A stretch of DNA of 64,000 nt from assembly GCF_900343125.1 (NCBI RefSeq), contig NZ_OPYL01000007.1, forward strand, positions 62,001 through 126,000. The letters run 5' to 3'. The DNA is from Dysgonomonas sp. Marseille-P4361. Its GTDB lineage: Bacteria; Bacteroidota; Bacteroidia; Bacteroidales; Dysgonomonadaceae. The notes beneath the pieces were generated by a model. The model saw only the letters and a program-made list of their open reading frames with translations, searched no databases and was not told the origin of the DNA. The position numbers were made by a program, and so were the translations under genes. Each line of letters begins with the position of its first letter. The stretch's first letter is position 1. Shown here in pieces: positions 1 to 64,000 of this stretch.

Positions 1-219
1 TACCCTTAACTTATCAATACATATGTTTTTTAAAGTTTGCATAGCATAACCTCCTACATTCGGATGATTATCAAGCTGATCCTTGATTCTCCAAAGCTTA
101 AGATAAGTCTCTTGGACAGCATCTTCAGCTTCAGTTTCATCCTTTAATATATTTCGGGCAAAACTTTGCAGTTTTTCACGAAGAGGAATGACTACTATTT
201 TAAACTTTTCTAACTCCAT
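1..219 (-). CDS. ECF-family RNA polymerase sigma factor, partial (C-terminus beyond window)
   Basis: The first 73 codons lie in the window, read from an ATG at 219 to the left edge. The product begins MELEKFKIVVIPLREKL and carries a sigma-70 region 2 pattern: an acidic EAEDAVQETYLKLW segment (about residues 30-43) followed by a region with NVGGYAMQTLKNICID. These are the core-binding and -10-recognition helices of extracytoplasmic-function sigma factors. Region 4 and any adjacent anti-sigma gene are outside the window, so the regulon cannot be inferred. A putA terminator lies just upstream, so it is probably transcribed separately; TACATTTT near 250 is a weak -7 candidate. Confidence is high for the family. 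Confidence 0.85.
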   Translation of the reverse strand, partial: MELEKFKIVVIPLREKLQSFARNILKDETEAEDAVQETYLKLWRIKDQLDNHPNVGGYAMQTLKNICIDKLRV

Positions 220-273
220 TTATAATGATAACGAGATAAGAACTAAAATGTAACATTAAAAATGTACTTTTTT

Positions 274-317
274 GAAAAAAGAGTTATAAGTGATGGATAA
301 CCAGCTTATAACTCTTT
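274..317 (-). terminator. Intrinsic terminator downstream of putA
   Basis: A perfect 13-bp stem pairs 278-290 (AAAGAGTTATAAG) with 305-317 (CTTATAACTCTTT) around a 14-nt loop. On the minus strand it is followed by a T-run (the A-run at 274-280). It lies 25 bases after the putA stop and separates putA from the sigma factor gene. Confidence 0.85.
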
Positions 318-341
318 AGAAATAATTATTTATTTTATCTT

Positions 342-3300
342 TTATCTCTCTTCGCCGAAGATACTACCATAGCGATGGTACTCATGTGCAATACTTTGCT
401 CTTTCAGATAATGCAGTAATTCTATTCGACCTTCGACAAGAGGCTTTTCTGAAGCAATATGCTTGCCTAGTTTTGCCGCATGATTATATATCGAATCAGA
501 GATATCTGTAGAGCATGTTCGTATCCTTTCGTATTTATCCATGTCCTTAATGAATGTTTCTTCATCTTGAACAACTATGTTAGCACCTAATATTGTCGCT
601 GTAGCCTGCTCTATAAATGGGAGTTTCTTGTCATCGCCAGATATACTTACAGTAATAGGTGTTTTGGCTATATGAGCGGCTAATATAACAAGAAGGACGT
701 CGGATAACTCATCATTTTCAACCCGTAAAACGATATTTTTTAGAGGTAAATAGCGGAATAAGTTTTCTTCTCCGTAAAGACGATTGACATCTCTCTCTTC
801 TGAAAACTCAACACCCCAGGCTGTCTTATAATTTTCAAAAGCGTAATCTAGACGAGCTTTCTCCTTTTCATCGGAAATGAAATCGGTTAGAGGAGATTTT
901 GATGATGAAGCTGGAATTGATCCTTTTTCAGTTATTTCAACGAAGCAAGTCACATAGTTCGGGCCACCGGCTTTTATTCCGCCACCAAAGGCAGATCGTT
1001 TCATTCCTCCAAACGGTTGTCTGTTAACTATTGCACCAGTTATTCCTCTGTTTATATATAAATTACCAGCTTCGATCTTATTTTTCCATATTTGTATTTC
1101 CTCTTCATTCAAGCTTTGTAGTCCTGCTGTAAGTCCATATTCTGATGAATTAGCATATTTGATACCTTGTTCTAAATCGTCAATGCATACAACTGATAAT
1201 AGAGGAGCGAATAATTCATTCTTGAAAATAAAGCTTTCAGGTTTAACACCCCATTTTACGGTAGGCTTTAAGATGTACTTTTTCTCATCAACAAATTCCG
1301 GCGCAACAAGCCATGATTCCCCTTCTTCCAAGTTGTTGATAGCATGAAGTAACTTGTCATTTTCATTCGTTATCATAGGACCCACCATATTCATCGTATC
1401 CCAAACACTACCGGTACGCATGCTTGTTACAGCATCTTTTAGTTTCAGTTTGAATGTCTCGTCGTTGTATATTTTCTTATCCAGCAACAATAACGAACAT
1501 GCAGAACATTTTTGTCCGGCATTGCCAAAGGCAGAGGCTACAATGTTGAGGATGGCATGATCCTGATCTCCATAGCCCGTTAATATAATCGCATTTTTAC
1601 CCCCGGTCTCTGCAGATAGAGGGGTTCTTGGACTATTCTCCAATAGTCTGAATGCAGTGTCAGTTCCTCCCGTCAAGATAATGTGTTTGATTGCAGGGTG
1701 AGCTGTCAGGCTGTTGAGAGAAGATCTGTCGGATGGGCAAACTACTTGTAATGCCTCTTTAGGTACTCCAGCATCCCAAAAGCATTTAGCAAACTCCCAC
1801 GCAATAGGAAGTGCTACAGTTGCCGGTTTTAGAATAACTGTATTGCCTCCGGCTAAAGCAGAGACAACTCCTCCTACAGGGATAGCCAACGGGAAGTTCC
1901 ATGGTGGAATAACAAGAATTACACCTTTGGGAGCAATGGAAATTGTTTCTAGCTGATCGAACTGTTTCATTGAGATAGGATAGAAGCGACAGAAATCAAT
2001 AGCTTCAGATACCTCTACATCTCCTTCCATAAAAGTTTTACTGGTAATGGCTGCCATACATCCTATTAGGTCGCCACGTTTTGCACTAATATTATCAGCA
2101 ACTTTATGTAAGATTTCATTTCGTTGGTCTATCGATGTTTTACCCCATTCTGATTTATCAGCTTCGGCAATCGCAATAATTTCTTCAACTTGTTTGAGTG
2201 TAGAAAGATTTGCTTCACAGAAACAGACTTCGTCATTGCGACTGCGATCATAATATCTTTTTTTATGCTCTGTGATTAATTCTTGCTCTCCAATTTGCAC
2301 AGGAACAATAAAGTTCTTTTCATTGACAGTCGTTCCCCATTTGCGAAGAATATTAAGTGCCCATGTTCTGTTTTGAGGTAGATCAAGATCGGTGTCAGGT
2401 TCATTCTTGAAATTAGAAATATCTTTAACTGGTATCGGAGGATTGTTCCTGTCTTGTTTCCTGTTAGGGGCAGCTATCATAGAGTCCTTTAAGTTATAAG
2501 CTTCTATAAATTGACTTTCGAGGAAACTCCACTGAGGACTTTCCAGTTTCAAGTTAAATGAATAGCTTAAGAAGTTATCTTTTCCCGTATTCTCGTCCAA
2601 ACGGCGAACAAGGTAAGAAACAGCATTTAAGAAATGTTCTTTCTTTACAACAGGAGTATAGAGAATAATTTGTTTCTCTAGCTTTCTCATAACACGAGGT
2701 AGGTGATTAGCCATTCCTTCGAGCATCTCAAAAGTTACATAGTTGCTTGAACCAAGCTTTTCACTCAACAGATATGCATATGCAATAGTGAAGAAGTTGT
2801 GAGAAGCAACTCCCACATGCAGTGCTTCGGCATTTTCGGGCAGTAGGGCAGTGTCCAATATGTGTAGATAGTTTGCATCTACTTTTACCTTGGATGGTAA
2901 AACAGGATTATCCCAACCTCGTAAAGAAGATATTATGCTTTCCATCTGCAAGTTGGCTCCTTTTACCAGACGCATTTTTAAATGAGCACCGCCATCAGTA
3001 TAACGTTGTTTAGCAAAATCAAGGAGTTCTTTATGTAGAAGACCAGCATCAGGGAGATATGCTTGTATTACAATACCTGCAGTATAGTTTTTGAATTCAG
3101 GCATGCTAAGTACTGTTTTAAACACATCAAGTGTCAGATGTATATCTTTGTACTCTTCCATATCCAAATTTACGAACTTAGGTTTGCTATTCCCCTGATG
3201 ATCTGTATATGGATATTTAATCGCTTGACGATATATTGATGCAACAAGTTCACATAGTTCTTTCTTATTTTCTTCGTAGCTTAGAGGATGTATCTGAGCA

Positions 3301-3848
3301 TATATACCGGATAACTTTATAGAAATGTAATTAATATCAGGTTCTTTGAGAGCTTCGAGATAATGTAAATAACGATTCTCAGCCTCATTATCACCTAAAA
3401 CCACTTCTCCCAGTAGATTGACATTTTGTCCAATTTTAGACTTCCAACGACTTGCAAGATGTTTTGTCAGTGCCGGGCGTTCTTCGGCTATGATTATCTT
3501 GTCTGTTTCTTTTCTCAATCTTTGTTTGAAGAGAGGAATGGATATACCCTCAAATAGATATCCTATATTGGTGAAAAGTTGCAACTGTATCTGGTCGAAA
3601 GAGTTAAAGAAGTCTGGTACACCATATTCTTCGATGAGTAATTTCATTCGCTTTGCTAACTTTTTATCATCTCTTATTTGTGATGATTCATCTAGCATTT
3701 TGGATAACAGAGTCTTATTTGCAGGGGTTTGTACTAATGAGGCAAACTTTTTTTGCTCTTTAATTTCAGCTGACGTTAGTTCGTTCTCAGCTTTATTTAG
3801 AAACTCTTTAGCCCATTCTATGATTTCTGTAGTTGTAATCTTTTCCAT
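342..3848 (-). CDS. putA: Bifunctional proline dehydrogenase / L-glutamate gamma-semialdehyde dehydrogenase
   Basis: This 1168-aa PutA-type fusion oxidises proline to glutamate in two steps. The FAD-dependent proline dehydrogenase barrel covers roughly residues 100-450, with RLVKGANLQME near 293-303, FEMLEGMAN near 373-381 and the substrate-binding Arg pair in YLVRRLDEN near 412-420. The aldehyde dehydrogenase domain spans about 520-1010: PWNF at 649-652, SAETGGKN with catalytic Glu747, and GQKCSAC with catalytic Cys781. About 150 C-terminal residues follow, as in long PutA proteins. There is no N-terminal ribbon-helix-helix domain, so it is not an autorepressor. The start ATG at 3848 is followed upstream by a candidate promoter (TAACTTTA at 3869-3862 with TTGG 19 nt further upstream). 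It is a monocistronic gene with its own terminator. Confidence 0.96.
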   Translation of the reverse strand: MEKITTTEIIEWAKEFLNKAENELTSAEIKEQKKFASLVQTPANKTLLSKMLDESSQIRDDKKLAKRMKLLIEEYGVPDFFNSFDQIQLQLFTNIGYLFEGISIPLFKQRLRKETDKIIIAEERPALTKHLASRWKSKIGQNVNLLGEVVLGDNEAENRYLHYLEALKEPDINYISIKLSGIYAQIHPLSYEENKKELCELVASIYRQAIKYPYTDHQGNSKPKFVNLDMEEYKDIHLTLDVFKTVLSMPEFKNYTAGIVIQAYLPDAGLLHKELLDFAKQRYTDGGAHLKMRLVKGANLQMESIISSLRGWDNPVLPSKVKVDANYLHILDTALLPENAEALHVGVASHNFFTIAYAYLLSEKLGSSNYVTFEMLEGMANHLPRVMRKLEKQIILYTPVVKKEHFLNAVSYLVRRLDENTGKDNFLSYSFNLKLESPQWSFLESQFIEAYNLKDSMIAAPNRKQDRNNPPIPVKDISNFKNEPDTDLDLPQNRTWALNILRKWGTTVNEKNFIVPVQIGEQELITEHKKRYYDRSRNDEVCFCEANLSTLKQVEEIIAIAEADKSEWGKTSIDQRNEILHKVADNISAKRGDLIGCMAAITSKTFMEGDVEVSEAIDFCRFYPISMKQFDQLETISIAPKGVILVIPPWNFPLAIPVGGVVSALAGGNTVILKPATVALPIAWEFAKCFWDAGVPKEALQVVCPSDRSSLNSLTAHPAIKHIILTGGTDTAFRLLENSPRTPLSAETGGKNAIILTGYGDQDHAILNIVASAFGNAGQKCSACSLLLLDKKIYNDETFKLKLKDAVTSMRTGSVWDTMNMVGPMITNENDKLLHAINNLEEGESWLVAPEFVDEKKYILKPTVKWGVKPESFIFKNELFAPLLSVVCIDDLEQGIKYANSSEYGLTAGLQSLNEEEIQIWKNKIEAGNLYINRGITGAIVNRQPFGGMKRSAFGGGIKAGGPNYVTCFVEITEKGSIPASSSKSPLTDFISDEKEKARLDYAFENYKTAWGVEFSEERDVNRLYGEENLFRYLPLKNIVLRVENDELSDVLLVILAAHIAKTPITVSISGDDKKLPFIEQATATILGANIVVQDEETFIKDMDKYERIRTCSTDISDSIYNHAAKLGKHIASEKPLVEGRIELLHYLKEQSIAHEYHRYGSIFGEER

Positions 3849-3861
3849 ATATATTAATATA

Positions 3862-3869
3862 TAAAGTTA
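3862..3869 (-). promoter_or_regulatory. Candidate putA -7 element
   Basis: The minus strand reads TAACTTTA, 7 of 8 bases of the Bacteroidetes TAnnTTTG consensus, with TTGG 19 nt upstream as a -33 candidate. It would give a 5' leader of about 10 nt. Confidence 0.45.
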
Positions 3870-4136
3870 GCAATGAACGATTTTCAGTCCAAGATATAAA
3901 AAAATATGAAAAATATTTAGTTTACTCTCAGCAATATGTAAATAGTTTTAATTTATATCTTTTTCTGTTCTTAATGAAATCATGTTATACCTTAAACTAT
4001 TGTTTTAGCTATAAATACGCATAAATGGAGATATACTTTTATTCTTCGAATCAAAAACCGAGATAAAAGAATATATTATAAAACATATATCGAAATAAAA
4101 AGCATTGTTTCTTGCTATATCCAGAAAACATTTCAT
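3870..4136. other. AT-rich intergenic region upstream of putA and the EF-G2 gene
   Basis: This is most of the 371-base divergent gap between putA and the EF-G2 gene. I see no tRNA, riboswitch or convincing small ORF. It is long and very AT-rich and is the place where operators for either gene would lie. No palindrome strong enough to call was seen before 4137. Confidence 0.5.
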
Positions 4137-4144
4137 TAAATTTG
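4137..4144 (+). promoter_or_regulatory. Candidate EF-G2 gene -7 element
   Basis: TAAATTTG is an exact match to TAnnTTTG. Transcription would start near 4148, giving a leader of about 70 nt that opens with the hairpin at 4152-4170. Confidence 0.55.
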
Positions 4145-4146
4145 GG

Positions 4147-4198
4147 AAAATCGCCTCAAAATTTGGGGCGTTTTATCATGAAAGCTTTAAATTATTAA
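4147..4198 (+). promoter_or_regulatory. 5' leader hairpin and six-codon upstream ORF ahead of the EF-G2 gene
   Basis: Positions 4152-4170 (CGCCTCAAAATTTGGGGCG) form a 9-bp stem with one G-U pair around a single base, flanked by AAAA on the left and TTTT on the right. A short reading frame follows at 4178-4198 (ATG, five codons, TAA; M-K-A-L-N-Y). The hairpin would lie at the extreme 5' end of the mRNA if the promoter at 4137-4144 is used. A role in mRNA stability or attenuation is inference; the short stem-to-loop geometry makes a strong terminator unlikely. Confidence 0.4.
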
Positions 4199-4219
4199 CC
4201 TATTAAAAACATTTAGGCC

Positions 4220-6379
4220 ATGAAAACTTACCAAACACAAGAAATCAAGAATATTGCTATTCTTGGTAGTTCGGGAGCTGGCAAAACCACTCTCGCTGAG
4301 GCCATGCTCTATGAAGCGGGTGTCATAAAACGCAGAGGAAGTGTTAAAGACGGAAATACAGTCTCGGACTATTTTCCGGTGGAAAAAGAATACGGTTATT
4401 CCGTTTTTTCCAGCATTTTCTCTGTGGAATGGATGAATCGAAAACTGAATTTTATAGATTGTCCGGGGTCAGATGATTTTATTGGAAATGTGGTTACTTC
4501 ATTAAATGTAACAGATACAGCACTGATGGTGCTGAATGCTCAATATGGTATCGAAGTAGGTACTATCAATCAATTGAGATATACACAGAGACTACAAAAA
4601 CCAGTTATTTTTATCGTAAATCAGCTCGATCATCCGAAAGCTGATTTTGATAATGTAGTTTCTCAACTAAAAGCCGATTATGGCGAAAAAGCTGTGTTGA
4701 TCCAGTATCCGGTTACAGTAGGAGAGGGTTTCAATGCGGTAATTGATGTTTTGAAATTTAAAATGTTCCGATGGAAACCCGAAGGTGGAGTTCCTGAGGT
4801 ACTCGATATACCTGCCGAAGAATTAGAAAAAGCTACAGAATTGCAACAAAAACTAGTAGAAGCGGCAGCCGAAAACGAAGAATCATTGATGGAAAAGTTC
4901 TTCGATCAAGGTACACTTACCGAAGATGAAATGCGTATGGGAATTCGTTGGGGACTTGTTCATCGTGACTTATATCCAATATTCTGCGTGTCTGCAGAGA
5001 AAGATATGTGTGTGCGTCGTACAATGGAGTTCCTCGGAAATGTTGTTCCTTACGTACGTGACTTACCTGCTCCTATAAATACAGAAGGGGAAGAGATTAA
5101 GCCTGATTCGAATGGCCCAACTAGTTTATTCTTCTTTAAGACAACTGTAGAACCACATGTGGGAGAAGTTTCCTACTTTAAAGTGATGAGTGGTAAGGTG
5201 CATGAAGGAGACGATCTTGTAAATGCTGACAGAGGCAGTAAAGAGCGTATGGGACAATTGTTTACTCCAGCAGGACAGCAACGTACAAAGATAGAAGAGC
5301 TTGTAGCGGGTGATATTGGTGCAGCCGTGAAACTGAAAGATGTACGTACCGGAAATACCCTTAATGCTAAAGGTGCAGAAAATAAATTCGACTTCATTAA
5401 ATATCCGGATCCTAAATACCGTCGCGCTATAAAGGCAGAAAGCGAAAAAGATACAGAAAAAATGAGTGAAGCTCTTCAACGTATGCATGAGGAAGATCCT
5501 ACATGGGTAATTGAAAACTCTAAAGAGCTTAAACAAATGATTGTTTCTGGTCAGGGAGAATTTCACTTGAAGACTCTTAAATGGAGAATAGAGAATAATG
5601 ATAAAATATCAATTGTATACTCTGAGCCAAAAATACCTTATCGTGAGACGATAACTAAAGCAGCTCGTGCAGACTATCGTCACAAAAAGCAGTCGGGTGG
5701 AGCCGGACAGTTTGGTGAAGTTCACATGATTGTAGAGCCATATACAGAGGGTATGCCAATGCCTAGCTCTTATAAATTTAATGGACAAGAGTATAAAATA
5801 CAGGCTCGCGATACGCAAGAGTACAATTTAGAGTGGGGAGGCAAGCTGGTGTTTGTTAGCAGTATTGTAGGTGGATCTATTGATACACGTTTCTTGCCAG
5901 CTATTGTAAAAGGTATTATGTCTCGTCTAGAGCAAGGTCCTCTTACAGGATCGTATGCACGTGATGTTCGTGTGATAGTGTACGATGGAAAGATGCACCC
6001 GGTCGATTCAAATGAAATCTCCTTTATGTTAGCAGGACGTAATGCTTTTAGTGAAGCATTTAAAAATGCGGGTCCAAAAATTCTAGAACCAATTTATGAT
6101 GTAACAGTTGCTGTCCCTTCCGACAAAATGGGAGATGTAATGGGTGACTTACAAGGGCGCCGTGCCATGATTATGGGAATGGAAAGTGATAAAGGAATTG
6201 AAATATTGAAGGCTAAAGTTCCGTTGAAGGAAATGTCTAATTATTCTATTTCACTAAGCTCACTGACTGGAGGTCGTGCTTCATTCTCTATGAAGTTTGC
6301 CAGTTACGAACTTGTCCCTTCCGATGTTCAAGATAAATTGTTGAAGGAATACGAAGCAACTCAAAAAGAAGAGGATTGA
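4220..6379 (+). CDS. fusA2: Elongation factor G paralogue (EF-G2 type) with degenerate GTPase motifs
   Basis: This 719-aa protein has the full EF-G domain order: G domain, domain II, then III-V with the EF-G IV/C-terminal motifs (GSYARDVRVIVYDGKMHPVDS, MGDLQGRRAMIMGM). The G domain is unlike housekeeping EF-G. The P-loop is GSSGAGKTT (16-24) instead of GHVDAGKTT. Switch II is DCPGSDDF (80-87), so the catalytic His of DTPGHVDF is Ser84. The base-recognition motif is NQLD (134-137) rather than NKxD. In Bacteroides thetaiotaomicron the EF-G2 paralogue is reported to support translation without GTP hydrolysis during carbon limitation and gut colonisation; this gene fits that class. It stands alone, with a long upstream region and a shared terminator with clpB. 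Confidence 0.88.
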   Translation: MKTYQTQEIKNIAILGSSGAGKTTLAEAMLYEAGVIKRRGSVKDGNTVSDYFPVEKEYGYSVFSSIFSVEWMNRKLNFIDCPGSDDFIGNVVTSLNVTDTALMVLNAQYGIEVGTINQLRYTQRLQKPVIFIVNQLDHPKADFDNVVSQLKADYGEKAVLIQYPVTVGEGFNAVIDVLKFKMFRWKPEGGVPEVLDIPAEELEKATELQQKLVEAAAENEESLMEKFFDQGTLTEDEMRMGIRWGLVHRDLYPIFCVSAEKDMCVRRTMEFLGNVVPYVRDLPAPINTEGEEIKPDSNGPTSLFFFKTTVEPHVGEVSYFKVMSGKVHEGDDLVNADRGSKERMGQLFTPAGQQRTKIEELVAGDIGAAVKLKDVRTGNTLNAKGAENKFDFIKYPDPKYRRAIKAESEKDTEKMSEALQRMHEEDPTWVIENSKELKQMIVSGQGEFHLKTLKWRIENNDKISIVYSEPKIPYRETITKAARADYRHKKQSGGAGQFGEVHMIVEPYTEGMPMPSSYKFNGQEYKIQARDTQEYNLEWGGKLVFVSSIVGGSIDTRFLPAIVKGIMSRLEQGPLTGSYARDVRVIVYDGKMHPVDSNEISFMLAGRNAFSEAFKNAGPKILEPIYDVTVAVPSDKMGDVMGDLQGRRAMIMGMESDKGIEILKAKVPLKEMSNYSISLSSLTGGRASFSMKFASYELVPSDVQDKLLKEYEATQKEED

Positions 6380-6398
6380 TTCTCTACTTGTATCCAAT

Positions 6399-6434
6399 AA
6401 AAAAAGAGTCTCGAATACATCGAGACTCTTTTTT
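6399..6434. terminator. Bidirectional terminator between the EF-G2 gene and clpB
   Basis: A perfect stem pairs AAAAAGAGTCTCG (6400-6412) with CGAGACTCTTTTT (6421-6433) around an 8-nt loop. The A- and T-runs on either side let it serve both convergent genes. Confidence 0.92.
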
Positions 6435-6450
6435 ATTATAATGAATTGTA

Positions 6451-9039
6451 TTAATTTTTGAAGTCCAGTTCGCCATCTTTCATATCTACTATAATAGGAT
6501 TCTCTCTATTGACAGAGCCTGCCAATATCTGTTTCGATAGCGGGTCCAAAACCATTCGTTGAATAGCTCTTTTTACTGGACGAGCTCCAAACTCGGGATC
6601 AAATCCTATTTGAGCAATCCAACCAATAGCATCATCTGTAAATTCAAGTTTAATACCATTGTTCTCTAACATTTTTACAACACCATTAAGTTGAATACGT
6701 ACAACCTGTTCGATCTGCTTCATGTCGAGAGGCTCAAACATTACAATCTCATCTATACGGTTCAAAAATTCGGGACGGATAGTAGATTTCAACATATCCA
6801 GAACTTCATTCTTAGTTTTCTCTATCACTTCATCTCTGTTCAAAGGAGTTATTCCCATAAAGTTTTGACGAATTAGACTAGAACCCATGTTTGAAGTCAT
6901 AATGATAATCGTATTTTTGAAGTTTACAACACGACCTTTATTATCAGTCAATCGACCATCATCCAGAACCTGCAATAAGATATTGAACACATCCGGGTGA
7001 GCTTTTTCAATTTCGTCAAATAAGACAACTGAGTATGGTTTTCGACGTATGGCCTCTGTCAACTGACCTCCTTCATCGTATCCTACATATCCCGGAGGTG
7101 CACCTATTAGTCGGGTTGCACTGAATTTCTCTTGATATTCACTCATATCGATACGGGTCATCATATTTTCGTCGTCGAATAAGAATTCTGCAAGAGCTTT
7201 TGCCAACTCAGTCTTACCAACGCCGGTTGTTCCCAAGAATATAAATGAACCAATAGGACGCTTAGGATCTTGCAATCCGGCACGGCTACGACGGATAGCA
7301 TTAGCAACGGCCGAAATAGCTTCATCCTGTCCAACAACACGTTTGTGCAGTTCAGTTTCCAAATTCAGGAGTTTGTCTTTTTCGCTTTGAAGCATCTTGT
7401 TTACAGGGATACCAGTCCAACGAGAAACTACATCGGCAATATCGAATGAATCAACTTCTTCTTTTATCATGGCCTGACTACCTTGCATTTCGTGCAACTG
7501 TGTCTGAAGCTTATTGATGTCATCTTCCAGCTCTTTGAGTTTACCATAACGCAACTCTGCAACCTTTCCATAATCACCTTCTCGTTCAGCCTTGTCAGCT
7601 TCGAATTTTACATTTTCGATTTCTATTTTATTTTGCTGAATTTTGTTGATGACTTCTTTCTCCGATTGCCATTTAGCTTTCAGTTCCGTTTCTTCTTCTT
7701 TCAGAGCGCTGATCTGTTTAGACAGTTCTTCTTCTTTTGGCTTATCATTTTCTCTTCTGATAGCTTCACGCTCAATTTCAAGCTGTTTGATACGGCGGCT
7801 TTTTTCATCCAGTTCTTCAGGAACAGAATCTACTTCCATGCGTAATTTAGCAGCAGCTTCGTCCATCAGGTCGATAGCTTTATCGGGTAAGAAACGATCA
7901 GTAATGTAACGGCTCGAAAGCTGAACAGCAGCAATAATAGCTTCGTCTTTGATTCGAACCTTATGATGGTTTTCGTACTTTTCTTTCAGACCACGAAGTA
8001 TTGAGATCGCATCCATTTCGCTAGGCTCATCCACCATCACTACTTGGAAACGACGCTCAAGGGCTTTATCTTTTTCGAAATATTTCTGATATTCGTCAAG
8101 TGTAGTTGCTCCGATAGAGCGTAGTTCTCCCCTAGCAAGGGCAGGTTTTAATATATTGGCAGCATCCATTGCTCCTTCACTCTTGCCTGCACCTACCAGA
8201 GTGTGTATTTCGTCGATGAACAAAATGATGTCACCTTCGGATTTCGTTACCTCATTGACAACCGCTTTTAATCGTTCTTCAAATTCACCTTTATACTTCG
8301 CCCCGGCTATCAGAGCACCCATATCTAAAGAGTAAATTTGTTTATTCTTTAGGTTTTCCGGAACGTCACCACGTACGATACGATGTGCTAAGCCTTCTGC
8401 TATGGCAGTTTTACCTGTACCCGGTTCACCTATAAGGATAGGGTTATTCTTCGTTCTACGGCTCAATATCTGTAATACACGACGTATTTCTTCGTCACGC
8501 CCAATAACAGGGTCTAGCTTGCCTTCACGCGCACGTTGAGTCAAATTGATTGCATACTTCTCTAAAGACTGATAAGTATCTTCTGCCGATTGGCTGGTCA
8601 CATTGTTCCCCTTACGCAATTCTTTGATTGCAGCTTGTAATTCTTTTTCAGATATACCAGCGTCTTTCAGTATTCGTGCAGCAGAACTTTTTCCTGACAA
8701 GATACCAAGTAAAAGATGTTCGATGGAGACAAACTGATCGCCCATTTCTTTAGCATAGTCAGTAGCCTTTTGCAGATCAGTATTACTCTCTCTGCTAAGA
8801 TAAGGTTCACCTCCCGAAACTTTAGGGTAGGATTCTATTTCATTATTTATGACTGTTGTTACATGAGATGGGTTTGCTCCTAATTTCTGAAAAAGGAAAT
8901 TAACAACATTCTCACCGGTCATAATCACAGCTAAAAGGATATGTGCAGGCTCAATAGACTGCTGTCCTTTTCCTTTTGTAATCTCAACAGCCTTTTGTAT
9001 AGCTTCTTGAGATTTGATGGTAAAATTATTGAAATTCAT
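6451..9039 (-). CDS. clpB: ATP-dependent chaperone ClpB
   Basis: This 862-aa Hsp100 disaggregase works with DnaK to extract proteins from aggregates in the cytoplasm. The Clp N-domain (about 1-145) is complete. AAA+ domain 1 has Walker A GEPGTGKT (204-211) and Walker B ILFIDE (273-277). A long coiled-coil M domain (about 400-530) marks it as ClpB rather than ClpA/C. AAA+ domain 2 has Walker A GTTGVGKT (603-610) and ends with the Clp D2-small domain. Length is normal. It is monocistronic, converges on the EF-G2 gene and shares its terminator. The upstream region carries repeated TTGCCAAA elements that may be a heat-shock operator. Confidence 0.97.
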
Positions 9040-9105
9040 ATGTATGTATGTTTTGTGTTATTCTTATTAATTAAACAGTTAGTTGTTAACATTCGTTCAA
9101 AATAT

Positions 9106-9136
9106 TTGCCAAAGTGATATAATTGCCAAAATGGCA
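9106..9136. promoter_or_regulatory. Repeated TTGCCAAA elements and palindrome upstream of clpB
   Basis: TTGCCAAA occurs at 9106-9113 and again at 9123-9130, 17 bases apart. The second copy is part of a perfect palindrome TGCCA-AAA-TGGCA (9124-9136). The array lies about 70-100 bases upstream of the clpB start on the minus strand. It is not the CIRCE element bound by HrcA. An operator for a heat-shock regulator is inference. Confidence 0.4.
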
Positions 9137-9237
9137 GTTGTAGAGTTTGCCCGTTCTACATATTTTATTCATTTGTTAAATTAAGGATATCAGGTGTTAT
9201 TCTTTTTTTATTGGATCAGTAAATAAAAGATTCTTGC

Positions 9238-9245
9238 TAATTTTG
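9238..9245 (+). promoter_or_regulatory. -7 element of the PLP-enzyme gene
   Basis: TAATTTTG matches TAnnTTTG exactly and would give a leader of about 19 nt before the ATG at 9268. Confidence 0.55.
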
Positions 9246-9267
9246 AGTCGCACTAAAAATAGAGAAG

Positions 9268-10518
9268 ATGTCTCGTAAAGAATTTAATAAAGAATTTTCC
9301 ACTCGCATAATAAGCGAGAAATTTACAAAACAGGATGCACATGGAGCTATAGCTATGCCTATTTATCGTAATGCAGCTTTTGAGTTCTCTACATCGGAAC
9401 AAATTGCTGCTGCATTTCAAAATAAGGAGGATGTCGCTTCGCATACTTATACAAGAATAACTAATCCTACGGTTGAGAATTTAGAAAAGAAAGTAAAGAT
9501 TGCATCCGGTGCAGACAATGTGCATATGGTGGCTTCAGGAATGGCTGCTATATCGAATACATTTTTAACCATTGCATATGCTGGGAGTAATATTGTAACA
9601 TCTCCGCATTTATTTGGAAATACTTTTTCTCTATTCAAGTTCACTTTGGCTGATTTTGGAGTTGAGGTACGTTTTGTCGATACGGATAATATTGAAGAAA
9701 TAGCAGCAGCTATTGATGAAAATACATGTGCTTTCTTTTGTGAGTTGATAACAAATCCGCATTTGGAAATAGCCGATTTACCTGAAATATCAAAACTGTT
9801 GAAAGCAAGAAATGTACCAATGATTGTAGATACTACAATTGTCCCTTGGTGTGGCTTTGATGCGCGTAAGGCAGGTGTGGATATTGAGATTGTATCAACA
9901 ACAAAATATATATCCGGAGGTGCTACTACTATAGGAGGAGCTATTCTAGACTATGGTACTTTTGATTGGAAGCATAATAAACGATTGAAGAATATAGTTA
10001 CAACTAAAGCAATGTCTCAATTCACGTTTAAATTAAAGCGTGAAGTAGCAAGAAACATAGGTGCGGCTATAGATCCAGATGCAGCATATATGCAAACATT
10101 AGGAATGGAGTCTTTAGAACTTAGATATGATAGAATGTCATCTTCTGCCTATGAGCTTGCTTTATTCTTATCGGACCAGAAAGAAGTTGTAAAAGTTGGA
10201 TACCCTAAACTGGAAAGTTCTTCCTATAAGAAGATCTCAGATAAATTATTTACAGGGAACCCAGGTGCTATGCTTACTTTTTCTCTCGAAGATAAAGAGG
10301 CTTGTTTTAGGTTTATGGATAAGCTGCAAATAATCAGAAGGGCAACTAACCTGTTTGATAGTAAATCATTAATTATACATCCCGATTCTACCATTTATGG
10401 AACTTTTTCTCAAGAAATGAAAGATGTAATGGGGATCGAGAGCAATCTTCTTCGTTTATCTGTAGGTTTGGAGGCAGTAGAAGATCTTAAAAAAGACCTC
10501 TTGCAAGCTTTAAGATAA
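9268..10518 (+). CDS. Cys/Met metabolism PLP-dependent enzyme (O-acetylhomoserine sulfhydrylase / methionine gamma-lyase group)
   Basis: This 416-aa fold-type I enzyme belongs to the trans-sulfuration family. It has the YTRITNPT motif (61-68), the SGMAAI phosphate-binding segment (90-95), Asp188 of the VDTT motif, and the PLP-binding Lys213 in STTKYISGG. Members interconvert homoserine esters, cystathionine, homocysteine and methionine. The motifs do not settle which reaction it catalyses: the sequence around the lysine differs from both textbook MGL (ATKYLNGH) and CGS. No SAM-responsive leader is visible. The ATG at 9268 follows an AGAGAAG purine stretch and an exact -7 box, so the start is well supported. 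The gene is monocistronic and divergent from clpB. Confidence 0.85.
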   Translation: MSRKEFNKEFSTRIISEKFTKQDAHGAIAMPIYRNAAFEFSTSEQIAAAFQNKEDVASHTYTRITNPTVENLEKKVKIASGADNVHMVASGMAAISNTFLTIAYAGSNIVTSPHLFGNTFSLFKFTLADFGVEVRFVDTDNIEEIAAAIDENTCAFFCELITNPHLEIADLPEISKLLKARNVPMIVDTTIVPWCGFDARKAGVDIEIVSTTKYISGGATTIGGAILDYGTFDWKHNKRLKNIVTTKAMSQFTFKLKREVARNIGAAIDPDAAYMQTLGMESLELRYDRMSSSAYELALFLSDQKEVVKVGYPKLESSSYKKISDKLFTGNPGAMLTFSLEDKEACFRFMDKLQIIRRATNLFDSKSLIIHPDSTIYGTFSQEMKDVMGIESNLLRLSVGLEAVEDLKKDLLQALR

Positions 10519-10582
10519 GAAGTATATAAAACTAGCTGAAGATAAATTATTACAATAGATTTTATATTCGTAATAAAAAAAT

Positions 10583-10590
10583 TATCTTTG
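10583..10590 (+). promoter_or_regulatory. -7 element of the metal-efflux operon, implying a leaderless mRNA
   Basis: TATCTTTG matches TAnnTTTG exactly. It ends only five bases before the ATG at 10596, so transcription would begin within about two bases of the start codon. Confidence 0.6.
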
Positions 10591-10595
10591 TAACA

Positions 10596-11051
10596 ATGGG
10601 TGTAAAACGACATATAACATTAATTATATTGCTATTAGCTAATATGGTATTATTGGCTCATGCTGTTTTACCTCATACTCATCACGATGGTGTTGTTTGT
10701 TTTTCTTTAGAAGATATAAAAGATCAACACTCATGTGCAAAGCTTAAAGATATATCTGATTGCTGTGATGGGCATGAGACAGCCCAATCCAGCCACCATC
10801 ATCATAACTCAGAAGATTGTGACCTGAGAGATGTTATTATTCGTCAGGATACGAACCATGAAGAAATTATTCCATGTGAAGCATGTCTTTCTCTACTATA
10901 CGATATTTATTCATTAAATGAGTTGTTTCTGGTTGCACCGGAATATGAGGAACGACTTGCTTATAAACCTTACCTTATTTCCTATATATCTCCATATGTA
11001 GGTTCAACAATTGGGCTACGAGCCCCTCCTGTATCTTATTTTTTAGGTTAA
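10596..11051 (+). CDS. Small exported His/Cys-rich protein at the head of a metal-efflux operon
   Basis: This 151-aa protein has a clear N-terminal signal segment (about residues 5-23, ending LLAHA). The mature part is rich in potential metal ligands: LPHTHHDG, a run SSHHHHNSEDCD, and several Cys (SDCCDGH, PCEACL). It resembles the small His-rich proteins (possibly DUF6769) that sit before RND metal pumps in Bacteroidales. A role in periplasmic metal binding or delivery is inferred from composition and from its place as first gene of the operon. The upstream -7 box overlaps the start region, suggesting a leaderless transcript. Met17 is a poorer start because it would remove the basic N-region of the signal peptide. 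Confidence 0.75.
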   Translation: MGVKRHITLIILLLANMVLLAHAVLPHTHHDGVVCFSLEDIKDQHSCAKLKDISDCCDGHETAQSSHHHHNSEDCDLRDVIIRQDTNHEEIIPCEACLSLLYDIYSLNELFLVAPEYEERLAYKPYLISYISPYVGSTIGLRAPPVSYFLG

Positions 11052-11114
11052 CTATCAAATAGCCTTTTAGGATGATAGTTAATTGTGTTTATGAGGATAA
11101 ATAATTCTCATAAA
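11048..11114 (+). other. Two tandem hairpins between the His-rich protein and the RND adaptor
   Basis: TTAACTATCA (11048-11057) pairs with TGATAGTTAA (11073-11082) and overlaps the stop codon of the upstream gene. TTTATGAG (11088-11095) pairs with CTCATAAA (11107-11114). Neither is followed by a strong T-run, so mRNA processing or differential stability is likelier than termination; that is inference. Confidence 0.35.
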
Positions 11115-11147
11115 TAACTAATTTCTAAATCTGAAAAATAAGAATAA

Positions 11148-12353
11148 ATGAAAAAATACTTAATATATTTCGCTTGTCTGTTAGCGATAACTTGGGGATG
11201 TAACCCCTCTCATAAAACAGAACATTCACATAGTCATGAAGAGCATTCACATAATTATGCAGAAGGGGAAGAATATGATCATGACCACGATCACGATCAT
11301 AGCCATGGAAGTGAAGGAGGAGAAGCTCATACAGATGAAATTATTTTTTCTCCAGAACAAGCTGAATTAATCGGACTGGAGATAGAAACGGTGAAACCAT
11401 CTGTTTTTCATCAGGTAATTAAAACAAGTGGACAAATCTTATCAGCTCAAGGTGATGAGGTTACTATTTCAGCAACTTCTAGCGGTATAGTCTCTTTTAA
11501 TAAAGCTTCTTTAAACGAAGGATTAGCAGTTAAGGGAGGAGAGACTCTTTTTAGTATCTCTTCTAAAAAACTAGTTGATGGAGATCCTGTTCTGAAAGCA
11601 AAAGCGGCTTTTGAAATAGCTGAACGAGACTTTAATAGAGCAGAAGCTTTGATAAAAGATCAGATTATATCAGAAAAAGAATACAATGAATTGAAACTGG
11701 CATATGAAAATGCACGAATAGTTTATGAGGCTATCGGAAAACAAACAACAGCTAAAGGAATTGGCGTGACCACTCCAATAAGCGGCTTTGTAAAAGCGAA
11801 ACTTGTAAATGAGGGGGAATTTGTTGAAGTAGGTCAAGTCCTGATGACTATAACTCAAAATAGAAAACTGCATCTGAGAGCAGATATCTCTGAGAGGTAT
11901 TATAAAGACCTTGGAAATATAACTTCTGCTAATTTTAAATCACCTTACGACAATACTATTTATCAATTGTCCGAAATGGGGGGACGTCTTACTTCTTATG
12001 GTCGAAATGTAAGTAGCGAAGAATACTACGTGCCTGTTAATTTCGAATTTAATAATATAGGTCAGGTAATAGCAGGTTCGTATGTAGAGGTTTTCTTATT
12101 GGGTAAATCTCGCGATAATGTAATAACTATATCAGTCTCGTCATTGACAGAAGAACAAGGGATATACTTTGTCTATCTGCAAGTGCATCCGGATGCTTAT
12201 AAAAAGCAAGAAGTGACTATAGGTACGAATGACGGAGAAAGAGTCGAAATCTTATCCGGACTTAAAAGCGGCGATGTTGTAGTGACTAAAGGTGCATATC
12301 ATGTAAAATTAGCTTCGGCATCTTCGGCAATTCCACATGCTCACGAACACTAA
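11148..12353 (+). CDS. RND efflux periplasmic adaptor lipoprotein (CusB/CzcB type), His-rich
   Basis: This 401-aa membrane-fusion protein links an RND pump to its outer-membrane channel. It is a lipoprotein: MKKYLIYFACLLAITWGC with the lipobox Cys at 18. Residues 20-55 are a His/Glu/Asp-rich stretch with repeated DHDHDH and HSH clusters, typical of metal-handling adaptors. A lipoyl/barrel-sandwich region, an alpha-helical hairpin (about 145-190) and a beta-barrel domain follow, and the tail is His-containing (PHAHEH). It lies 96 bases after the His-rich small protein and 19 bases before the pump gene. The substrate is probably a cation such as Cu+/Ag+, Zn2+, Co2+ or Cd2+; which one cannot be read from the sequence. 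Confidence 0.9.
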   Translation: MKKYLIYFACLLAITWGCNPSHKTEHSHSHEEHSHNYAEGEEYDHDHDHDHSHGSEGGEAHTDEIIFSPEQAELIGLEIETVKPSVFHQVIKTSGQILSAQGDEVTISATSSGIVSFNKASLNEGLAVKGGETLFSISSKKLVDGDPVLKAKAAFEIAERDFNRAEALIKDQIISEKEYNELKLAYENARIVYEAIGKQTTAKGIGVTTPISGFVKAKLVNEGEFVEVGQVLMTITQNRKLHLRADISERYYKDLGNITSANFKSPYDNTIYQLSEMGGRLTSYGRNVSSEEYYVPVNFEFNNIGQVIAGSYVEVFLLGKSRDNVITISVSSLTEEQGIYFVYLQVHPDAYKKQEVTIGTNDGERVEILSGLKSGDVVVTKGAYHVKLASASSAIPHAHEH

Positions 12354-12372
12354 ATGGGAGGAGGAATAGAAT

Positions 12373-15300
12373 ATGCTGAATAAGATTATACAATATTCGC
12401 TCAATAACCGTCTGGTTGTACTAATCGGGGCTGTGTTATTGTTGATTGGTGGTCTATATACTGCCAAAAATATGGAAATAGATGTTTTTCCCGACCTGAA
12501 TGCTCCTACTGTTGTTATTATGACCGAAGCAAATGGTATGGCTCCGGAAGAGGTGGAACGATTGGTCTCTTTTCCGATCGAAACCGCTGTTAATGGTGCT
12601 ACTGATGTGCGTCGTGTGAGATCATCATCTACTACAGGTTTTTCGGTCGTATGGGTTGAATTTGATTGGGGTACTGACATCTACAAGGCTCGACAAATAG
12701 TAACTGAAAAATTAGCTTCTTTGGGTGATCAACTCCCCGAAAATGTAGGACAGCCAACGCTTGGACCTCAGTCATCTATTTTAGGAGAAGTTATGATTAT
12801 CGGTCTTACTGCCGATTCAACATCTCTACTAGATCTTCGGACATTAGCAGACTGGACAATTCGCCCACGCTTGCTTTCTACAGGAGGGGTTGCTCAGGTT
12901 ACGGTTATCGGAGGCGATATTAAAGAATATCAAATCTTATTAGATCCGGGTAGGATGAAGCACTATGGAGTTACTCTGGATGAAGTGTTATCGGTTACCC
13001 GTAACATGAATGAAAATTCTTCCGGAGGTATTCTGTACGAACATGGAAGTGAATATATCGTAAGAGGTGTTTTGCAGAGTACAAATGTAGATGAGATAGG
13101 TAAGGCTGTGATAAAGAAAGTAGGAGAGAGTCCTATTCTGATTAGCGATGTTGCTGAAGTTAAAATAGGTGCTAAAACTCCGAAACTAGGAGTAGCTTCG
13201 GAAAAGGTTAAGCCTGCAGTCTTGGTAACAGTAACAAAACAACCTAACACAAATACAATAGATCTGACCGAGAAACTAGATGAGTCAATTGCCGATTTGC
13301 AAAAGACTTTGCCTGCCGATGTAAAGGTATCTACAGATATTTTCCGACAAGAAAGATTTATTCATAACTCAATAAACAATGTTCAGAAATCATTGTACGA
13401 AGGGTCAATCTTTGTAGTGATCATACTTTTCTTATTCTTGATGAATGGACGAACTACTTTTATTTCGCTTTTGGCATTGCCTCTGTCTCTTTTAACTTCA
13501 ATTTTGGCATTGAAAGCTATGGGTTTGACTATAAATACAATGAGTCTTGGAGGAATGGCTATTGCAATCGGGTCGTTAGTAGATGATGCTATTATTGATG
13601 TGGAAAATGTCTTCAAACGGCTTCGAGAGAATCGATTGAAACCAAAAGAGGAGCAACAAAGTCTTTTAGTAGTTGTATTCGAAGCATCAAAGGAAGTGCG
13701 TATGCCTATTCTTAACTCTACACTTATTATTGTGACGAGTTTTATTCCTCTTTTCTTCTTGAGCGGAATGGAAGGACGTATGCTTGTTCCTCTGGGTATT
13801 TCCTTTATTGTAGCCTTGTTCGCATCTACAGTAGTTGCATTAACGGTAACGCCTGTATTATGTAGTTATCTGTTGGGTAAGGGAAAGGATGGAAAAGAGG
13901 ATAAAGAATCGTTTGTAGTCGTAAAACTGAAAACAATTTATGAAAAGAGCTTGCATTGGGCACTTGATAAGCAGAAGATTGTATTAGGAGTGACGGCCGC
14001 TCTACTGGTGTCAGCAATAGTGATTTTCTTTACTTTTGGACGAAATTTTCTTCCTCCTTTCAATGAAGGCTCTTTTACAATAACCATAAATACTTTGCCG
14101 GGTATATCGTTGGAAGAGTCTGATAAAATCGGGCATTTAGCCGAAGAGGCTATGTTGAGTATTCCTGAAATTCAAACAGTAGGAAGAAAAACGGGGCGTG
14201 CCGAACTGGATGAACATTCCTTTGGAGTGAATACTTCTGAGATAGAAGCTCCTTTTGCTTTAATGGATCGTCCGCAAGAAGAAATGATTGCCGAATTGAG
14301 AGAGAAGCTAAATGCAATACCTGGTATTAGTGTAGAAATAGGACAACCTATATCTCACCGAATAGATCATATGTTATCCGGTACAAAAGCAAATATTGCT
14401 ATCAAGCTTTTCGGTGCAGATCTGAATAAAATGTACTCGCTGGGAAATGATATTAAATCATCGATAGAAACCATAGAGGGTGTTGCAGACTTGAATGTTG
14501 AACAACAGGTAGAACGTCCGCAACTAAAAATTGTCCCTAAACGGGAAATGTTGGCTCGTTATGGAATCTCATTACCCGAATTTTCGGAATTTGTAAGTAC
14601 AATGCTATCCGGAGAAGTGGTATCTCAGGTATATGAGAGCAACAAAAACTTTGATCTGACACTGAAAGTTGCAGATTCGAATAAAGATCAGGCAGATAAA
14701 ATAAGAAATCTGATGATTGATGCGGGAGATAAAAAGATCCCGTTCGAATATGTGGCTGATGTAGTTTCTGCAACAGGACCAAATACAATCAACCGAGAAA
14801 ATGCTCAGCGTAAGATTGTGGTATCGGCTAATGTGGCAGGTCGTGATTTGCGGAGTGTGGTGAATGACATTAGAGAGCAAATTGACGAAACAATACAATT
14901 GCCCGAAGGATATCATATAGAATATGGAGGTCAGTTCGAGAGTGAGCAGGCTGCATCTCGTACGCTTCTTATAGCTTCTGTTTTTGCCATCTTAATTATA
15001 TTCTTGCTGCTATTTAATCAATTTCGAAGTGCTGTTCAATCTGCTATCATCTTATTGAATCTCCCTTTGGCTCTGATAGGAGGAGTATATGCAATATTAT
15101 TGACATCCGGAGAAATAAGTATTCCGGCTATTATTGGTTTCATCTCTTTGTTTGGTATTGCTACAAGAAATGGTATTCTGTTGATGGCTCATTACAATGA
15201 TCTTGGAGATCATGGCTATTCACTGGAGAATAGTATTGTGAAAGGCTCATTAGATCGTCTAAATCCAATATTAATGACAGCTTTGTCATCAGGCTTGGCA

Positions 15301-15471
15301 CTGATTCCTTTGGCTGTACAAGGAGGACTACCGGGTAATGAAATTCAAAGTCCGATGGCAAAAGTGATATTGGGTGGATTATTAACATCAACATTATTGA
15401 ATATGTATGTAATCCCGATTATTTACCGAATGTTGAAAAAACGAAATAAGGTTGTAGAAGAAACTGTTTAA
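12373..15471 (+). CDS. Heavy-metal efflux RND transporter (CusA/CzcA family)
   Basis: This 1032-aa inner-membrane proton antiporter exports metal ions through the periplasm. It has the RND architecture of 12 membrane segments with two large periplasmic loops. The heavy-metal subfamily signature is in TM4: AIGSLVDDAIIDVENV, with Asp404/405, Asp409 and Glu411 as proton-relay residues. The start ATG at 12373 follows a strong purine stretch GGGAGGAGGAATAG. It is translated between the adaptor and the TolC-like protein in one operon, giving a complete tripartite pump. Length and motif spacing are normal. The metal specificity is unassigned. Confidence 0.94.
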   Translation: MLNKIIQYSLNNRLVVLIGAVLLLIGGLYTAKNMEIDVFPDLNAPTVVIMTEANGMAPEEVERLVSFPIETAVNGATDVRRVRSSSTTGFSVVWVEFDWGTDIYKARQIVTEKLASLGDQLPENVGQPTLGPQSSILGEVMIIGLTADSTSLLDLRTLADWTIRPRLLSTGGVAQVTVIGGDIKEYQILLDPGRMKHYGVTLDEVLSVTRNMNENSSGGILYEHGSEYIVRGVLQSTNVDEIGKAVIKKVGESPILISDVAEVKIGAKTPKLGVASEKVKPAVLVTVTKQPNTNTIDLTEKLDESIADLQKTLPADVKVSTDIFRQERFIHNSINNVQKSLYEGSIFVVIILFLFLMNGRTTFISLLALPLSLLTSILALKAMGLTINTMSLGGMAIAIGSLVDDAIIDVENVFKRLRENRLKPKEEQQSLLVVVFEASKEVRMPILNSTLIIVTSFIPLFFLSGMEGRMLVPLGISFIVALFASTVVALTVTPVLCSYLLGKGKDGKEDKESFVVVKLKTIYEKSLHWALDKQKIVLGVTAALLVSAIVIFFTFGRNFLPPFNEGSFTITINTLPGISLEESDKIGHLAEEAMLSIPEIQTVGRKTGRAELDEHSFGVNTSEIEAPFALMDRPQEEMIAELREKLNAIPGISVEIGQPISHRIDHMLSGTKANIAIKLFGADLNKMYSLGNDIKSSIETIEGVADLNVEQQVERPQLKIVPKREMLARYGISLPEFSEFVSTMLSGEVVSQVYESNKNFDLTLKVADSNKDQADKIRNLMIDAGDKKIPFEYVADVVSATGPNTINRENAQRKIVVSANVAGRDLRSVVNDIREQIDETIQLPEGYHIEYGGQFESEQAASRTLLIASVFAILIIFLLLFNQFRSAVQSAIILLNLPLALIGGVYAILLTSGEISIPAIIGFISLFGIATRNGILLMAHYNDLGDHGYSLENSIVKGSLDRLNPILMTALSSGLALIPLAVQGGLPGNEIQSPMAKVILGGLLTSTLLNMYVIPIIYRMLKKRNKVVEETV

Positions 15472-15493
15472 TAGTTTTTTAAGAAGAAGAAAT

Positions 15494-16675
15494 ATGAAAA
15501 GAATTATATATATTACGCTCCCTTTTTTGCTTCTGAATGTGAGTTTGAAGGCTCAATCCTCTTATGATATTGTACTAAAGAGCATTGAGGAAAATAATAC
15601 CACATTGCAGGCTTATAAAGAGCAGACCGGAGCGAATAAAATAGCAAATAAGACTGGGATAAATATGGAAAACCCTGAAGTCGAATTCGGCTATTTATGG
15701 GGAAGCCCAACAACAGAAGGAAAACAAAAGGAGTTGACCGTGAAGCAAACTTTTGACTTCCCGACTGCCTATCGTTATAAATCTCAGTTAGCAAGAGGAA
15801 AGAATAAACAGGAGGATCTGCTCTATGACCAAGAACGTCGAAATATTTTGCAGGAAGCTAGCTCTTATTATATTGAACTTGTTTTCTTAACAAAGCTGAA
15901 TAAGCAACTTGTAGAAAGAGTCCAACATGCGCGTGAACTGTCTGATGCATATGAAAAAAGTTTTAGCCAGGGGAATATAAGCGTTCTGGAACGGAATAAG
16001 ACCAAGTTAGACCTATTGAACAATGAGAAAGCTTTGCAAATGAATGAAGTCGAAATTGATCTAAAGAAAGCAGAATTAATTCGATTGAATGGAGGTAAAT
16101 CTTTCTTAGTCGAATTTGAAACTTATCCGGAATACGTACTTCCTTCTGCTTTTAATGAGTGGTTTATTCGGGTGCAGTCTAATAATCCGTCCTTGCAGAT
16201 AGCAGAGAAACAAATAGAGTTAAGCCGTAAGCAAGAACAATTGACAAAGGCTCTTAACCTCCCTAAAATTTCAGCAGGATATAGAAACGAAAGTGTCGGC
16301 GGGGTAACTTTTCAGGGAGTAACAGTCGGTGTTTCTATACCACTGTGGGAAGGGAAAAATACAGTGAAGCATCAAAAGGCACAGACAGCGGCTCTGAAGA
16401 TGCAGCACGAAGATACGAAATTACAATTTCAGAATACATTGAAACTACAATTTGAAAAGGCATCTAAACTGACTGTCTTATTGAAAGAATATGAAGAGGC
16501 ATTGAGACTGACCAATAATCGGGATATTTTAAAGAAAGCATTAGACCAAAAGCAAGTATCGCTTATAGACTATTTATTGGAATTAGGTATTTACTACGAA
16601 ACAATATATAGATACTTGGAAACAGAACGGGATTATCAGCTCGCTATTGTTGAACTTATGCAATGGGAATTATAA
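15494..16675 (+). CDS. TolC-family outer-membrane efflux protein (CusC/CzcC type)
   Basis: This 393-aa outer-membrane channel partner starts with a signal peptide (MKRIIYITLPFLLLNVSLKAQS, cleavage after KAQ). The rest is mostly long coiled-coil helices, as in TolC barrels: two repeats of helical hairpins with sequences like NARIVYEA-type Ala/Leu heptads and the late segment ISAGYRNES followed by VSIPLWEGK. It is the last gene of the metal-efflux operon, 22 bases after the pump, and is followed directly by a terminator. It is somewhat shorter than proteobacterial CusC but typical for Bacteroidetes. Confidence 0.88.
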   Translation: MKRIIYITLPFLLLNVSLKAQSSYDIVLKSIEENNTTLQAYKEQTGANKIANKTGINMENPEVEFGYLWGSPTTEGKQKELTVKQTFDFPTAYRYKSQLARGKNKQEDLLYDQERRNILQEASSYYIELVFLTKLNKQLVERVQHARELSDAYEKSFSQGNISVLERNKTKLDLLNNEKALQMNEVEIDLKKAELIRLNGGKSFLVEFETYPEYVLPSAFNEWFIRVQSNNPSLQIAEKQIELSRKQEQLTKALNLPKISAGYRNESVGGVTFQGVTVGVSIPLWEGKNTVKHQKAQTAALKMQHEDTKLQFQNTLKLQFEKASKLTVLLKEYEEALRLTNNRDILKKALDQKQVSLIDYLLELGIYYETIYRYLETERDYQLAIVELMQWEL

Positions 16676-16680
16676 TAAAC

Positions 16681-16712
16681 AAAGAAGGCTCTATCGTCAG
16701 AGCCTTCTTTTA
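16681..16712 (+). terminator. Terminator of the metal-efflux operon
   Basis: AAAGAAGGCTCT (16681-16692) pairs perfectly with AGAGCCTTCTTT (16699-16710) around a 6-nt loop and runs into a T-rich tail. Confidence 0.92.
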
Positions 16713-16733
16713 TTTCATGTCTAAATAGAGGCA

Positions 16734-17582
16734 CTAAAAGCTAATTTCAGCACTAACGATAGCGTGATCGGAAATATAGACGTCATCTAGTTTTTCCGGA
16801 ACTACAGAATGGCTTTTTACTTTTATTGATGGACTTACGAAAATGTAATCAATAAAAACTCTTTTTTCTACAGGTATTCTTCCATAATTGTGGAATGTGC
16901 CTTTTTCCCCTGATTTTGTCTCTGCTATATCTTTAGTATGAACTAAATAATTTGGATTTGAAGTGTCCAAAACATGTTTAATCACATCTGATTCAGGCTC
17001 TGCATTAAAATCTCCGGTCATTATAACAGGTAATCCTTTACTGTATGTAGCTGCCTTTTCTAGTAATAAGGTAACGCCTTCTTGACGTGCTACTTGCCCC
17101 ATATGGTCAAGATGAGTATTGATAAAGAAGAGCTGTTTTTTACTATCGATGTCTTCTAATATAGCCCAAGTAGCTACGCGTTCGCAAGCTGCATCCCATC
17201 CTTTAACTCCTGGTACATCAGGAGTCTCGCTTAACCAAAAATTACCGGACTCTACTTCTTTAAAACGATTCTTCTTGTAGAAGACAGCACAGTATTCACC
17301 TTTTTCTTTACCATCCGTTCGTCCAACACCTATGGCACTGTATTCAGGTAATCTTTCTTTCAAGTCCTTTAGCTGATTCATAAGAACTTCTTGAGTCCCA
17401 AATATGTCAGCATTTTCATTTACGACAATCTTAGCAGCAACATCTTTTCTGTATTGCCAATTATTTAAACTGTCAACAGCAGCATCAAGTCGTATATTAA
17501 AACTTAAAACTTTTAAATCAACAGGTTTGTTACACGCTGTAAAGCAAAAGACTAATAAAGATAAGTAAAATATTTTTTTCAT
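16734..17582 (-). CDS. Endonuclease/exonuclease/phosphatase-family lipoprotein
   Basis: This protein of about 282 aa has the DNase I-like fold used by nucleases, phosphoinositide/sphingomyelin phosphatases and related phosphodiesterases. The active-site series is intact: FGTQEV (metal-binding Glu), INTHLDHMG (catalytic His), MTGDFNAEP (GDFN) and the C-terminal SDHAIV. I place the start at 17582 (MKKIFYLSLLVFCFTAC, a clean lipoprotein signal with the lipobox Cys) rather than an in-frame ATG 13 codons upstream. It is therefore exported and lipid-anchored, acting in the periplasm or at the surface. The substrate is unknown. The gene is convergent with the efflux operon. Confidence 0.85.
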   Translation of the reverse strand: MKKIFYLSLLVFCFTACNKPVDLKVLSFNIRLDAAVDSLNNWQYRKDVAAKIVVNENADIFGTQEVLMNQLKDLKERLPEYSAIGVGRTDGKEKGEYCAVFYKKNRFKEVESGNFWLSETPDVPGVKGWDAACERVATWAILEDIDSKKQLFFINTHLDHMGQVARQEGVTLLLEKAATYSKGLPVIMTGDFNAEPESDVIKHVLDTSNPNYLVHTKDIAETKSGEKGTFHNYGRIPVEKRVFIDYIFVSPSIKVKSHSVVPEKLDDVYISDHAIVSAEISF

Positions 17583-17666
17583 ATTCGTATTGATTTGGTT
17601 TATAAGGTAAAATAATGACAATATAATTAGATATATTGTTGTAAGTGATTTAATTAAAGTTAGTAA

Positions 17667-18314
17667 TTAGTATATATAGCCTTTTGCGGCTAAACCTTTC
17701 TCGTTCTCAATATTGTATAATTCCCCGTCCCGTATTAAGAAAATCCTGTTAACAGTGTCCAATACATTTCGATAATTATGATCTGTTATGATAATGCCTT
17801 TTCTGTCTGATTCGGAAATAATTAGCTTCCTTACTTCTTGAATCATTAAAGGAGACAAAAACTTGAAAGGTTCGTCTAATAATACAAAATGAGCATCTTT
17901 GAGCAAGATCAGATTGTTTTCTATATACCTTCGCTCTCCTGAGGATAAATCGGCTATCTGACAGTCCCAAAATTGAGTAATCTGTTGACCTACTCTCATT
18001 TTTGATATCTCGTACATGTCAAATATTTGTCTTACCTTCAGATTATTAGGTGTAAAAGGACTTTCGGGCAAGTAAGAGATCTTTGCAGACTCTTTGTAGG
18101 GTGTTTTTGAATATTGGTCGTCTATTCGTATAAACTTGTTGTCAGCATTAAGAGAGCCGAATAATATTTTCAATAAAGTACTTTTTCCAGCTCCATTCCG
18201 ACCAAAGAGAGCAGAAATATCTCCTGTTTGTACTTTTAGGTAGATGCTAGAAAGTATATCTCTATCTCCAAAAGCTTTGGTTATATTATCGGCTTCTAAA
18301 ATATGATGTTCCAT
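17667..18314 (-). CDS. ABC transporter ATP-binding protein
   Basis: This 215-aa single ATPase domain has Walker A GRNGAGKST near residue 38, signature LSSGERRY, Walker B VLLDEPF and the H-loop ITDHNYR. The D-loop region reads FKFLSP in place of the usual SALD-type motif, as in small Bacteroidetes LptB-like ATPases. It overlaps by 19 bases with the membrane-protein gene upstream (18296-18643), so the two are translationally linked and probably form one complex. The substrate is unknown; there is no solute-binding protein nearby. Confidence 0.85.
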   Translation of the reverse strand: MEHHILEADNITKAFGDRDILSSIYLKVQTGDISALFGRNGAGKSTLLKILFGSLNADNKFIRIDDQYSKTPYKESAKISYLPESPFTPNNLKVRQIFDMYEISKMRVGQQITQFWDCQIADLSSGERRYIENNLILLKDAHFVLLDEPFKFLSPLMIQEVRKLIISESDRKGIIITDHNYRNVLDTVNRIFLIRDGELYNIENEKGLAAKGYIY

Positions 18315-18643
18315 GCAATGTAGCTAAGAATGTAAATTAAAACAGAGAATAATATATACAGCATAAAAGTGAAAGCGATGAGGTTAACTTTAGAAATGCC
18401 TGCGTTTTGATAAAAATAATATTCGTTTTTTCGAGCTAATTCTTTGTATAAAAGAGTAAAAGGTAATCCAAACAAACACCAGCTTCTTAAGAAGGAAATT
18501 AATAGTCTGAGAAAAGGTACTGTTGATAGAGATTCGTGTGAAGTAGTAGATATAAAAGATAGAGCTAATCCAATACCAATACTCATTAGTAATGTACTTT
18601 TAAGAAAGGTGAAATAAAATTTGAGTTTTACTTTTAATTCCAT
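18296..18643 (-). CDS. Small integral membrane protein, likely partner of the adjacent ABC ATPase
   Basis: This 115-aa protein has three predicted hydrophobic segments: about residues 12-30 (FLKSTLLMSIGIGLALSFIS), 42-62 (VPFLRLLISFLRSWCLFGLPF) and 85-112. I recognise no family. Its 3' end overlaps the ABC ATPase gene by 19 bases, which suggests a role as membrane subunit or anchor. It is short for an ABC permease, so it may be one half of a split permease or an accessory protein. The function is not assigned. Confidence 0.65.
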   Translation of the reverse strand: MELKVKLKFYFTFLKSTLLMSIGIGLALSFISTTSHESLSTVPFLRLLISFLRSWCLFGLPFTLLYKELARKNEYYFYQNAGISKVNLIAFTFMLYILFSVLIYILSYIAWNIIF

Positions 18644-18717
18644 TATCAGATTTAGTTATAAGGTTGAACAAGATACAAATAATAAAATAAAAGCTCTTTT
18701 GTTCCTCTAAAAATGTC

Positions 18718-18725
18718 TACTTTTG
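18718..18725 (+). promoter_or_regulatory. -7 element of the ABC-F gene
   Basis: TACTTTTG matches TAnnTTTG exactly, with TTTG at 18698-18701 upstream. The leader to the GTG start at 18751 would be about 22 nt, which supports that start. Confidence 0.6.
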
Positions 18726-18750
18726 TGTGAATTTAAAATAGATCTAAAAA

Positions 18751-20703
18751 GTGGTATCAATAGAAGGACTGACGGTAGAGTTTGGAGGTTTTACCCTCTT
18801 TGATGACATATCCTTTGTTGTAAACAAAAAAGAAAGAATAGCTTTAGTCGGTAAAAATGGTGCCGGTAAATCGACAATGTTGAAGATTCTAGCAGGTATA
18901 CAGCCTCCTACGCGTGGCAATGTATCTTACCCTAAAGAGATAACTATAGGTTATCTTCCCCAACATATGACGCTGAATGATGGCAATACTGTCTTTGAAG
19001 AAGCATCTCTTGCTTTCGCTCACATCCAGAAGATTGAATCAGAGCTTGAATATGTAAATAAACAACTAGCAGAAAGGACAGATTATGAGTCAGAAGCATA
19101 TAGTAATCTGATCGAAAGGTCTACTTATCTGAACGAAGAGTTCTTGATGTCGGGAGGTAATAACTTTCAGGCAGAGATTGAAAAAACATTGATGGGGCTA
19201 GGTTTTAAGCGTACAGACTTTACTCGCCCTACAAGCGAATTCAGTGGTGGATGGCGTATGCGTATCGAATTGGCAAAACTCCTATTGCAACGTCCGGATG
19301 TATTATTACTCGATGAGCCTACCAACCACTTGGATATAGAGTCTATACAGTGGTTCGAATCTTTTCTCTCTACTCGTGCCAATGCTGTTGTATTGGTGTC
19401 ACACGATAGAGCATTCCTTGATGCTGTTACTCAACGGACTATCGAAATATCTTTGGGACGGATTTACGACTACAAAGTACCTTACACTAAGTATGTAGAA
19501 CTCCGTAAAGAGTATCGTGAGCAGCAAATGCGAGCTTTCGAAAATCAGCAAAAACAGATTCAAAAAACTGAAGAATTTATAGAACGTTTCCGATATAAGG
19601 CAACCAAAGCAGTACAAGTACAATCTCGTATAAAGCAGTTAGACAGGCTCGAACGATTAGAGGTAGATGAAGAAGACAGTGCTATGCTAAGTCTTAAGTT
19701 CCCTCCTGCACCTCGATCTGGTTCGTATCCTGTAATTGCCGAGAATGTAGAAAAAAGCTATGGAGATCATCTAATCTTTAAAGACGTTACTCTAACTATT
19801 CACAGAGGAGATAAAGTCGCCTTTGTAGGTAAAAACGGCGAGGGTAAATCTACATTGGTAAAATGTATAATGGACGAGATCGATTTCAAAGGAAAATTGG
19901 AACTCGGCCATAATGTAAAGATAGGCTATTTTGCTCAAAATCAAGCTCAGTTACTCGATGGCGAACGAACAGTATTCGAGACTATAGACTATGTAGCAGT
20001 AGGTGATATCCGCACTAAGATAAGAGATATACTCGGAGCATTTATGTTTGGAGGTGAAGCTTCGGATAAGAAAGTGAAAGTATTATCTGGTGGAGAAAGA
20101 AGCCGTTTAGCTATGATTCGTTTATTACTCGAACCTGTAAATCTACTTATTCTCGACGAGCCTACCAATCACTTGGATATGCGTTCGAAAGATGTACTTA
20201 AAAAAGCAATTCAGGACTTTGATGGAACAGTTATAGTAGTTTCTCACGATCGCGATTTCTTGAACGGATTGGTTGATAAGGTTTATGAGTTTGGAAACCA
20301 GCAAGTAAAAGAGCATCTTGGCGGAATATATGCTTTCTTGGAAAAGAAAAAGATGGATAGTCTTACCGAATTAGAAAAAGGTTCATCAACAGCTAACTCG
20401 AAATCAGAAGAAGTTAAGAAAGAAGAAATCCAAGATGTTGCGAACAAACTTTCTTATGAAGAACGAAAAGAACTGAATAAGCAAATAAAACGAGTGGAAA
20501 AACAAATAGAGGAGACTGAGAAAGAAATAGAGAATAAGGAAACAGAAAAAACAGAAATAGAAGAAAAGCTAGCTACACCTGACGGAGGAATGGATACGTC
20601 ACTTTTCGAACGTCATGCTCAAATTATCAAAGAGATAGAAGAGAGCATGAATCGTTGGGAAGAGTTGACAATGGAACTTGAAGAGTTAGCTAACAATCAA
20701 TAA
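18751..20703 (+). CDS. ABC-F family ATPase (ribosome-associated type, YheS/Uup-like)
   Basis: This 650-aa cytoplasmic protein has two tandem ABC domains and no membrane segments. Walker A motifs are GKNGAGKS (34-41) and GKNGEGKS; signatures are FSGGWRMR and LSGGERSR; both Walker B motifs end LLDEPTNHLD. A charged linker with EEFIERFRYKATKA joins the domains, as in ABC-F proteins that act at the ribosomal E site. The C-terminus (about 540-650) is a long Lys/Glu coiled coil. The start is GTG at 18751; the protein begins VSIEGLTVEFGG. A second ABC-F protein (EttA) lies at 62115. Its exact role (stalled-ribosome rescue, antibiotic tolerance, assembly) is not resolved. Confidence 0.9.
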   Translation: MVSIEGLTVEFGGFTLFDDISFVVNKKERIALVGKNGAGKSTMLKILAGIQPPTRGNVSYPKEITIGYLPQHMTLNDGNTVFEEASLAFAHIQKIESELEYVNKQLAERTDYESEAYSNLIERSTYLNEEFLMSGGNNFQAEIEKTLMGLGFKRTDFTRPTSEFSGGWRMRIELAKLLLQRPDVLLLDEPTNHLDIESIQWFESFLSTRANAVVLVSHDRAFLDAVTQRTIEISLGRIYDYKVPYTKYVELRKEYREQQMRAFENQQKQIQKTEEFIERFRYKATKAVQVQSRIKQLDRLERLEVDEEDSAMLSLKFPPAPRSGSYPVIAENVEKSYGDHLIFKDVTLTIHRGDKVAFVGKNGEGKSTLVKCIMDEIDFKGKLELGHNVKIGYFAQNQAQLLDGERTVFETIDYVAVGDIRTKIRDILGAFMFGGEASDKKVKVLSGGERSRLAMIRLLLEPVNLLILDEPTNHLDMRSKDVLKKAIQDFDGTVIVVSHDRDFLNGLVDKVYEFGNQQVKEHLGGIYAFLEKKKMDSLTELEKGSSTANSKSEEVKKEEIQDVANKLSYEERKELNKQIKRVEKQIEETEKEIENKETEKTEIEEKLATPDGGMDTSLFERHAQIIKEIEESMNRWEELTMELEELANNQ

Positions 20704-20746
20704 AAGAAAATTAATAGATATAAATTTAAAAGGTTAGGTTATTAGG

Positions 20747-22795
20747 ATGAAAACAATTTATTATTTACCGTTAGCCGTTCTTGCCTTTGCTTCATTTAGT
20801 TGCAAGGACAAGACTGGAGCAAAGGAAGGGGGAGATATGAAAAGGAATTTTGATATTGCCAATCTAGACACGACTTATGTTCCCGGCAATGATTTTTATA
20901 TGTATGCTACCGGAGGATGGAGTAAAGCCAACCCGATAACAGACGAATATGCCCGTTATGGTTCTTTCGATCAGTTGGCGCAGAATAATCAAGAACAGGT
21001 AAAAGGAATCATCGAAGAGTTGGGTAAAACAAAGCATGAGCAAGGTTCTGATGGTCAAAAAATAGGAGACTTGTATGCTTTGGGAATGGATAGCGTTAGA
21101 CTGAATAACGAAGGCTGTGCTCCAATCAAAAGTCAATTAGATGCTATAAATAATATTTCGACAGTTGCAGATGTTGTGCAGATGGCTGGGGAAATACGTA
21201 AATATGCAAATACTCCATTTTTTGGATTCTATGTTGGTGCTGATGAGAAAAACAGCACAATGAATATTCCTGTTCTTTATCAAAGTGGATTAGGTTTGGG
21301 TGAAAGAGAGTACTACTTAGAGACAGATGAGACTTCTCAAGCATTGAGAGAAGGTTATAAGAATCTAATTAAAACTCAATTTGCAAATGCCGGATATGCT
21401 GAAGCTGATGCTACAAAAGCTGCAGATGTAATTCTTAAAATTGAAACATCTTTGGCTCAGGCTCACTTCACAAAAGAGAAAACAAGAATCTCCGAACTGA
21501 ACTACAATAAGATTCAAGTTGCAGATTTAAATAAATTAGTAAGTGATTTTGAATGGAATCTTTTCTTCGAAGCAGTAGGTGCAAAAGATATTAAAGAAGT
21601 AAATGTATCTCAGATAGAACCTGTAAAAGTTGCGACTGAACTTATCCATGCTTTACCAATTGAAGAGTCTAAAGCTTATTTGTCGTGGTGTGTAATCAAT
21701 GCAGCTGCATCTTATTTGAGCGATAATTTCGTAAATGCGAATTTTGATTTCTATGGTAAGCAATTAAGTGGACGTAAGGTGCTTCAGCCAAGATGGAAAC
21801 GTACAGTTTCTACAGTTGACGATGCTTTGAGTGAAGCTGTTGGACATATATATGTAGAAAAATATTTCCCAGCTGAGGCTAAAGAAAGAATGGTTGAATT
21901 GGTGAAGAATTTACAAGTAACCTTAGGTGAGCGTATCAACAATCTAACATGGATGAGCGATGACACAAAAGTGAAAGCACAAGAAAAACTGAATTCTTTC
22001 AATGTGAAAATTGGCTATCCTGACAAATGGAAAGATTATTCCTCATTAGAGATTAAAAAAGAAGATAGCTATTGGGCGAATATTGTTCGTGCAAGCGAGT
22101 TTTCGTACAATGAAATGATCGGTAAAATCAACAAACCTGTTGATAGATCGGAATGGCATATGCCTCCTCAAATGGTAAATGCATATTACAATCCTACAAC
22201 GAATGAAATCTGTTTCCCAGCAGGTATTCTACAACCTCCATTCTTCTTCTTAGATGCTGACGATGCAGTTAATTATGGAGCTATTGGTGTCGTAATAGGA
22301 CATGAGATGTCTCATGGGTTTGATGATCAGGGTAGTAAGTATGATAAAGACGGAAATATGGCTAACTGGTGGACTGAAGATGACTCTAAGAAGTTTACAG
22401 ACAGAGCACAAGTACTTGTTGATCATTTCAACAAAATAGAAGTGCTTCCGAATGTTTTTGCAAACGGAGTATTTACTTTAGGTGAAAATATAGGAGACTT
22501 TGGTGGGTTGCAAATTGCATTCAATGCTTTTGAGAAGACAGCACAAGCAAAAGAAGGAGCAAAAGTAGAAGGATTTACACCCGAACAACGTTTCTTCCTT
22601 TCTTATTCCGGAGTTTGGGCAGGACACATTCGCGATGAAGAAATTTTGAGACGCACTAAAACAGATCCACACTCATTGGGTAAATGGCGTGTAAACGGAA
22701 CGCTTCCGCACATCGATGCTTGGTACGATGCATTTGATATAACAGAAAGTAACTCTCTGTTTATTCCAAAAGAAAAACGTGCTGATATTTGGTAA
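20747..22795 (+). CDS. M13-family zinc metallopeptidase lipoprotein (neprilysin/PepO type)
   Basis: This 682-aa zinc endopeptidase has the catalytic HEMSH motif (519-523), the third zinc ligand in LGENIGD (Glu580) and the substrate-binding NAYY motif (478-481). Both M13 domains are complete. The N-terminus is a lipoprotein signal (MKTIYYLPLAVLAFASFSC, lipobox Cys at 19), so it is anchored in the periplasm or on the surface and probably degrades peptides. It starts 43 bases after the ABC-F gene and may be cotranscribed with it. A terminator follows. Confidence 0.93.
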   Translation: MKTIYYLPLAVLAFASFSCKDKTGAKEGGDMKRNFDIANLDTTYVPGNDFYMYATGGWSKANPITDEYARYGSFDQLAQNNQEQVKGIIEELGKTKHEQGSDGQKIGDLYALGMDSVRLNNEGCAPIKSQLDAINNISTVADVVQMAGEIRKYANTPFFGFYVGADEKNSTMNIPVLYQSGLGLGEREYYLETDETSQALREGYKNLIKTQFANAGYAEADATKAADVILKIETSLAQAHFTKEKTRISELNYNKIQVADLNKLVSDFEWNLFFEAVGAKDIKEVNVSQIEPVKVATELIHALPIEESKAYLSWCVINAAASYLSDNFVNANFDFYGKQLSGRKVLQPRWKRTVSTVDDALSEAVGHIYVEKYFPAEAKERMVELVKNLQVTLGERINNLTWMSDDTKVKAQEKLNSFNVKIGYPDKWKDYSSLEIKKEDSYWANIVRASEFSYNEMIGKINKPVDRSEWHMPPQMVNAYYNPTTNEICFPAGILQPPFFFLDADDAVNYGAIGVVIGHEMSHGFDDQGSKYDKDGNMANWWTEDDSKKFTDRAQVLVDHFNKIEVLPNVFANGVFTLGENIGDFGGLQIAFNAFEKTAQAKEGAKVEGFTPEQRFFLSYSGVWAGHIRDEEILRRTKTDPHSLGKWRVNGTLPHIDAWYDAFDITESNSLFIPKEKRADIW

Positions 22796-22816
22796 GATAC
22801 TATTTTAAGGATATAA

Positions 22817-22859
22817 GAAAAGAGGATATCTTGGTATAAAATCCAAGTATCCTCTTTTC
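22817..22859. terminator. Terminator between the M13 peptidase and the VWA protein
   Basis: GAAAAGAGGATATCTTGG (22817-22834) pairs with CCAAGTATCCTCTTTTC (22843-22859), with one interruption. A-rich and T-rich flanks suit both convergent genes. Confidence 0.85.
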
Positions 22860-22887
22860 ACATCAATATAATTACAAGGGGGTAATC

Positions 22888-24675
22888 TTAATTTGCCAAT
22901 CCTTTAGAAGCTTCCATTAGGCGAACAAACTCGCGTCTATATCCTTGTTGATCTTCTCCAAATCCCAATTTAGCAAGAGAGATTGCTTTGTCAAAAGTTC
23001 CTTCTCCTTTGTATTGAGAATTTTTAAGTACTTGCCCAAACATAGCTACAGATGCAGCAAATCTGAAGTCGTTAGAAACATTATTTGTCTTATCGTCAAT
23101 CAATGGAACTTCTATTTTTTTGCTTGTATCACTATTTGGTTGTTTGTATCTTAGTTTTACTGTTAATAAATCAGGAAGACCTGTCGTTTTTACTTGGTCT
23201 ACAATTGGTTTCTTATCATTATCTTGGTATTTCAGAGGATCCACACTTCCTGTGAAATTACTTTTTACTCCCATTGGTATCACTTCATAGAAAGCTGTTA
23301 CTGTATGTCCGGCTCCCATTTCACCTGCATCTTTGGTGTCGTCGTTGAAATCTTCTTTGTTCAATAGCCGGGTTTCGTATCCCACAAGTCGGTATGCTTG
23401 TACCTTTGTCGGGTTAAATTCGATTTGCAGTTTTACATCTTTGGCTACAGTATACATTGTTGATCCAAATTCGTTAACCAATACCTTGTTAGCTTCTTGC
23501 AGATTGTCTATGTAAGCATGGTTTCCGTTTCCTGCTTGTGCAAGGGTTTGCATTTTACTGTCTTTGTAGTTGCCCATACCATAACCGAGAATAGATAAGA
23601 ATACTCCACTTTTTCTTTCCTCTTCTATCAAACTTTCCAGTCCTGAATTACTTGATACGCCTACATTGAAATCTCCATCTGTACAAAGGATAACTCTATT
23701 GTTACCATCTTTAATGAAGTTTTTGCGTGCTATCTGATAAGCTAGTTTTATACCTGCTCCTCCTGCAGTAGAGCCTCCTGCAGTCAGATTATCCAACGAT
23801 TCTTTTATCTTTTGTTTATCGGCTCCTGAAGTAGAAGGCAAGACCTCTCCGGCAGCCCCGGAATAGACAACGATGGCTACACGGTCTTTTTCTCTAAGAT
23901 TATTTACCAGAAGTTTTAATGACGATTTTACCAAATCTAAACGGGTAGCTCCATACATAGAACCGGAAACATCGATGAGGAATACAAAGTTTGACGCAGG
24001 CAATTTATCATCAGCAATACTCTTGGCTTTCAATCCTATTCTAACTAATCTATGTTGGTCATTCCATGGACAATTGCCCACTTCGGTTGTTATTCTAACC
24101 GGTTCACTCCCTGAAGGTTCAGGATAATTGTAGCTGAAATAATTAATCAATTCTTCTATACGGATAGCATCCTTGTTCGGTAGTTCTCCTCTGTTAATAT
24201 AACGGCGAAGATTACTGTACGATGCTGCATCTACATCTACCGAGAACGTAGAAAGAGGCTCTTCTGTTGCTAAACGGAATTTGTTCTCCGCAAACTGGCT
24301 GTATTCTTCATTATTTGGTCTTTCTTGAGGAACGCGTATATAAGCCAGTTCACGTGGAGCTTCTTCTACAATCGCTTTATGTTCTTGCAATTCAGCAATA
24401 TCTACAGCATACATCTCATCTGTTCCTTCTACAGTAGTAATAGAAATTTGAACTTTTTCATCTTCTGCTATAACAGGAGGTACTAATTTCGGTGTCGATG
24501 TAAGAGGTGGGGGAGGAGGTGCCTGTTCTGGTTCAGACTCTTCAATAATAGAGTTCTCCACTATTGTTGCAAGTTCAGTATCTGAAGAATTATTATCTCC
24601 TGTTTGTTGTTTCTTGTTTCCACATGCCAATAAAAATATGAATGACAGTATGAATATAGCCTTGTAACTTTTCAT
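22888..24675 (-). CDS. VWA-domain lipoprotein (YfbK-like, with C-terminal DUF3520-type region)
   Basis: This 595-aa lipoprotein (MKSYKAIFILSFIFLLACG, lipobox Cys18) has a low-complexity acidic and Pro-rich linker (about 30-70, with PPPPP), a conserved N-terminal region including PLSTFSVDVDAASYSNLRRY, then a von Willebrand A domain (about 228-400). The metal-ion adhesion site DVSGSM (235-240) is intact. The C-terminal half matches the DUF3520-type region of YfbK-like proteins. VWA domains bind proteins in a metal-dependent way; the partner is not known. The mRNA leader can fold into a long hairpin ending one base before the start codon. Confidence 0.85.
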   Translation of the reverse strand: MKSYKAIFILSFIFLLACGNKKQQTGDNNSSDTELATIVENSIIEESEPEQAPPPPPLTSTPKLVPPVIAEDEKVQISITTVEGTDEMYAVDIAELQEHKAIVEEAPRELAYIRVPQERPNNEEYSQFAENKFRLATEEPLSTFSVDVDAASYSNLRRYINRGELPNKDAIRIEELINYFSYNYPEPSGSEPVRITTEVGNCPWNDQHRLVRIGLKAKSIADDKLPASNFVFLIDVSGSMYGATRLDLVKSSLKLLVNNLREKDRVAIVVYSGAAGEVLPSTSGADKQKIKESLDNLTAGGSTAGGAGIKLAYQIARKNFIKDGNNRVILCTDGDFNVGVSSNSGLESLIEEERKSGVFLSILGYGMGNYKDSKMQTLAQAGNGNHAYIDNLQEANKVLVNEFGSTMYTVAKDVKLQIEFNPTKVQAYRLVGYETRLLNKEDFNDDTKDAGEMGAGHTVTAFYEVIPMGVKSNFTGSVDPLKYQDNDKKPIVDQVKTTGLPDLLTVKLRYKQPNSDTSKKIEVPLIDDKTNNVSNDFRFAASVAMFGQVLKNSQYKGEGTFDKAISLAKLGFGEDQQGYRREFVRLMEASKGLAN

Positions 24676-24676
24676 G

Positions 24677-24726
24677 ATCTATCTGTATTAGGTTAGTAAA
24701 ATTATTGTTGCTTTTACTAGATAGAT
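24677..24726 (-). promoter_or_regulatory. Hairpin in the 5' leader of the VWA lipoprotein mRNA
   Basis: On the minus strand, 24726-24712 (ATCTATC + TAGTAAAA) pairs as one continuous arm with 24701-24694 and 24683-24677, leaving a 10-nt bulge between the two left-hand blocks: 15 pairs in all. The 3' arm ends one base from the start codon at 24675. It could limit ribosome access; this is inference. Confidence 0.35.
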
Positions 24727-24774
24727 ATATTAAGTCTGAAGATTCCATAAATAAAAAAGGGAATAAGTGAAAAT

Positions 24775-24808
24775 AAAAAAGCCTCGAAAATTAATTCGAG
24801 GCTTTTAG
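24775..24808 (-). terminator. Terminator of the AsmA-like gene
   Basis: GCCTCGAA (24781-24788) pairs with TTCGAGGC (24795-24802) around AATTAA-type loop bases. The A-run at 24775-24780 gives the T-tail on the minus strand. Confidence 0.88.
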
Positions 24809-24826
24809 TTGTTCTAATCTAGTGAA

Positions 24827-27502
24827 TTATTCAGACTTTACGTCTTCTCCACCTTCTAGTTTTTTGATTTGCTCTTCAGCTTTATTTTTTAAGTTGTCAG
24901 ATTGTTTTTTAGCTTCATCTACTAGCTTTTTACCAGCTGCTTTTGCTGCTGCCTTAGCAATTGCATTCTTTCCTGCTTTTTCTTCTAGATTCTTAGCTTG
25001 TTTTTCAGCTTCGGCTACTAGTTTATCTCCGGCACTGGCAGCTTCACTGCGTAATTTTTCTATTTGTTTAGCTTTTTCTTCCGATAACTTAGCAGAAACA
25101 TCTGTGGTTTCTCCTTCTTTACCTCCTAGCAACTTATTGATTGCAGAAGAGGCTGCATCAGTAACTAAGGCTTTTGTGTCTACGCCAATTTTAGGATTAG
25201 TAAATGTACCACCTATAGTGATAGGAACATTATTTATAATGTTATTAGATAAAGATTTAGGAAGTGTAACATTACCTGAATAATTGATACTTTGATCTAA
25301 ACCTGTAGATCCTTCTAGTTTCAATACACCACCATTTCCTATATTTACATTAAAAGGTTTGGTTACAATCTGTCCGTTATCGATAGAGAATGGAAGATTT
25401 ATATCTTTTGTAGATATTGATTTTAGAGCATCAGTTTTCAGTGCAGAAGATAGAGCTGTCAATGCAGCTACTCCTTCCACTTTCACATCACTTGTTTGTA
25501 TTGCTCCACTACCTGTAAGAGCGGCTAAAGTTTGTAAGATAGATTCACCCAAGGATGTGTTGAATTTAAGATTCATAGAATATGTACCTATCAGACTTTC
25601 GAAGATAGGAGCAAATTTTTGAATCGATTCAACAGATTTGAATGTTTCAGCAAAAGATACCTTTGTAAGAGCAAGGTCGAAGTTTACTTTTGGTTTCAGA
25701 GGGTCAGATGTATCATATGAACCATTTACTTTACAAGAACCTCCTAAAGCATTAGCTCCTACATTATGAAGAGTTAGAATTCCATTTTTAACAGACATAT
25801 TACCCATCATATTTGTGATGTTAATCTTGCTGTATATAACTTGGTTTAACGCTGCATTAAGCGCAAAATCTATGTTTTTAGGGATAATGATATCCTCGCT
25901 AGATGTAGCTGTTGTATCAGCTACGGTTTCTGTATCGTCACTAATGAAATCATTTGCATTCAGGTAATTAGATTTAATATTTAATTGTCCTTTCAGCGTC
26001 TGGTCTTTGAGAGCATAAGCTATGAAGTTTTCTAAACGTCCGTTTGCTGAGATATCATTCTTTCCTATTTTTACATCAAGTGCAGGAAGATTTACATAGC
26101 GTGGAGTAAATTCCAGTGCAGCATTGTTGATCAATACTTCCGGCATATCGGTTGCTTTGTAAACCATATCGTTTACTTTAAGATGACCTGATGCAGAAAC
26201 ATTTTCGTATTGTTCTTTTTCGATAGCCGACATTCTTGTAGCTAGACTAAGATCTGCAATCAGTTTACCATTAAGGTCTGTTCCTGCTTCTAAAGGATAA
26301 ACCTCTTTTATCATGCCTAAGTCAATAGTTCCGTTAGCATGCATTTTTACGTTCATATCACTTATTGGTGTAGTGATATTTAAATTCCCCGAAAAAGGAT
26401 TTCCTCCTAAGTTGAAACCAAATTTGCTGATGTTAATCACTGTATTATCCAAAGATCCTCCTTTGCTGTTGATAGCTAAGTCTACATTGATATCATTTAC
26501 CGATTTTGGAAGAGATGGATATTGGAACATTGCATTGTTTACCAATATTTTTACATCAAATGCCGGATAATTTTCACCTTGCATCAAGCCCTTGATATAA
26601 GCATCCATTGAAGCTGTACCGGAGGTTTTTACATCTTTAAAGTCTGCTGTATACATAGCAGGAACTAAAGAAAGAATCTCTTTGAAATCAACATTTGGAG
26701 CATTCAATTTCAGGTCGAAGTCCATGTCTTCACCATCTTTACCTACCATAGCAAATGAACCATCAATAGCAGCTTTCAAATCATTGATTTGTAGATTGCT
26801 TTCGGTGAAAGTAAACTTCATATTATCAAGATCTGCATTGATAGCAGCATCAGCTTTAGCTCTGACTTTACTTAGATATGGAATGCCATCCATGATAAAG
26901 GATAGTTCATCTATAGTAGACTTTATATCTAATGTAGTTTCACTAGCCGAAAAATCTCCGGATATATTTCCATTCCATTTCTTTATAATGGCTTTCATAT
27001 TTGTAGAATCATCTTGATAGATGATATTACAATCATTTACCGAAATCTTTTTTAGGCTAAGATTGAAAGGGGTACTTTCTGCATCATCAGCAGTAACGTC
27101 AGTAGAATCTACTTTCATTATATCCCAGTTGGCGCGTCCATCGGATAATATTTTAGCAAAGACAGAGGCTTTATATAGATTTATTTTAGAAATATTGTAA
27201 TTATCGCCAAACAGACTAAATAAATCAATCGTAACACTAGCCGACTCTGCTTGCAAGAGAGTGTCTTGAGCAAAATCGTCTACTCCAATAACAGTAGCAT
27301 TGTTTAGTGATAGTGTCGCATTAGGAAAGTTTGAAAATAAATTCAAACCAAAATCTTCAATATCAACTTTTGCATTTAGCTGCTCGTTTGCAATGTTTAA
27401 TACAGTGTCTTTAATTTTACCTTTAAATAGGGTTGGGATTGCTATCATGGCAATGATAATAATTGCCAGAATAACCCCAACAATGGTTAATCCTTTCTTC
27501 AT
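24827..27502 (-). CDS. AsmA-family protein
   Basis: This 891-aa envelope protein has one N-terminal membrane anchor (about residues 5-25, ILAIIIIAMIAIPTLF) followed by a long beta-rich AsmA body with repeated short LDIKS/LSFIM-type strands. AsmA-like proteins are thought to form hydrophobic grooves that carry lipids between membranes. The last 85 residues or so are different: an Ala/Lys/Glu-rich amphipathic helix with several near-repeats (EEKAKQIEKL, EAEKQAKNLEEKAG, DEAKKQSDNLKNKAEEQIKKLE). Such a tail could lie on a membrane or form a coiled coil. A candidate -7 box TATCTTTA lies at 27599-27592. Confidence 0.85.
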   Translation of the reverse strand: MKKGLTIVGVILAIIIIAMIAIPTLFKGKIKDTVLNIANEQLNAKVDIEDFGLNLFSNFPNATLSLNNATVIGVDDFAQDTLLQAESASVTIDLFSLFGDNYNISKINLYKASVFAKILSDGRANWDIMKVDSTDVTADDAESTPFNLSLKKISVNDCNIIYQDDSTNMKAIIKKWNGNISGDFSASETTLDIKSTIDELSFIMDGIPYLSKVRAKADAAINADLDNMKFTFTESNLQINDLKAAIDGSFAMVGKDGEDMDFDLKLNAPNVDFKEILSLVPAMYTADFKDVKTSGTASMDAYIKGLMQGENYPAFDVKILVNNAMFQYPSLPKSVNDINVDLAINSKGGSLDNTVINISKFGFNLGGNPFSGNLNITTPISDMNVKMHANGTIDLGMIKEVYPLEAGTDLNGKLIADLSLATRMSAIEKEQYENVSASGHLKVNDMVYKATDMPEVLINNAALEFTPRYVNLPALDVKIGKNDISANGRLENFIAYALKDQTLKGQLNIKSNYLNANDFISDDTETVADTTATSSEDIIIPKNIDFALNAALNQVIYSKINITNMMGNMSVKNGILTLHNVGANALGGSCKVNGSYDTSDPLKPKVNFDLALTKVSFAETFKSVESIQKFAPIFESLIGTYSMNLKFNTSLGESILQTLAALTGSGAIQTSDVKVEGVAALTALSSALKTDALKSISTKDINLPFSIDNGQIVTKPFNVNIGNGGVLKLEGSTGLDQSINYSGNVTLPKSLSNNIINNVPITIGGTFTNPKIGVDTKALVTDAASSAINKLLGGKEGETTDVSAKLSEEKAKQIEKLRSEAASAGDKLVAEAEKQAKNLEEKAGKNAIAKAAAKAAGKKLVDEAKKQSDNLKNKAEEQIKKLEGGEDVKSE

Positions 27503-27627
27503 AATGTTTTATTGTTTAGTTCTTTTATCTCTCCACTTTTAACGTTTCGTTTGTGTCTTTTGTTTAATGTTTAGTGTTAAGAAATACAAGGTAAAGATAA
27601 GGTGTTTTTAACAGTCCTGAAAATAAA

Positions 27628-28731
27628 TTAAGAGGAAACGAATTTTATTAATTTATTTAAAGGTTTAGTAAGGAATTTCTCATATATAATAGATGTTATA
27701 TAGGAAAGTAATATAGTAAGTCCAAGGTGGATTAAAGCGACTAATAAAATTCTGAACTGGCTAACTCCATAAATATAATCATCAAAATAAGGTCTTAAAG
27801 GACCATTTATGACGAACATAAACATACTGATCTGTCCTATAAATAATAACGCTTTATGGGGCGCTGTTATCGTTTTCGTTTCTTTGTAGAAGGGATAAAA
27901 TATAACTAATAAAAGTATTGTCGCTGATGCAAAAGATAGAGGGAACGCAAACTCATAAAAGTTAGATAGAATAAATATAATTAATGTAGGAATAATGACT
28001 TTATAATTTATTCTGAATTCTTTAAAGAAAGCAATTACCATACCTATGATAAAATCAGGTAAGTGACCTATGAAATTTGCATATATCGGGAAATCGTGCT
28101 GTTTGGCGATTGGGGTTAGAGTGTATATTAAAATATAGCTAATTATCAGCATTCCCATAAAGCCTTTTTCTTTATATTTATTTAAAAAATAATATAACAC
28201 AGGGAATATAATATATAGTTGTATAATAAAACTAAAATACCACCAAGGCCCCGCATGTGGGGTTATAAATAGAGTGTGAGTAGAGAAATTCTTGGATAGG
28301 AGTAAATAAGACTTGATAGTATGTATATAATTGAGGAGAGTTGTTTCTCCTATAGGGAATAAAAGCAATGCATAGAAAACTAAACCTATTAGAATTAGAC
28401 TATATATTTTAATGACTTTAGGAAGTAGGTATTTCCAATAAGAAGTTGGCTTTTTATTCATAAATTGTTTAACCAATCCAAACCCACTGATAAAAATAAA
28501 TAGTTGAATTCCGAAGAATCCCCATAAGGTTAAAGTCCCATTTATTAAGAACCATAAGCTGTGTTTAAATGAAACGAAGAGTCTGAGTATTCTTTCAGGG
28601 TCAAAATCAAATTCATTCTCTGATATATGATTTGTTTTATGTATGATGTTGTGTAAAACAATCATAATTATAGCTAATCCCTTAAGTATGGTTGTTTGCT
28701 GTTTAGATAAACTATAAAGAGAAATGTTCAT
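27628..28731 (-). CDS. Membrane acyltransferase (Acyl_transf_3 family)
   Basis: This 367-aa protein has about ten hydrophobic segments. The first ends KGLAIIMIVLHNIIHKT, with the His of the family active site in the first helix region, and PHAGPWWYFSFIIQLYIIFPVLYY matches the conserved WYFxxxxxxYxxxP pattern. Members transfer acetyl or other acyl groups to extracytoplasmic sugars, lipopolysaccharide or glycans. There is no glycan cluster around it, so the acceptor cannot be inferred. Its promoter -7 box overlaps the upstream gene's terminator. Confidence 0.85.
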   Translation of the reverse strand: MNISLYSLSKQQTTILKGLAIIMIVLHNIIHKTNHISENEFDFDPERILRLFVSFKHSLWFLINGTLTLWGFFGIQLFIFISGFGLVKQFMNKKPTSYWKYLLPKVIKIYSLILIGLVFYALLLFPIGETTLLNYIHTIKSYLLLSKNFSTHTLFITPHAGPWWYFSFIIQLYIIFPVLYYFLNKYKEKGFMGMLIISYILIYTLTPIAKQHDFPIYANFIGHLPDFIIGMVIAFFKEFRINYKVIIPTLIIFILSNFYEFAFPLSFASATILLLVIFYPFYKETKTITAPHKALLFIGQISMFMFVINGPLRPYFDDYIYGVSQFRILLVALIHLGLTILLSYITSIIYEKFLTKPLNKLIKFVSS

Positions 28732-28762
28732 GTTTTGTCTGTTGAAAAAGTAAGAATTTGCA

Positions 28763-28770
28763 CAAAAATA
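28763..28770 (-). promoter_or_regulatory. -7 element of the acyltransferase gene, embedded in a terminator
   Basis: The minus strand reads TATTTTTG, an exact TAnnTTTG match. It is also the T-tract of the terminator at 28764-28794. A leader of about 28 nt to the ATG at 28731 would result. Confidence 0.5.
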
Positions 28771-28794
28771 GCCGAATTATTTTAAACTCGGCTA
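28764..28794 (-). terminator. Terminator of the HerA/DUF853 ATPase gene
   Basis: TAGCCGA (28769-28775) pairs with TCGGCTA (28788-28794) around a 12-nt loop. On the minus strand it is followed by a run of five T. Confidence 0.75.
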
Positions 28795-28814
28795 CTAACT
28801 ATATAAAAGATATA

Positions 28815-30338
28815 TTATCGTTTCTTTCCTCCCTTAAGAAATGCATTGACAAGTTGCTTGGCAATAGGTGCAAAAACAGATGTAGTCATTTTACTCCAAA
28901 AGCGTTTGTTTTCTGTGGCCTTTTTTTGTTCTAGCTTCTCTTGAGCTTTTCTTGCTCTCTCTTCTTCTCTTTGTCTCTTTTCTTCCTCTTTTTTTGCCTT
29001 AGCCTCTTCTTTGGCTAGTGCTGCTTGCTCTTTTTCGCTCAAGGTATTTTCCATATGATCGGTAAGCTTCTCGTAAGCGGTTTCCCTATCTTCGGCTTTT
29101 GAATAGAAACGGTATAACATTGAGCTTTCGGTCATTTGTTTACGAGTATCTGCATCAAGAGGTCCTATCTGTGCTTCAGGAGGGAGTATATATGCTCTTT
29201 CAACAGGGTTTGGTCTGCCTTTTTCATCAAGGAAAGAGACTAAAGCTTCCCCTGTACCCAGCTCAGATATTGCCGCTTCTGTATCAAATTTAGGATTTGC
29301 TCTAAAGGTTTGTGCAGCAGCTTTCAGTGCTTTCAAGTCTTTAGGAGTATAGGCGCGCAGAGCATGTTGAACTCTGTTTCCTAACTGTCCTAATACAGAA
29401 TCAGGTATATCCGAAGGTGTTTGAGTTATGAAGTATATTCCTATTCCTTTGGAGCGAATCAAACGGACAACTTGTTCTATTTTTTCTAGCAATGCTTTTG
29501 GTGCATCGTTGAACAGAAGATGTGCTTCGTCGAAGAAGAATACCATTTTAGGTTTATCAGGGTCTCCAACCTCTGGCATTACTTCAAACAATTTTGTCAT
29601 CAGCCACATCAAGAATGTTGTGTACACTTTCGGCGAATTCATCAATTTATCAGAAGCAAGAATATTTATTACGCCTTTATCTCCTAAGGTTTGAATCAGA
29701 TCGTCAATATTAAGATTTGGTTCTCCAAAGAAAAGTTCTGCTCCGTCATGTTCTAAGGTGATTAAGCCACGTTGGATAGCTCCAATACTTGCTGTTGATA
29801 TATTTCCGTATGCTGTAGTGAATTTGCTGGAATTATTGCCAACATATTCCAATAGTTTCTGTAGGTCTTTAAGGTCTATCAATTCCAGATTTTCGTCTTT
29901 AGCTATCTTGAAAATGATTGTAAGTACAGCAGATTGAGTATCATTCAACGATAGAAGTCTACTGAGTAGTAGAGGACCCATTTCAGAAATAGTTGTTCGT
30001 ACAGGGACTCCTTGTTCTCCGAATACGTCCCAAAACTGCACCGGAAATCCTTGAAATTTAAATCCTTTTTCGGCTAAGCCAAATGTTTCTACACGCTTGG
30101 TCACACTTTCTTTATTGCCTCCTATTGCAGCTACACCAGATAAGTCTCCTTTGACATCGGAAGCAAAAACGGGTACTCCCATGCTACTAAAAGTTTCCGC
30201 AAGGGTTTGTAGAGTTACGGTCTTGCCGGTTCCGGTAGCTCCCGTTATCAGTCCATGTCTATTTGCCATTTTGGGCGCAATGGATATTTCAGCATCGTTA
30301 GATTTGGCTACAAAAGCTCTTTTCTCGTTATCAAACAT
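28815..30338 (-). CDS. HerA/YjgR-like ATPase (DUF853)
   Basis: This 507-aa P-loop ATPase has Walker A GATGTGKT (33-40), Walker [13 protein letters not shown] and a later arginine-containing segment ([24 protein letters not shown]). This is the helicase HerA-like DUF853 family (E. coli YjgR). The C-terminal 110 residues or so are a charged Lys/Glu/Arg helix. No NurA nuclease or defence partner is adjacent, so it looks like the housekeeping orphan form; the cellular role is unknown. It is divergent from the GT-C protein gene. Confidence 0.88.
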
Positions 30339-30464
30339 AGAGTTGTATTTTTAGATTGTATTGTCTATTATATTAGAATGAAAATTAAACAAAATAGTTC
30401 GTGTAAAGTCTACTAAATATGATTTTTTGAATAATAAAATTACAAACAAGCTACATATAAAGTT

Positions 30465-30472
30465 TATCTTTG
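30465..30472 (+). promoter_or_regulatory. -7 element overlapping a possible TTG start
   Basis: TATCTTTG matches TAnnTTTG exactly. Its last three bases are the most upstream in-frame TTG of the next gene, so that TTG would not be transcribed from this promoter. Confidence 0.5.
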
Positions 30473-30490
30473 ACAAAAATAAACAAAAGA

Positions 30491-31810
30491 TTGAATCAGA
30501 AAAATCGGATAGGGAACTGGATACATGATAATCCTGTAAAAGCGATTGTTATTGTTGCCATATTAGTGCGGCTGATAGTTGCTGTACTGTATCAGCATAT
30601 AACATGGTATCCCGATAGTGGCGATTACTTGCATTTGGCTAATCGTCTATTCGACCTTGATTTATCAGGCTATGAAGGACAGCGCTCTCCAGGCTATCCA
30701 CTTCTTATTTTATTGACAGGTTTTTCTGATGTTCTGTTGGTGGTTATACAATCTCTGATAGGGGTTTACACTCTTGTTGTAGCATATCGAACAATGCTAT
30801 TGCTGCGTGTTAATAGAAAAATGTCATTAGTTACGTGTCTGTTTTTAGCTTGTTATTTACCAATCGTATTTTTTGAGCTGGCTGTATTGACAGAGACGGT
30901 TACCTTATTCATTATAAGCCTAATCTTTTATCTTTACTTTAGAGCGATTCAGCGAAATGACTGGTGTTGGAAAAATATAGTAAGTCTTTCTCTCTTATGT
31001 GGTTTTTTAATATTGATAAAGCCTTTCTATATATTCTTTCCTTTTGTTCTTTTGTTTTTGGCATTGATGAAAAAGGGATTAAAAGGCATTACTTGGTCAA
31101 AGACTATTTTATTTCTGTGTATCCCTTTATCTGTGTTTTTAGGCTGGTCGTATGTGAATAAAGTGAACACAAACTACTTCGTTTCTTCTACATTTTATGG
31201 CTTTAATCTGGCTCAAAACTGCGTGTCCTTTGCTGAAAGAACGACTCCCGAATATGAAGATATAGGAAATATATATGTGAAGTATCGAGATGATAGAATT
31301 TCGGACAAGGAAATAGCCATGACTATATGGGACGCTCAAACTGAATTGGAAGTTAAAACCGGCTTGTCTTTTCCCGACTTATCTAATAAACTATACAATT
31401 ACAGTATTGCTACGATAAAAGAAAATCCTTTCCTTTATTTAAAGCAGGTCATTATATCATGGAGTGATTTTTGGAAGACCTCTTTGTATTGGGAACCGCA
31501 AAGTTTTGGTGTTTCTGAAGCCAGTAATGTGTTTCTGTATATCTGCTATCTGGAACGAATTGTCTTGCAATTGATAAAAATACTGTTCGTAATACTAATT
31601 CCTGTAAATATCTATTTCTCGATAAGAAAACGACATTTAACGTCGCAGCTGATTATTTCATTGGTAGTATTAACAGCTTCACTTCTTCAAGCTTTCGCTA
31701 CTTATGGTACAAACTCGCGCTATAGTTTTCCTTTCGAAATATTAATTGTGATTTCTGTAGTTCTAAACTATCAGCAATATTTGACTTATAAGAAAAAGAA
31801 AACCGCATGA
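30491..31810 (+). CDS. Multi-spanning membrane protein, probable GT-C-type glycosyltransferase (ArnT/GT39-like)
   Basis: This protein of about 439 aa has around ten hydrophobic segments. A first-loop acidic motif WYPDSGDYLHLANRLF (Asp-Ser-Gly-Asp) follows TM1, as in polyprenyl-phosphate-dependent GT-C glycosyltransferases. The open frame extends to a TTG at 30470, but that codon lies inside an exact -7 box. I prefer the in-frame TTG at 30491, which would have a leader of about 15 nt; no ATG is available before residue 100. A terminator overlaps the stop codon. Sugar donor and acceptor are unknown. Confidence 0.75.
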   Translation: MNQKNRIGNWIHDNPVKAIVIVAILVRLIVAVLYQHITWYPDSGDYLHLANRLFDLDLSGYEGQRSPGYPLLILLTGFSDVLLVVIQSLIGVYTLVVAYRTMLLLRVNRKMSLVTCLFLACYLPIVFFELAVLTETVTLFIISLIFYLYFRAIQRNDWCWKNIVSLSLLCGFLILIKPFYIFFPFVLLFLALMKKGLKGITWSKTILFLCIPLSVFLGWSYVNKVNTNYFVSSTFYGFNLAQNCVSFAERTTPEYEDIGNIYVKYRDDRISDKEIAMTIWDAQTELEVKTGLSFPDLSNKLYNYSIATIKENPFLYLKQVIISWSDFWKTSLYWEPQSFGVSEASNVFLYICYLERIVLQLIKILFVILIPVNIYFSIRKRHLTSQLIISLVVLTASLLQAFATYGTNSRYSFPFEILIVISVVLNYQQYLTYKKKKTA

Positions 31811-31838
31811 AGAACTCCTCTAAATGCGGTTTTTTTTA
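31799..31838 (+). terminator. Terminator overlapping the stop of the GT-C gene
   Basis: AAAACCGCAT (31799-31808) pairs with ATGCGGTTTT (31824-31833), followed by more T. The 5' arm contains the final codons and part of the TGA stop. Confidence 0.88.
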
Positions 31839-31850
31839 ATAGGACTCTGT

Positions 31851-32630
31851 TTATTTGTCTGCTATATTTCCCCTTACTTTTGTCAAGAAATCCAGCATAG
31901 ACTTGCTATCTTTCTTCTCTATAATTTCTAACAGAGACTTTAATTCCTCTCTGATTCCTTCTACCTGGCTTGGTGTGTAAGGATTAAAGAGTATCTCGGT
32001 AAGTAAATAATCATCTTCCGATAACAATCCTTTCGCTATATCCATATGACGTTTGAATGTAGTTCCCGGAGCTTCCTGATGTTTCATGACGGAAGCAAAA
32101 ACAAGTGTTGATGCAAAAGGAATGGAGAGAGAGTAAGCTATAGTCTCATCATGTTCTTCGAATGTATAGTCAAAAACGTTTAGTTTTAACTTGTTATACA
32201 AATCTTTGAAGAATATTTTACCCCAGTGATTGGATTCAGAAATAATGATTGCATTTTGTGTACTCAAATCATTCAAATTTGCAAATGTAGGACCAAACAT
32301 AGGGTGAGATGAAGCAAACGGACGTCCTACCTTTTGGTAGTATTCTTTCAGTCCTGTTTTAACTGAAGCTATGTCCGAGATAATACATTGATCGTCTAAG
32401 TATGGTAATACCATGTCGAATGCATCGATAGTATACTTCACAGTTGCAGCATTGATTACGATCTCTGGAACGAAATCTTTAATTTCCTCTGGATTACTCA
32501 TGCGTACCACATTGTATACAAAACGTAATCTTTTAGGGTCTATATCAAAGACAGCGACTTCGTGATCGAAACTTAGGACATCAGCGAAGAAGGAGCCCAT
32601 TTTTCCGGCTCCAAGAATTAATATCTTCAT
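31851..32630 (-). CDS. tyrA: Prephenate dehydrogenase
   Basis: This 259-aa enzyme oxidatively decarboxylates prephenate to 4-hydroxyphenylpyruvate, the tyrosine branch. The N-terminal Rossmann motif is GAGKMGSFFADVLS (7-20), and the downstream ASHPMFGPT (His-containing substrate site) matches TyrA. It is the last gene of the aromatic operon, 5 bases after the DAHP synthase-chorismate mutase gene. There is no fused chorismate mutase or ACT domain, so regulation must come from the operon leader or from partner enzymes. Confidence 0.92.
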   Translation of the reverse strand: MKILILGAGKMGSFFADVLSFDHEVAVFDIDPKRLRFVYNVVRMSNPEEIKDFVPEIVINAATVKYTIDAFDMVLPYLDDQCIISDIASVKTGLKEYYQKVGRPFASSHPMFGPTFANLNDLSTQNAIIISESNHWGKIFFKDLYNKLKLNVFDYTFEEHDETIAYSLSIPFASTLVFASVMKHQEAPGTTFKRHMDIAKGLLSEDDYLLTEILFNPYTPSQVEGIREELKSLLEIIEKKDSKSMLDFLTKVRGNIADK

Positions 32631-32635
32631 TGTGA

Positions 32636-33697
32636 TTATTTATTCAAAATAACTACTTGTTGTCTCACCGATTCTTCGTGTATTGCTTCTAGAATGGTAC
32701 GCATAAATTCAGGATCAACATCCAAACCTTTTGCTTGCGGAATGCGTTTGTTCAAGATTTCATCGTAACGGTCAGTTTGAACAACTGTCATATTGTGTTC
32801 TTTCTTGAATGTACCGATTTCACGAGAAACACGCATACGTTTAGCAAGGAGTTCTAATAACTGGTTGTCTAATTCGTCTATTTGTCTGCGAAGGATAGAA
32901 AGATCTTCTGTACTTTGTCCTTCTTCTCTGATTACAAGACTGCTTAATATTTCCTTTAGTCGAGATGGTGTTACCTGTTGTGCAGCATCACTCCATGCTT
33001 CGTCAGGGTTACAGTGCGATTCTATAATCAAACCATCGTAGTTTAAGTCCATCGCTTGTTGCGAAAGGGGCTGAATAAGGTCACGAGTTCCACCGATATG
33101 GCTAGGGTCGCATAAGATAGGAAGATCTGGATAACGACGTTTTAGTTCAATTGGAATATGCCATTGAGGAAGATTACGGTAGATCTTTTTGTCATATGAA
33201 CTAAAGCCGCGATGGATAGCCCCTAATCTTGTTAAACCAACATTGCTTAATCTTTCTAAAGCACCAATCCATAACTCAAGATCTGGATTTACCGGATTTT
33301 TTACTAATACGGGAATATCAACCCCTTGAAGTGCTTCAGCTATTTCTTGTACAGCAAAAGGATTAGCTGTTGTTCTTGCTCCAATCCAAAGTAAGTCTAT
33401 GCCATGTTTAAGTGCTTCGTAAACATGCTTTTGCGTAGCAACTTCGGTAGAGACATACATTCCTGTTTCTTTCTTTACATTTTTCAGCCAGATAAGCCCT
33501 TCGCTTCCTACACCTTCGAACCCACCCGGTTTTGTACGAGGTTTCCAAATGCCTGCACGCATAATTTTAATACCATCAGCAGAAAGTAATTTTGCTGCAT
33601 TCATCACTTGTTCTTCAGTTTCGGCGCTACAAGGGCCTGCTATAACCATCGGACGCTTAGCGTCAACACCTGGTAATAAAATAGAATCTAATTTCAT
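32636..33697 (-). CDS. 3-deoxy-7-phosphoheptulonate synthase fused to type II chorismate mutase
   Basis: This 353-aa bifunctional enzyme starts the shikimate pathway and also converts chorismate to prephenate. The DAHP synthase domain (about 1-250, KDO8P-synthase-like type) has GPCSAE (21-26), KPRTKPGGF and CDPSH (196-200). The AroQ-type chorismate mutase helices follow at about 262-353 (LRRQIDELDNQLLELLAKRM). This order, DAHP synthase first, is typical of Bacteroidetes. It sits in one operon with pheA, an aminotransferase and tyrA, so carbon entry and the Phe/Tyr branches are controlled together. Confidence 0.95.
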   Translation of the reverse strand: MKLDSILLPGVDAKRPMVIAGPCSAETEEQVMNAAKLLSADGIKIMRAGIWKPRTKPGGFEGVGSEGLIWLKNVKKETGMYVSTEVATQKHVYEALKHGIDLLWIGARTTANPFAVQEIAEALQGVDIPVLVKNPVNPDLELWIGALERLSNVGLTRLGAIHRGFSSYDKKIYRNLPQWHIPIELKRRYPDLPILCDPSHIGGTRDLIQPLSQQAMDLNYDGLIIESHCNPDEAWSDAAQQVTPSRLKEILSSLVIREEGQSTEDLSILRRQIDELDNQLLELLAKRMRVSREIGTFKKEHNMTVVQTDRYDEILNKRIPQAKGLDVDPEFMRTILEAIHEESVRQQVVILNK

Positions 33698-33708
33698 CGT
33701 TATATATT

Positions 33709-34377
33709 TTATTGTTTTATTTCTCCGTTTATTTTTAAAAGTCTATCGTGTTCGTCAAATTCGGCTATTAAAGTATTTTCGCCTTTTTGAGCAGATAATT
33801 TATTCTCTTCCTTATTTAATGAGTACCCTTTAGCTATTAAATAGTTTTCTATAGTCCTTTTATGGTTTACTGCAAAAATACCCGTCAACTCAGGGATAAC
33901 ACTTAATATTCTCGCATGTTCGTTGTATTTGATATTTTCTACAGCAGAATCTTTAATTGTAACTAATAGTATACCATTCCCATAATTTCCTGCATAATAG
34001 GCACTAGTGCCAAACTTACCTGATGCAATTAAGCCTAAAGCATGTACATCAGTTGGTTCTATTTTGTATTCAGCCATAGTGAGGAATTCAATGTTGTGCT
34101 CTTCCCCGAATTGTTTCAGAGCATTGACTTCTTCTAGCAGGTTGGCAGGGATATTTGAGACCTCATTTGCCCAACCCCATAGCCATGTTCCCGAATCGAA
34201 GGCATAAGAACCTAAGACCTGCATAGGAAAATGGAGATCTTCACCAAAAGAAAGTGTCTTTTTGTTCATATCTACCATCCAATTCATGTCGCCCACTATT
34301 TCTGCCAGATTATATTGCTTTTCAAAAGCAATGCCTGCATATTTCTCTAATAGTGTGTCGTAATTAATGATCTCCAT
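33709..34377 (-). CDS. Uncharacterised DUF6882-like protein inside the aromatic amino acid operon
   Basis: This 222-aa soluble protein has no signal peptide. The segments GDMNWMVDMNKKTLSFGEDLHFPMQVLGSYA and WLWGWANEVSNIPANLLEEVNALKQFGE fit the DUF6882 family as I remember it. It lies between the aminotransferase and the DAHP synthase-chorismate mutase genes with gaps of only about 10 bases, so it is cotranscribed. It has no motif of an aromatic-pathway enzyme. Its placement may be chance or a lineage-specific link; the function is unknown. Confidence 0.65.
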   Translation of the reverse strand: MEIINYDTLLEKYAGIAFEKQYNLAEIVGDMNWMVDMNKKTLSFGEDLHFPMQVLGSYAFDSGTWLWGWANEVSNIPANLLEEVNALKQFGEEHNIEFLTMAEYKIEPTDVHALGLIASGKFGTSAYYAGNYGNGILLVTIKDSAVENIKYNEHARILSVIPELTGIFAVNHKRTIENYLIAKGYSLNKEENKLSAQKGENTLIAEFDEHDRLLKINGEIKQ

Positions 34378-34387
34378 AATAGACCGA

Positions 34388-35551
34388 TTATATTCTTTTT
34401 ATTCTTTCCAAAGCTTCTTTCAGCATTTCTTCATTGCAACAAAGAGAGAGTCGGATGTATCTGTTTCCTTTATCTCCAAAAATAAATCCAGGAGTGATAA
34501 ATACATTTGCATTGTATAGAACTTTGTCTGCTAGCTCTTCGCTACCAGAGTAATTGGTTGGTATTTTACCCCAGAGAAACATTCCTACTTGATTTTTATC
34601 ATACGTACAGCCTAGTTCCTCCATAATAGCTTCTGCATATTGACGGCGACTAGCGTATAGTTCGATGTTATTTTTTCTATGCCATTCGTCGCTGTTCTTT
34701 AATGCCGCAACAGTAGCTAGCTGCATCGATTTGAATATTCCACTTTCGATGTTGCTTAATACTTTCAATACCCATTGAATAAACTGAGCATTGGAGGAAA
34801 CAAAGCCAACACGCCAGCCCGGCATATTATGAGATTTACTCATCGAATTCAATTCTATGCAAATATCTTTTGCTCCTTCAATTTGTAAGATGCTGAGGGG
34901 TTTCTCATTCAATATTAGGCTATATGGGTTATCGTGAGCAATGACTATTCCATGCTTTTTACCAAAATCAACAAGCTTTTGGAATAAATCTAAACTACCA
35001 TTTGCTCCGGTAGGCATATTGGGATAGTTAACCCACATTAGTTTTACTTTAGATAAATCCATTTTCTCTAAAGCATCAAAGTCTGGTTGCCAATTATTAT
35101 TCTCATCCAGATTGTATGAATGAATATTGGCTCCTATCATTTTACTGACAGATGTATAGGTTGGGTAGCCTGGGTTAGGAACCAATACGCCATCTCCCGG
35201 ATTAAGAAATGCGAGTGATATATGTAAGATTCCTTCTTTTGAACCAATGAGTGGCTGAATTTCTTTGTTCGGATCTAATGTTACATTATACCATCTTTTA
35301 TACCAGTCAGCAAAAGTGTTTCTAAGGTTAGGAATTCCTACATGTGTTTGATATCCATGAGCATTACTTTCTTTTGCCGATTCATTCAACGCTAGAATAG
35401 TTTCTTCAGAAGGAGGTAGATCAGGACTGCCTATTCCTAAGCTAATCACGTTTTTCCCTGTAGCATTCATTTCAGCTACTTCTTTCAATTTTCTAGAGAA
35501 GTAGTACTCTTCTACAGTGTTGAGTCGGTCTGCCGGTATAATTGTTTTCAT
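34388..35551 (-). CDS. PLP-dependent aminotransferase of the Phe/Tyr operon
   Basis: This 387-aa fold-type I aminotransferase has NYPNMPTGA (Asn175 region), DNPY (207-210) and the PLP lysine Lys239 in SMSKSHNMPGWRVGF. It is class I/II, with similarity to LL-DAP and aromatic aminotransferases. Its place between pheA and the chorismate mutase fusion points to transamination of phenylpyruvate and 4-hydroxyphenylpyruvate, the last step of Phe and Tyr synthesis; that role is inferred from context. Confidence 0.88.
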   Translation of the reverse strand: MKTIIPADRLNTVEEYYFSRKLKEVAEMNATGKNVISLGIGSPDLPPSEETILALNESAKESNAHGYQTHVGIPNLRNTFADWYKRWYNVTLDPNKEIQPLIGSKEGILHISLAFLNPGDGVLVPNPGYPTYTSVSKMIGANIHSYNLDENNNWQPDFDALEKMDLSKVKLMWVNYPNMPTGANGSLDLFQKLVDFGKKHGIVIAHDNPYSLILNEKPLSILQIEGAKDICIELNSMSKSHNMPGWRVGFVSSNAQFIQWVLKVLSNIESGIFKSMQLATVAALKNSDEWHRKNNIELYASRRQYAEAIMEELGCTYDKNQVGMFLWGKIPTNYSGSEELADKVLYNANVFITPGFIFGDKGNRYIRLSLCCNEEMLKEALERIKRI

Positions 35552-35570
35552 ATCTGATATATTGTTCGTA

Positions 35571-36413
35571 TTAAATTTCGCTTTGTCTTCCCTCTGGATA
35601 TTCCCCTAATACTTTTAGCTCGCTAATCAAAGGACGTATTGCATCTAAAGATTGTCTATATCGTTCTACATTCGTAAATTTTAGATCTACATAAAACTGA
35701 TATTCCCATTCACGTCCAATAATAGGTAGCGATTGTATTTTCGTTAAGTTTATGCTGTAAAACGAGAATACAGATAATACATGAGAAAGACTTCCTTCGC
35801 TATGAGGTACAGTAAATACAATGGATGATTTATTGATTACGTCGTTTTTTTGAATTTCGTCAACAATCCATTGGTTTCCAAAAATAAGAAAGCGAGTAAA
35901 ATTGTGCTTATTTGTCTCAATCCCTCTCGCTAATATATTCAGCCCGTATATTTCAGCAGCTCTAACACTACATATAGCAGCCGTTGATTCTAAACATTTT
36001 TCAGCAATATCTCTTGCCGCAAGCGCTGTATCTTCATGCTCAATAACACGTACTCCGGGTAGTGTATCAAGAAAGTCTCCACATTGCATTAATGCAATCG
36101 GGTGCGACTCAATATCCTTGATATCGTGGATAGTTTTTCCGGGAAGTGCAGCTAGGCAATGTGAAATTCGTTGCTTGTATTCACCAGCTATAGGCAATTT
36201 ACTTTCTTTCAGTAGATTGTAGTTCGCTAATAAACTGCCTGCAATAGTGTTTTCTATAGCCATGATACCAATCGTATTTGGCTCTTTCTTTATTGTAGTG
36301 AAAATATCTCTGAAAGTAGTGCATGGCACAATTTCGACTTCTTCCCCGAAGAAATTTTCTGCTGCAATTCCATGATATGCACCTAATCCACCTTGTATAG
36401 CTACTTTTTTCAT
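35571..36413 (-). CDS. pheA: Prephenate dehydratase with ACT domain
   Basis: This 280-aa enzyme converts prephenate to phenylpyruvate. The catalytic domain (1-180) has IENTIAGS and the diagnostic NFTRF (171-175). An ACT domain (about 196-275) follows, where the usual Phe-binding pair GAL...ESRP reads GSL (207-209) and QSLP (227-230). That divergence may change feedback inhibition. It is the first enzyme gene of the operon and is preceded by a leader-peptide attenuator. The ATG at 36413 lies 17 bases after the terminator T-tract. Confidence 0.94.
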   Translation of the reverse strand: MKKVAIQGGLGAYHGIAAENFFGEEVEIVPCTTFRDIFTTIKKEPNTIGIMAIENTIAGSLLANYNLLKESKLPIAGEYKQRISHCLAALPGKTIHDIKDIESHPIALMQCGDFLDTLPGVRVIEHEDTALAARDIAEKCLESTAAICSVRAAEIYGLNILARGIETNKHNFTRFLIFGNQWIVDEIQKNDVINKSSIVFTVPHSEGSLSHVLSVFSFYSINLTKIQSLPIIGREWEYQFYVDLKFTNVERYRQSLDAIRPLISELKVLGEYPEGRQSEI

Positions 36414-36429
36414 ATATACGTGTTATGTC

Positions 36430-36460
36430 AAAAAAAAATCCCGTCATTTCTGACAGGATT
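36430..36460 (-). terminator. Attenuator terminator of the Phe/Tyr operon
   Basis: On the minus strand AATCCTGTCA (36460-36451) pairs with TGACGGGATT (36446-36437) around a GAAA loop; there is one G-U pair. A run of T follows (36436-36430). It lies upstream of the pheA start and downstream of a leader peptide, so it is an attenuator and not the end of a gene. Confidence 0.9.
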
Positions 36461-36515
36461 CTATATATTTTTTCGTTTAATTATCTACTCAACTATTTAC
36501 ATACAAAATCCTGTC
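36452..36515 (-). promoter_or_regulatory. Antiterminator pairing of the Phe/Tyr operon leader
   Basis: Minus-strand bases 36515-36499 (GACAGGATTTTGTATGT) can pair with 36468-36452 (ATATATAGAATCCTGTC): 17 pairs, of which 14 are Watson-Crick and 3 are G-U. The second arm contains the whole 5' arm of the terminator except its last base, so the two structures exclude each other. The first arm lies in the 3' end of the leader ORF, where a ribosome reaching the stop codon would cover it. Confidence 0.85.
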
Positions 36516-36571
36516 TTACCTTTAAAGTAAAAATAAAAATAGAAAAAGTATGTAAAAGAGAAATTCTTCAT
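36497..36571 (-). CDS. Phe/Tyr-rich leader peptide (attenuation control of the aromatic operon)
   Basis: A 24-codon ORF starts at ATG 36571 and stops at TAA 36499-36497. Residues 4-16 contain seven Phe and four Tyr with only one Ser and one Thr between them; the peptide ends KGKTGFCM. An exact -7 box lies 27 bases upstream of the ATG. In the pheL/hisL type of attenuation, low charged tRNA-Phe or tRNA-Tyr would stall the ribosome in this run, leave the antiterminator arm free and let transcription reach pheA. When the ribosome runs to the stop codon it masks that arm and the terminator forms. The peptide has no other expected function. Confidence 0.9.
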   Translation of the reverse strand: MKNFSFTYFFYFYFYFKGKTGFCM

Positions 36572-36597
36572 CTTGTGTTCTTAAAATCTTATGGATA

Positions 36598-36605
36598 CAA
36601 AAGTA
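36598..36605 (-). promoter_or_regulatory. -7 element of the Phe/Tyr operon
   Basis: The minus strand reads TACTTTTG (exact TAnnTTTG), with CTTG 18 nt upstream as the -33 candidate. Transcription would begin near 36594, about 23 nt before the leader peptide. Confidence 0.65.
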
Positions 36606-36655
36606 ATACTTTTTTGATATAAACAAGCATTTTGCCTAATTTATTTGTGAGGGGG

Positions 36656-36672
36656 TGAAAAAATATTTTTCA
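36656..36672. promoter_or_regulatory. Palindrome in the divergent pheA / radical SAM spacer
   Basis: TGAAAAA-ATA-TTTTTCA is a perfect inverted repeat lying between the two divergent promoters. It could be an operator, but it is AT-only apart from its ends, so chance is possible. Confidence 0.2.
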
Positions 36673-36754
36673 TGTGATTAAAAAGCTAACCAAGGTTGTC
36701 TAAAAAGAAATGTCATTTTTATCCTTAAATAATTTTGTTTTTAATAAAAAAATA

Positions 36755-36762
36755 TAACTTTG
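36755..36762 (+). promoter_or_regulatory. -7 element of the radical SAM gene
   Basis: TAACTTTG matches TAnnTTTG exactly, with TTTG at 36734-36737. The leader to ATG 36793 is about 27 nt. Confidence 0.6.
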
Positions 36763-36792
36763 CAATTCAAAGTTCTTTTAATTTATTGAATT

Positions 36793-38196
36793 ATGAAAGT
36801 AAAAATGATTCTTCCAGCTTTAGCTGAAGCCGAAAGCCCTTTTTGGCGTCCTATTAAATATTCGTTATTTCCTCCATTGGGTTTAGCAACATTAGCTGCT
36901 TATTTGTCTCCTGATGATGAAATAGACCTACAGGATCAGCATGTAGAGAAATTGAATCTGGATGATGAACCAGATCTGGTAATTATTCAGGTTTATATAA
37001 CAAATGCTTATCGAGCTTATAAAATTGCAGATCACTACAAAAGTAAAGGAGCCTATGTATTATTAGGTGGATTGCATGTAACATCCTTGCCTGAGGAGGC
37101 TGCTGTACATGCCGATACTATTTTTCTAGGACCGACAGAGGAATCTTTTCCTCGTTTTCTTGAAGACTTTAAGAATAAGAGACCTCAGAAAGTCTATCGC
37201 TCTTTTGTACGTACATTGCAGAATCTACCTCCTGCAAGAAGAGATCTGATAAAGAGGAATAAATACCTTGTGCCTAACTCTTTAGTAGTTACACGAGGCT
37301 GTCCATATCATTGTGACTTTTGTTATAAGGATGCTTTTTTCTTAGGAGGGAAATCATTTTATACGCAAATGGTTGATGATGCTTTAGCTGAAATTGATCG
37401 TCTGCCTGGGAAGCATTTGTATTTCTTAGACGATCATTTACTTGGCAGCCCACGATTTGCAAGCGAATTGTTTGAAGGAATGAAAGGCATGGGGCGGCTT
37501 TTTCAGGGAGCAGCTACAATCGATTCTATCTTGAATGGCGACTTGATAGAAAAAGCAGCAGAAGCTGGACTACGGAGTGTATTTGTTGGTTTTGAAACCT
37601 TCTCGCCCGAAAATCTGAGACAGAGTAACAAAAAGCAGAATATGGCGAGAAGTTACGAAGAAGCAGTGAAACGTCTTCATTCTCTAGGTATTATGATAAA
37701 TGGAAGTTTTGTGTTTGGACTGGATAGTGACGATAAGGATGTCTTTAGCAGAACGGTAGAATGGGGCGTGAAGAATGCCATAACAACATCAACGTATCAT
37801 ATTTTAACGCCATATCCGGGAACACGCTTATATCAGAATATGGAGGCTGATGGGCGTATTGTATCTCGCGATTGGGAACTGTATGATACACGTCATGTTG
37901 TTTATAAAACGCAAAGCTTGTCGCCGGAAGAATTGGAAGAAGGCTACAACTGGGCATATAAGGAGTTTTACAGTTGGTCTAATGTTATTGATGCTTCCTT
38001 AAGGCACGATTCGGCAAAACATAAGTTGAAGCATTTGTTTTATACTGGGGGATGGAAAAAGTTTGAGCCATTGTGGAACTTTATTATCAAAGCAGGAGGA
38101 TTGAATAATATGTTGCCTTTGCTAGAAACAATATTGACCAAGGTGGATAAGAAAGAAGATGTGAGAGTTGATGTTTTAGGAAGTGTAATAAATTAA
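36793..38196 (+). CDS. B12-binding-domain radical SAM protein (lipid/hopanoid-biosynthesis-like)
   Basis: This 467-aa enzyme has an N-terminal cobalamin-binding-type domain (about 1-130), with the GGLHVTSLPEEAA and GPTEESFPRFLE motifs but without the DxHxxG base-off motif. A radical SAM domain follows with the 4Fe-4S cluster Cys170, Cys174 and Cys177 (CPYHCDFC). The family includes HpnP/HpnJ-like and BchE-like proteins; databases label close relatives as lipid-biosynthesis B12/radical SAM proteins. The substrate is unknown. It has its own exact -7 box and is followed after 12 bases by a membrane protein gene, so the two probably act together. Confidence 0.88.
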   Translation: MKVKMILPALAEAESPFWRPIKYSLFPPLGLATLAAYLSPDDEIDLQDQHVEKLNLDDEPDLVIIQVYITNAYRAYKIADHYKSKGAYVLLGGLHVTSLPEEAAVHADTIFLGPTEESFPRFLEDFKNKRPQKVYRSFVRTLQNLPPARRDLIKRNKYLVPNSLVVTRGCPYHCDFCYKDAFFLGGKSFYTQMVDDALAEIDRLPGKHLYFLDDHLLGSPRFASELFEGMKGMGRLFQGAATIDSILNGDLIEKAAEAGLRSVFVGFETFSPENLRQSNKKQNMARSYEEAVKRLHSLGIMINGSFVFGLDSDDKDVFSRTVEWGVKNAITTSTYHILTPYPGTRLYQNMEADGRIVSRDWELYDTRHVVYKTQSLSPEELEEGYNWAYKEFYSWSNVIDASLRHDSAKHKLKHLFYTGGWKKFEPLWNFIIKAGGLNNMLPLLETILTKVDKKEDVRVDVLGSVIN

Positions 38197-38208
38197 AAGA
38201 GGATATTT

Positions 38209-39306
38209 ATGTTTCATTTGTTTATCTTTTTATTAATAGTGGTGGTTATGTCGTTTTTTTATTACAGCTATACTACTGCAGATAATATTACTCAAAATAC
38301 ATTTAAAGAAGTCTTTAGCTTTCTGTATCGAATTATCTTTATCGTGATTTTTCCTCTATTCTATTTGTTAGCTGTTGATCAGCCGATAAATAATTGTTGT
38401 TCCGATTCGGCGGGCTTTTCTCCTGAACATAAATTGACTATATATGCTTTGATTGGGTTAAGTGTAATTGCTTATTTCGTATCATCTTATCGGAAAATAA
38501 TTTTTCCTCCGATACCAGAGGTCATTCTAAATTCCTTATTAATTATAGGATTCATACTGAGTATACTAATAGCTATTCATACTTGGGAAGCATTGTTCGT
38601 ATTGTCTGTTGTTTTTACATTCCCTATAACATGCTTGTTCCTTATGGCATTGAGGACGAATCATAAAATTTTGCTGGAATATGTAGAAGAAACTGATTTT
38701 CAACCCAATAATAAATACGAACAATTCGCATGGCGAGTATTGAACTCTGATAATAAATTCTTGTATCTATTTATCCTTTGTTTTCCTATTCTTTTCTTGA
38801 TAATTATTATTCTCATCCTATTTGGGCAGAAGCCAGATTCTGTTATCAGAGTATTTACTGATACTTATAAGCATACATTCTCTCAGTTAGATTATGAGTG
38901 TGATAATGTTGAGTGTGGAGGACATTTTCTTTGCTCAGTTGCTGCGAACGGGCATAAAGACGTGGTGAAGCCTGTACGTTATGGGGAACGCTTGGGTGGT
39001 ATTATTATTTGTAATAGGCAATTATTAGTAGCGAATGCTTTTGAAGAGCTATTGTGGAGAAAGTCTCCCAAAGTACATAACGACATAAGAACCAGATATA
39101 ATAGAGTGGGAGATATAGTACATAAATATTATTATGTGTTTGATGGTAAATTTGTGGCTGACTTTATTTATATACTGATGAAACCTTTAGAATTAGTCTT
39201 TTGGATTACGCTCTATACTTTTGAATGTAATCCCGAGAATAGGATAGCAAAGCAATACCTAAAGAGAGAAGATAGATATGTTATTGAGAAAATGGGATTC
39301 AAATGA
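38209..39306 (+). CDS. Membrane protein, DUF6688-like
   Basis: This 365-aa protein has an N-terminal half with about five or six hydrophobic segments (3-22, 37-58, 78-95, 108-126, 130-148, 183-205). A soluble C-terminal domain contains ECGGHFLCSVAANGHKDVVKPVRYGERLGGIIICNRQLLVANAFEEL; written in parts, the CGGHFLC and RYGERLGG segments fit the DUF6688 family as I recall it. It is 12 bases downstream of the radical SAM gene and probably in its operon. No catalytic function is known. The domain's conserved Cys and His residues could bind a metal. Confidence 0.65.
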   Translation: MFHLFIFLLIVVVMSFFYYSYTTADNITQNTFKEVFSFLYRIIFIVIFPLFYLLAVDQPINNCCSDSAGFSPEHKLTIYALIGLSVIAYFVSSYRKIIFPPIPEVILNSLLIIGFILSILIAIHTWEALFVLSVVFTFPITCLFLMALRTNHKILLEYVEETDFQPNNKYEQFAWRVLNSDNKFLYLFILCFPILFLIIIILILFGQKPDSVIRVFTDTYKHTFSQLDYECDNVECGGHFLCSVAANGHKDVVKPVRYGERLGGIIICNRQLLVANAFEELLWRKSPKVHNDIRTRYNRVGDIVHKYYYVFDGKFVADFIYILMKPLELVFWITLYTFECNPENRIAKQYLKREDRYVIEKMGFK

Positions 39307-39448
39307 AAAGACTCAAAGTTTTGGAATAAGGGAGATGATCTTAATATGTTTTTTCGACCATTAGAACGATAATGTTATGGATCGATCGTAAGAAATTTGA
39401 CTTTATTTAAAATACAGTAAGTTTGATTATTTCGAAAAAATGGAATAA

Positions 39449-40186
39449 TTACTCTTTTATCAATAATTTTTCAAAATCGTCCCTACTTCCATTAAAAGCA
39501 TTTAAATCGACTAAAGTATTTATGCCTTTCACGCTTCCTCTGTTTGTATATTGCCAAAATAACCAATCTCTGCCATCAGGAAGCTTTGGCGAAGAAAGTA
39601 TATCTCTTATCCATATTGGATTATCGGGAAATTGATCCTTCAGAAAATTCTTATAAAATTCATTCGTAGTATATATAATTACTTTCTTTTGATAGTGATT
39701 TTCTATGATTTCCAGATACTTTGTTATCTCTGCAATGATGTCATTATTCCAGTTTGAACGTTGGCAATTGCCACCATACTCTAAATCAATAATAGGAGGT
39801 AAATCTATGCTGTCTTTTGGAACATAGTGGATGTAGTTGCGCGCTTGTTCCTCTCCTCCTTTACAAAAAGTGAAGAAATGATATGCTGCCACTGGAATAT
39901 CATTAGCTATTGCTTCTCGCCAATTTTCTTGAAATGTAGAGTCCTTATGATTTCCTCCTTCTGTCGCTTTGATAAAGGCAAATTGAACAACATTTTTGTC
40001 TATCTCGTGCCAGTTAATTTTGCTCTGATGGTGAGAAACATCTATCCCTTGTACAGGGTAATCCTTAAGGGTTGGGTAGTTCATACGAATATAGCCTTGA
40101 TTATATGCGTAGTATAAACAAACCGATACAGCGGCTATTAAAATAGAGATGCCTACTAGTAAGAAAATGATTATTTTTTTTCTCAT
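39449..40186 (-). CDS. Glycoside hydrolase family 25 lysozyme, membrane-anchored
   Basis: This protein of about 245 aa hydrolyses the beta-1,4 bond of peptidoglycan. An uncleaved-looking N-terminal membrane segment (IIIFLLVGISILIAAVSVCLYYAY) is followed by the GH25 barrel: GIDVSHHQ, the catalytic region IIDLEYGG (Asp/Glu) and the C-terminal WLFWQYT. I choose the ATG at 40186 over 40201: a candidate -7 box (TAACTTCG at 40216-40209) would leave almost no leader for the upstream one. It is convergent with the DUF6688-like gene, with no clear terminator between them. Confidence 0.9.
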   Translation of the reverse strand: MRKKIIIFLLVGISILIAAVSVCLYYAYNQGYIRMNYPTLKDYPVQGIDVSHHQSKINWHEIDKNVVQFAFIKATEGGNHKDSTFQENWREAIANDIPVAAYHFFTFCKGGEEQARNYIHYVPKDSIDLPPIIDLEYGGNCQRSNWNNDIIAEITKYLEIIENHYQKKVIIYTTNEFYKNFLKDQFPDNPIWIRDILSSPKLPDGRDWLFWQYTNRGSVKGINTLVDLNAFNGSRDDFEKLLIKE

Positions 40187-40252
40187 GAATATTTCTTTCA
40201 AGGAATGGCGAAGTTAAAATTATTTTTCTTTTTGAGATAGTCTTTTTTTGTA

Positions 40253-40260
40253 TATATTTG
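40253..40260 (+). promoter_or_regulatory. -7 element of the CCC-motif / DUF2752 pair
   Basis: TATATTTG matches TAnnTTTG exactly, with TTTG at 40231-40234, 18 nt upstream. The leader is about 36 nt. Confidence 0.65.
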
Positions 40261-40299
40261 GAAAAGGATTAATAAATACTAAAATCAAAACTAACAATT

Positions 40300-40677
40300 A
40301 TGAATGAAATGAATAATCAGGGGTTTTCTGGGCAGACTCAGAATGTTGAACAACCCATTAGACCTAACAATAATCTGGCACTATCTATTGTAGCTACAGT
40401 AGTAAGTTTAATTACTTGCTGCGGCTGGGTGAGCTGTATTGGAGTTATTTTGGGGATTATTGCTATTGTTTTCTCTACTCAAGTAGATTCGAAGTATTTT
40501 GCGGGAGACTATGATGGTGCAGAAAGAGCTGCTAAAAATGCAAAAATACTTTCATTGATAGCTATAGGTACTATCGTATTGTCTATCATTATGATTATTG
40601 TATCCATTGTTATGCAGGGAGGTATCTCTGGATTTATGGAGCGTTATCAAGATATGATGGATCAATACGGAGCTTAA
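40300..40677 (+). CDS. Small CCC-motif membrane protein
   Basis: This 125-aa protein has two membrane segments: about 26-55 (ALSIVATVVSLITCCGWVSCIGVILGIIAIVF) and 86-108. The double Cys in the first, the Gly-rich turn and the acidic KYFAGDYDGAERAAKNAK loop between them match the small Bacteroidetes 'CCC motif' / DUF4190-like membrane proteins. The N-terminus is Asn/Gln-rich. A DUF2752 protein follows 62 bases downstream, a frequent pairing in this phylum. The function is unknown. Confidence 0.75.
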   Translation: MNEMNNQGFSGQTQNVEQPIRPNNNLALSIVATVVSLITCCGWVSCIGVILGIIAIVFSTQVDSKYFAGDYDGAERAAKNAKILSLIAIGTIVLSIIMIIVSIVMQGGISGFMERYQDMMDQYGA

Positions 40678-40739
40678 TATATAATATAAATATCTAATTT
40701 AGTATAGAGAGGTAATTTAAAGATTACCTCTCATTCTTT

Positions 40740-41147
40740 ATGAAGAAATACTTACTTCTTATATTGGCAATCTTATTTCCTATTGCTGTCGCTTTCGTGT
40801 ATTACGCTATATACGATATGCAAGGAGATAATGCATTATGTTCTTTCAAAGCTCTTACAGGTTTGGAATGTCCCGGATGTGGAGGACAACGCAGTGTACA
40901 TTTTTTATTGCATGGTGAAGTTTTAGAAGCCTTGCGATATAATGCATTCTTTGTAATAGCATTGCCCTTTCTTGCTTATTTTTATGTGATGTTTATTTTG
41001 GTTTATGTTTTGAAGCAAGAAAAATATCTAAAAAGCTTTGTTTTTACTTCTTGGTTTGGTTTTGGTCTTTTAATCGTGGTGGTTCTCTTCTTTATTTTAA
41101 GGAATATTCCTGTTTCTCCTTTTCTTTATTTAGCCCCGCCAGCATAA
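40740..41147 (+). CDS. DUF2752 membrane protein
   Basis: This 135-aa protein has three membrane segments (about 4-22, 54-78, 95-116) and the family signature ECPGCGGQRSVHFLLHGEVLEALRYNAFF, containing the CPGCG motif and the conserved Asn. It is probably cotranscribed with the CCC-motif protein. The biochemical role is not known. Confidence 0.85.
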   Translation: MKKYLLLILAILFPIAVAFVYYAIYDMQGDNALCSFKALTGLECPGCGGQRSVHFLLHGEVLEALRYNAFFVIALPFLAYFYVMFILVYVLKQEKYLKSFVFTSWFGFGLLIVVVLFFILRNIPVSPFLYLAPPA

Positions 41148-41211
41148 TATAGTGTGAACAAAAAAGAGATCAAACTGTTTTACTCAATGATAAAATTAAA
41201 AAAGACACAAA

Positions 41212-41547
41212 ATGATAAGAACTAAACTACTCCTATTTAACCTCATGCTACTATCATCATTTCTTTTTATTGCATGTGATGATGAAAAAGAAGATGAAGA
41301 GAAGCGTGAGAATGTTACAGTAAATCATACCTACAACGATAGAAACTTAACTGTTCTTATTACAAACAATAATGAAGAAGAAGTGAAAGTCGAAATATAT
41401 GTCAGATATAATTCGGGAATGCCTGAAACTTCTATTGAATATATACACGATAAGGTATCAATAGAAGCTCATGGCAGACTTCAGAAAGATTATTCTCTAA
41501 TAGGAGAATTACCTAATGCTCTAGAATTGACATACAAAGTATATTAG
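41212..41547 (+). CDS. Small lipoprotein of unknown function
   Basis: This 111-aa protein has a lipoprotein signal (LLFNLMLLSSFLFIAC, lipobox Cys near 22), then an acidic stretch DDEKEDEEKRE and a short beta-rich domain with YVRYNSGMPE. I recognise no family. Its stop lies 5 bases from the convergent argD stop, with no terminator between them, so the 3' ends of the two mRNAs would overlap. Confidence 0.7.
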   Translation: MIRTKLLLFNLMLLSSFLFIACDDEKEDEEKRENVTVNHTYNDRNLTVLITNNNEEEVKVEIYVRYNSGMPETSIEYIHDKVSIEAHGRLQKDYSLIGELPNALELTYKVY

Positions 41548-41552
41548 ATTCG

Positions 41553-42674
41553 CTATAGAACTTTCTTAAATCTTTCTAAAAAGATATCAGCTTGCTCTTT
41601 GGTTAAGCAAAGTGGTGGTAGTAGTCGGAATACATTTGTTCCGGTTGCACCCGTAAATACTTTTTCTTCGAAAAGAAGCTTTGTCCGTTTTTCTTTGATG
41701 GGTTGATCAAATTCTATTCCTATCATCAAGCCTCGTCCTCTGATATCTTTAATGTTAGGAAGCTTCTTTAATTCTTCGATCAGATAATTCCCAATGTTGT
41801 ATGCATTTTCTACCAATTTTTCATTTTTCATAATATCGAGTACAGCAATCGCTGCAGCACAAGCCAAGTGATTTCCTCCGAAGGTCGTGCCTAATTGACC
41901 ATAAACAGCCTTAAACATAGAATTGATTAATACGGCAGACATAGGAAAACCGTTAGCTATTCCTTTTGCTACAGTAATCAAGTCTGCTTTTACATCGGCA
42001 TACTGATGTGCAAAGAATTTTCCGCTACGTCCGTATCCTGATTGTATTTCGTCAAGAATCAATATTGTTCCTGTTTCTGTACATATGTCACGGAGTTCTT
42101 TCAAAAACTTATCATCTGGTATTTGTATTCCTGCTACACCTTGTATCCCTTCAATTATTACAGAAGAAAACTCTTTTGTTGATAGAGCTTCTTTCACAAA
42201 ATTGATATCATTAAAAGGAGCAAAAACAAAATTCGGGTTTTCATTTACAGGAGCAAGATAGTTAGGACTGTCAGTCGCTGCTACAGTGGCAGATGTACGA
42301 CCGTGAAAGGCTTTTCGGAATGCAAGAACCTTTTTTCGTCCATTGTGGAAAGATGCCAATTTTATAGCATTTTCATTAGCTTCGGCACCTGAATTTACCA
42401 AGAATAAGAAATAGTCATCGTAGCCACATTGCTCTCCAAGCTTTTGAGCAAGCTCTTGTTGTAGTGTGTTTATTACAGAATTGGAATAGAATCCAAGCTT
42501 ATTCAGTTGATCAGTCACTTTCGCTACATAATATGGGTGGCAATGTCCTACAGATATTACAGCATGTCCTCCATATAGATCAAGGTACTTATTGCCTTTG
42601 TCATCATAAACGTAACATCCTTCTCCTTTTACTATATTTATATCGAATAAAGGGAATACATCAAATAGTTTCAT
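41553..42674 (-). CDS. argD: Acetylornithine/succinylornithine-type aminotransferase
   Basis: This 373-aa class III PLP aminotransferase has GAEANENAIKLA (96-107), LDEIQSGYGRSG (208-219) and the PLP lysine Lys237 in TVAKGIANGFP. It converts N-acylglutamate semialdehyde to N-acylornithine. In Bacteroides the acyl group is reported to be succinyl, so the true substrate here is open. It lies 7 bases after a MutS-like ATPase gene, and argC is two genes upstream, so the arginine genes are one transcription unit with unrelated genes in it. Confidence 0.9.
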   Translation of the reverse strand: MKLFDVFPLFDINIVKGEGCYVYDDKGNKYLDLYGGHAVISVGHCHPYYVAKVTDQLNKLGFYSNSVINTLQQELAQKLGEQCGYDDYFLFLVNSGAEANENAIKLASFHNGRKKVLAFRKAFHGRTSATVAATDSPNYLAPVNENPNFVFAPFNDINFVKEALSTKEFSSVIIEGIQGVAGIQIPDDKFLKELRDICTETGTILILDEIQSGYGRSGKFFAHQYADVKADLITVAKGIANGFPMSAVLINSMFKAVYGQLGTTFGGNHLACAAAIAVLDIMKNEKLVENAYNIGNYLIEELKKLPNIKDIRGRGLMIGIEFDQPIKEKRTKLLFEEKVFTGATGTNVFRLLPPLCLTKEQADIFLERFKKVL

Positions 42675-42681
42675 TTATATC

Positions 42682-44031
42682 TTAATTTTTATTTATATCG
42701 TTTATTAATTCAATAATTCGTTCTTTGTTTATAATGTACATTCCGAGTCTGACATCGGAGACACCTTCGTGCAATTTGTATGTATAAGCCGGATGCCCAT
42801 CTTTATTTTGAACTTCGAAGTAAGCAAATTGGATGTTTTTATTGTCTTGTAATTCTTCAGCTACTTCTACGATGTGAGTTGAAATAACAAAAAAAGAACT
42901 TTGTATATGAGAAAATGCAGAAACAATAGCCAATGTGCCGTCATAAGCATCTTTCACATTTGTTCCTCTAAAAAGCTCGTCAAAGAGAACAAGCATACTC
43001 TTGTTTGATTTCAGGTTTTCCGCAACATTTTTAATTCGCATAACCTCGGCATAAAAATGGCTGTACCCAGAACTCAGATTATCAGATATATTGATCGTTG
43101 TACACAGTCCAGATAAAACACTAAGTCTCATTCTTGTAGCAGGTACAGGAAAACCTACATGCGCTAAATATACAGCGACTCCAAGAGCTTTTAAGAATGT
43201 CGACTTTCCTGCCATATTAGGTCCCGATATGAACAATAGATTCGAATCCTTCTTAAAAGAGACATCATTAGAAATAGCATTTTCTACAAAAGGATGAAAT
43301 AATCCATCTATGTCAAGACAATTCTCTTCCTGCGGTAGCATTTCAGTATAGGACAGCTGATGTTCTATAGCACCTTTTGTTATCGCATAATAGGCATCAT
43401 ATTCATACACCATACTGTGAAAGAATTTGATGTCTTTTCGGTGGGTATAGCGAAATATATGATCAAATCTTTCTGTATCATAGGCTTTAATTCTCTTTAT
43501 ATTGAGTATTTCGTTATACTCTGGTTGGTCGAATATCCTTAAGGCTTCTTTTGTATTTCTAGCTAAAAGAGTGGATGTGTCATCCTCATTCAAGCTTAGT
43601 TTCTCCATAAGGGAAAGAGAAAACTTATATATCTCTTTTAGTAAATCAACAGTCGAACTAACTCCTTTTTCCACAAGGTAATATTCATTACTTTGATTCA
43701 GGTAACTCATGATTTTTCTCTCTATAGCGGCGAACTTAGATGGTGGTCTTGTCGCATAATTGCCATGTTTTAGATAATATTCAGAAAAATCAAGGGCATT
43801 TTTGTCAACATTCATCCCCTGTGGAATATATTTTTGGAAAAAAGCTATTGCATCTCTTCTTTCTATAATTTCGTCTAAGTCTGCAAGCGGAGATATGAGA
43901 TAGTTATACAACTGGCGTCTGCCTCCCATGCTTCTTGTAAAGTTGAATAGACCGAAGATCGATTTTCTCTCTCTTACTACATCAAAAATTTCAAGGTCTT
44001 TTAGTGTTTGTTTATCAACTTCAAATTTCAT
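42682..44031 (-). CDS. MutS-like ATPase without mismatch-recognition domain
   Basis: This 449-aa protein has the MutS core and ATPase: Walker A GPNMAGKST (270-278), a downstream DELFRGTN Walker B and the FVISTHIVEVAEEL helix. The first 250 residues resemble the MutS core/clamp region. There is no N-terminal mismatch-binding domain and no Smr domain, so it is neither MutS1 nor MutS2. Such short homologues are common in Bacteroidetes with no known role. It sits between an unknown gene and argD, with short gaps. Confidence 0.82.
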   Translation of the reverse strand: MKFEVDKQTLKDLEIFDVVRERKSIFGLFNFTRSMGGRRQLYNYLISPLADLDEIIERRDAIAFFQKYIPQGMNVDKNALDFSEYYLKHGNYATRPPSKFAAIERKIMSYLNQSNEYYLVEKGVSSTVDLLKEIYKFSLSLMEKLSLNEDDTSTLLARNTKEALRIFDQPEYNEILNIKRIKAYDTERFDHIFRYTHRKDIKFFHSMVYEYDAYYAITKGAIEHQLSYTEMLPQEENCLDIDGLFHPFVENAISNDVSFKKDSNLLFISGPNMAGKSTFLKALGVAVYLAHVGFPVPATRMRLSVLSGLCTTINISDNLSSGYSHFYAEVMRIKNVAENLKSNKSMLVLFDELFRGTNVKDAYDGTLAIVSAFSHIQSSFFVISTHIVEVAEELQDNKNIQFAYFEVQNKDGHPAYTYKLHEGVSDVRLGMYIINKERIIELINDINKN

Positions 44032-44096
44032 AGGGTATCGTTTTTATAAGGTTTATATATTCATTAGATGTAAAATATCTCATGTTTCCACAAACC

Positions 44097-44657
44097 TTAT
44101 GATTTTTTTCTCCAATTGTATAGCATTAGTCTTTTTTTACCTTCTAGCTCATTTATATGGATAGAGGATATATCATTTATTTTATAAATGCATGTATCTA
44201 TTAATGTCCCATTTCTGTCCAATTCAGAGAAAGAGAAAAACGATTCATCAAGGTCGTTGACAAAACCTAAATACCAATCTCCATCTATCATTATCCCAAG
44301 GACTACAGATCTGTCTCCTTTATATTCAGTTAAGACTTGTATGATCCAGTCTCCGGAATTCTCCAGAGGTAATACTGAGTTATTATTGTTGTCTGCAAAG
44401 CTGTTATTATCAATTAAGTATTTCATCGATTGCAGATACTCATTTTCTACTATTATGTACTTAATATCTGAATATTGTATTGTAACTACTCCATCATCTT
44501 TCCCGTATCTGGTAAAATGTTGAATTTGTACTGCTTTAGAATTATAGCTTAGAACGTATCCACAGAAAGCTATATTTCCGCTATACTTCTCTATATGAAG
44601 TAGCCTTTTGTTTTGTTTTGAGTCAATAAATATTTTATCGTAAAGATCGAGTTCCAT
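44097..44657 (-). CDS. Unknown protein with two tandem beta-rich modules
   Basis: This 186-aa soluble protein shows an apparent internal duplication. The first half has GYVLSYNSKAVQIQHFTRYG then VVTIQYSDIKYIIVENEYL; the second has GFVNDLDESFFSFSELDRNG then CIYKINDISSIHINELEG. Both follow the plan G-[YF]-V, strand, charged turn, -I-x-x-x-DI-x-x-I. Small beta-barrels of this kind can bind RNA or ligands, but no family is recognised. It starts 11 bases after the argC stop and is cotranscribed with it. Confidence 0.65.
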   Translation of the reverse strand: MELDLYDKIFIDSKQNKRLLHIEKYSGNIAFCGYVLSYNSKAVQIQHFTRYGKDDGVVTIQYSDIKYIIVENEYLQSMKYLIDNNSFADNNNNSVLPLENSGDWIIQVLTEYKGDRSVVLGIMIDGDWYLGFVNDLDESFFSFSELDRNGTLIDTCIYKINDISSIHINELEGKKRLMLYNWRKKS

Positions 44658-44668
44658 TTTCTGTTCTT

Positions 44669-45637
44669 TTAGAAGGCACTTGCTTTTAATTTTAATCCCT
44701 CGGTTTCTTCTAACCCCAAAAGAAGATTCATATTATGAACAGCTTGTCCCGAAGCCCCTTTTATAAGATTGTCTATACAAGAAAGTATTAAAAGCTTATT
44801 GCCATGTTTTTCAAGATGTAAGGCACATTTATTCGTGTTGACAACTTGTTTTAAATCAATGTTTTTGTCCGAAAGAATAACAAAAGGGCTGTCTTTGTAA
44901 TACTCTTGGTAGATCTTCTCTGCATCTTCTATTGTTCCACTGTAGTTGAGATATGTGGAAACAAAGATCCCCCTAGTAAAATTTCCCCGTACAGGTATAA
45001 AGTTAATCTCTTTATCGAAATTATCTTGCAATTGTACCAAAGATTGTTTGATTTCTGTCAAATGTTGATGCTCGAAAGCTTTATATACCGAGATATTATT
45101 TTCTCTCCAGCTAAAATGCGATGTAGCAGAAGGCTTCACTCCGGCTCCGGTTGATCCGGTTATCGCATTAATGTGAATTTCTGAATTTAATAATCCTTTT
45201 GCAGCAAGAGGAAGCAATCCTAATTGTATTGCTGTCGCAAAACATCCGGGATTGGCTATATGATTTGCTTTTTTTATCTCATTCTTATTTAATTCGGGTA
45301 ATCCGTAAGTGAAATCATTTCCTTCTGCTTTGTGGCGGTAGTCTGTCGACAGGTCAATAATCTTCAAGTGTGAAGGAACTTGGTTTGCTTCTAAAAACTT
45401 CTTAGTATCGCCATGTGCAGTACAAAAGAAGAGTACGTCTATCTTTTCGTATGGTAGTTGGTTGGTAAATCTCATTTCTGTTTCACCTAGCAATCCACCA
45501 TGCACATCTGTTAATTTATTGCCAGCGTTACTTGTACTATTTACAAAGGTCAGTTCTACTTTCGGGTGATTTAGCAATATTCTGATAAGTTCTCCTGCTG
45601 TATATCCTGCACCGCCTATAATACCTACTCTAATCAT
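44669..45637 (-). CDS. argC: N-acetyl(acyl)-gamma-glutamyl-phosphate reductase
   Basis: This 322-aa enzyme reduces N-acylglutamyl phosphate to the semialdehyde. It has the NADP-binding GGAGYTAGELIRIL (8-21), catalytic Cys132 in ANPGCFATA and the HQHLTEI His region. Its ATG overlaps the stop of a 22-codon ORF by eight bases, which may couple its translation. There is no clear promoter of its own. Confidence 0.94.
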   Translation of the reverse strand: MIRVGIIGGAGYTAGELIRILLNHPKVELTFVNSTSNAGNKLTDVHGGLLGETEMRFTNQLPYEKIDVLFFCTAHGDTKKFLEANQVPSHLKIIDLSTDYRHKAEGNDFTYGLPELNKNEIKKANHIANPGCFATAIQLGLLPLAAKGLLNSEIHINAITGSTGAGVKPSATSHFSWRENNISVYKAFEHQHLTEIKQSLVQLQDNFDKEINFIPVRGNFTRGIFVSTYLNYSGTIEDAEKIYQEYYKDSPFVILSDKNIDLKQVVNTNKCALHLEKHGNKLLILSCIDNLIKGASGQAVHNMNLLLGLEETEGLKLKASAF

Positions 45638-45698
45638 TTTCTTTTTTCTCTAGTTTTAATTCTTCTAAATCTTTAATGTCATAAGTTTTTTTCTTCAT
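45630..45698 (-). CDS. Possible 22-aa ORF overlapping the argC start
   Basis: ATG at 45698, 22 codons, stop TAG at 45632-45630, which overlaps the argC ATG (45637-45635). The peptide begins MKKKTYDIKDLEELKLEKKE. The overlap is of the translational-coupling type, but the ORF is short and Lys-rich, so it may be chance. Confidence 0.3.
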   Translation of the reverse strand: MKKKTYDIKDLEELKLEKKEND

Positions 45699-45763
45699 CA
45701 CATTTGAAATATGAAATATCGTATTTAAGGGCATATAATTTCTGCAATCTCAATTTTATTCTG

Positions 45764-47362
45764 TTATTGTAAATTATTAATGTTTGTATCTAACCATTCT
45801 AACCTCTTTTTTACAAATGTGGTTAAATAGATAATTTCTTCACTATAAGATCCTCTGTCTACGAAATTAGGCCATATTTTTTCATGTATATCCCAACCTG
45901 CACCACCGATCATTTTATTACTGAAATTTCTTTGCTGAGCATCTTTTAGACCTTCTGCATGTTCTCTTATATAGTTCGGAATTTGATCTAACTGAGGTTT
46001 CACTTCATTCCATCTTTCTTTTAGTCTTTGAACAAAAACAGGATCTTTAAACAATTGATCGAACCATGGAGAACATGTTTTGATATACCATCCATCCCAT
46101 CCAACGGAGGATGCTCCCTGCTCTGTCACTATATGATTGGCATTGCCAAAGGCTATGTCAAAATCCCAGACTAGAGGTTGTTCTATTTTTCCGTTACGAC
46201 GAAGAGTTAGATAACAACTCCCTCTCATATTACCATCCACATTTTTTGTAAGCTCTTGGATAATATAGTAATTAATAAAGGATTCGATATCTATATATTT
46301 GCTGTAACCTAGTAATGGATCGGCAAAATTGGTTGAATATAAACTGCTTTCAGCAGTGTTGAAAAAGTCTTCTACATACTTAAATTGTTCTGTGGTAGGA
46401 TTTTCAGGGTCTTTGAACATTATAGGGAGCTCTTTGATACTCGTTTTGAAAAGATTCTCTTCATCTGCATGGAAATCAAGCTCAAGGAAGTAATCTCCAG
46501 TAAGAGCTTCTCCCGAATTGCTGGATGGAGTTACAAGATCCAGATCAACCCTTTCTTCCGAAACTTTTACATGTTCGGTCAGAGCATACACCCCTTTATA
46601 TTCATTGTTAAGGTATAATTCTACACTTAGAGAAGAGGGAGTCCATTGCATGCCTACTATGCGAGATATTTCAAAAGCCGTAAGGTTTCTTAATAATGTT
46701 TTGTCAGAATAATTGGCTAGTAAAGCCCAGTCTTTATCGGTGCTCATACCTAATAAAGAAGCTTTTTGGTCTAATTTTAGACGATATGGCTTTTTAGGCA
46801 TTCCCCAAGTAGAATTACCTCTGCCTTTTATTCCCGTAGCTGAAGAGAACGTGCTTCCATCTGTATATAATTTGTCAGGATCATCAATTTGGATTGTAGC
46901 ATTCACATACTTCTCTTTGCCTTCTATAGCAGCCTGATTCTCTGTTTTTATACGAATAATTGGAATTCTAGGGGCTTTTCGCTTAACAGTAACAGTATAC
47001 TCTACTACTTCTTTGCCTGAAAAAACTTTATAGGTCAATGGATCAGTAAAGTTGTTTCTTGTCTCACCGCTAATTTGTTCTATTTCTCCAATTTTGACTA
47101 ATTCTCCTTGGTAAGTGAATGTCGCAATTAAGGCTTCGGTGGATATATGATAAGGGATTGTAATTTCTGCGTTTTTACCGCTAAATACAGCTATAACTCT
47201 CTCTTCTAATTCTTTATTATGTTCAGGTTCGAAAGTAAGTGTTTTTAGTTTGGGACTTGTAAAAGCATCCTCTTTGTCGTCAGAACAAGATGATGCTATT
47301 GGAAGTAGTAAACTTATTGAAAATGTAAATAATAACAGAGGATAGAAGAAATTTTTTTTCAT
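45764..47362 (-). CDS. CotH-kinase-family lipoprotein
   Basis: This 532-aa surface or periplasmic lipoprotein (signal to PIASSC, lipobox Cys26) has an N-terminal beta-rich region (about 35-125) like those before CotH domains in Bacteroidetes. The CotH domain covers about 150-480: KGRGNSTWGMPKKPYRLKLD, DWALLANYSDKTLLRN and the QPLVWDFDIAFGN segment with the metal-binding Asp pair. CotH proteins of spores are protein kinases; for exported Bacteroidetes members the substrate is unknown. It interrupts the arginine gene set, and a separate promoter is possible. Confidence 0.88.
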   Translation of the reverse strand: MKKNFFYPLLLFTFSISLLLPIASSCSDDKEDAFTSPKLKTLTFEPEHNKELEERVIAVFSGKNAEITIPYHISTEALIATFTYQGELVKIGEIEQISGETRNNFTDPLTYKVFSGKEVVEYTVTVKRKAPRIPIIRIKTENQAAIEGKEKYVNATIQIDDPDKLYTDGSTFSSATGIKGRGNSTWGMPKKPYRLKLDQKASLLGMSTDKDWALLANYSDKTLLRNLTAFEISRIVGMQWTPSSLSVELYLNNEYKGVYALTEHVKVSEERVDLDLVTPSSNSGEALTGDYFLELDFHADEENLFKTSIKELPIMFKDPENPTTEQFKYVEDFFNTAESSLYSTNFADPLLGYSKYIDIESFINYYIIQELTKNVDGNMRGSCYLTLRRNGKIEQPLVWDFDIAFGNANHIVTEQGASSVGWDGWYIKTCSPWFDQLFKDPVFVQRLKERWNEVKPQLDQIPNYIREHAEGLKDAQQRNFSNKMIGGAGWDIHEKIWPNFVDRGSYSEEIIYLTTFVKKRLEWLDTNINNLQ

Positions 47363-47380
47363 GTTTTGAATGTTTAATTA

Positions 47381-47397
47381 TTTGTATTTTATACAAA
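47381..47397. promoter_or_regulatory. Palindrome upstream of the cotH-like gene
   Basis: TTTGTAT-TTT-ATACAAA is a perfect inverted repeat with 7-base arms, 19 bases from the cotH-like start. The TGTAT/ATACA half-sites recall those at the argR promoter, though the spacing is one base shorter. Confidence 0.35.
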
Positions 47398-47448
47398 CCA
47401 AATGAAGCATATCCTCTTTATTATTGGGGTAAATATTCAGAATCGCTC

Positions 47449-47513
47449 TTGGTGAATTATTATGATTGGGTAAGTTTTCTCTTTATGCCCCCTAAAACAT
47501 AATAATTCTCCAA
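47449..47513 (-). repeat. Long inverted repeat between argG and the cotH-like gene
   Basis: TTGGTGAATTATTATG (47449-47464) and CATAATAATTCTCCAA (47498-47513) are inverted copies with one mismatch over 16 bases, around a 33-base centre. The centre has GGG and CCC runs that could pair inside. No T-tract follows on either strand, so it is not a simple terminator. Confidence 0.5.
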
Positions 47514-47575
47514 GGTAGCTTATTTTATTGAATTATGGGTTTGTCTTATAGTTTTTGTTTAACAAGCTCTATTGA

Positions 47576-48775
47576 TTATTTACCATTCTTTTCTTGTACG
47601 TTATGGAATATCTTAGTAGGGATTCCATATATTTTGGTAAATCCTTTAGCATCATCTGCACTCCAAGCTTTATTTATTTCACCGTATTCACCAAAGTCGG
47701 CTTTCATCAGGTCGAAATCACTTTCTACACCAACCAAAGTATAGCGATAAGGATTTAATTCGATAATAACCTTTCCTGTAACGTTTTGTTGAGAACTCGT
47801 GAGCATCGCTTCTATATCTCTCATTACTGGTTCTAGGTATTGTGCTTCGTGCAAGAACATTCCATACCAATTAGCAACTTGATCTTTCCAATATTGTTGC
47901 CATTTGGTAAGTGTATGCTTTTCTAGCATCTTGTGAGCATTGATGATGACAAGTGGAGCTGCAGCTTCAAAGCCAACACGTCCTTTAATTCCTATAATTG
48001 TATCGCCAATGTGCATATCACGACCGATAGCGTAGGCGGAAGTAATTTCTTCTATTTTTTGAATAGCTTTTACTTTGTCTGTATATTTTTCACCATTGAT
48101 AGCGGCAATTTCTCCTTGTTCGAAATCGATAGTCAATGTTTCCGACCCTTGTTTTTTTAGTTGCGAAGGATAAGCTTCCTCAGGTAAGGTTTGCTCAGAT
48201 TTTAGTGTTTCTTTTCCTCCGATACTAGTTCCCCACAAGCCTTTATTAATAGAATATTCCATCTTGGTGAAATCGGCTTCATAGCCATGTTCTTTAAGAT
48301 AGTTAATTTCGTAGTCGCGGGTAAGGATCATATCGCGGGTAGGTGTGATAATTTCTATACCAGGGGCAAGTACGTCAAACGTTAAGTCGAAACGAACCTG
48401 ATCGTTCCCTGCTCCGGTGCTACCATGCGCGACGGCATCAGCCCCAATCTCTTTTGCGTAATTAATAATTGCTATTGCTTGAAAAATTCGTTCAGAGCTT
48501 ACAGAAATAGGATAAGTCCCATTACGCAGCACATTACCGAAAATCATATATTTGATACTCTTTTCGTAATATTCTTGTGTAATGTCTAAACTAATATGTT
48601 TAGCAGCACCTAATTTGTACGCTTTCTCTTCAATAATTTTTAGTTCCTCAGGGGTAAAACCTCCAGTATTGGCTATTGCTGTATATACTTCATAGCCTAG
48701 ATCTTTTGAAAGATACATTGCACAAAAAGATGTGTCTAGACCTCCGCTGAATGCTAAAACGACTTTCTTTTTCAT
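47576..48775 (-). CDS. argG: Argininosuccinate synthase
   Basis: This 399-aa ATP-dependent ligase joins citrulline and aspartate. The PP-loop is AFSGGLDTSF (8-17), followed by AHGSTGAGNDQVRFD and TPTRDMILTRDYE. Its ATG overlaps the stop of the GNAT gene by four bases (48772-48775), so translation is coupled. It is shorter than human-type ArgG and matches the Bacteroidetes form. About 200 bases of intergenic DNA follow before the cotH-like gene. Confidence 0.93.
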   Translation of the reverse strand: MKKKVVLAFSGGLDTSFCAMYLSKDLGYEVYTAIANTGGFTPEELKIIEEKAYKLGAAKHISLDITQEYYEKSIKYMIFGNVLRNGTYPISVSSERIFQAIAIINYAKEIGADAVAHGSTGAGNDQVRFDLTFDVLAPGIEIITPTRDMILTRDYEINYLKEHGYEADFTKMEYSINKGLWGTSIGGKETLKSEQTLPEEAYPSQLKKQGSETLTIDFEQGEIAAINGEKYTDKVKAIQKIEEITSAYAIGRDMHIGDTIIGIKGRVGFEAAAPLVIINAHKMLEKHTLTKWQQYWKDQVANWYGMFLHEAQYLEPVMRDIEAMLTSSQQNVTGKVIIELNPYRYTLVGVESDFDLMKADFGEYGEINKAWSADDAKGFTKIYGIPTKIFHNVQEKNGK

Positions 48776-49422
48776 TTCTTTATTTTCTTTTTTATTTCTT
48801 TAATTACCGCTTTTACTTCTTTGTTGTCTTTATGTTTTTCAGGATCGAATAGCATTGCCGTACAAATACAGTATTTTTGTTCCGTACGTTGTAAGACATC
48901 GTAATTGACACAACCTTGGCATCCTCTCCAAAAAGCTTCATCGTCAGTTAACTGAGCAAATGAGACTGGAACATATCCAAGTTCTGTATTAATTTTCATG
49001 ACAGCTGCACCTGATGTTAGACCAAATACTTTTGCTTCGGGGAACATTACTCTAGCTAAAGAAAAAGCATGTCGCTTGATTTTCTTCGCAAGTCCGTGTT
49101 GTCTAAATTTGTCAACAACAATCAACCCCGAGTTGGCTACAAATTGTTTGTTACCCCATGATTCAATATAACAGAATCCTGCAAATTCATTGTTACAAAG
49201 AGCGATGATAGATTTGCCCTCTTTTATTTTTAGTTCTAAGTACTCAGGGCTACGCTTAGCAATACCAGTGCCACGCACCTTAGCGGCGGCTTCTATTGTT
49301 TCAAGTATAGTTTGAACATAGGGTAGGTGCCCCTCATTCGCTATTTCGATTGTTATTTCTTGCTCTTGGCTTATTTTTTCTTCTACAGCAAGTTCGTTTA
49401 TATTATTCATTGTAATAATCAT
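48772..49422 (-). CDS. GNAT acyltransferase of the arginine operon, candidate N-acylglutamate synthase
   Basis: This 216-aa GNAT protein has the acetyl-CoA-binding segment VVDKFRQHGLAKKIKRHAF and a Cys-rich C-terminal part WRGCQGC...CICTAM (four Cys, CxxC and CxC) that could bind a metal or be structural. Its first base overlaps the argR stop and its end overlaps argG, so it is tightly bound to arginine synthesis. The window has no classical ArgA or ArgJ. In B. thetaiotaomicron the homologous gene at this position has been proposed as the missing N-acylglutamate synthase; the same role is inferred here. Confidence 0.8.
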   Translation of the reverse strand: MIITMNNINELAVEEKISQEQEITIEIANEGHLPYVQTILETIEAAAKVRGTGIAKRSPEYLELKIKEGKSIIALCNNEFAGFCYIESWGNKQFVANSGLIVVDKFRQHGLAKKIKRHAFSLARVMFPEAKVFGLTSGAAVMKINTELGYVPVSFAQLTDDEAFWRGCQGCVNYDVLQRTEQKYCICTAMLFDPEKHKDNKEVKAVIKEIKKKIKK

Positions 49423-49880
49423 TATCCAATATTTGGGATTAGCTCCGAAAGTGAATTAATTATTTCTTCTCTGGTATAGTTTTCTCTAGGAATAAGAAGG
49501 ATTGTATCATCTCCTGCTACAGTTCCTAGAATGTACTGTGATGCTTTGTAATCTATTTCTCCGGCAATAGCCATTGCATATCCAGGGCGAGTTTTCATTA
49601 CAGCTAACTGACCTGAGAACTCAAGGCTGATATAACCGAAGGATGCTAAAGGTGGAGAGTCTTCTTGCTTTCCGGATATTACATCAGAAAACTGATAAAC
49701 GTAACTTCCTTTGGAAGTGGGGACTTTTATTATTTTTAGTTCTTTTATATCTCTGGAAAGCGTTGCTTGTGTCAATTCAAACCCCTTTTCAGTAAGTAAA
49801 TTAAGAAGCATCTCTTGACTGTTTATCTCATTAGTCCGTAAGATGTCTTTTATTATTTTGTGACGATATTTTTTTGTCAT
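49422..49880 (-). CDS. argR: Arginine repressor
   Basis: This protein of about 152 aa has an N-terminal winged helix (KYRHKIIKDILRTNEINSQEMLLNLLTEKGFELTQATLSRDIKELK, given here in two halves) with the ArgR signature TQATLSRDIKEL. The C-terminal oligomerisation/arginine-binding domain has AGDDTILL. I place the start at 49880 (MTKKYRHK): an in-frame ATG 13 codons upstream lies before the expected transcription start and inside the operator region. It leads the argR-GNAT-argG unit and is probably autoregulated through sites at 49885-49951. Confidence 0.92.
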   Translation of the reverse strand: MTKKYRHKIIKDILRTNEINSQEMLLNLLTEKGFELTQATLSRDIKELKIIKVPTSKGSYVYQFSDVISGKQEDSPPLASFGYISLEFSGQLAVMKTRPGYAMAIAGEIDYKASQYILGTVAGDDTILLIPRENYTREEIINSLSELIPNIG

Positions 49881-49884
49881 ACCA

Positions 49885-49951
49885 GTATAAATATACAATG
49901 TTTGTGCAAAAATATACACTATTTATGTATAAAAAAAATATTTATACATAA
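49885..49951 (-). promoter_or_regulatory. argR promoter with overlapping ArgR-type operator repeats
   Basis: The -7 box TATTTTTG (exact; 49914-49907) gives a 23-nt leader. Around it lie TGTAT/ATACA-type half-sites: a near-palindrome at 49885-49897 (TGTATATTTATAC on the minus strand), a half-site TGTATA at 49913-49918, and a perfect inverted repeat TTATGTATAAA...TTTATACATAA (49923-49933 / 49941-49951). The pattern resembles a variant ARG box (canonical TGAAT-N4-ATTCA) and suggests autorepression. Confidence 0.6.
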
Positions 49952-49994
49952 AAATGAATAAAAGTACATGATGATGCTAAAATGTTGATGGAGC

Positions 49995-50753
49995 TTATTC
50001 TAAGATGTGTTTTACCTCTTTAAAAGCAAAGCTTCTCTCTAAGCCATTTTTATCTTTTAAGATAAGTATTCCGGAATCTAAAATGTCTTGAATTTCTGCA
50101 TAAAAATTCGTTATGCCATCATTGTATGGATGAAACCCTTCTTTTCTGAATAAATTATTTTTGTAGTTATTGCGTATAAAATCGATTTCGCCATCTTGTA
50201 ATTTTTTGTAATAGCTTAAAATAGATAGTTGCACTTCTTCTATCAATGTGGTAAGCGAATAATCATTTCCGGTAATTGATTTTAAGGAAACAGGGTTAGG
50301 TGCATCACTGGTAAATTCGGTTTGATTAATGTTGATTCCTATACCGGCAATGGAGTGAATGATTGTATCATCGCCCAATTGATTTTCGATCAGGATACCA
50401 CAGATTTTCTTCTCTCTCCAATAAATATCGTTAGGCCATTTTATCGAAATATCATCTGTGTATTTACTGAGAAACTTAGCTACACCCAAAGCTACTACTT
50501 GCGAAATAAGAAATTGTTGGTTTGGCTTTATTGTTGAAGGATGAAAAATAATACTGAATGTTAGATTTTTGCTTTTCTCCGATTCCCAGCTGTTCCCTCT
50601 TTGCCCTCTACCCGAAGACTGAAAGTCGGCCCATAATATAGTGCCTTCAAGTAATCCTATGCCTTCTTTAACTACTTTTTTTATGTTTAGTTGAGCTAGG
50701 CCAATATTTGTAGAATCTATCGTTGAAATATGTATGATCTTGTCATTTTGCAT
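49995..50753 (-). CDS. birA: Biotin--[acetyl-CoA-carboxylase] ligase, without DNA-binding domain
   Basis: This 252-aa enzyme attaches biotin to carboxylase carrier proteins through biotinyl-AMP. It has the biotin/ATP-binding segment SSGRGQRGNSWES (near 46-58), KWPNDIYW and KICGILIEN, plus a C-terminal SH3-like domain. There is no N-terminal winged helix, so it is group I BirA and not a repressor. It overlaps the YjbR-family gene by 11 bases and ends the kdsA-to-birA unit. Confidence 0.93.
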   Translation of the reverse strand: MQNDKIIHISTIDSTNIGLAQLNIKKVVKEGIGLLEGTILWADFQSSGRGQRGNSWESEKSKNLTFSIIFHPSTIKPNQQFLISQVVALGVAKFLSKYTDDISIKWPNDIYWREKKICGILIENQLGDDTIIHSIAGIGININQTEFTSDAPNPVSLKSITGNDYSLTTLIEEVQLSILSYYKKLQDGEIDFIRNNYKNNLFRKEGFHPYNDGITNFYAEIQDILDSGILILKDKNGLERSFAFKEVKHILE

Positions 50754-51111
50754 CTTTATTGTATTCAGCCTGTTTTATTTTAGGTAGTTTTTTGATAACT
50801 TCATCAACGGAGTGTTGTACAAGTTCTTTTATAAGATTATCAGGAACGTCACTGGCAAGATAAACAGCATTCCACAGATTAGAGGCGGTATGTTCACCTC
50901 TGATAACACCTGAATATCGTTCTCTTAGCTCTACACTTCTTTCAGGATCGCATTTCATACTAAAACGGAATTCGCCATTTTTAGGAGCTAAGGAACCATA
51001 TGCAAACATTTTGTTCATCACTTTGAAGACAAGAACATCTTCTCCGAAAGGGAAGGATTCTGTTGCACCTCTTATAGACAGGCAATAATCTCTAAAATCT
51101 TCTATATTCAT
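50743..51111 (-). CDS. MmcQ/YjbR family DNA-binding protein
   Basis: This 122-aa small protein of the CyaY-like YjbR fold has the family pattern SIRGATESFPFGEDVLVFKVMNKMFA with SMKCDPERSVELRERY. A role in DNA binding is assigned to the family by structure but is poorly defined. It overlaps birA by 11 bases and starts about 95 bases after yraN. Confidence 0.88.
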   Translation of the reverse strand: MNIEDFRDYCLSIRGATESFPFGEDVLVFKVMNKMFAYGSLAPKNGEFRFSMKCDPERSVELRERYSGVIRGEHTASNLWNAVYLASDVPDNLIKELVQHSVDEVIKKLPKIKQAEYNKDAK

Positions 51112-51206
51112 TTCTATTTTAACTAAAAAGTGACAAAAGTAACAGATTTGAAAGTGTAGCTAAAGTTATATTTTCAATAGGTTAGCCCTCTTAGTATATA
51201 GATAAA

Positions 51207-51572
51207 TTAATTTACGGGAGGAAGAAAAGCATCATCAATATGATCTATGTCAAAACCTTTTCCGGTCCATATAGCGGCAATAATATCAAAACGAGCTGGA
51301 AGTGAAATGTCTTTATCTCTTAAATAAAAATCAGCAGCTTCAACTATTCTTTTGATCTTTGCTTGCGATACAGCCTCTTCGGGATTTCCCCATCTGTTTG
51401 AACTGCGCGTTTTTACTTCTACAAAAACAATAAATTCAGCACTCTCAGCTATAATATCAATCTCATATTTTTGATATTGCCAATTACGTTCTATAATTTT
51501 GTAGCCCTTTTGTTGAAGAAAATAGACAGCAGCATCTTCACCCTTTTTTCCTAGTTCGTTATGGCTAGCCAT
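51207..51572 (-). CDS. YraN family protein (UPF0102)
   Basis: This 121-aa protein has the restriction-endonuclease-like pattern of UPF0102: LGKKGEDAAVYFLQQKGY, then EIDIIAESAEFIVFVEVKTR with Asp, Glu and Lys in the D-ExK arrangement. This suggests a nuclease-like role in DNA processing, which is unproven for the family. It lies 8 bases after comB in the same operon. Confidence 0.9.
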   Translation of the reverse strand: MASHNELGKKGEDAAVYFLQQKGYKIIERNWQYQKYEIDIIAESAEFIVFVEVKTRSSNRWGNPEEAVSQAKIKRIVEAADFYLRDKDISLPARFDIIAAIWTGKGFDIDHIDDAFLPPVN

Positions 51573-51580
51573 GACAGTAG

Positions 51581-52294
51581 TTAAAGGACTGTAATCCTTT
51601 TTGTGTCTTTGTTATATATTGGCACTATAGTTACAGTGTCTTCTGTTAAACAATATTCTACGGAATCTTGCAGATTGTTTGCTATTAATCTTTTGATATG
51701 TTCGGTTCTGTCTATATAGTGTTTTATGTCAGGTTGAGCTTCTTTCCACATAGAAATAGCTATTTCAATCGCATCAGATGAAGAAGAGTAACCTTTATCT
51801 AATAATTTTTGAGCTAAGGCGCCGCCAAATAGAGTATCTTCTATATTGAATTTGTTATTCCAACCTGCACACAAAACTAATACATCCTTTTGTTGTTTAT
51901 AGCAAAATTCAGCCAATACATTAATATTAGAGAAAGCTCCAATAGTTAAGATGTCAGATTCGCAAGCCATCTCTATTGCTTGTGTTCCATTGGTTGTAGT
52001 AAAAACGACCTCTTGATCTTGAACTTTTTCTCTTGTATAATCAAAAGGAGAATTACCGAAATCAGCAAAGTCGCAACGCTTTACATTTCTTTCAGCGCCA
52101 ACAAGAAAGCCCTTTGTTTTATATTCTCGAGCTTCATCAATAGATGCAATAGGGATAATAGCTTTAGCTCCGTTGTTAAGAGCAGCACATATAGTGGTTG
52201 TTGCTCTGAATATGTCTGTAACAACAACTATCTTGCCATTCGTTTCAGAATAAAAAGGATAGAGTGCGGGGGAAAAACAAACTTCAACTTTCAT
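51581..52294 (-). CDS. comB: 2-phosphosulfolactate phosphatase family protein (ComB)
   Basis: This 237-aa protein has the ComB motifs VVTDIFRATTTICAALNNGA and VVFTTTNGTQAIEMA and the WNNKFNIEDTLFGGALA region. In archaea ComB dephosphorylates phosphosulfolactate for coenzyme M. The other CoM genes are not visible here, and in Bacteroidetes the physiological substrate is unknown. It lies 3 bases after kdsA. Confidence 0.88.
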   Translation of the reverse strand: MKVEVCFSPALYPFYSETNGKIVVVTDIFRATTTICAALNNGAKAIIPIASIDEAREYKTKGFLVGAERNVKRCDFADFGNSPFDYTREKVQDQEVVFTTTNGTQAIEMACESDILTIGAFSNINVLAEFCYKQQKDVLVLCAGWNNKFNIEDTLFGGALAQKLLDKGYSSSSDAIEIAISMWKEAQPDIKHYIDRTEHIKRLIANNLQDSVEYCLTEDTVTIVPIYNKDTKRITVL

Positions 52295-52297
52295 ATT

Positions 52298-53092
52298 TTA
52301 TAATGCGGCTTTTAGTCTAGTAAGTCTGGTTAATAATCCTTCTAGTTGATCGAGTGGAAGCATATTTGCTCCATCAGATTTTGCATTAGCAGGATCGAAA
52401 TGAGTTTCGATAAATAAACCGTCAACACCAGTTGCAATACCAGCTTTGCACATCGTTTCTATCAATTTGGGTTGTCCTCCCGTTACTCCTGAAGCTTGGT
52501 TAGGCTTTTGCAGGCAGTGTGTGGCATCAAGAACCACAGGAAAACCAAATTCTTTCATCTCCGGAATACCACGGAAGTCAACAACAAGGTCTGAGTATCC
52601 GAAAGAACTTCCCCTATCTGTAAGAATAACATTGTTATTTCCCGAATCCACCACTTTCTGAGCAGCGAACTGCATAGCGCCTGGAGCAAGGAACTGCCCT
52701 TTTTTGATATTCACTATTTTTCCTGTTTCGGCAGCAGCTATCAGAAGTTCTGTCTGGCGACACAAGAAAGCAGGGATCTGTAATACATCAACATATTCAG
52801 CAGCCATAGCAGCTTCATGCGTTTCATGTATGTCTGTTACGGTTGGTATGCCAAATGTTTCATTTACTTTACGTAGTATTTTTAAGGCTTTCTCGTCACC
52901 TATACCAGTGAAAGAATCTACTCGGGAACGATTGGCCTTGCGATATGATCCTTTGAAAACATAAGGTATATTTAGTTTTGATGTAATATTGACTATTGTA
53001 TCGGCTATACGTAATGCCATATCTTCTCCTTCAATAACGCAAGGACCTGCAAGAAGGAAGAAATTATCGTTTTTAAGATTCGTTATATTCAT
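52298..53092 (-). CDS. kdsA: 3-deoxy-8-phosphooctulonate (KDO8P) synthase
   Basis: This 264-aa enzyme condenses arabinose 5-phosphate with PEP to make KDO for lipopolysaccharide. It has AGPCVIEGED (15-24), KGSYRKANRSRVDSF, LTDRGSSFGYSDLVVD and the C-terminal ETHFDPANAKSDG. It leads an operon kdsA - comB - yraN - yjbR-like - birA, with an exact -7 box upstream. Confidence 0.96.
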   Translation of the reverse strand: MNITNLKNDNFFLLAGPCVIEGEDMALRIADTIVNITSKLNIPYVFKGSYRKANRSRVDSFTGIGDEKALKILRKVNETFGIPTVTDIHETHEAAMAAEYVDVLQIPAFLCRQTELLIAAAETGKIVNIKKGQFLAPGAMQFAAQKVVDSGNNNVILTDRGSSFGYSDLVVDFRGIPEMKEFGFPVVLDATHCLQKPNQASGVTGGQPKLIETMCKAGIATGVDGLFIETHFDPANAKSDGANMLPLDQLEGLLTRLTRLKAAL

Positions 53093-53122
53093 TTTATTCG
53101 TATTTTATTTTTATCAAAGGTA

Positions 53123-53130
53123 CAAAGATA
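53123..53130 (-). promoter_or_regulatory. -7 element of the kdsA operon
   Basis: The minus strand reads TATCTTTG, an exact TAnnTTTG match, giving a leader of about 27 nt. Confidence 0.6.
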
Positions 53131-53162
53131 ATGCCATTAATGATATCCGACTCAATAAATAA

Positions 53163-53196
53163 AAAAGAGATATGTTTTATTACATATCTCTTTTAT
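53163..53196 (-). terminator. Terminator of the DUF349 gene
   Basis: AAAAGAGATATGT (53163-53175) pairs perfectly with ACATATCTCTTTT (53182-53194) around a 6-nt loop, with A/T-rich flanks. Confidence 0.88.
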
Positions 53197-53221
53197 ACTA
53201 TATTAGAATAAGAAAAAATAG

Positions 53222-55171
53222 TTATTCTATCTCATTCAGATTTTCATCTATTGTTTCAATTTTCTTAACGATTAAATCTAATTCCTCTTTCAACGATTCA
53301 ATTTTGTGATTAATGTCTTTTAATAAACCACCGCCACCTTTGGACGAGATAGATAAGAAATTCATGTTATTCTCATAAGTCTGCAGGTCAGCTTTGATCT
53401 TATTGAACTGATGCATTAAATGATCCCTCTCTCTGTAAAGGAGCTTTTTAGGATTGTCTTTAGATAGATTATCCTTGATATTCGATTTGAAAGATTCAAA
53501 TCGTCTTTCACTCTTATCTACTTTTAGACGGTCGTAATGTTCATCAACCGCTTTGTGGAACTCTTTATAGATCTTATCTTTTTCTTTGAATGGTACAAAG
53601 CCTATTTTGTGCCATTCATCAGCTAAAGTTTTTACTTGTGAGATAGCTTCAGATGAATCAAGAGATTGATCTATATTTTTTATTTTTTCGATAATTTCTT
53701 TTTTCGCAGCAAGATTGTCTAGTTCTTCTGTTTTTTGAGAAGACTCGTGTTGTTTCTTTTGGTCGAAGAAATAATCACATGCTGTCACAAATTCTTTCCA
53801 GATGGCATCAGAATATTTGCGAGGAACAGGTCCTATTGTTTTCCATTCTTTTTGGATTGCAATAAGTTTATCTGCTGTTGATCTCCATTCAGTACTATCT
53901 TTTAGAGATTTAGCTTGCTCTACCAAAGATCTTTTCTTGTCAAGGTTGTCGTCCATCTCGTCTCTAACCCCCTTGAAGAATTCACTTTTATTTTCGAAGA
54001 AAGTGTCGCAAAGAGCTCTGAACTCTTCAAATATTTGATTATTTACTTTTTTTGGGACAAAACCAATTGTTTTCCATTTAGCTTGCAATGCAATTACTTC
54101 TTTACTTTTCTCATCCCAGTCTTTGAATGAATTAAGCGCAGTGTAATCAATACTTCTTAGAGTTTCACAGATTGCGGTCTTTTCTGCCAGATTTTCTTCT
54201 TCTTTCCCTTTTAATTCTTCAAAATGGGACTGATATTGTTTGTTAATAGCTGTTGAAGCTTCTTTGAATCTATTCCAAATATCTTCTCTCAATTCTCTAG
54301 CAACAGGTCCAATTTCTCTCCACTGTTGGTGGAAATTCTGTAACTGATGGAAGGCTGATACGGTATCAGTGTCTTCTACTAATTTTTCAACAGATTCGAT
54401 GATTGCTGTCTTTAATTCCAGATTCTTTTTGAAATCATAATCGCGAAATTCATTGTTGATTTTTATGAGATCATAAAATTTCTCTGTATAGATCTGATAA
54501 GATTTCCAAAGTTCTTTCACTTTTGATTGAGGAACTAGGGATATTTCGTTCCATTGTTGTTGCAGATCTTTGAATTCCTTATATAATTTGTTGAAATCTT
54601 CAGAGCTTTCAGTAAGATTTTTTATAGAATCTATTATCTGAAGTTTTTTATTGTAATTTTCTTCTTTTTGGCGTTCTTCTTCTACAGCACGACTCGCACG
54701 TTTCTCTTTTATCTCGTTTAAGAATACTTTTAAAACATCTTCACTCGGATCTGGTGTAGGAGAGAAGTCCTCTATATTGTTTCCTGCTTCAAGAAATTCG
54801 TTCTTTTGAGCTTCGACAGCTGCTGAGCGTAACTTGTAAAAAGCATGCTTTAGGCTTTCTACTTCAGCACGTGCAGGTAGGTTCTCTTGGTGTGCCAGAT
54901 TTTTTAATTTTTCTATAATTTCATCCTTTGACAAAGATGTTTGCTTTGCCTCAGAAGACTCTGTAGTTTCTTCCGGTTTAGTGACTTCTTCTGTAGGAAG
55001 TGTTGTTTCACTTTCTTTGGTAATTGCAGATTCTTCTGTTTTCTCTGAGTTTTCAGTGTTTGTAGTGGAATTGTTTTCTACAACAGAAGTTTCTTCAATC
55101 TCATTTTCGTTAGACTTAACTTCATCAGAAGGGTTTTCCACAGGTAATCCGGGGTTTAGGTTCTCGCTCAT
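53222..55171 (-). CDS. DUF349 repeat protein
   Basis: This 649-aa protein has an acidic, Ser/Thr/Glu-rich low-complexity N-terminus (about 1-85) and then at least five DUF349-type helical repeats. Each contains a W-x-x-I-G/S-x-V-P core (QQWNEISLVPQ, QQWREIGPVAR, AKWKTIGFVPK, KEWKTIGPVPR, DEWHKIGFVPF) followed by an aromatic-rich helix. The C-terminal 70 residues form a coiled coil. The family is widespread in Bacteroidetes and has no established function. A perfect palindrome AAGGTAATACCTT (55191-55203) lies upstream over a weak -7 box. Confidence 0.85.
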   Translation of the reverse strand: MSENLNPGLPVENPSDEVKSNENEIEETSVVENNSTTNTENSEKTEESAITKESETTLPTEEVTKPEETTESSEAKQTSLSKDEIIEKLKNLAHQENLPARAEVESLKHAFYKLRSAAVEAQKNEFLEAGNNIEDFSPTPDPSEDVLKVFLNEIKEKRASRAVEEERQKEENYNKKLQIIDSIKNLTESSEDFNKLYKEFKDLQQQWNEISLVPQSKVKELWKSYQIYTEKFYDLIKINNEFRDYDFKKNLELKTAIIESVEKLVEDTDTVSAFHQLQNFHQQWREIGPVARELREDIWNRFKEASTAINKQYQSHFEELKGKEEENLAEKTAICETLRSIDYTALNSFKDWDEKSKEVIALQAKWKTIGFVPKKVNNQIFEEFRALCDTFFENKSEFFKGVRDEMDDNLDKKRSLVEQAKSLKDSTEWRSTADKLIAIQKEWKTIGPVPRKYSDAIWKEFVTACDYFFDQKKQHESSQKTEELDNLAAKKEIIEKIKNIDQSLDSSEAISQVKTLADEWHKIGFVPFKEKDKIYKEFHKAVDEHYDRLKVDKSERRFESFKSNIKDNLSKDNPKKLLYRERDHLMHQFNKIKADLQTYENNMNFLSISSKGGGGLLKDINHKIESLKEELDLIVKKIETIDENLNEIE

Positions 55172-55366
55172 ACGTTAGTTTTTTTAATGAAAGGTAATAC
55201 CTTATGTTCTTCGCTAGGCAAAATAATGATTTTTTTTTGTGATTTCAACTATTAATCAAAAGTTTTTTGTTTTTTAAACCAAAACGAAAGCTTTGTATGT
55301 ATTTTTATCTACTAAGAGTAGAAAATATTAGTCAGTAAGATTTAATAGTCTGTAAATTAAAAGAAA

Positions 55367-58300
55367 CTATTTATAACGAGCTTTTCGTTCTTCCTCGCGT
55401 TGACGTTGTTTTTCCTTTTGTTCTTTTTCTTTCTCTTTTCTTAAACGTTCTCGCTCTTTCTCCTTTTCTTTTCTCTCCTTTTCTCTTTCTTTCAAGCGTT
55501 CTTTCTGTTGGCGTTCTTTTTCTTTTCTTTCCTGCTCGCGTTGTTTGATAGCATCTTCCTTAGCCTTTTTAGCGGCTTTTGCTGCTTCCTCTTTACGCTT
55601 TATTTCCAGTTTAGCCTCTGCTTCTTTTCTTTCTTTTTCAGCTTTTATAGAATCGTTCACAGCCTGTTCTGCTCTTTTGACAGAATCAGCATATTGTTTT
55701 TCAACTTTACGGATAGAGTCTAATCTGAATTTCTCTATTTTCTTGAGTTCTTTTTGATGTTCTTTTAATGCTTTTTCTTCAGCTTTCAGAGAGTCTTTTT
55801 CCTCTTTGGTCAGATTCTCGGTGTCTTTTCGCTTCTTGAATAAATTTTTGATGCCATCTACAGGATTGTTGAGAATTTCATCTATAGCTTCATTAACTTC
55901 ACCAATCTTTTCTAACTGGTCTTTAGATAACAAATCATCAGCTGTGACTTGCTTGTCATTTTCAGGCTTTTCTTTTTTATCTTCCTTTTTCTCTGGTTGA
56001 GTTGTAATTTGTGGCTCTTTAGACTTATCATCAATCAGAGGTTTGTTGTCTTCTATAACTTCATCTTCTTGTTCGATCTCAGCAATTAGAGTAGAGTCTT
56101 CTTTTTGTTGGATTTTCTCTAATTCGTCGAGGTCGTAATCTACTCCATCCCAGAATGCAATTAGCGCGGGCAGATCTTCTTGATAGTGGTCGGAGAAGAA
56201 ACTCATGTACTGTTCTATGCCTAGACTAGGGAGGATGTTTGTATAATTCTCTATGGATATTGGTACAGGTGTAATAGATGGCGATATTTTATTAATTAGC
56301 CCGTCAGGAGATAAAGCTTTGTTTATATATGACCTGATTTGAGTAAATGATTGAAAACCTTTTATGAGTAAGATGTCATGAGTAGACTCAGAGTCGAAAC
56401 TTAAATCGTAGGTCTGGATTACATAATTAGAGAAATTATAATCAGCAACTTCGTACAAGAGATCATTTCTGTCTATACTGTTTGGTTTGAACATTAACAG
56501 TAATAGATGTTCGGTGTTTAGACTGTCTGAGAAAACGATTGCTTTTCCTGCTTCATCGGTCAGTAAATCATTTCCTAAGTAAGCCTTAGACCAATCAAAA
56601 TCTGTAATAGGAGAGCCATCAGATAAAATGATTCTACCTTCTTTTATTCTTTCTAGTATATTAGTTGCTAATGGAGAAACGTCTGATTTAGGGTATTTCT
56701 CTGTAACTTCTTTTAGGTTGCTCTCAAGATTTCGAATATCACGTGTTTGAGCATATGAAAGAGCATTTAAGAATGCAAACTTTGGCATTAAATCAGTAAA
56801 TGGATATTTATCATTTATCGTTTTATAGTTGTTTCTAATGGTTTTTACATCAGCTTGTTTGTATGCATCGTATGCTGCCGAATACAAAGAGTCTTGTAAA
56901 ATAGGTAAATATCTGAAATTCCACTCGTAGTTATCATCAGATAGAGGGGTAGCATATTTTCCTTCACTAAATTCACTAATCAATCGGTTGCGGTAAGATG
57001 ACATCATTTCGTTGTTGCCGGTTTGCATATATATGAGGAATAACTGAAAGTATATTTCTTCCAGATTCGGTGTTTGAGGAAAACGGCTTATATCGGTATT
57101 GAATGTCTCTATAGCTAAATCAAAATCTTCGAGCTTATCTTTGTATATCTTACCCATCTGAAATAGCGCATTTTCGATCAATACGTTTGATTCTTCTATA
57201 GCTGCTTCCGTTAAAGGTAATTGCTGTAGGTAGTAATCTACAGAATAAATGTCATTTGAAATCTCACTTTCCAGATTGTCTCCCTTTTCTGCTACTAATT
57301 CAGGAGCTTCTGTCTCTAAAGAATCTGTCGGTATATCAAAGTCGTCAACATCAGAAAAAGATGTGCTTTTGTCACGTCTTCGCCAGTTGTCTTCCAGTTT
57401 TCTATTGCCCCATCTTTTTTGAAAAGCTATTTTGCCTTGCTCTACGGCTAATGCATTGTAAAAGTAAAACTGATCTTTCGAATTCTGATTCGTATTATTT
57501 GTAATAGGAATAACAGGTTGTTGAACCGTTTTAGAATCTCCCCATGTGTCTCCGTTTAAATCGCTCCAATCGTTGATAACTCTTGATTCTTGTTCTTCTA
57601 GCTGTTGTTGTCTCTCTTCTTCTTTCTTCTGTCTTTCTTCCTCTGCTTTTATCGCTTCTATTTTTTTATTTATTATTTCTAATCTGGCATCTTCAGGAAG
57701 TCCGGCAATGTATTGTAAACTATCTTGTTCTTGAACAGTTTTTGCATGAATAACAAGTTCGTCCAATACTTCAGAACGTAACGAAACTAGTTTATAGTCG
57801 GGATGAGATTTTCTTAAAGAGTTTACTGCACTTGAATAAAGAGGCTGAGCGGAAATGAATTCTCTTTTGTTGAAGTAGATATTGGCAAGGGTTATTTCAG
57901 ACATGGTTTTATCATATCCGTTTCTGATACTCTCTTTTATCGCTTTCTGATAGAATTCTATTGCTTTGGTAGAGTCTTGTTGTTGTAAGTGGATATTGCC
58001 AATAGTAAGGTATAGTTGATCTAGATATTCTTTGTTTTTTGAGCTTTTGCTCATTTTAGTTAATTCGGCGATAGATTTTCTAGGATCGCTATCAGAGATC
58101 AGTGCAATCTGTTGCAGTTTGGCATTAAAGCTGTAATTATAAGGGGTATTCATCCCTTGTACAGAGGCAAATGCCTGATGAGCTTCAGACTTTTTTCCTG
58201 TATGAGCCAAAAGCTGCCCCAACAGATATTTCATTCGTAGTTTCTGATGCTTGTCTTTTTCATTTTTTATAGCATGTTCTAAGTGAGGAATTGCAGAGAC

Positions 58301-58987
58301 AAAGTCATCGTTTCTCATTAGATAATTTGCTTTTACGGAAGAATAAAGTCTTAAGAGTTTTTCCGGGATTTTTCCGGCCAGCTCCATTTTATGTAACACA
58401 TTTCCTGCTTCGTATAGCCATCCCATTTCGGTGTAAGCTCTGGCTATCCATAGTTGGCATTCTGCGACAATTTCAGGATTGCTACTGTATATTTTCGATA
58501 TGTATAAAAATGTTGTAATAGCTCTCAAATGATTCCCATCTTGAAATTCAGCCTTCGCTAATAATAGCCATACTTTATCCATAAAAGGAGTGTACTCTTT
58601 CTGCTGAAGCCATGCCTGATATTCTGCATCGTTCCGTCTTTTGGGGTCTCGCCTTGGTTTTGCTTTTATCGAGTGGAGTTTAATAGCCTTAGTAGCCTTA
58701 TCGATTGTTGTAGTATAACTCCCTCCAACCGACTCCATCGCCAAAGAATCTGAATTATCAGGAAAAATATAGAGCATTTGAGAAAGATTGTCTTCTCTGG
58801 ATAAAGTTTGCTGTTTTAGTGTCTCCTTGTATGCTTCTTCCGCATTGAAGTGTATATTGTATCTGGTATTAACTGAATGGTAGAAACGTGTCAAAGCAGT
58901 ATTCTTTTTGTTAGAACACGATGCGAGTAAAATAAGAAGTATACCTGAAATAATAATTAGTACACTTTTTGTATTGTTTTGTAACAC
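55367..58987 (-). CDS. porW: PorW/SprE-like TPR lipoprotein (type IX secretion family)
   Basis: This 1206-aa lipoprotein (signal to LLASC, lipobox Cys24) opens with the SprE/PorW hallmark ALTRFYHSVNTRYNIHFNAEEAYKE. TPR-like helical repeats cover about 130-430 (LYLTIGNIHLQQQDSTKAIEFYQKA is one) and more follow about 600-780. PorW/SprE is needed for type IX secretion and gliding in Porphyromonas and Flavobacterium. Whether this organism has a full type IX system is not visible here. From about residue 950 the chain is a long, highly charged Lys/Glu/Arg coiled coil to the C-terminus. The start is GTG at 58987. Confidence 0.8.
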   Translation of the reverse strand: MLQNNTKSVLIIISGILLILLASCSNKKNTALTRFYHSVNTRYNIHFNAEEAYKETLKQQTLSREDNLSQMLYIFPDNSDSLAMESVGGSYTTTIDKATKAIKLHSIKAKPRRDPKRRNDAEYQAWLQQKEYTPFMDKVWLLLAKAEFQDGNHLRAITTFLYISKIYSSNPEIVAECQLWIARAYTEMGWLYEAGNVLHKMELAGKIPEKLLRLYSSVKANYLMRNDDFVSAIPHLEHAIKNEKDKHQKLRMKYLLGQLLAHTGKKSEAHQAFASVQGMNTPYNYSFNAKLQQIALISDSDPRKSIAELTKMSKSSKNKEYLDQLYLTIGNIHLQQQDSTKAIEFYQKAIKESIRNGYDKTMSEITLANIYFNKREFISAQPLYSSAVNSLRKSHPDYKLVSLRSEVLDELVIHAKTVQEQDSLQYIAGLPEDARLEIINKKIEAIKAEEERQKKEEERQQQLEEQESRVINDWSDLNGDTWGDSKTVQQPVIPITNNTNQNSKDQFYFYNALAVEQGKIAFQKRWGNRKLEDNWRRRDKSTSFSDVDDFDIPTDSLETEAPELVAEKGDNLESEISNDIYSVDYYLQQLPLTEAAIEESNVLIENALFQMGKIYKDKLEDFDLAIETFNTDISRFPQTPNLEEIYFQLFLIYMQTGNNEMMSSYRNRLISEFSEGKYATPLSDDNYEWNFRYLPILQDSLYSAAYDAYKQADVKTIRNNYKTINDKYPFTDLMPKFAFLNALSYAQTRDIRNLESNLKEVTEKYPKSDVSPLATNILERIKEGRIILSDGSPITDFDWSKAYLGNDLLTDEAGKAIVFSDSLNTEHLLLLMFKPNSIDRNDLLYEVADYNFSNYVIQTYDLSFDSESTHDILLIKGFQSFTQIRSYINKALSPDGLINKISPSITPVPISIENYTNILPSLGIEQYMSFFSDHYQEDLPALIAFWDGVDYDLDELEKIQQKEDSTLIAEIEQEDEVIEDNKPLIDDKSKEPQITTQPEKKEDKKEKPENDKQVTADDLLSKDQLEKIGEVNEAIDEILNNPVDGIKNLFKKRKDTENLTKEEKDSLKAEEKALKEHQKELKKIEKFRLDSIRKVEKQYADSVKRAEQAVNDSIKAEKERKEAEAKLEIKRKEEAAKAAKKAKEDAIKQREQERKEKERQQKERLKEREKERKEKEKERERLRKEKEKEQKEKQRQREEERKARYK

Positions 58988-59021
58988 GTATAAACTACTT
59001 CTGTTTTATATTAATAAAACA

Positions 59022-59029
59022 CAAAAATA
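59022..59029 (-). promoter_or_regulatory. -7 element of the porW-like gene
   Basis: The minus strand reads TATTTTTG, an exact match, giving a leader of about 31 nt to the GTG start; this supports the GTG. Confidence 0.55.
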
Positions 59030-59150
59030 AGCAAATTATTGTTTATCATTCACCCTTATATAACAAAGGTTCTCAGCCCTTAAATAAAAAGAGTATTTAA
59101 ATATTTTTATCGCTATTATAATAAATAATTTCAAATAGAATTTTATTCAT

Positions 59151-59158
59151 TATATTTG
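59151..59158 (+). promoter_or_regulatory. -7 element of the GH43 gene
   Basis: TATATTTG matches TAnnTTTG exactly; the leader would be about 65 nt. Confidence 0.6.
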
Positions 59159-59226
59159 CTTTCAGATATACTCTTAATGTGGCTTTTATAGCCTTTTCGT
59201 ATTGTTAAATATAAGATAAATCAAAG

Positions 59227-60351
59227 ATGAATTATAAATTTCTCCTCCTATTAGTTGTTATCTGTGTGTCATTTTTCTCTTGTTCTCCTAAAAATAAGAA
59301 AGAAAGCAATTCGACTGCGCAGGATTCTAGCCTTGTATATAAAAATCCGTTACCTGTCGCTTTTGGTGACCCTTATATATTGAAGGCTTCGGATGGTAAG
59401 TTCTATATGTATGGAACAGGAGGGGTAGATAATGGCTTTCAGGCAAGCGTGTCTTCGGATTTAGTGAATTGGGAAAATCTGGGGCGTATATATCAGGGGA
59501 ATACTCCAGAATCTTGGACTGTAGCTAATTTTTGGGCTCCCGAGGTGTATGAGATAGATGGCAAATTCTATATGTTGTTCAGTGCAGATTGGAAGCATAA
59601 TCCAACCAATGAAGGTGAAAATTTTAGGATAGGAGTTGCTGTTTCGGATAGTCCTGCCGGACCTTTTAAAGATTTAATGGATCGTCCAATATTTGATCCG
59701 GGGTATCCTATAATTGATGCAAATCTTCATTTCGAAGATGGTAGAGTATATTTATACTACTCGCGTTGTTGCTACAAAAACCCTGTGAAAAGTGAGGTTG
59801 CTGATTGGGCAAAGAAACAAGGTTGGTTTGATGAAATAGAAGAAAGTTGGATTTATGGAGTAGAAATAAAACCAGACTTTTCAGATATTATAGGAGAACC
59901 CAAACTATTGCTTCGTCCACCTGTAAAGATGGACGACAAGCAAGCAGAGTGGGAGAGTCGTTCGGTTACATCAAAAGAAGTCAACAGACGATGGACTGAA
60001 GGTTCTTTTATATTTAAACAAGGAGATGTTTATTTTATGATGTATTCTGCAAACTATTTTGGAGGTAAAAACTATGCCGTAGGATATGCTACATCCAAAG
60101 ATCCTCTAGGTCCATTTGTGAAAGCAGATAATAATCCAATCCTTGAGAAGAATGTAGAAAAAGGAGGCATTGTAACAGGTACTGGACATAATATGATGTT
60201 CGAACATGACGGACAAATGTATACAGTTTACCATGGGCGAACTGAGGCTACAGGTGATGAACGTGTTGTGTTTATAGATAAGATGGAAGTAACAACAGAT
60301 GGAAAACTAGTTGTTCATGGTCCTACTACAGAAGAACAAACGATAAATTGA
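59227..60351 (+). CDS. Glycoside hydrolase family 43 lipoprotein
   Basis: This 374-aa five-bladed beta-propeller glycosidase has a lipoprotein signal (FLLLLVVICVSFFSC). The GH43 residues are visible: FGDPYILKASDGKFYMYGT with the general-base Asp, the ...IIDANLHFEDG pKa-modulating Asp, and the acid Glu in WTEGSFIF. Substrates in the family are arabinans or xylans. There is no SusC/SusD pair or regulator adjacent, so it is an isolated enzyme and not part of a recognisable polysaccharide utilisation locus in this window. Confidence 0.9.
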   Translation: MNYKFLLLLVVICVSFFSCSPKNKKESNSTAQDSSLVYKNPLPVAFGDPYILKASDGKFYMYGTGGVDNGFQASVSSDLVNWENLGRIYQGNTPESWTVANFWAPEVYEIDGKFYMLFSADWKHNPTNEGENFRIGVAVSDSPAGPFKDLMDRPIFDPGYPIIDANLHFEDGRVYLYYSRCCYKNPVKSEVADWAKKQGWFDEIEESWIYGVEIKPDFSDIIGEPKLLLRPPVKMDDKQAEWESRSVTSKEVNRRWTEGSFIFKQGDVYFMMYSANYFGGKNYAVGYATSKDPLGPFVKADNNPILEKNVEKGGIVTGTGHNMMFEHDGQMYTVYHGRTEATGDERVVFIDKMEVTTDGKLVVHGPTTEEQTIN

Positions 60352-60396
60352 AAAAAGGTAATCCCTTTCTTAAAACGATAATTAATAATACGCCAT

Positions 60397-62052
60397 ATGG
60401 AAGATAAAAAGTTTTTAACACTGATAAAAAACGGTATTTGTGACAACTGGGAACGACCAGCACTAACCGATTATAATGGAGATACATACCTCTATAAAGA
60501 TTTTGCATCGAAAATAGCACAATTGCATATTTTATTTGATGAAATGGGTATCCAAAAAGGAGATAAAATAGCTGTTTGTGGAAGAAACTGTGCTAATTGG
60601 ACGGTTTCCTTCTTTGCTTCGATGACATATGGTGCAGTAGTTACGACTATTCTCCATGACTTTACTGACGAAAATATTCATGCGTTGGTAAATCATTCTG
60701 AATCTAAAATATTCTTCTGTGATGAATATGTTTGGGAGAAAATAGATCCGTTAAAGATGCCGGCATTGGATACAATAATGCTTATAGATGACTTCTCTGT
60801 GAAAAAATCTAGTTCGGCTGGTTTAATAGCAGCATGCTCTAATTTGGAACTTGCTTTTAATAAAAAATATCCAAATGGTTTTACAAAAGAAGATGTTATC
60901 TTTCATGATGAGTTGCCGGAAGAACTTGCCGTATTAAATTATACTTCGGGTACAACAAGTAATCCTAAAGGAGTGATGATACCTTATCGTAGCTTATGGT
61001 CAAATACACGTTTCGCTATTGACGAGATTCCATTTGTGAAAGCTGGTGATGGTATCGTATGTATGCTTCCTATGGCTCATATGTATGGACTTGCTTTTGA
61101 AATTCTTTTATCTATCACTACGGGATGTCATATCAATTATTTAACACGAGTGCCTTCGCCTCAAATTATTTTGGGAGCTTTTGCTAAAATAAATCCAACA
61201 TTAGTATTGGCAGTACCTCTTATCATAGAGAAAATAGTTCAAATGCAAGTTTTTCCTGAGTTTAAGAAACAACCTGTGAAAACAATGCTATATTTTCCTT
61301 TCTTGAAAAAGAAGATTTATAAGAAAGTAGCAGACAAACTGATTCCGATGTTTGGAAATAAATTGGTTGAGGTTGTAATTGGTGGAGCAGCCTTAAACAA
61401 AGAAGTAGGACAATTCTTGACAGATATAAAATTTCCATATACGGTTGGCTACGGAATGACAGAATGTGGTCCATTGGTTTCTTATGAATACTGGGAAACA
61501 TATAAGCCTGGTTCTTGTGGACGACCTGTGGATAGAATGGAAATAAAGATAGATTCGTCTAATCCTGAAACAGAAGCCGGAGAAATAATTGTAAGAGGCG
61601 ATAATGTTATGCTTGGTTACTATAAGAATGAAGAAGCGACTAAACAGGTTATAGATGAAGAAGGCTGGTTGAAGACTGGAGACCTCGGAATTATGGATAA
61701 AGATAAATTTATTTTTATCAGAGGCCGAAGTAAAACTATGATTCTAGGAGCTTCGGGACAGAATATATATCCGGAAGAAATAGAAGACCTATATAATAAC
61801 TCTCCGTATGTATCGGAAGCATTAATTATAGAGGAAAATGGAAAACTTATAGCTCTTATTTATCCGGACATAGAACACCTTAAGAAAGAAGGAATTGATG
61901 AGGCTAATTATCCCGAAGTATTTGTAGCAGAAAGAAAAGCAATCAATAAACGTTTGCCTAATTATAGCCAAGTAACTAATTTCCGTTTGCAAGATAAAGA
62001 ATTTGAAAAAACGCCTAAACGTAGTATAAAACGTTTCTTGTATCAAAAATAA
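60397..62052 (+). CDS. AMP-binding long-chain acyl-CoA synthetase family protein
   Basis: This 551-aa adenylate-forming enzyme has the P-loop LNYTSGTTSNPKG, a VGYGMTECGP motif, GWLKTGDLGIMDKDKF and the C-terminal catalytic-Lys motif KTPKRSIKRF. It activates a carboxylic acid, most likely a fatty acid, as acyl-AMP then acyl-CoA. It lies 45 bases after the GH43 gene, with ettA 62 bases downstream. A start at ATG 60397 gives the normal length. Confidence 0.9.
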   Translation: MEDKKFLTLIKNGICDNWERPALTDYNGDTYLYKDFASKIAQLHILFDEMGIQKGDKIAVCGRNCANWTVSFFASMTYGAVVTTILHDFTDENIHALVNHSESKIFFCDEYVWEKIDPLKMPALDTIMLIDDFSVKKSSSAGLIAACSNLELAFNKKYPNGFTKEDVIFHDELPEELAVLNYTSGTTSNPKGVMIPYRSLWSNTRFAIDEIPFVKAGDGIVCMLPMAHMYGLAFEILLSITTGCHINYLTRVPSPQIILGAFAKINPTLVLAVPLIIEKIVQMQVFPEFKKQPVKTMLYFPFLKKKIYKKVADKLIPMFGNKLVEVVIGGAALNKEVGQFLTDIKFPYTVGYGMTECGPLVSYEYWETYKPGSCGRPVDRMEIKIDSSNPETEAGEIIVRGDNVMLGYYKNEEATKQVIDEEGWLKTGDLGIMDKDKFIFIRGRSKTMILGASGQNIYPEEIEDLYNNSPYVSEALIIEENGKLIALIYPDIEHLKKEGIDEANYPEVFVAERKAINKRLPNYSQVTNFRLQDKEFEKTPKRSIKRFLYQK

Positions 62053-62114
62053 ATTTTGATTTTAGTCATAATAGATTGAAGTAATAAAAATAAAATAATA
62101 AGTGAAATAAAATT

Positions 62115-63800
62115 ATGTCGGACGACAAGAAGATTATTTTTTCGATGATTGGTGTGAGTAAGATTTACCCACCTCAAAAACAAGTATTAAAGAACATCTA
62201 TCTATCTTTTTTCTATGGAGCTAAGATTGGTATTATCGGGCTAAATGGTTCCGGTAAGTCAACTCTGTTGAAGATGATCGCTGGAATAGAAAAAGAATAT
62301 CAAGGCGAAATAGTTTCAGATAAAGGTTTCTCCGTTGGATATTTAGAGCAAGATCCTAAATTGGATCCGACAAAGACAGTAAAAGAAATTATTCAGGAAG
62401 GAGTTCAGCCAATTATGGATGTCTTGAAGGAATATGAAGAAATCAATGAGAAGTTTGGTTTGCCTGAATATTACGAAGATCCTGATAAAATGGATGCCCT
62501 TTTTGCTCGCCAAGCTGTATTGCAAGATACAATAGATGCGACTGATGCTTGGAATATTGATAATAAGTTGGAAAGAGCAATGGATGCTCTTCGTTGTCCG
62601 CCAGAAGATCAATTGGCAGAAAATCTTTCGGGAGGAGAAGCTCGCCGTGTAGCACTATGTCGTTTATTATTGCAAGAACCAGATGTGTTATTGCTTGATG
62701 AGCCTACCAATCACCTGGATGCAGAATCTATCGATTGGTTAGAGCAACATTTACAACAATATCAAGGTACAGTAATTTGTATTACGCACGACCGTTACTT
62801 CTTGGATCATGTCGCAGGTTGGATTCTTGAGCTTGACAGAGGAGAAGGAATTCCATGGAAAGGAAATTATACTTCTTGGCTTGAACAAAAGACCAAACGC
62901 ATGGAGCAAGAAGAAAAGCAGGCCAGTAAACGTCGTAAAACTCTTGAACGAGAGTTAGAATGGGTGAAAATGGCACCAAAGGCACGTCATGCTAAAGGTA
63001 AAGCACGTTTGAACGATTATGAAAAATTGTTGAATGCCGACGAAAAAGAAAGAGAAGAGAAATTAGAGATATTTATTCCTAACGGGCCTCGTCTCGGGAA
63101 TAAAGTAATAGAAGCGCACGGTGTAAGTAAAGCTTTCGGCGATAAGCTTCTGTTCGATAATTTGGAATTTATGCTTCCTCCTTCGGGAATAGTTGGTATT
63201 ATTGGTCCGAACGGAGCAGGTAAAACAACTCTTTTCCGTCTTATCCAGGGGTTAGAAACTCCAGATAAAGGAACATTTGAAGTAGGAGAGACAGTGAAAA
63301 TTGGTTATGTAGATCAATCTCATACCGAAATAGATCCGAACAAAACAGTATATCAGGTGATTTCTGGAGGTAATGATACGGTTAGAGTAGGAGGGCGCGA
63401 AATAAATGCAAGAGCTTACCTATCACGTTTCAATTTCTCAGGAGCAGATCAGGAAAAGTTAACAGGAGTGTTGTCCGGAGGGGAAAGAAATCGTTTACAT
63501 TTGGCATTGACTTTAAAATCAGAGGCGAATGTATTACTCCTGGATGAGCCTACGAACGATATTGATGTTAATACGCTTCGTGCTTTAGAGGAAGGTCTTG
63601 AAAACTTTGCAGGCTGTGCAGTTGTTATATCTCACGACCGCTGGTTCTTAGACCGCATCTGTACACATATACTTGCTTTTGAAGGAAACTCAGAGGTATT
63701 CTTCTTCGAAGGAAGTTATAGCGAATATGAAGAAAATAAAAAAGCACGTATGGGTAATGTTGAACCTAAACGTATTCGCTATCGCAAATTGATAGATTAA
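62115..63800 (+). CDS. ettA: Energy-dependent translational throttle protein EttA
   Basis: This 561-aa ABC-F ATPase binds the ribosomal E site and gates elongation according to the ATP/ADP ratio. Tandem ABC domains have Walker A GLNGSGKST and GPNGAGKTT, signatures LSGGEARR and LSGGERNR, and Walker B ends LLDEPTNHLD and LLDEPTNDID. The EttA-specific arm insertion and the KMAPKARHAKGKARL linker are present, and the length matches EttA. It is the second ABC-F protein in this window. Confidence 0.93.
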   Translation: MSDDKKIIFSMIGVSKIYPPQKQVLKNIYLSFFYGAKIGIIGLNGSGKSTLLKMIAGIEKEYQGEIVSDKGFSVGYLEQDPKLDPTKTVKEIIQEGVQPIMDVLKEYEEINEKFGLPEYYEDPDKMDALFARQAVLQDTIDATDAWNIDNKLERAMDALRCPPEDQLAENLSGGEARRVALCRLLLQEPDVLLLDEPTNHLDAESIDWLEQHLQQYQGTVICITHDRYFLDHVAGWILELDRGEGIPWKGNYTSWLEQKTKRMEQEEKQASKRRKTLERELEWVKMAPKARHAKGKARLNDYEKLLNADEKEREEKLEIFIPNGPRLGNKVIEAHGVSKAFGDKLLFDNLEFMLPPSGIVGIIGPNGAGKTTLFRLIQGLETPDKGTFEVGETVKIGYVDQSHTEIDPNKTVYQVISGGNDTVRVGGREINARAYLSRFNFSGADQEKLTGVLSGGERNRLHLALTLKSEANVLLLDEPTNDIDVNTLRALEEGLENFAGCAVVISHDRWFLDRICTHILAFEGNSEVFFFEGSYSEYEENKKARMGNVEPKRIRYRKLID

Positions 63801-63851
63801 AAAATAGTAATAGATGCAACTTTTCAGAGAGTTGTACAGTCTAATATATAT

Positions 63852-63892
63852 GGAAAATCGAGGATCGGTTTATAATCGTTCCTTGATTTTCC
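63852..63892 (+). terminator. Hairpin downstream of ettA, possible terminator
   Basis: GGAAAATCGAGGA (63852-63864) pairs with TCCTTGATTTTCC (63880-63892), with one mismatch, around a 15-nt loop. Only GTTATT follows, so termination is plausible but not strong. Confidence 0.5.
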
Positions 63893-63932
63893 GTTATTAA
63901 ATAGAGAGACAAGTTTTATAACGACACAATTA

Positions 63933-64000
63933 ATGGGTAGGTATAACCATCATAACTTAAACTATTGGAAGAAAAGTATTTTATTTTTCTTATTATGCTT
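63933..64000 (+). CDS. Start of a probable exported protein (partial, runs off the window)
   Basis: An open frame from ATG 63933 gives MGRYNHHNLNYWKKSILFFLLC to the window edge: a basic N-region and a hydrophobic stretch, as in a signal peptide. Only 22 codons are visible, so no family can be named. Confidence 0.5.
   Translation, partial: MGRYNHHNLNYWKKSILFFLLC

Follow-up and report, generated by a model that had tools for sequence, protein, structure and literature searches.

A probable Phe/Tyr leader-peptide attenuator ahead of pheA supported by comparative sequence analysis across the class Bacteroidia

The region upstream of pheA in Dysgonomonas sp. Marseille-P4361 (contig NZ_OPYL01000007.1) has the layout of a ribosome-mediated transcription attenuator that would sense Phe-tRNA and Tyr-tRNA jointly and control a single operon, a reading to which we give a probability of about 0.93. 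The best explanation of what it controls is an operon that unites both terminal branches of aromatic amino-acid synthesis with the pathway's entry enzyme. The mechanism is of a known kind, classical leader-peptide attenuation, and some features of the element described here may make it a variant. What we add is the anatomy of the element, its class-wide spread, joint sensing, a spacing ruler, a weak protector stem and tandem units. "The window" means the whole 64,000-nt stretch of DNA that was analysed; the element and its operon lie on its minus strand, and all positions are those of the window.

The operon consists of five minus-strand genes separated by 5 to 19 nt. Its first gene is pheA (prephenate dehydratase, 35571..36413; Pfam PDT, 3.6e-53), followed by a class I/II aminotransferase (34388..35551; Pfam Aminotran_1_2, 1.4e-61), a DUF6882 protein (33709..34377), a DAHP synthase fused to chorismate mutase (32636..33697; Pfam DAHP_synth_1 and CM_2) and tyrA (prephenate dehydrogenase, 31851..32630; Pfam PDH_N, 2.3e-08). 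The DUF6882 gene is an insert between the aminotransferase and DAHP synthase genes. A tblastn search over the loci of our order set (see below) found it in an aromatic operon in this genome and in one other of the same genus (G019) only, in a comparison where the 30 best-matching loci covered at most 1.5 kb beyond pheA.

Read along the minus strand, the parts come in the order promoter box, leader, strand 2, strand 3, terminator and then pheA. The box, TACTTTTG (36598..36605), was read from the sequence and fits the Bacteroidetes -7 box TAnnTTTG, a promoter consensus quoted in PMC9723704. A sigma-70 scan returned no promoter at 36605-36598, where the box has the Bacteroidetes form. Transcription is expected to start a few bases past TACTTTTG, near 36591. 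The leader ORF (36497..36571; ATG at 36571, stop at 36499-36497) has 24 codons for the peptide MKNFSFTYFFYFYFYFKGKTGFCM, and its control codons 4-16 (36524..36562) comprise 7 Phe, 4 Tyr, 1 Ser and 1 Thr. A short ORF rich in codons for the products of the pathway is hence found between the promoter and the first gene. An earlier sequence-only reading of this DNA had claimed both a promoter ahead of the leader and a leader of 24 codons whose residues 4-16 include 7 Phe and 4 Tyr; the former is borne out by the box at 36605-36598, and the coordinates and counts of the latter hold on the minus strand.

Downstream of the control codons are two helices that are mutually exclusive because both use strand 3. 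Strand 2 (36499..36515), the 5' arm of the antiterminator, starts 8 nt past the last aromatic codon of the core. Strand 3 (36452..36468) is the 3' arm, and its own 3' part (36462-36452) doubles as the 5' arm of an intrinsic terminator, 3:4 (36430..36462), which lies between the leader and pheA. The terminator hairpin (36462-36435) has 12 pairs and a loop of 4, with a run of 9 T at 36438-36430. In the antiterminator, 36515-36499 pairs with 36468-36452 at 17 of 17 positions (some G-U), and this 2:3 helix scores 33.5 versus 12.8 with strand 2 shuffled, a value equalled by 0 of 100 shuffles. The sequence-only reading had proposed just this pair of structures, a 17-pair antiterminator and a terminator exclusive with it, and both stand. 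It had also seen "no obvious 1:2 stem", which needs correcting: strand 1 (UUUACAUAC, 36548..36556) pairs, though weakly, with GUAUGUAAA (36496..36504), which takes in the distal half of strand 2 and overlaps the leader stop codon, and this 1:2 stem appears as nine AU-rich pairs in the minimum-energy fold. The leader region as a whole folds at -34.8 kcal/mol (z -3.78) and beats 200 of 200 dinucleotide shuffles.

The switch that we propose would work as follows. When charged Phe and Tyr tRNAs are plentiful, the leading ribosome would translate the leader, exit the 13-codon aromatic block and at once cover strand 2. Strand 3 would then be left to pair with strand 4, and transcription would end near 36430. 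When Phe or Tyr is scarce, the ribosome would instead stall in the block and leave strand 2 exposed, so that 2:3 would form and polymerase would read through into pheA. Read-through is thus predicted to rise on Phe or Tyr limitation.

The leader is not peculiar to this genome. We sampled 295 genomes of the order, of which 126 have pheA at E 1e-30; 122 of these loci have at least 150 nt upstream, and the other 4 were dropped for having less. In 111 of the 122, pheA is preceded by an ORF in which 12 codons include at least 6 F/Y, as against 18/122 on the opposite strand and 4/122 in mononucleotide-shuffled sequence; here and below, counts over related genomes are not independent. The complete element, i.e. 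with a terminator at most 100 nt from the aromatic core, is present in 108/122 genomes. From 137 leader ORFs (131 with a terminator within the searched stretch), this distance limit leaves 128 elements. In these, the control block is kept at the amino-acid level with synonymous codons mixed (TTT 524, TTC 179, TAT 258, TAC 202). The promoter box recurs as well: within the 85 nt examined before the core, TAnnTTTG is found for 83 of 108 single or distal leaders, versus 8.7 expected from shuffles. Among 80 named loci (Dysgonomonas, Proteiniphilum, Petrimonas, Paludibacter, Parabacteroides, Tannerella, Bacteroides fragilis and others), 78 have enough upstream sequence, 71 have the leader ORF and 67 have the leader ORF plus terminator; Dysgonomonas hofstadii and Dysgonomonas sp. 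ZJ279 are among the closest named relatives (PheA identity 84 and 85%).

The leader is also linked to the operon. It precedes 101 of 102 pheA genes that are followed by an aminotransferase or DAHP synthase gene and 7 of 13 solitary ones (Fisher p 4e-6, relatedness ignored), while 7 further loci end too soon to be classed; the leaders of G047 and G284 were scored by eye for the operon-head count. The 7 solitary pheA genes that also carry the leader are a point against the attenuator model. The only operon-heading pheA of the order set that has no leader (locus L015 of G091) belongs to a 1.2 Mb genome and has a very AT-rich, seemingly eroded region upstream of it.

Phe and Tyr codons are T-rich, so the F/Y ORF could be a by-product of a T-rich stretch next to an ordinary terminator or the end of a small RNA. 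Six consecutive F/Y codons do occur at 56 places in the Dysgonomonas genome, compared with 67 for the reversed pattern. However, inspection of all 56 places (49 loci) found that only the pheA leader combines an ORF of at most 70 codons with a strong terminator; one other short F/Y ORF (L307) has a weak hairpin (-8.1). A by-product would also have to account for class-wide occurrence, covariation and fixed spacing, and we find this explanation hardly credible.

Covariation was assessed in an alignment (A1) of 31 of the 47 near-family elements, the other 16 having a core that is laid out differently; the 500 shuffles used for comparison ignore relatedness among rows. The terminator helix is paired in 98.6% of cells and has changes on both sides at 6/9 pairs (0/500 shuffles). 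The 2:3 helix is paired in 80.6% of cells, with double changes at 9/17 pairs (10/500 shuffles) and 45 double-changed cells versus 18.3 in shuffles (0/500). Its outer, distal pairs are badly kept, one of them being paired in only 10/31 rows. Controls in which one arm was slid score well below the real arms for both 2:3 and 3:4. The sequence-only reading had suggested aligning this region in relatives as a check, and the alignment finds the leader codons and the paired arms conserved and covarying, which points to an antiterminator helix that would exclude the terminator.

The arms can also be compared across elements that do not align. For all 128 elements (49 families), we asked how well an element's own strands fit its strand 3 relative to foreign windows taken from other families. 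The own strand 2 fits better than 95% of foreign ones in 64/128 elements, where chance gives 6.4, and the own strand 4 does so in 106/128. In the window's own element, strand 2 has no foreign equal, and strand 4 is equalled by 7% of foreign ones. In 6 of the 20 proximal units of tandem pairs (see below), the own strand 2 barely beats foreign ones (0.35-0.90 of foreign windows do as well). When shuffles are used instead, at most 5/100 equal the 2:3 helix in 105/128 elements, and 23/128 fail this test.

The position of strand 2 is fixed relative to the aromatic codons. In the 105 elements whose 2:3 helix is supported, it begins a median of 11 nt past the last aromatic codon (IQR 9-13, SD 2.8; per-family SD 2.0 over 47 families), a distance that would serve as a ruler fitted to the front edge of the ribosome. 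This distance is 6-16 nt in 123/128 elements versus 324/1280 (25%) for shuffled segments, whose starts scatter with an SD of 14.5. The end of the stop codon, by comparison, falls anywhere from 6 to 54 nt past the last aromatic codon, and the position of strand 2 relative to the stop varies with an SD of 12.0. We therefore rejected the stop codon as the setter of the geometry, and the earlier proposal of a ribosome at the stop codon as the switch point gives way to one in which exit from the aromatic codons sets it.

A mask model leads to the same place. In this model, a ribosome is placed at successive codons and the 2:3 pairs that can form before strand 4 is made are counted; the size of the mask is an assumption based on what is generally known about ribosome footprints. 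If the mask extends 10 nt beyond the A-site codon, 127/128 elements keep at least 4 expected 2:3 pairs with the ribosome at mid-core, and 122/128 do so with it at the last aromatic codon. The number falls to 56/128 two codons past the last aromatic codon and 17/128 four codons past it, and the figure at the stop codon is 21/128. Across four footprint sizes, these pairs persist in 126-127/128 elements when the ribosome is two codons short of the last aromatic codon and in 14-27/128 when it is at the stop, and changing the reach of the mask from 8 to 14 nt moves the transition by about one codon. The transition lies past the last aromatic codon, which places the modelled switch where the ribosome leaves the aromatic block: a ribosome on the control codons would free strand 2, and one at the end of the leader would cover it.

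Textbook attenuators have a protector stem, 1:2, and those of E. coli trp and his use it for superattenuation. A classical four-strand version of the present element would likewise have 1:2 force termination when there is no ribosome, with a ribosome opening 1:2. The nine-pair stem of the minimum-energy fold fits this version, as does modest 1:2 covariation in the 31 near relatives: 72.6% of cells are paired, 4/8 pairs are double-changed (77/500 shuffles) and there are 11 double-changed cells versus 5.1 in shuffles (3/500). It also fits that a mid-core ribosome, compared with none, raises 2:3 by more than one pair in 53/128 elements and lowers it in 2/128. However, the 1:2 helix alone passes the shuffle test in just 25/128 elements with strand 2 shuffled and 21/128 with strand 1 shuffled (6.4 expected), and the window's own fails it, being equalled by 66 and 41 of 100 shuffles, respectively. 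Controls slid by two columns score nearly as well as the real 1:2 arms. Furthermore, when transcripts ending before strand 4 are modelled with no ribosome, 2:3 still forms in 99/128 elements, the window's included (15.9 versus 16.0 2:3 pairs before strand 4). We consider the four-strand version unlikely, and the strong claim that 1:2 is an essential protector was rejected, its support in the shuffle and covariation tests being weak.

Since 2:3 forms without a ribosome in most elements, thermodynamics alone does not predict that an untranslated leader terminates. With so weak a protector stem, the model predicts read-through of such a leader, although the opposite could result if the local 1:2 stem folds during transcription. 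Timing matters for the switch itself too. At full-length equilibrium, the median number of expected 3:4 pairs is 10.67 with no ribosome, 10.18 with one at mid-core and 10.65 with one at the stop, i.e. it is indifferent to ribosome position, so the switch would need 2:3 to form kinetically, during transcription. Without a ribosome, both the median element and the window's own form 3:4 at full length; in the latter, a mid-core mask abolishes it (0.0 versus 10.8 pairs).

The codons of the core suggest which amino acids are sensed. Phe codons number 703 and Tyr codons 460 over the 128 cores, with both codons of each amino acid in use; 121/128 elements have at least two Tyr codons in the core and 4 have none. 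The earlier claim that one peptide serves for both Phe and Tyr thus appears to hold generally. Trp is enriched as well, making up 13/218 of the interior non-F/Y residues versus 34/2101 outside the core (odds ratio 3.9, p 2e-4, relatedness ignored). A larger count of 31 Trp in the 128 cores was discarded as inflated, as the core definition could extend over Trp, in favour of the stricter 13/218. Some lineages may therefore sense all three aromatics, which would fit an operon that holds DAHP synthase, the common first step of the pathway.

Other systems have three-strand switches that work without a peptide, and translation of the leader is here read from the sequence, so one could imagine a real RNA switch that is read by a protein or metabolite, with the ORF incidental. 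However, the sampled families preserve both the reading frame and the aromatic nature of the residues even as codon third positions vary and F and Y change places, the spacing of strand 2 is counted from codons, and the enriched Trp codons are in frame. We regard a protein- or metabolite-read switch as very improbable. At gathering score, no Rfam family (no T-box, no riboswitch) matches anywhere in the 64-kb window.

A phylum-wide search gave a match in 215/247 genomes, and we examined 67 loci outside the order, a higher-scoring and non-random selection. The leader plus terminator is present at 44/46 of those in the same class and 4/21 of those outside it. Sequence comparison therefore supports conservation of a Phe/Tyr leader-peptide attenuator ahead of pheA across the class Bacteroidia. 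The four carriers outside the class (L209, L309, L310 and L311) have the most Bacteroidia-like PheA, at no less than 274 bits; the leader is absent from the other 17 loci examined outside the class, which score at most 243 bits. Because these four have PheA of the Bacteroidia type, the leader and operon appear to travel or descend together, and transfer of the operon plus attenuator is possible in these cases.

Two complete Phe/Tyr elements stand in series ahead of pheA in 20/108 genomes of the order (loci L012, L014, L016, L021, L025 and L112 among others). More tandems were seen by eye (G068, G024 and G259), and there are others elsewhere in the class (L210, L338 and L339). Mean Phe and Tyr counts are 5.5 and 3.8 in distal units and 5.8 and 3.5 in proximal units, so both would read Phe and Tyr. 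The TAnnTTTG box that precedes most single or distal leaders is found in the 85 nt before the core of 0/20 proximal units. The two units are therefore probably on one transcript, and polymerase would have to pass both. More broadly, the class Bacteroidia may possess a three-strand ruler switch as old as the class itself, reading the aromatics jointly, lacking an effective protector and forming same-signal tandems in several lineages. We offer this tentatively, with the odds somewhat against it. If true, untranslated transcripts would be read through by default for want of an effective protector, and two copies reading the same signal on one transcript would sharpen the response.

In enterobacteria, pheL-pheA has a leader peptide and alternative antiterminator and terminator structures ahead of pheA. 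The corresponding Rfam model, Phe_leader (RF01859), aligns over its full length to 36565-36431, but membership of that family was rejected: the match scores 19.8 bits (E 0.5) against a gathering score of 55. The Dysgonomonas leader differs from pheL-pheA in that it would read Tyr too (and Trp in some relatives), its protector is weak, and its operon adds DAHP synthase and tyrA. Sensing of several amino acids of a shared pathway by one leader is known from thrL and the ilv leader, which are alike in this respect but differ in amino acids and phylum. A prior prediction may be that of Lopatovskaya et al. (2010).

Serial attenuators are described for the Salmonella mgtCBR leader (PMC3641672), where two ORFs with serial attenuators on one transcript respond to different signals; here, by contrast, both units (in 20/108 genomes) would read Phe and Tyr. 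The same gene in the same phylum is treated in the 2021 transcriptome of Flavobacterium psychrophilum (PMC9723704), which reports clues to leader-peptide attenuation ahead of amino-acid operons and lists pheA and hisG as having structured 5' elements that match nothing in Rfam, that of pheA being shared in Flavobacteriaceae. Its main-text section on these elements gives no leader sequence, model or spread beyond Flavobacteriaceae. Naville and Gautheret (PMC2965389) is earlier than PMC9723704 and is cited on prior knowledge. A Bacteroides thetaiotaomicron map (PMC7366714) describes sORFs reminiscent of leader peptides, with no pheA, prephenate or phenylalanine in its main text. Among the matches listed from a mostly open literature, judged by title and abstract opening, we recognised no Bacteroidales pheA leader or tandem same-signal aromatic attenuators beyond PMC9723704, and no account of the class-wide spread, joint sensing, ruler or weak protector.

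The sequence-only reading called transcription-translation coupling little studied in Bacteroidetes; among the titles listed by searches on coupling, no paper is dedicated to it. Leader-peptide attenuation requires the leading ribosome to be close behind RNA polymerase. A class-wide attenuator would therefore be comparative evidence for coupling at leaders in the whole of Bacteroidia, including the Bacteroides and Parabacteroides of the gut. It could also provide a native reporter of aromatic amino-acid status in gut bacteria.

The same genome likely has a second leader-peptide attenuator. Outside the window, at C8:227783-227797 on the minus strand (loci L285 and L308), a candidate histidine leader, MNNKMHHHHHFLLSTGK, is followed by a strong terminator (-19.3 kcal/mol) and then hisG, with hisD, hisC and hisB further on.
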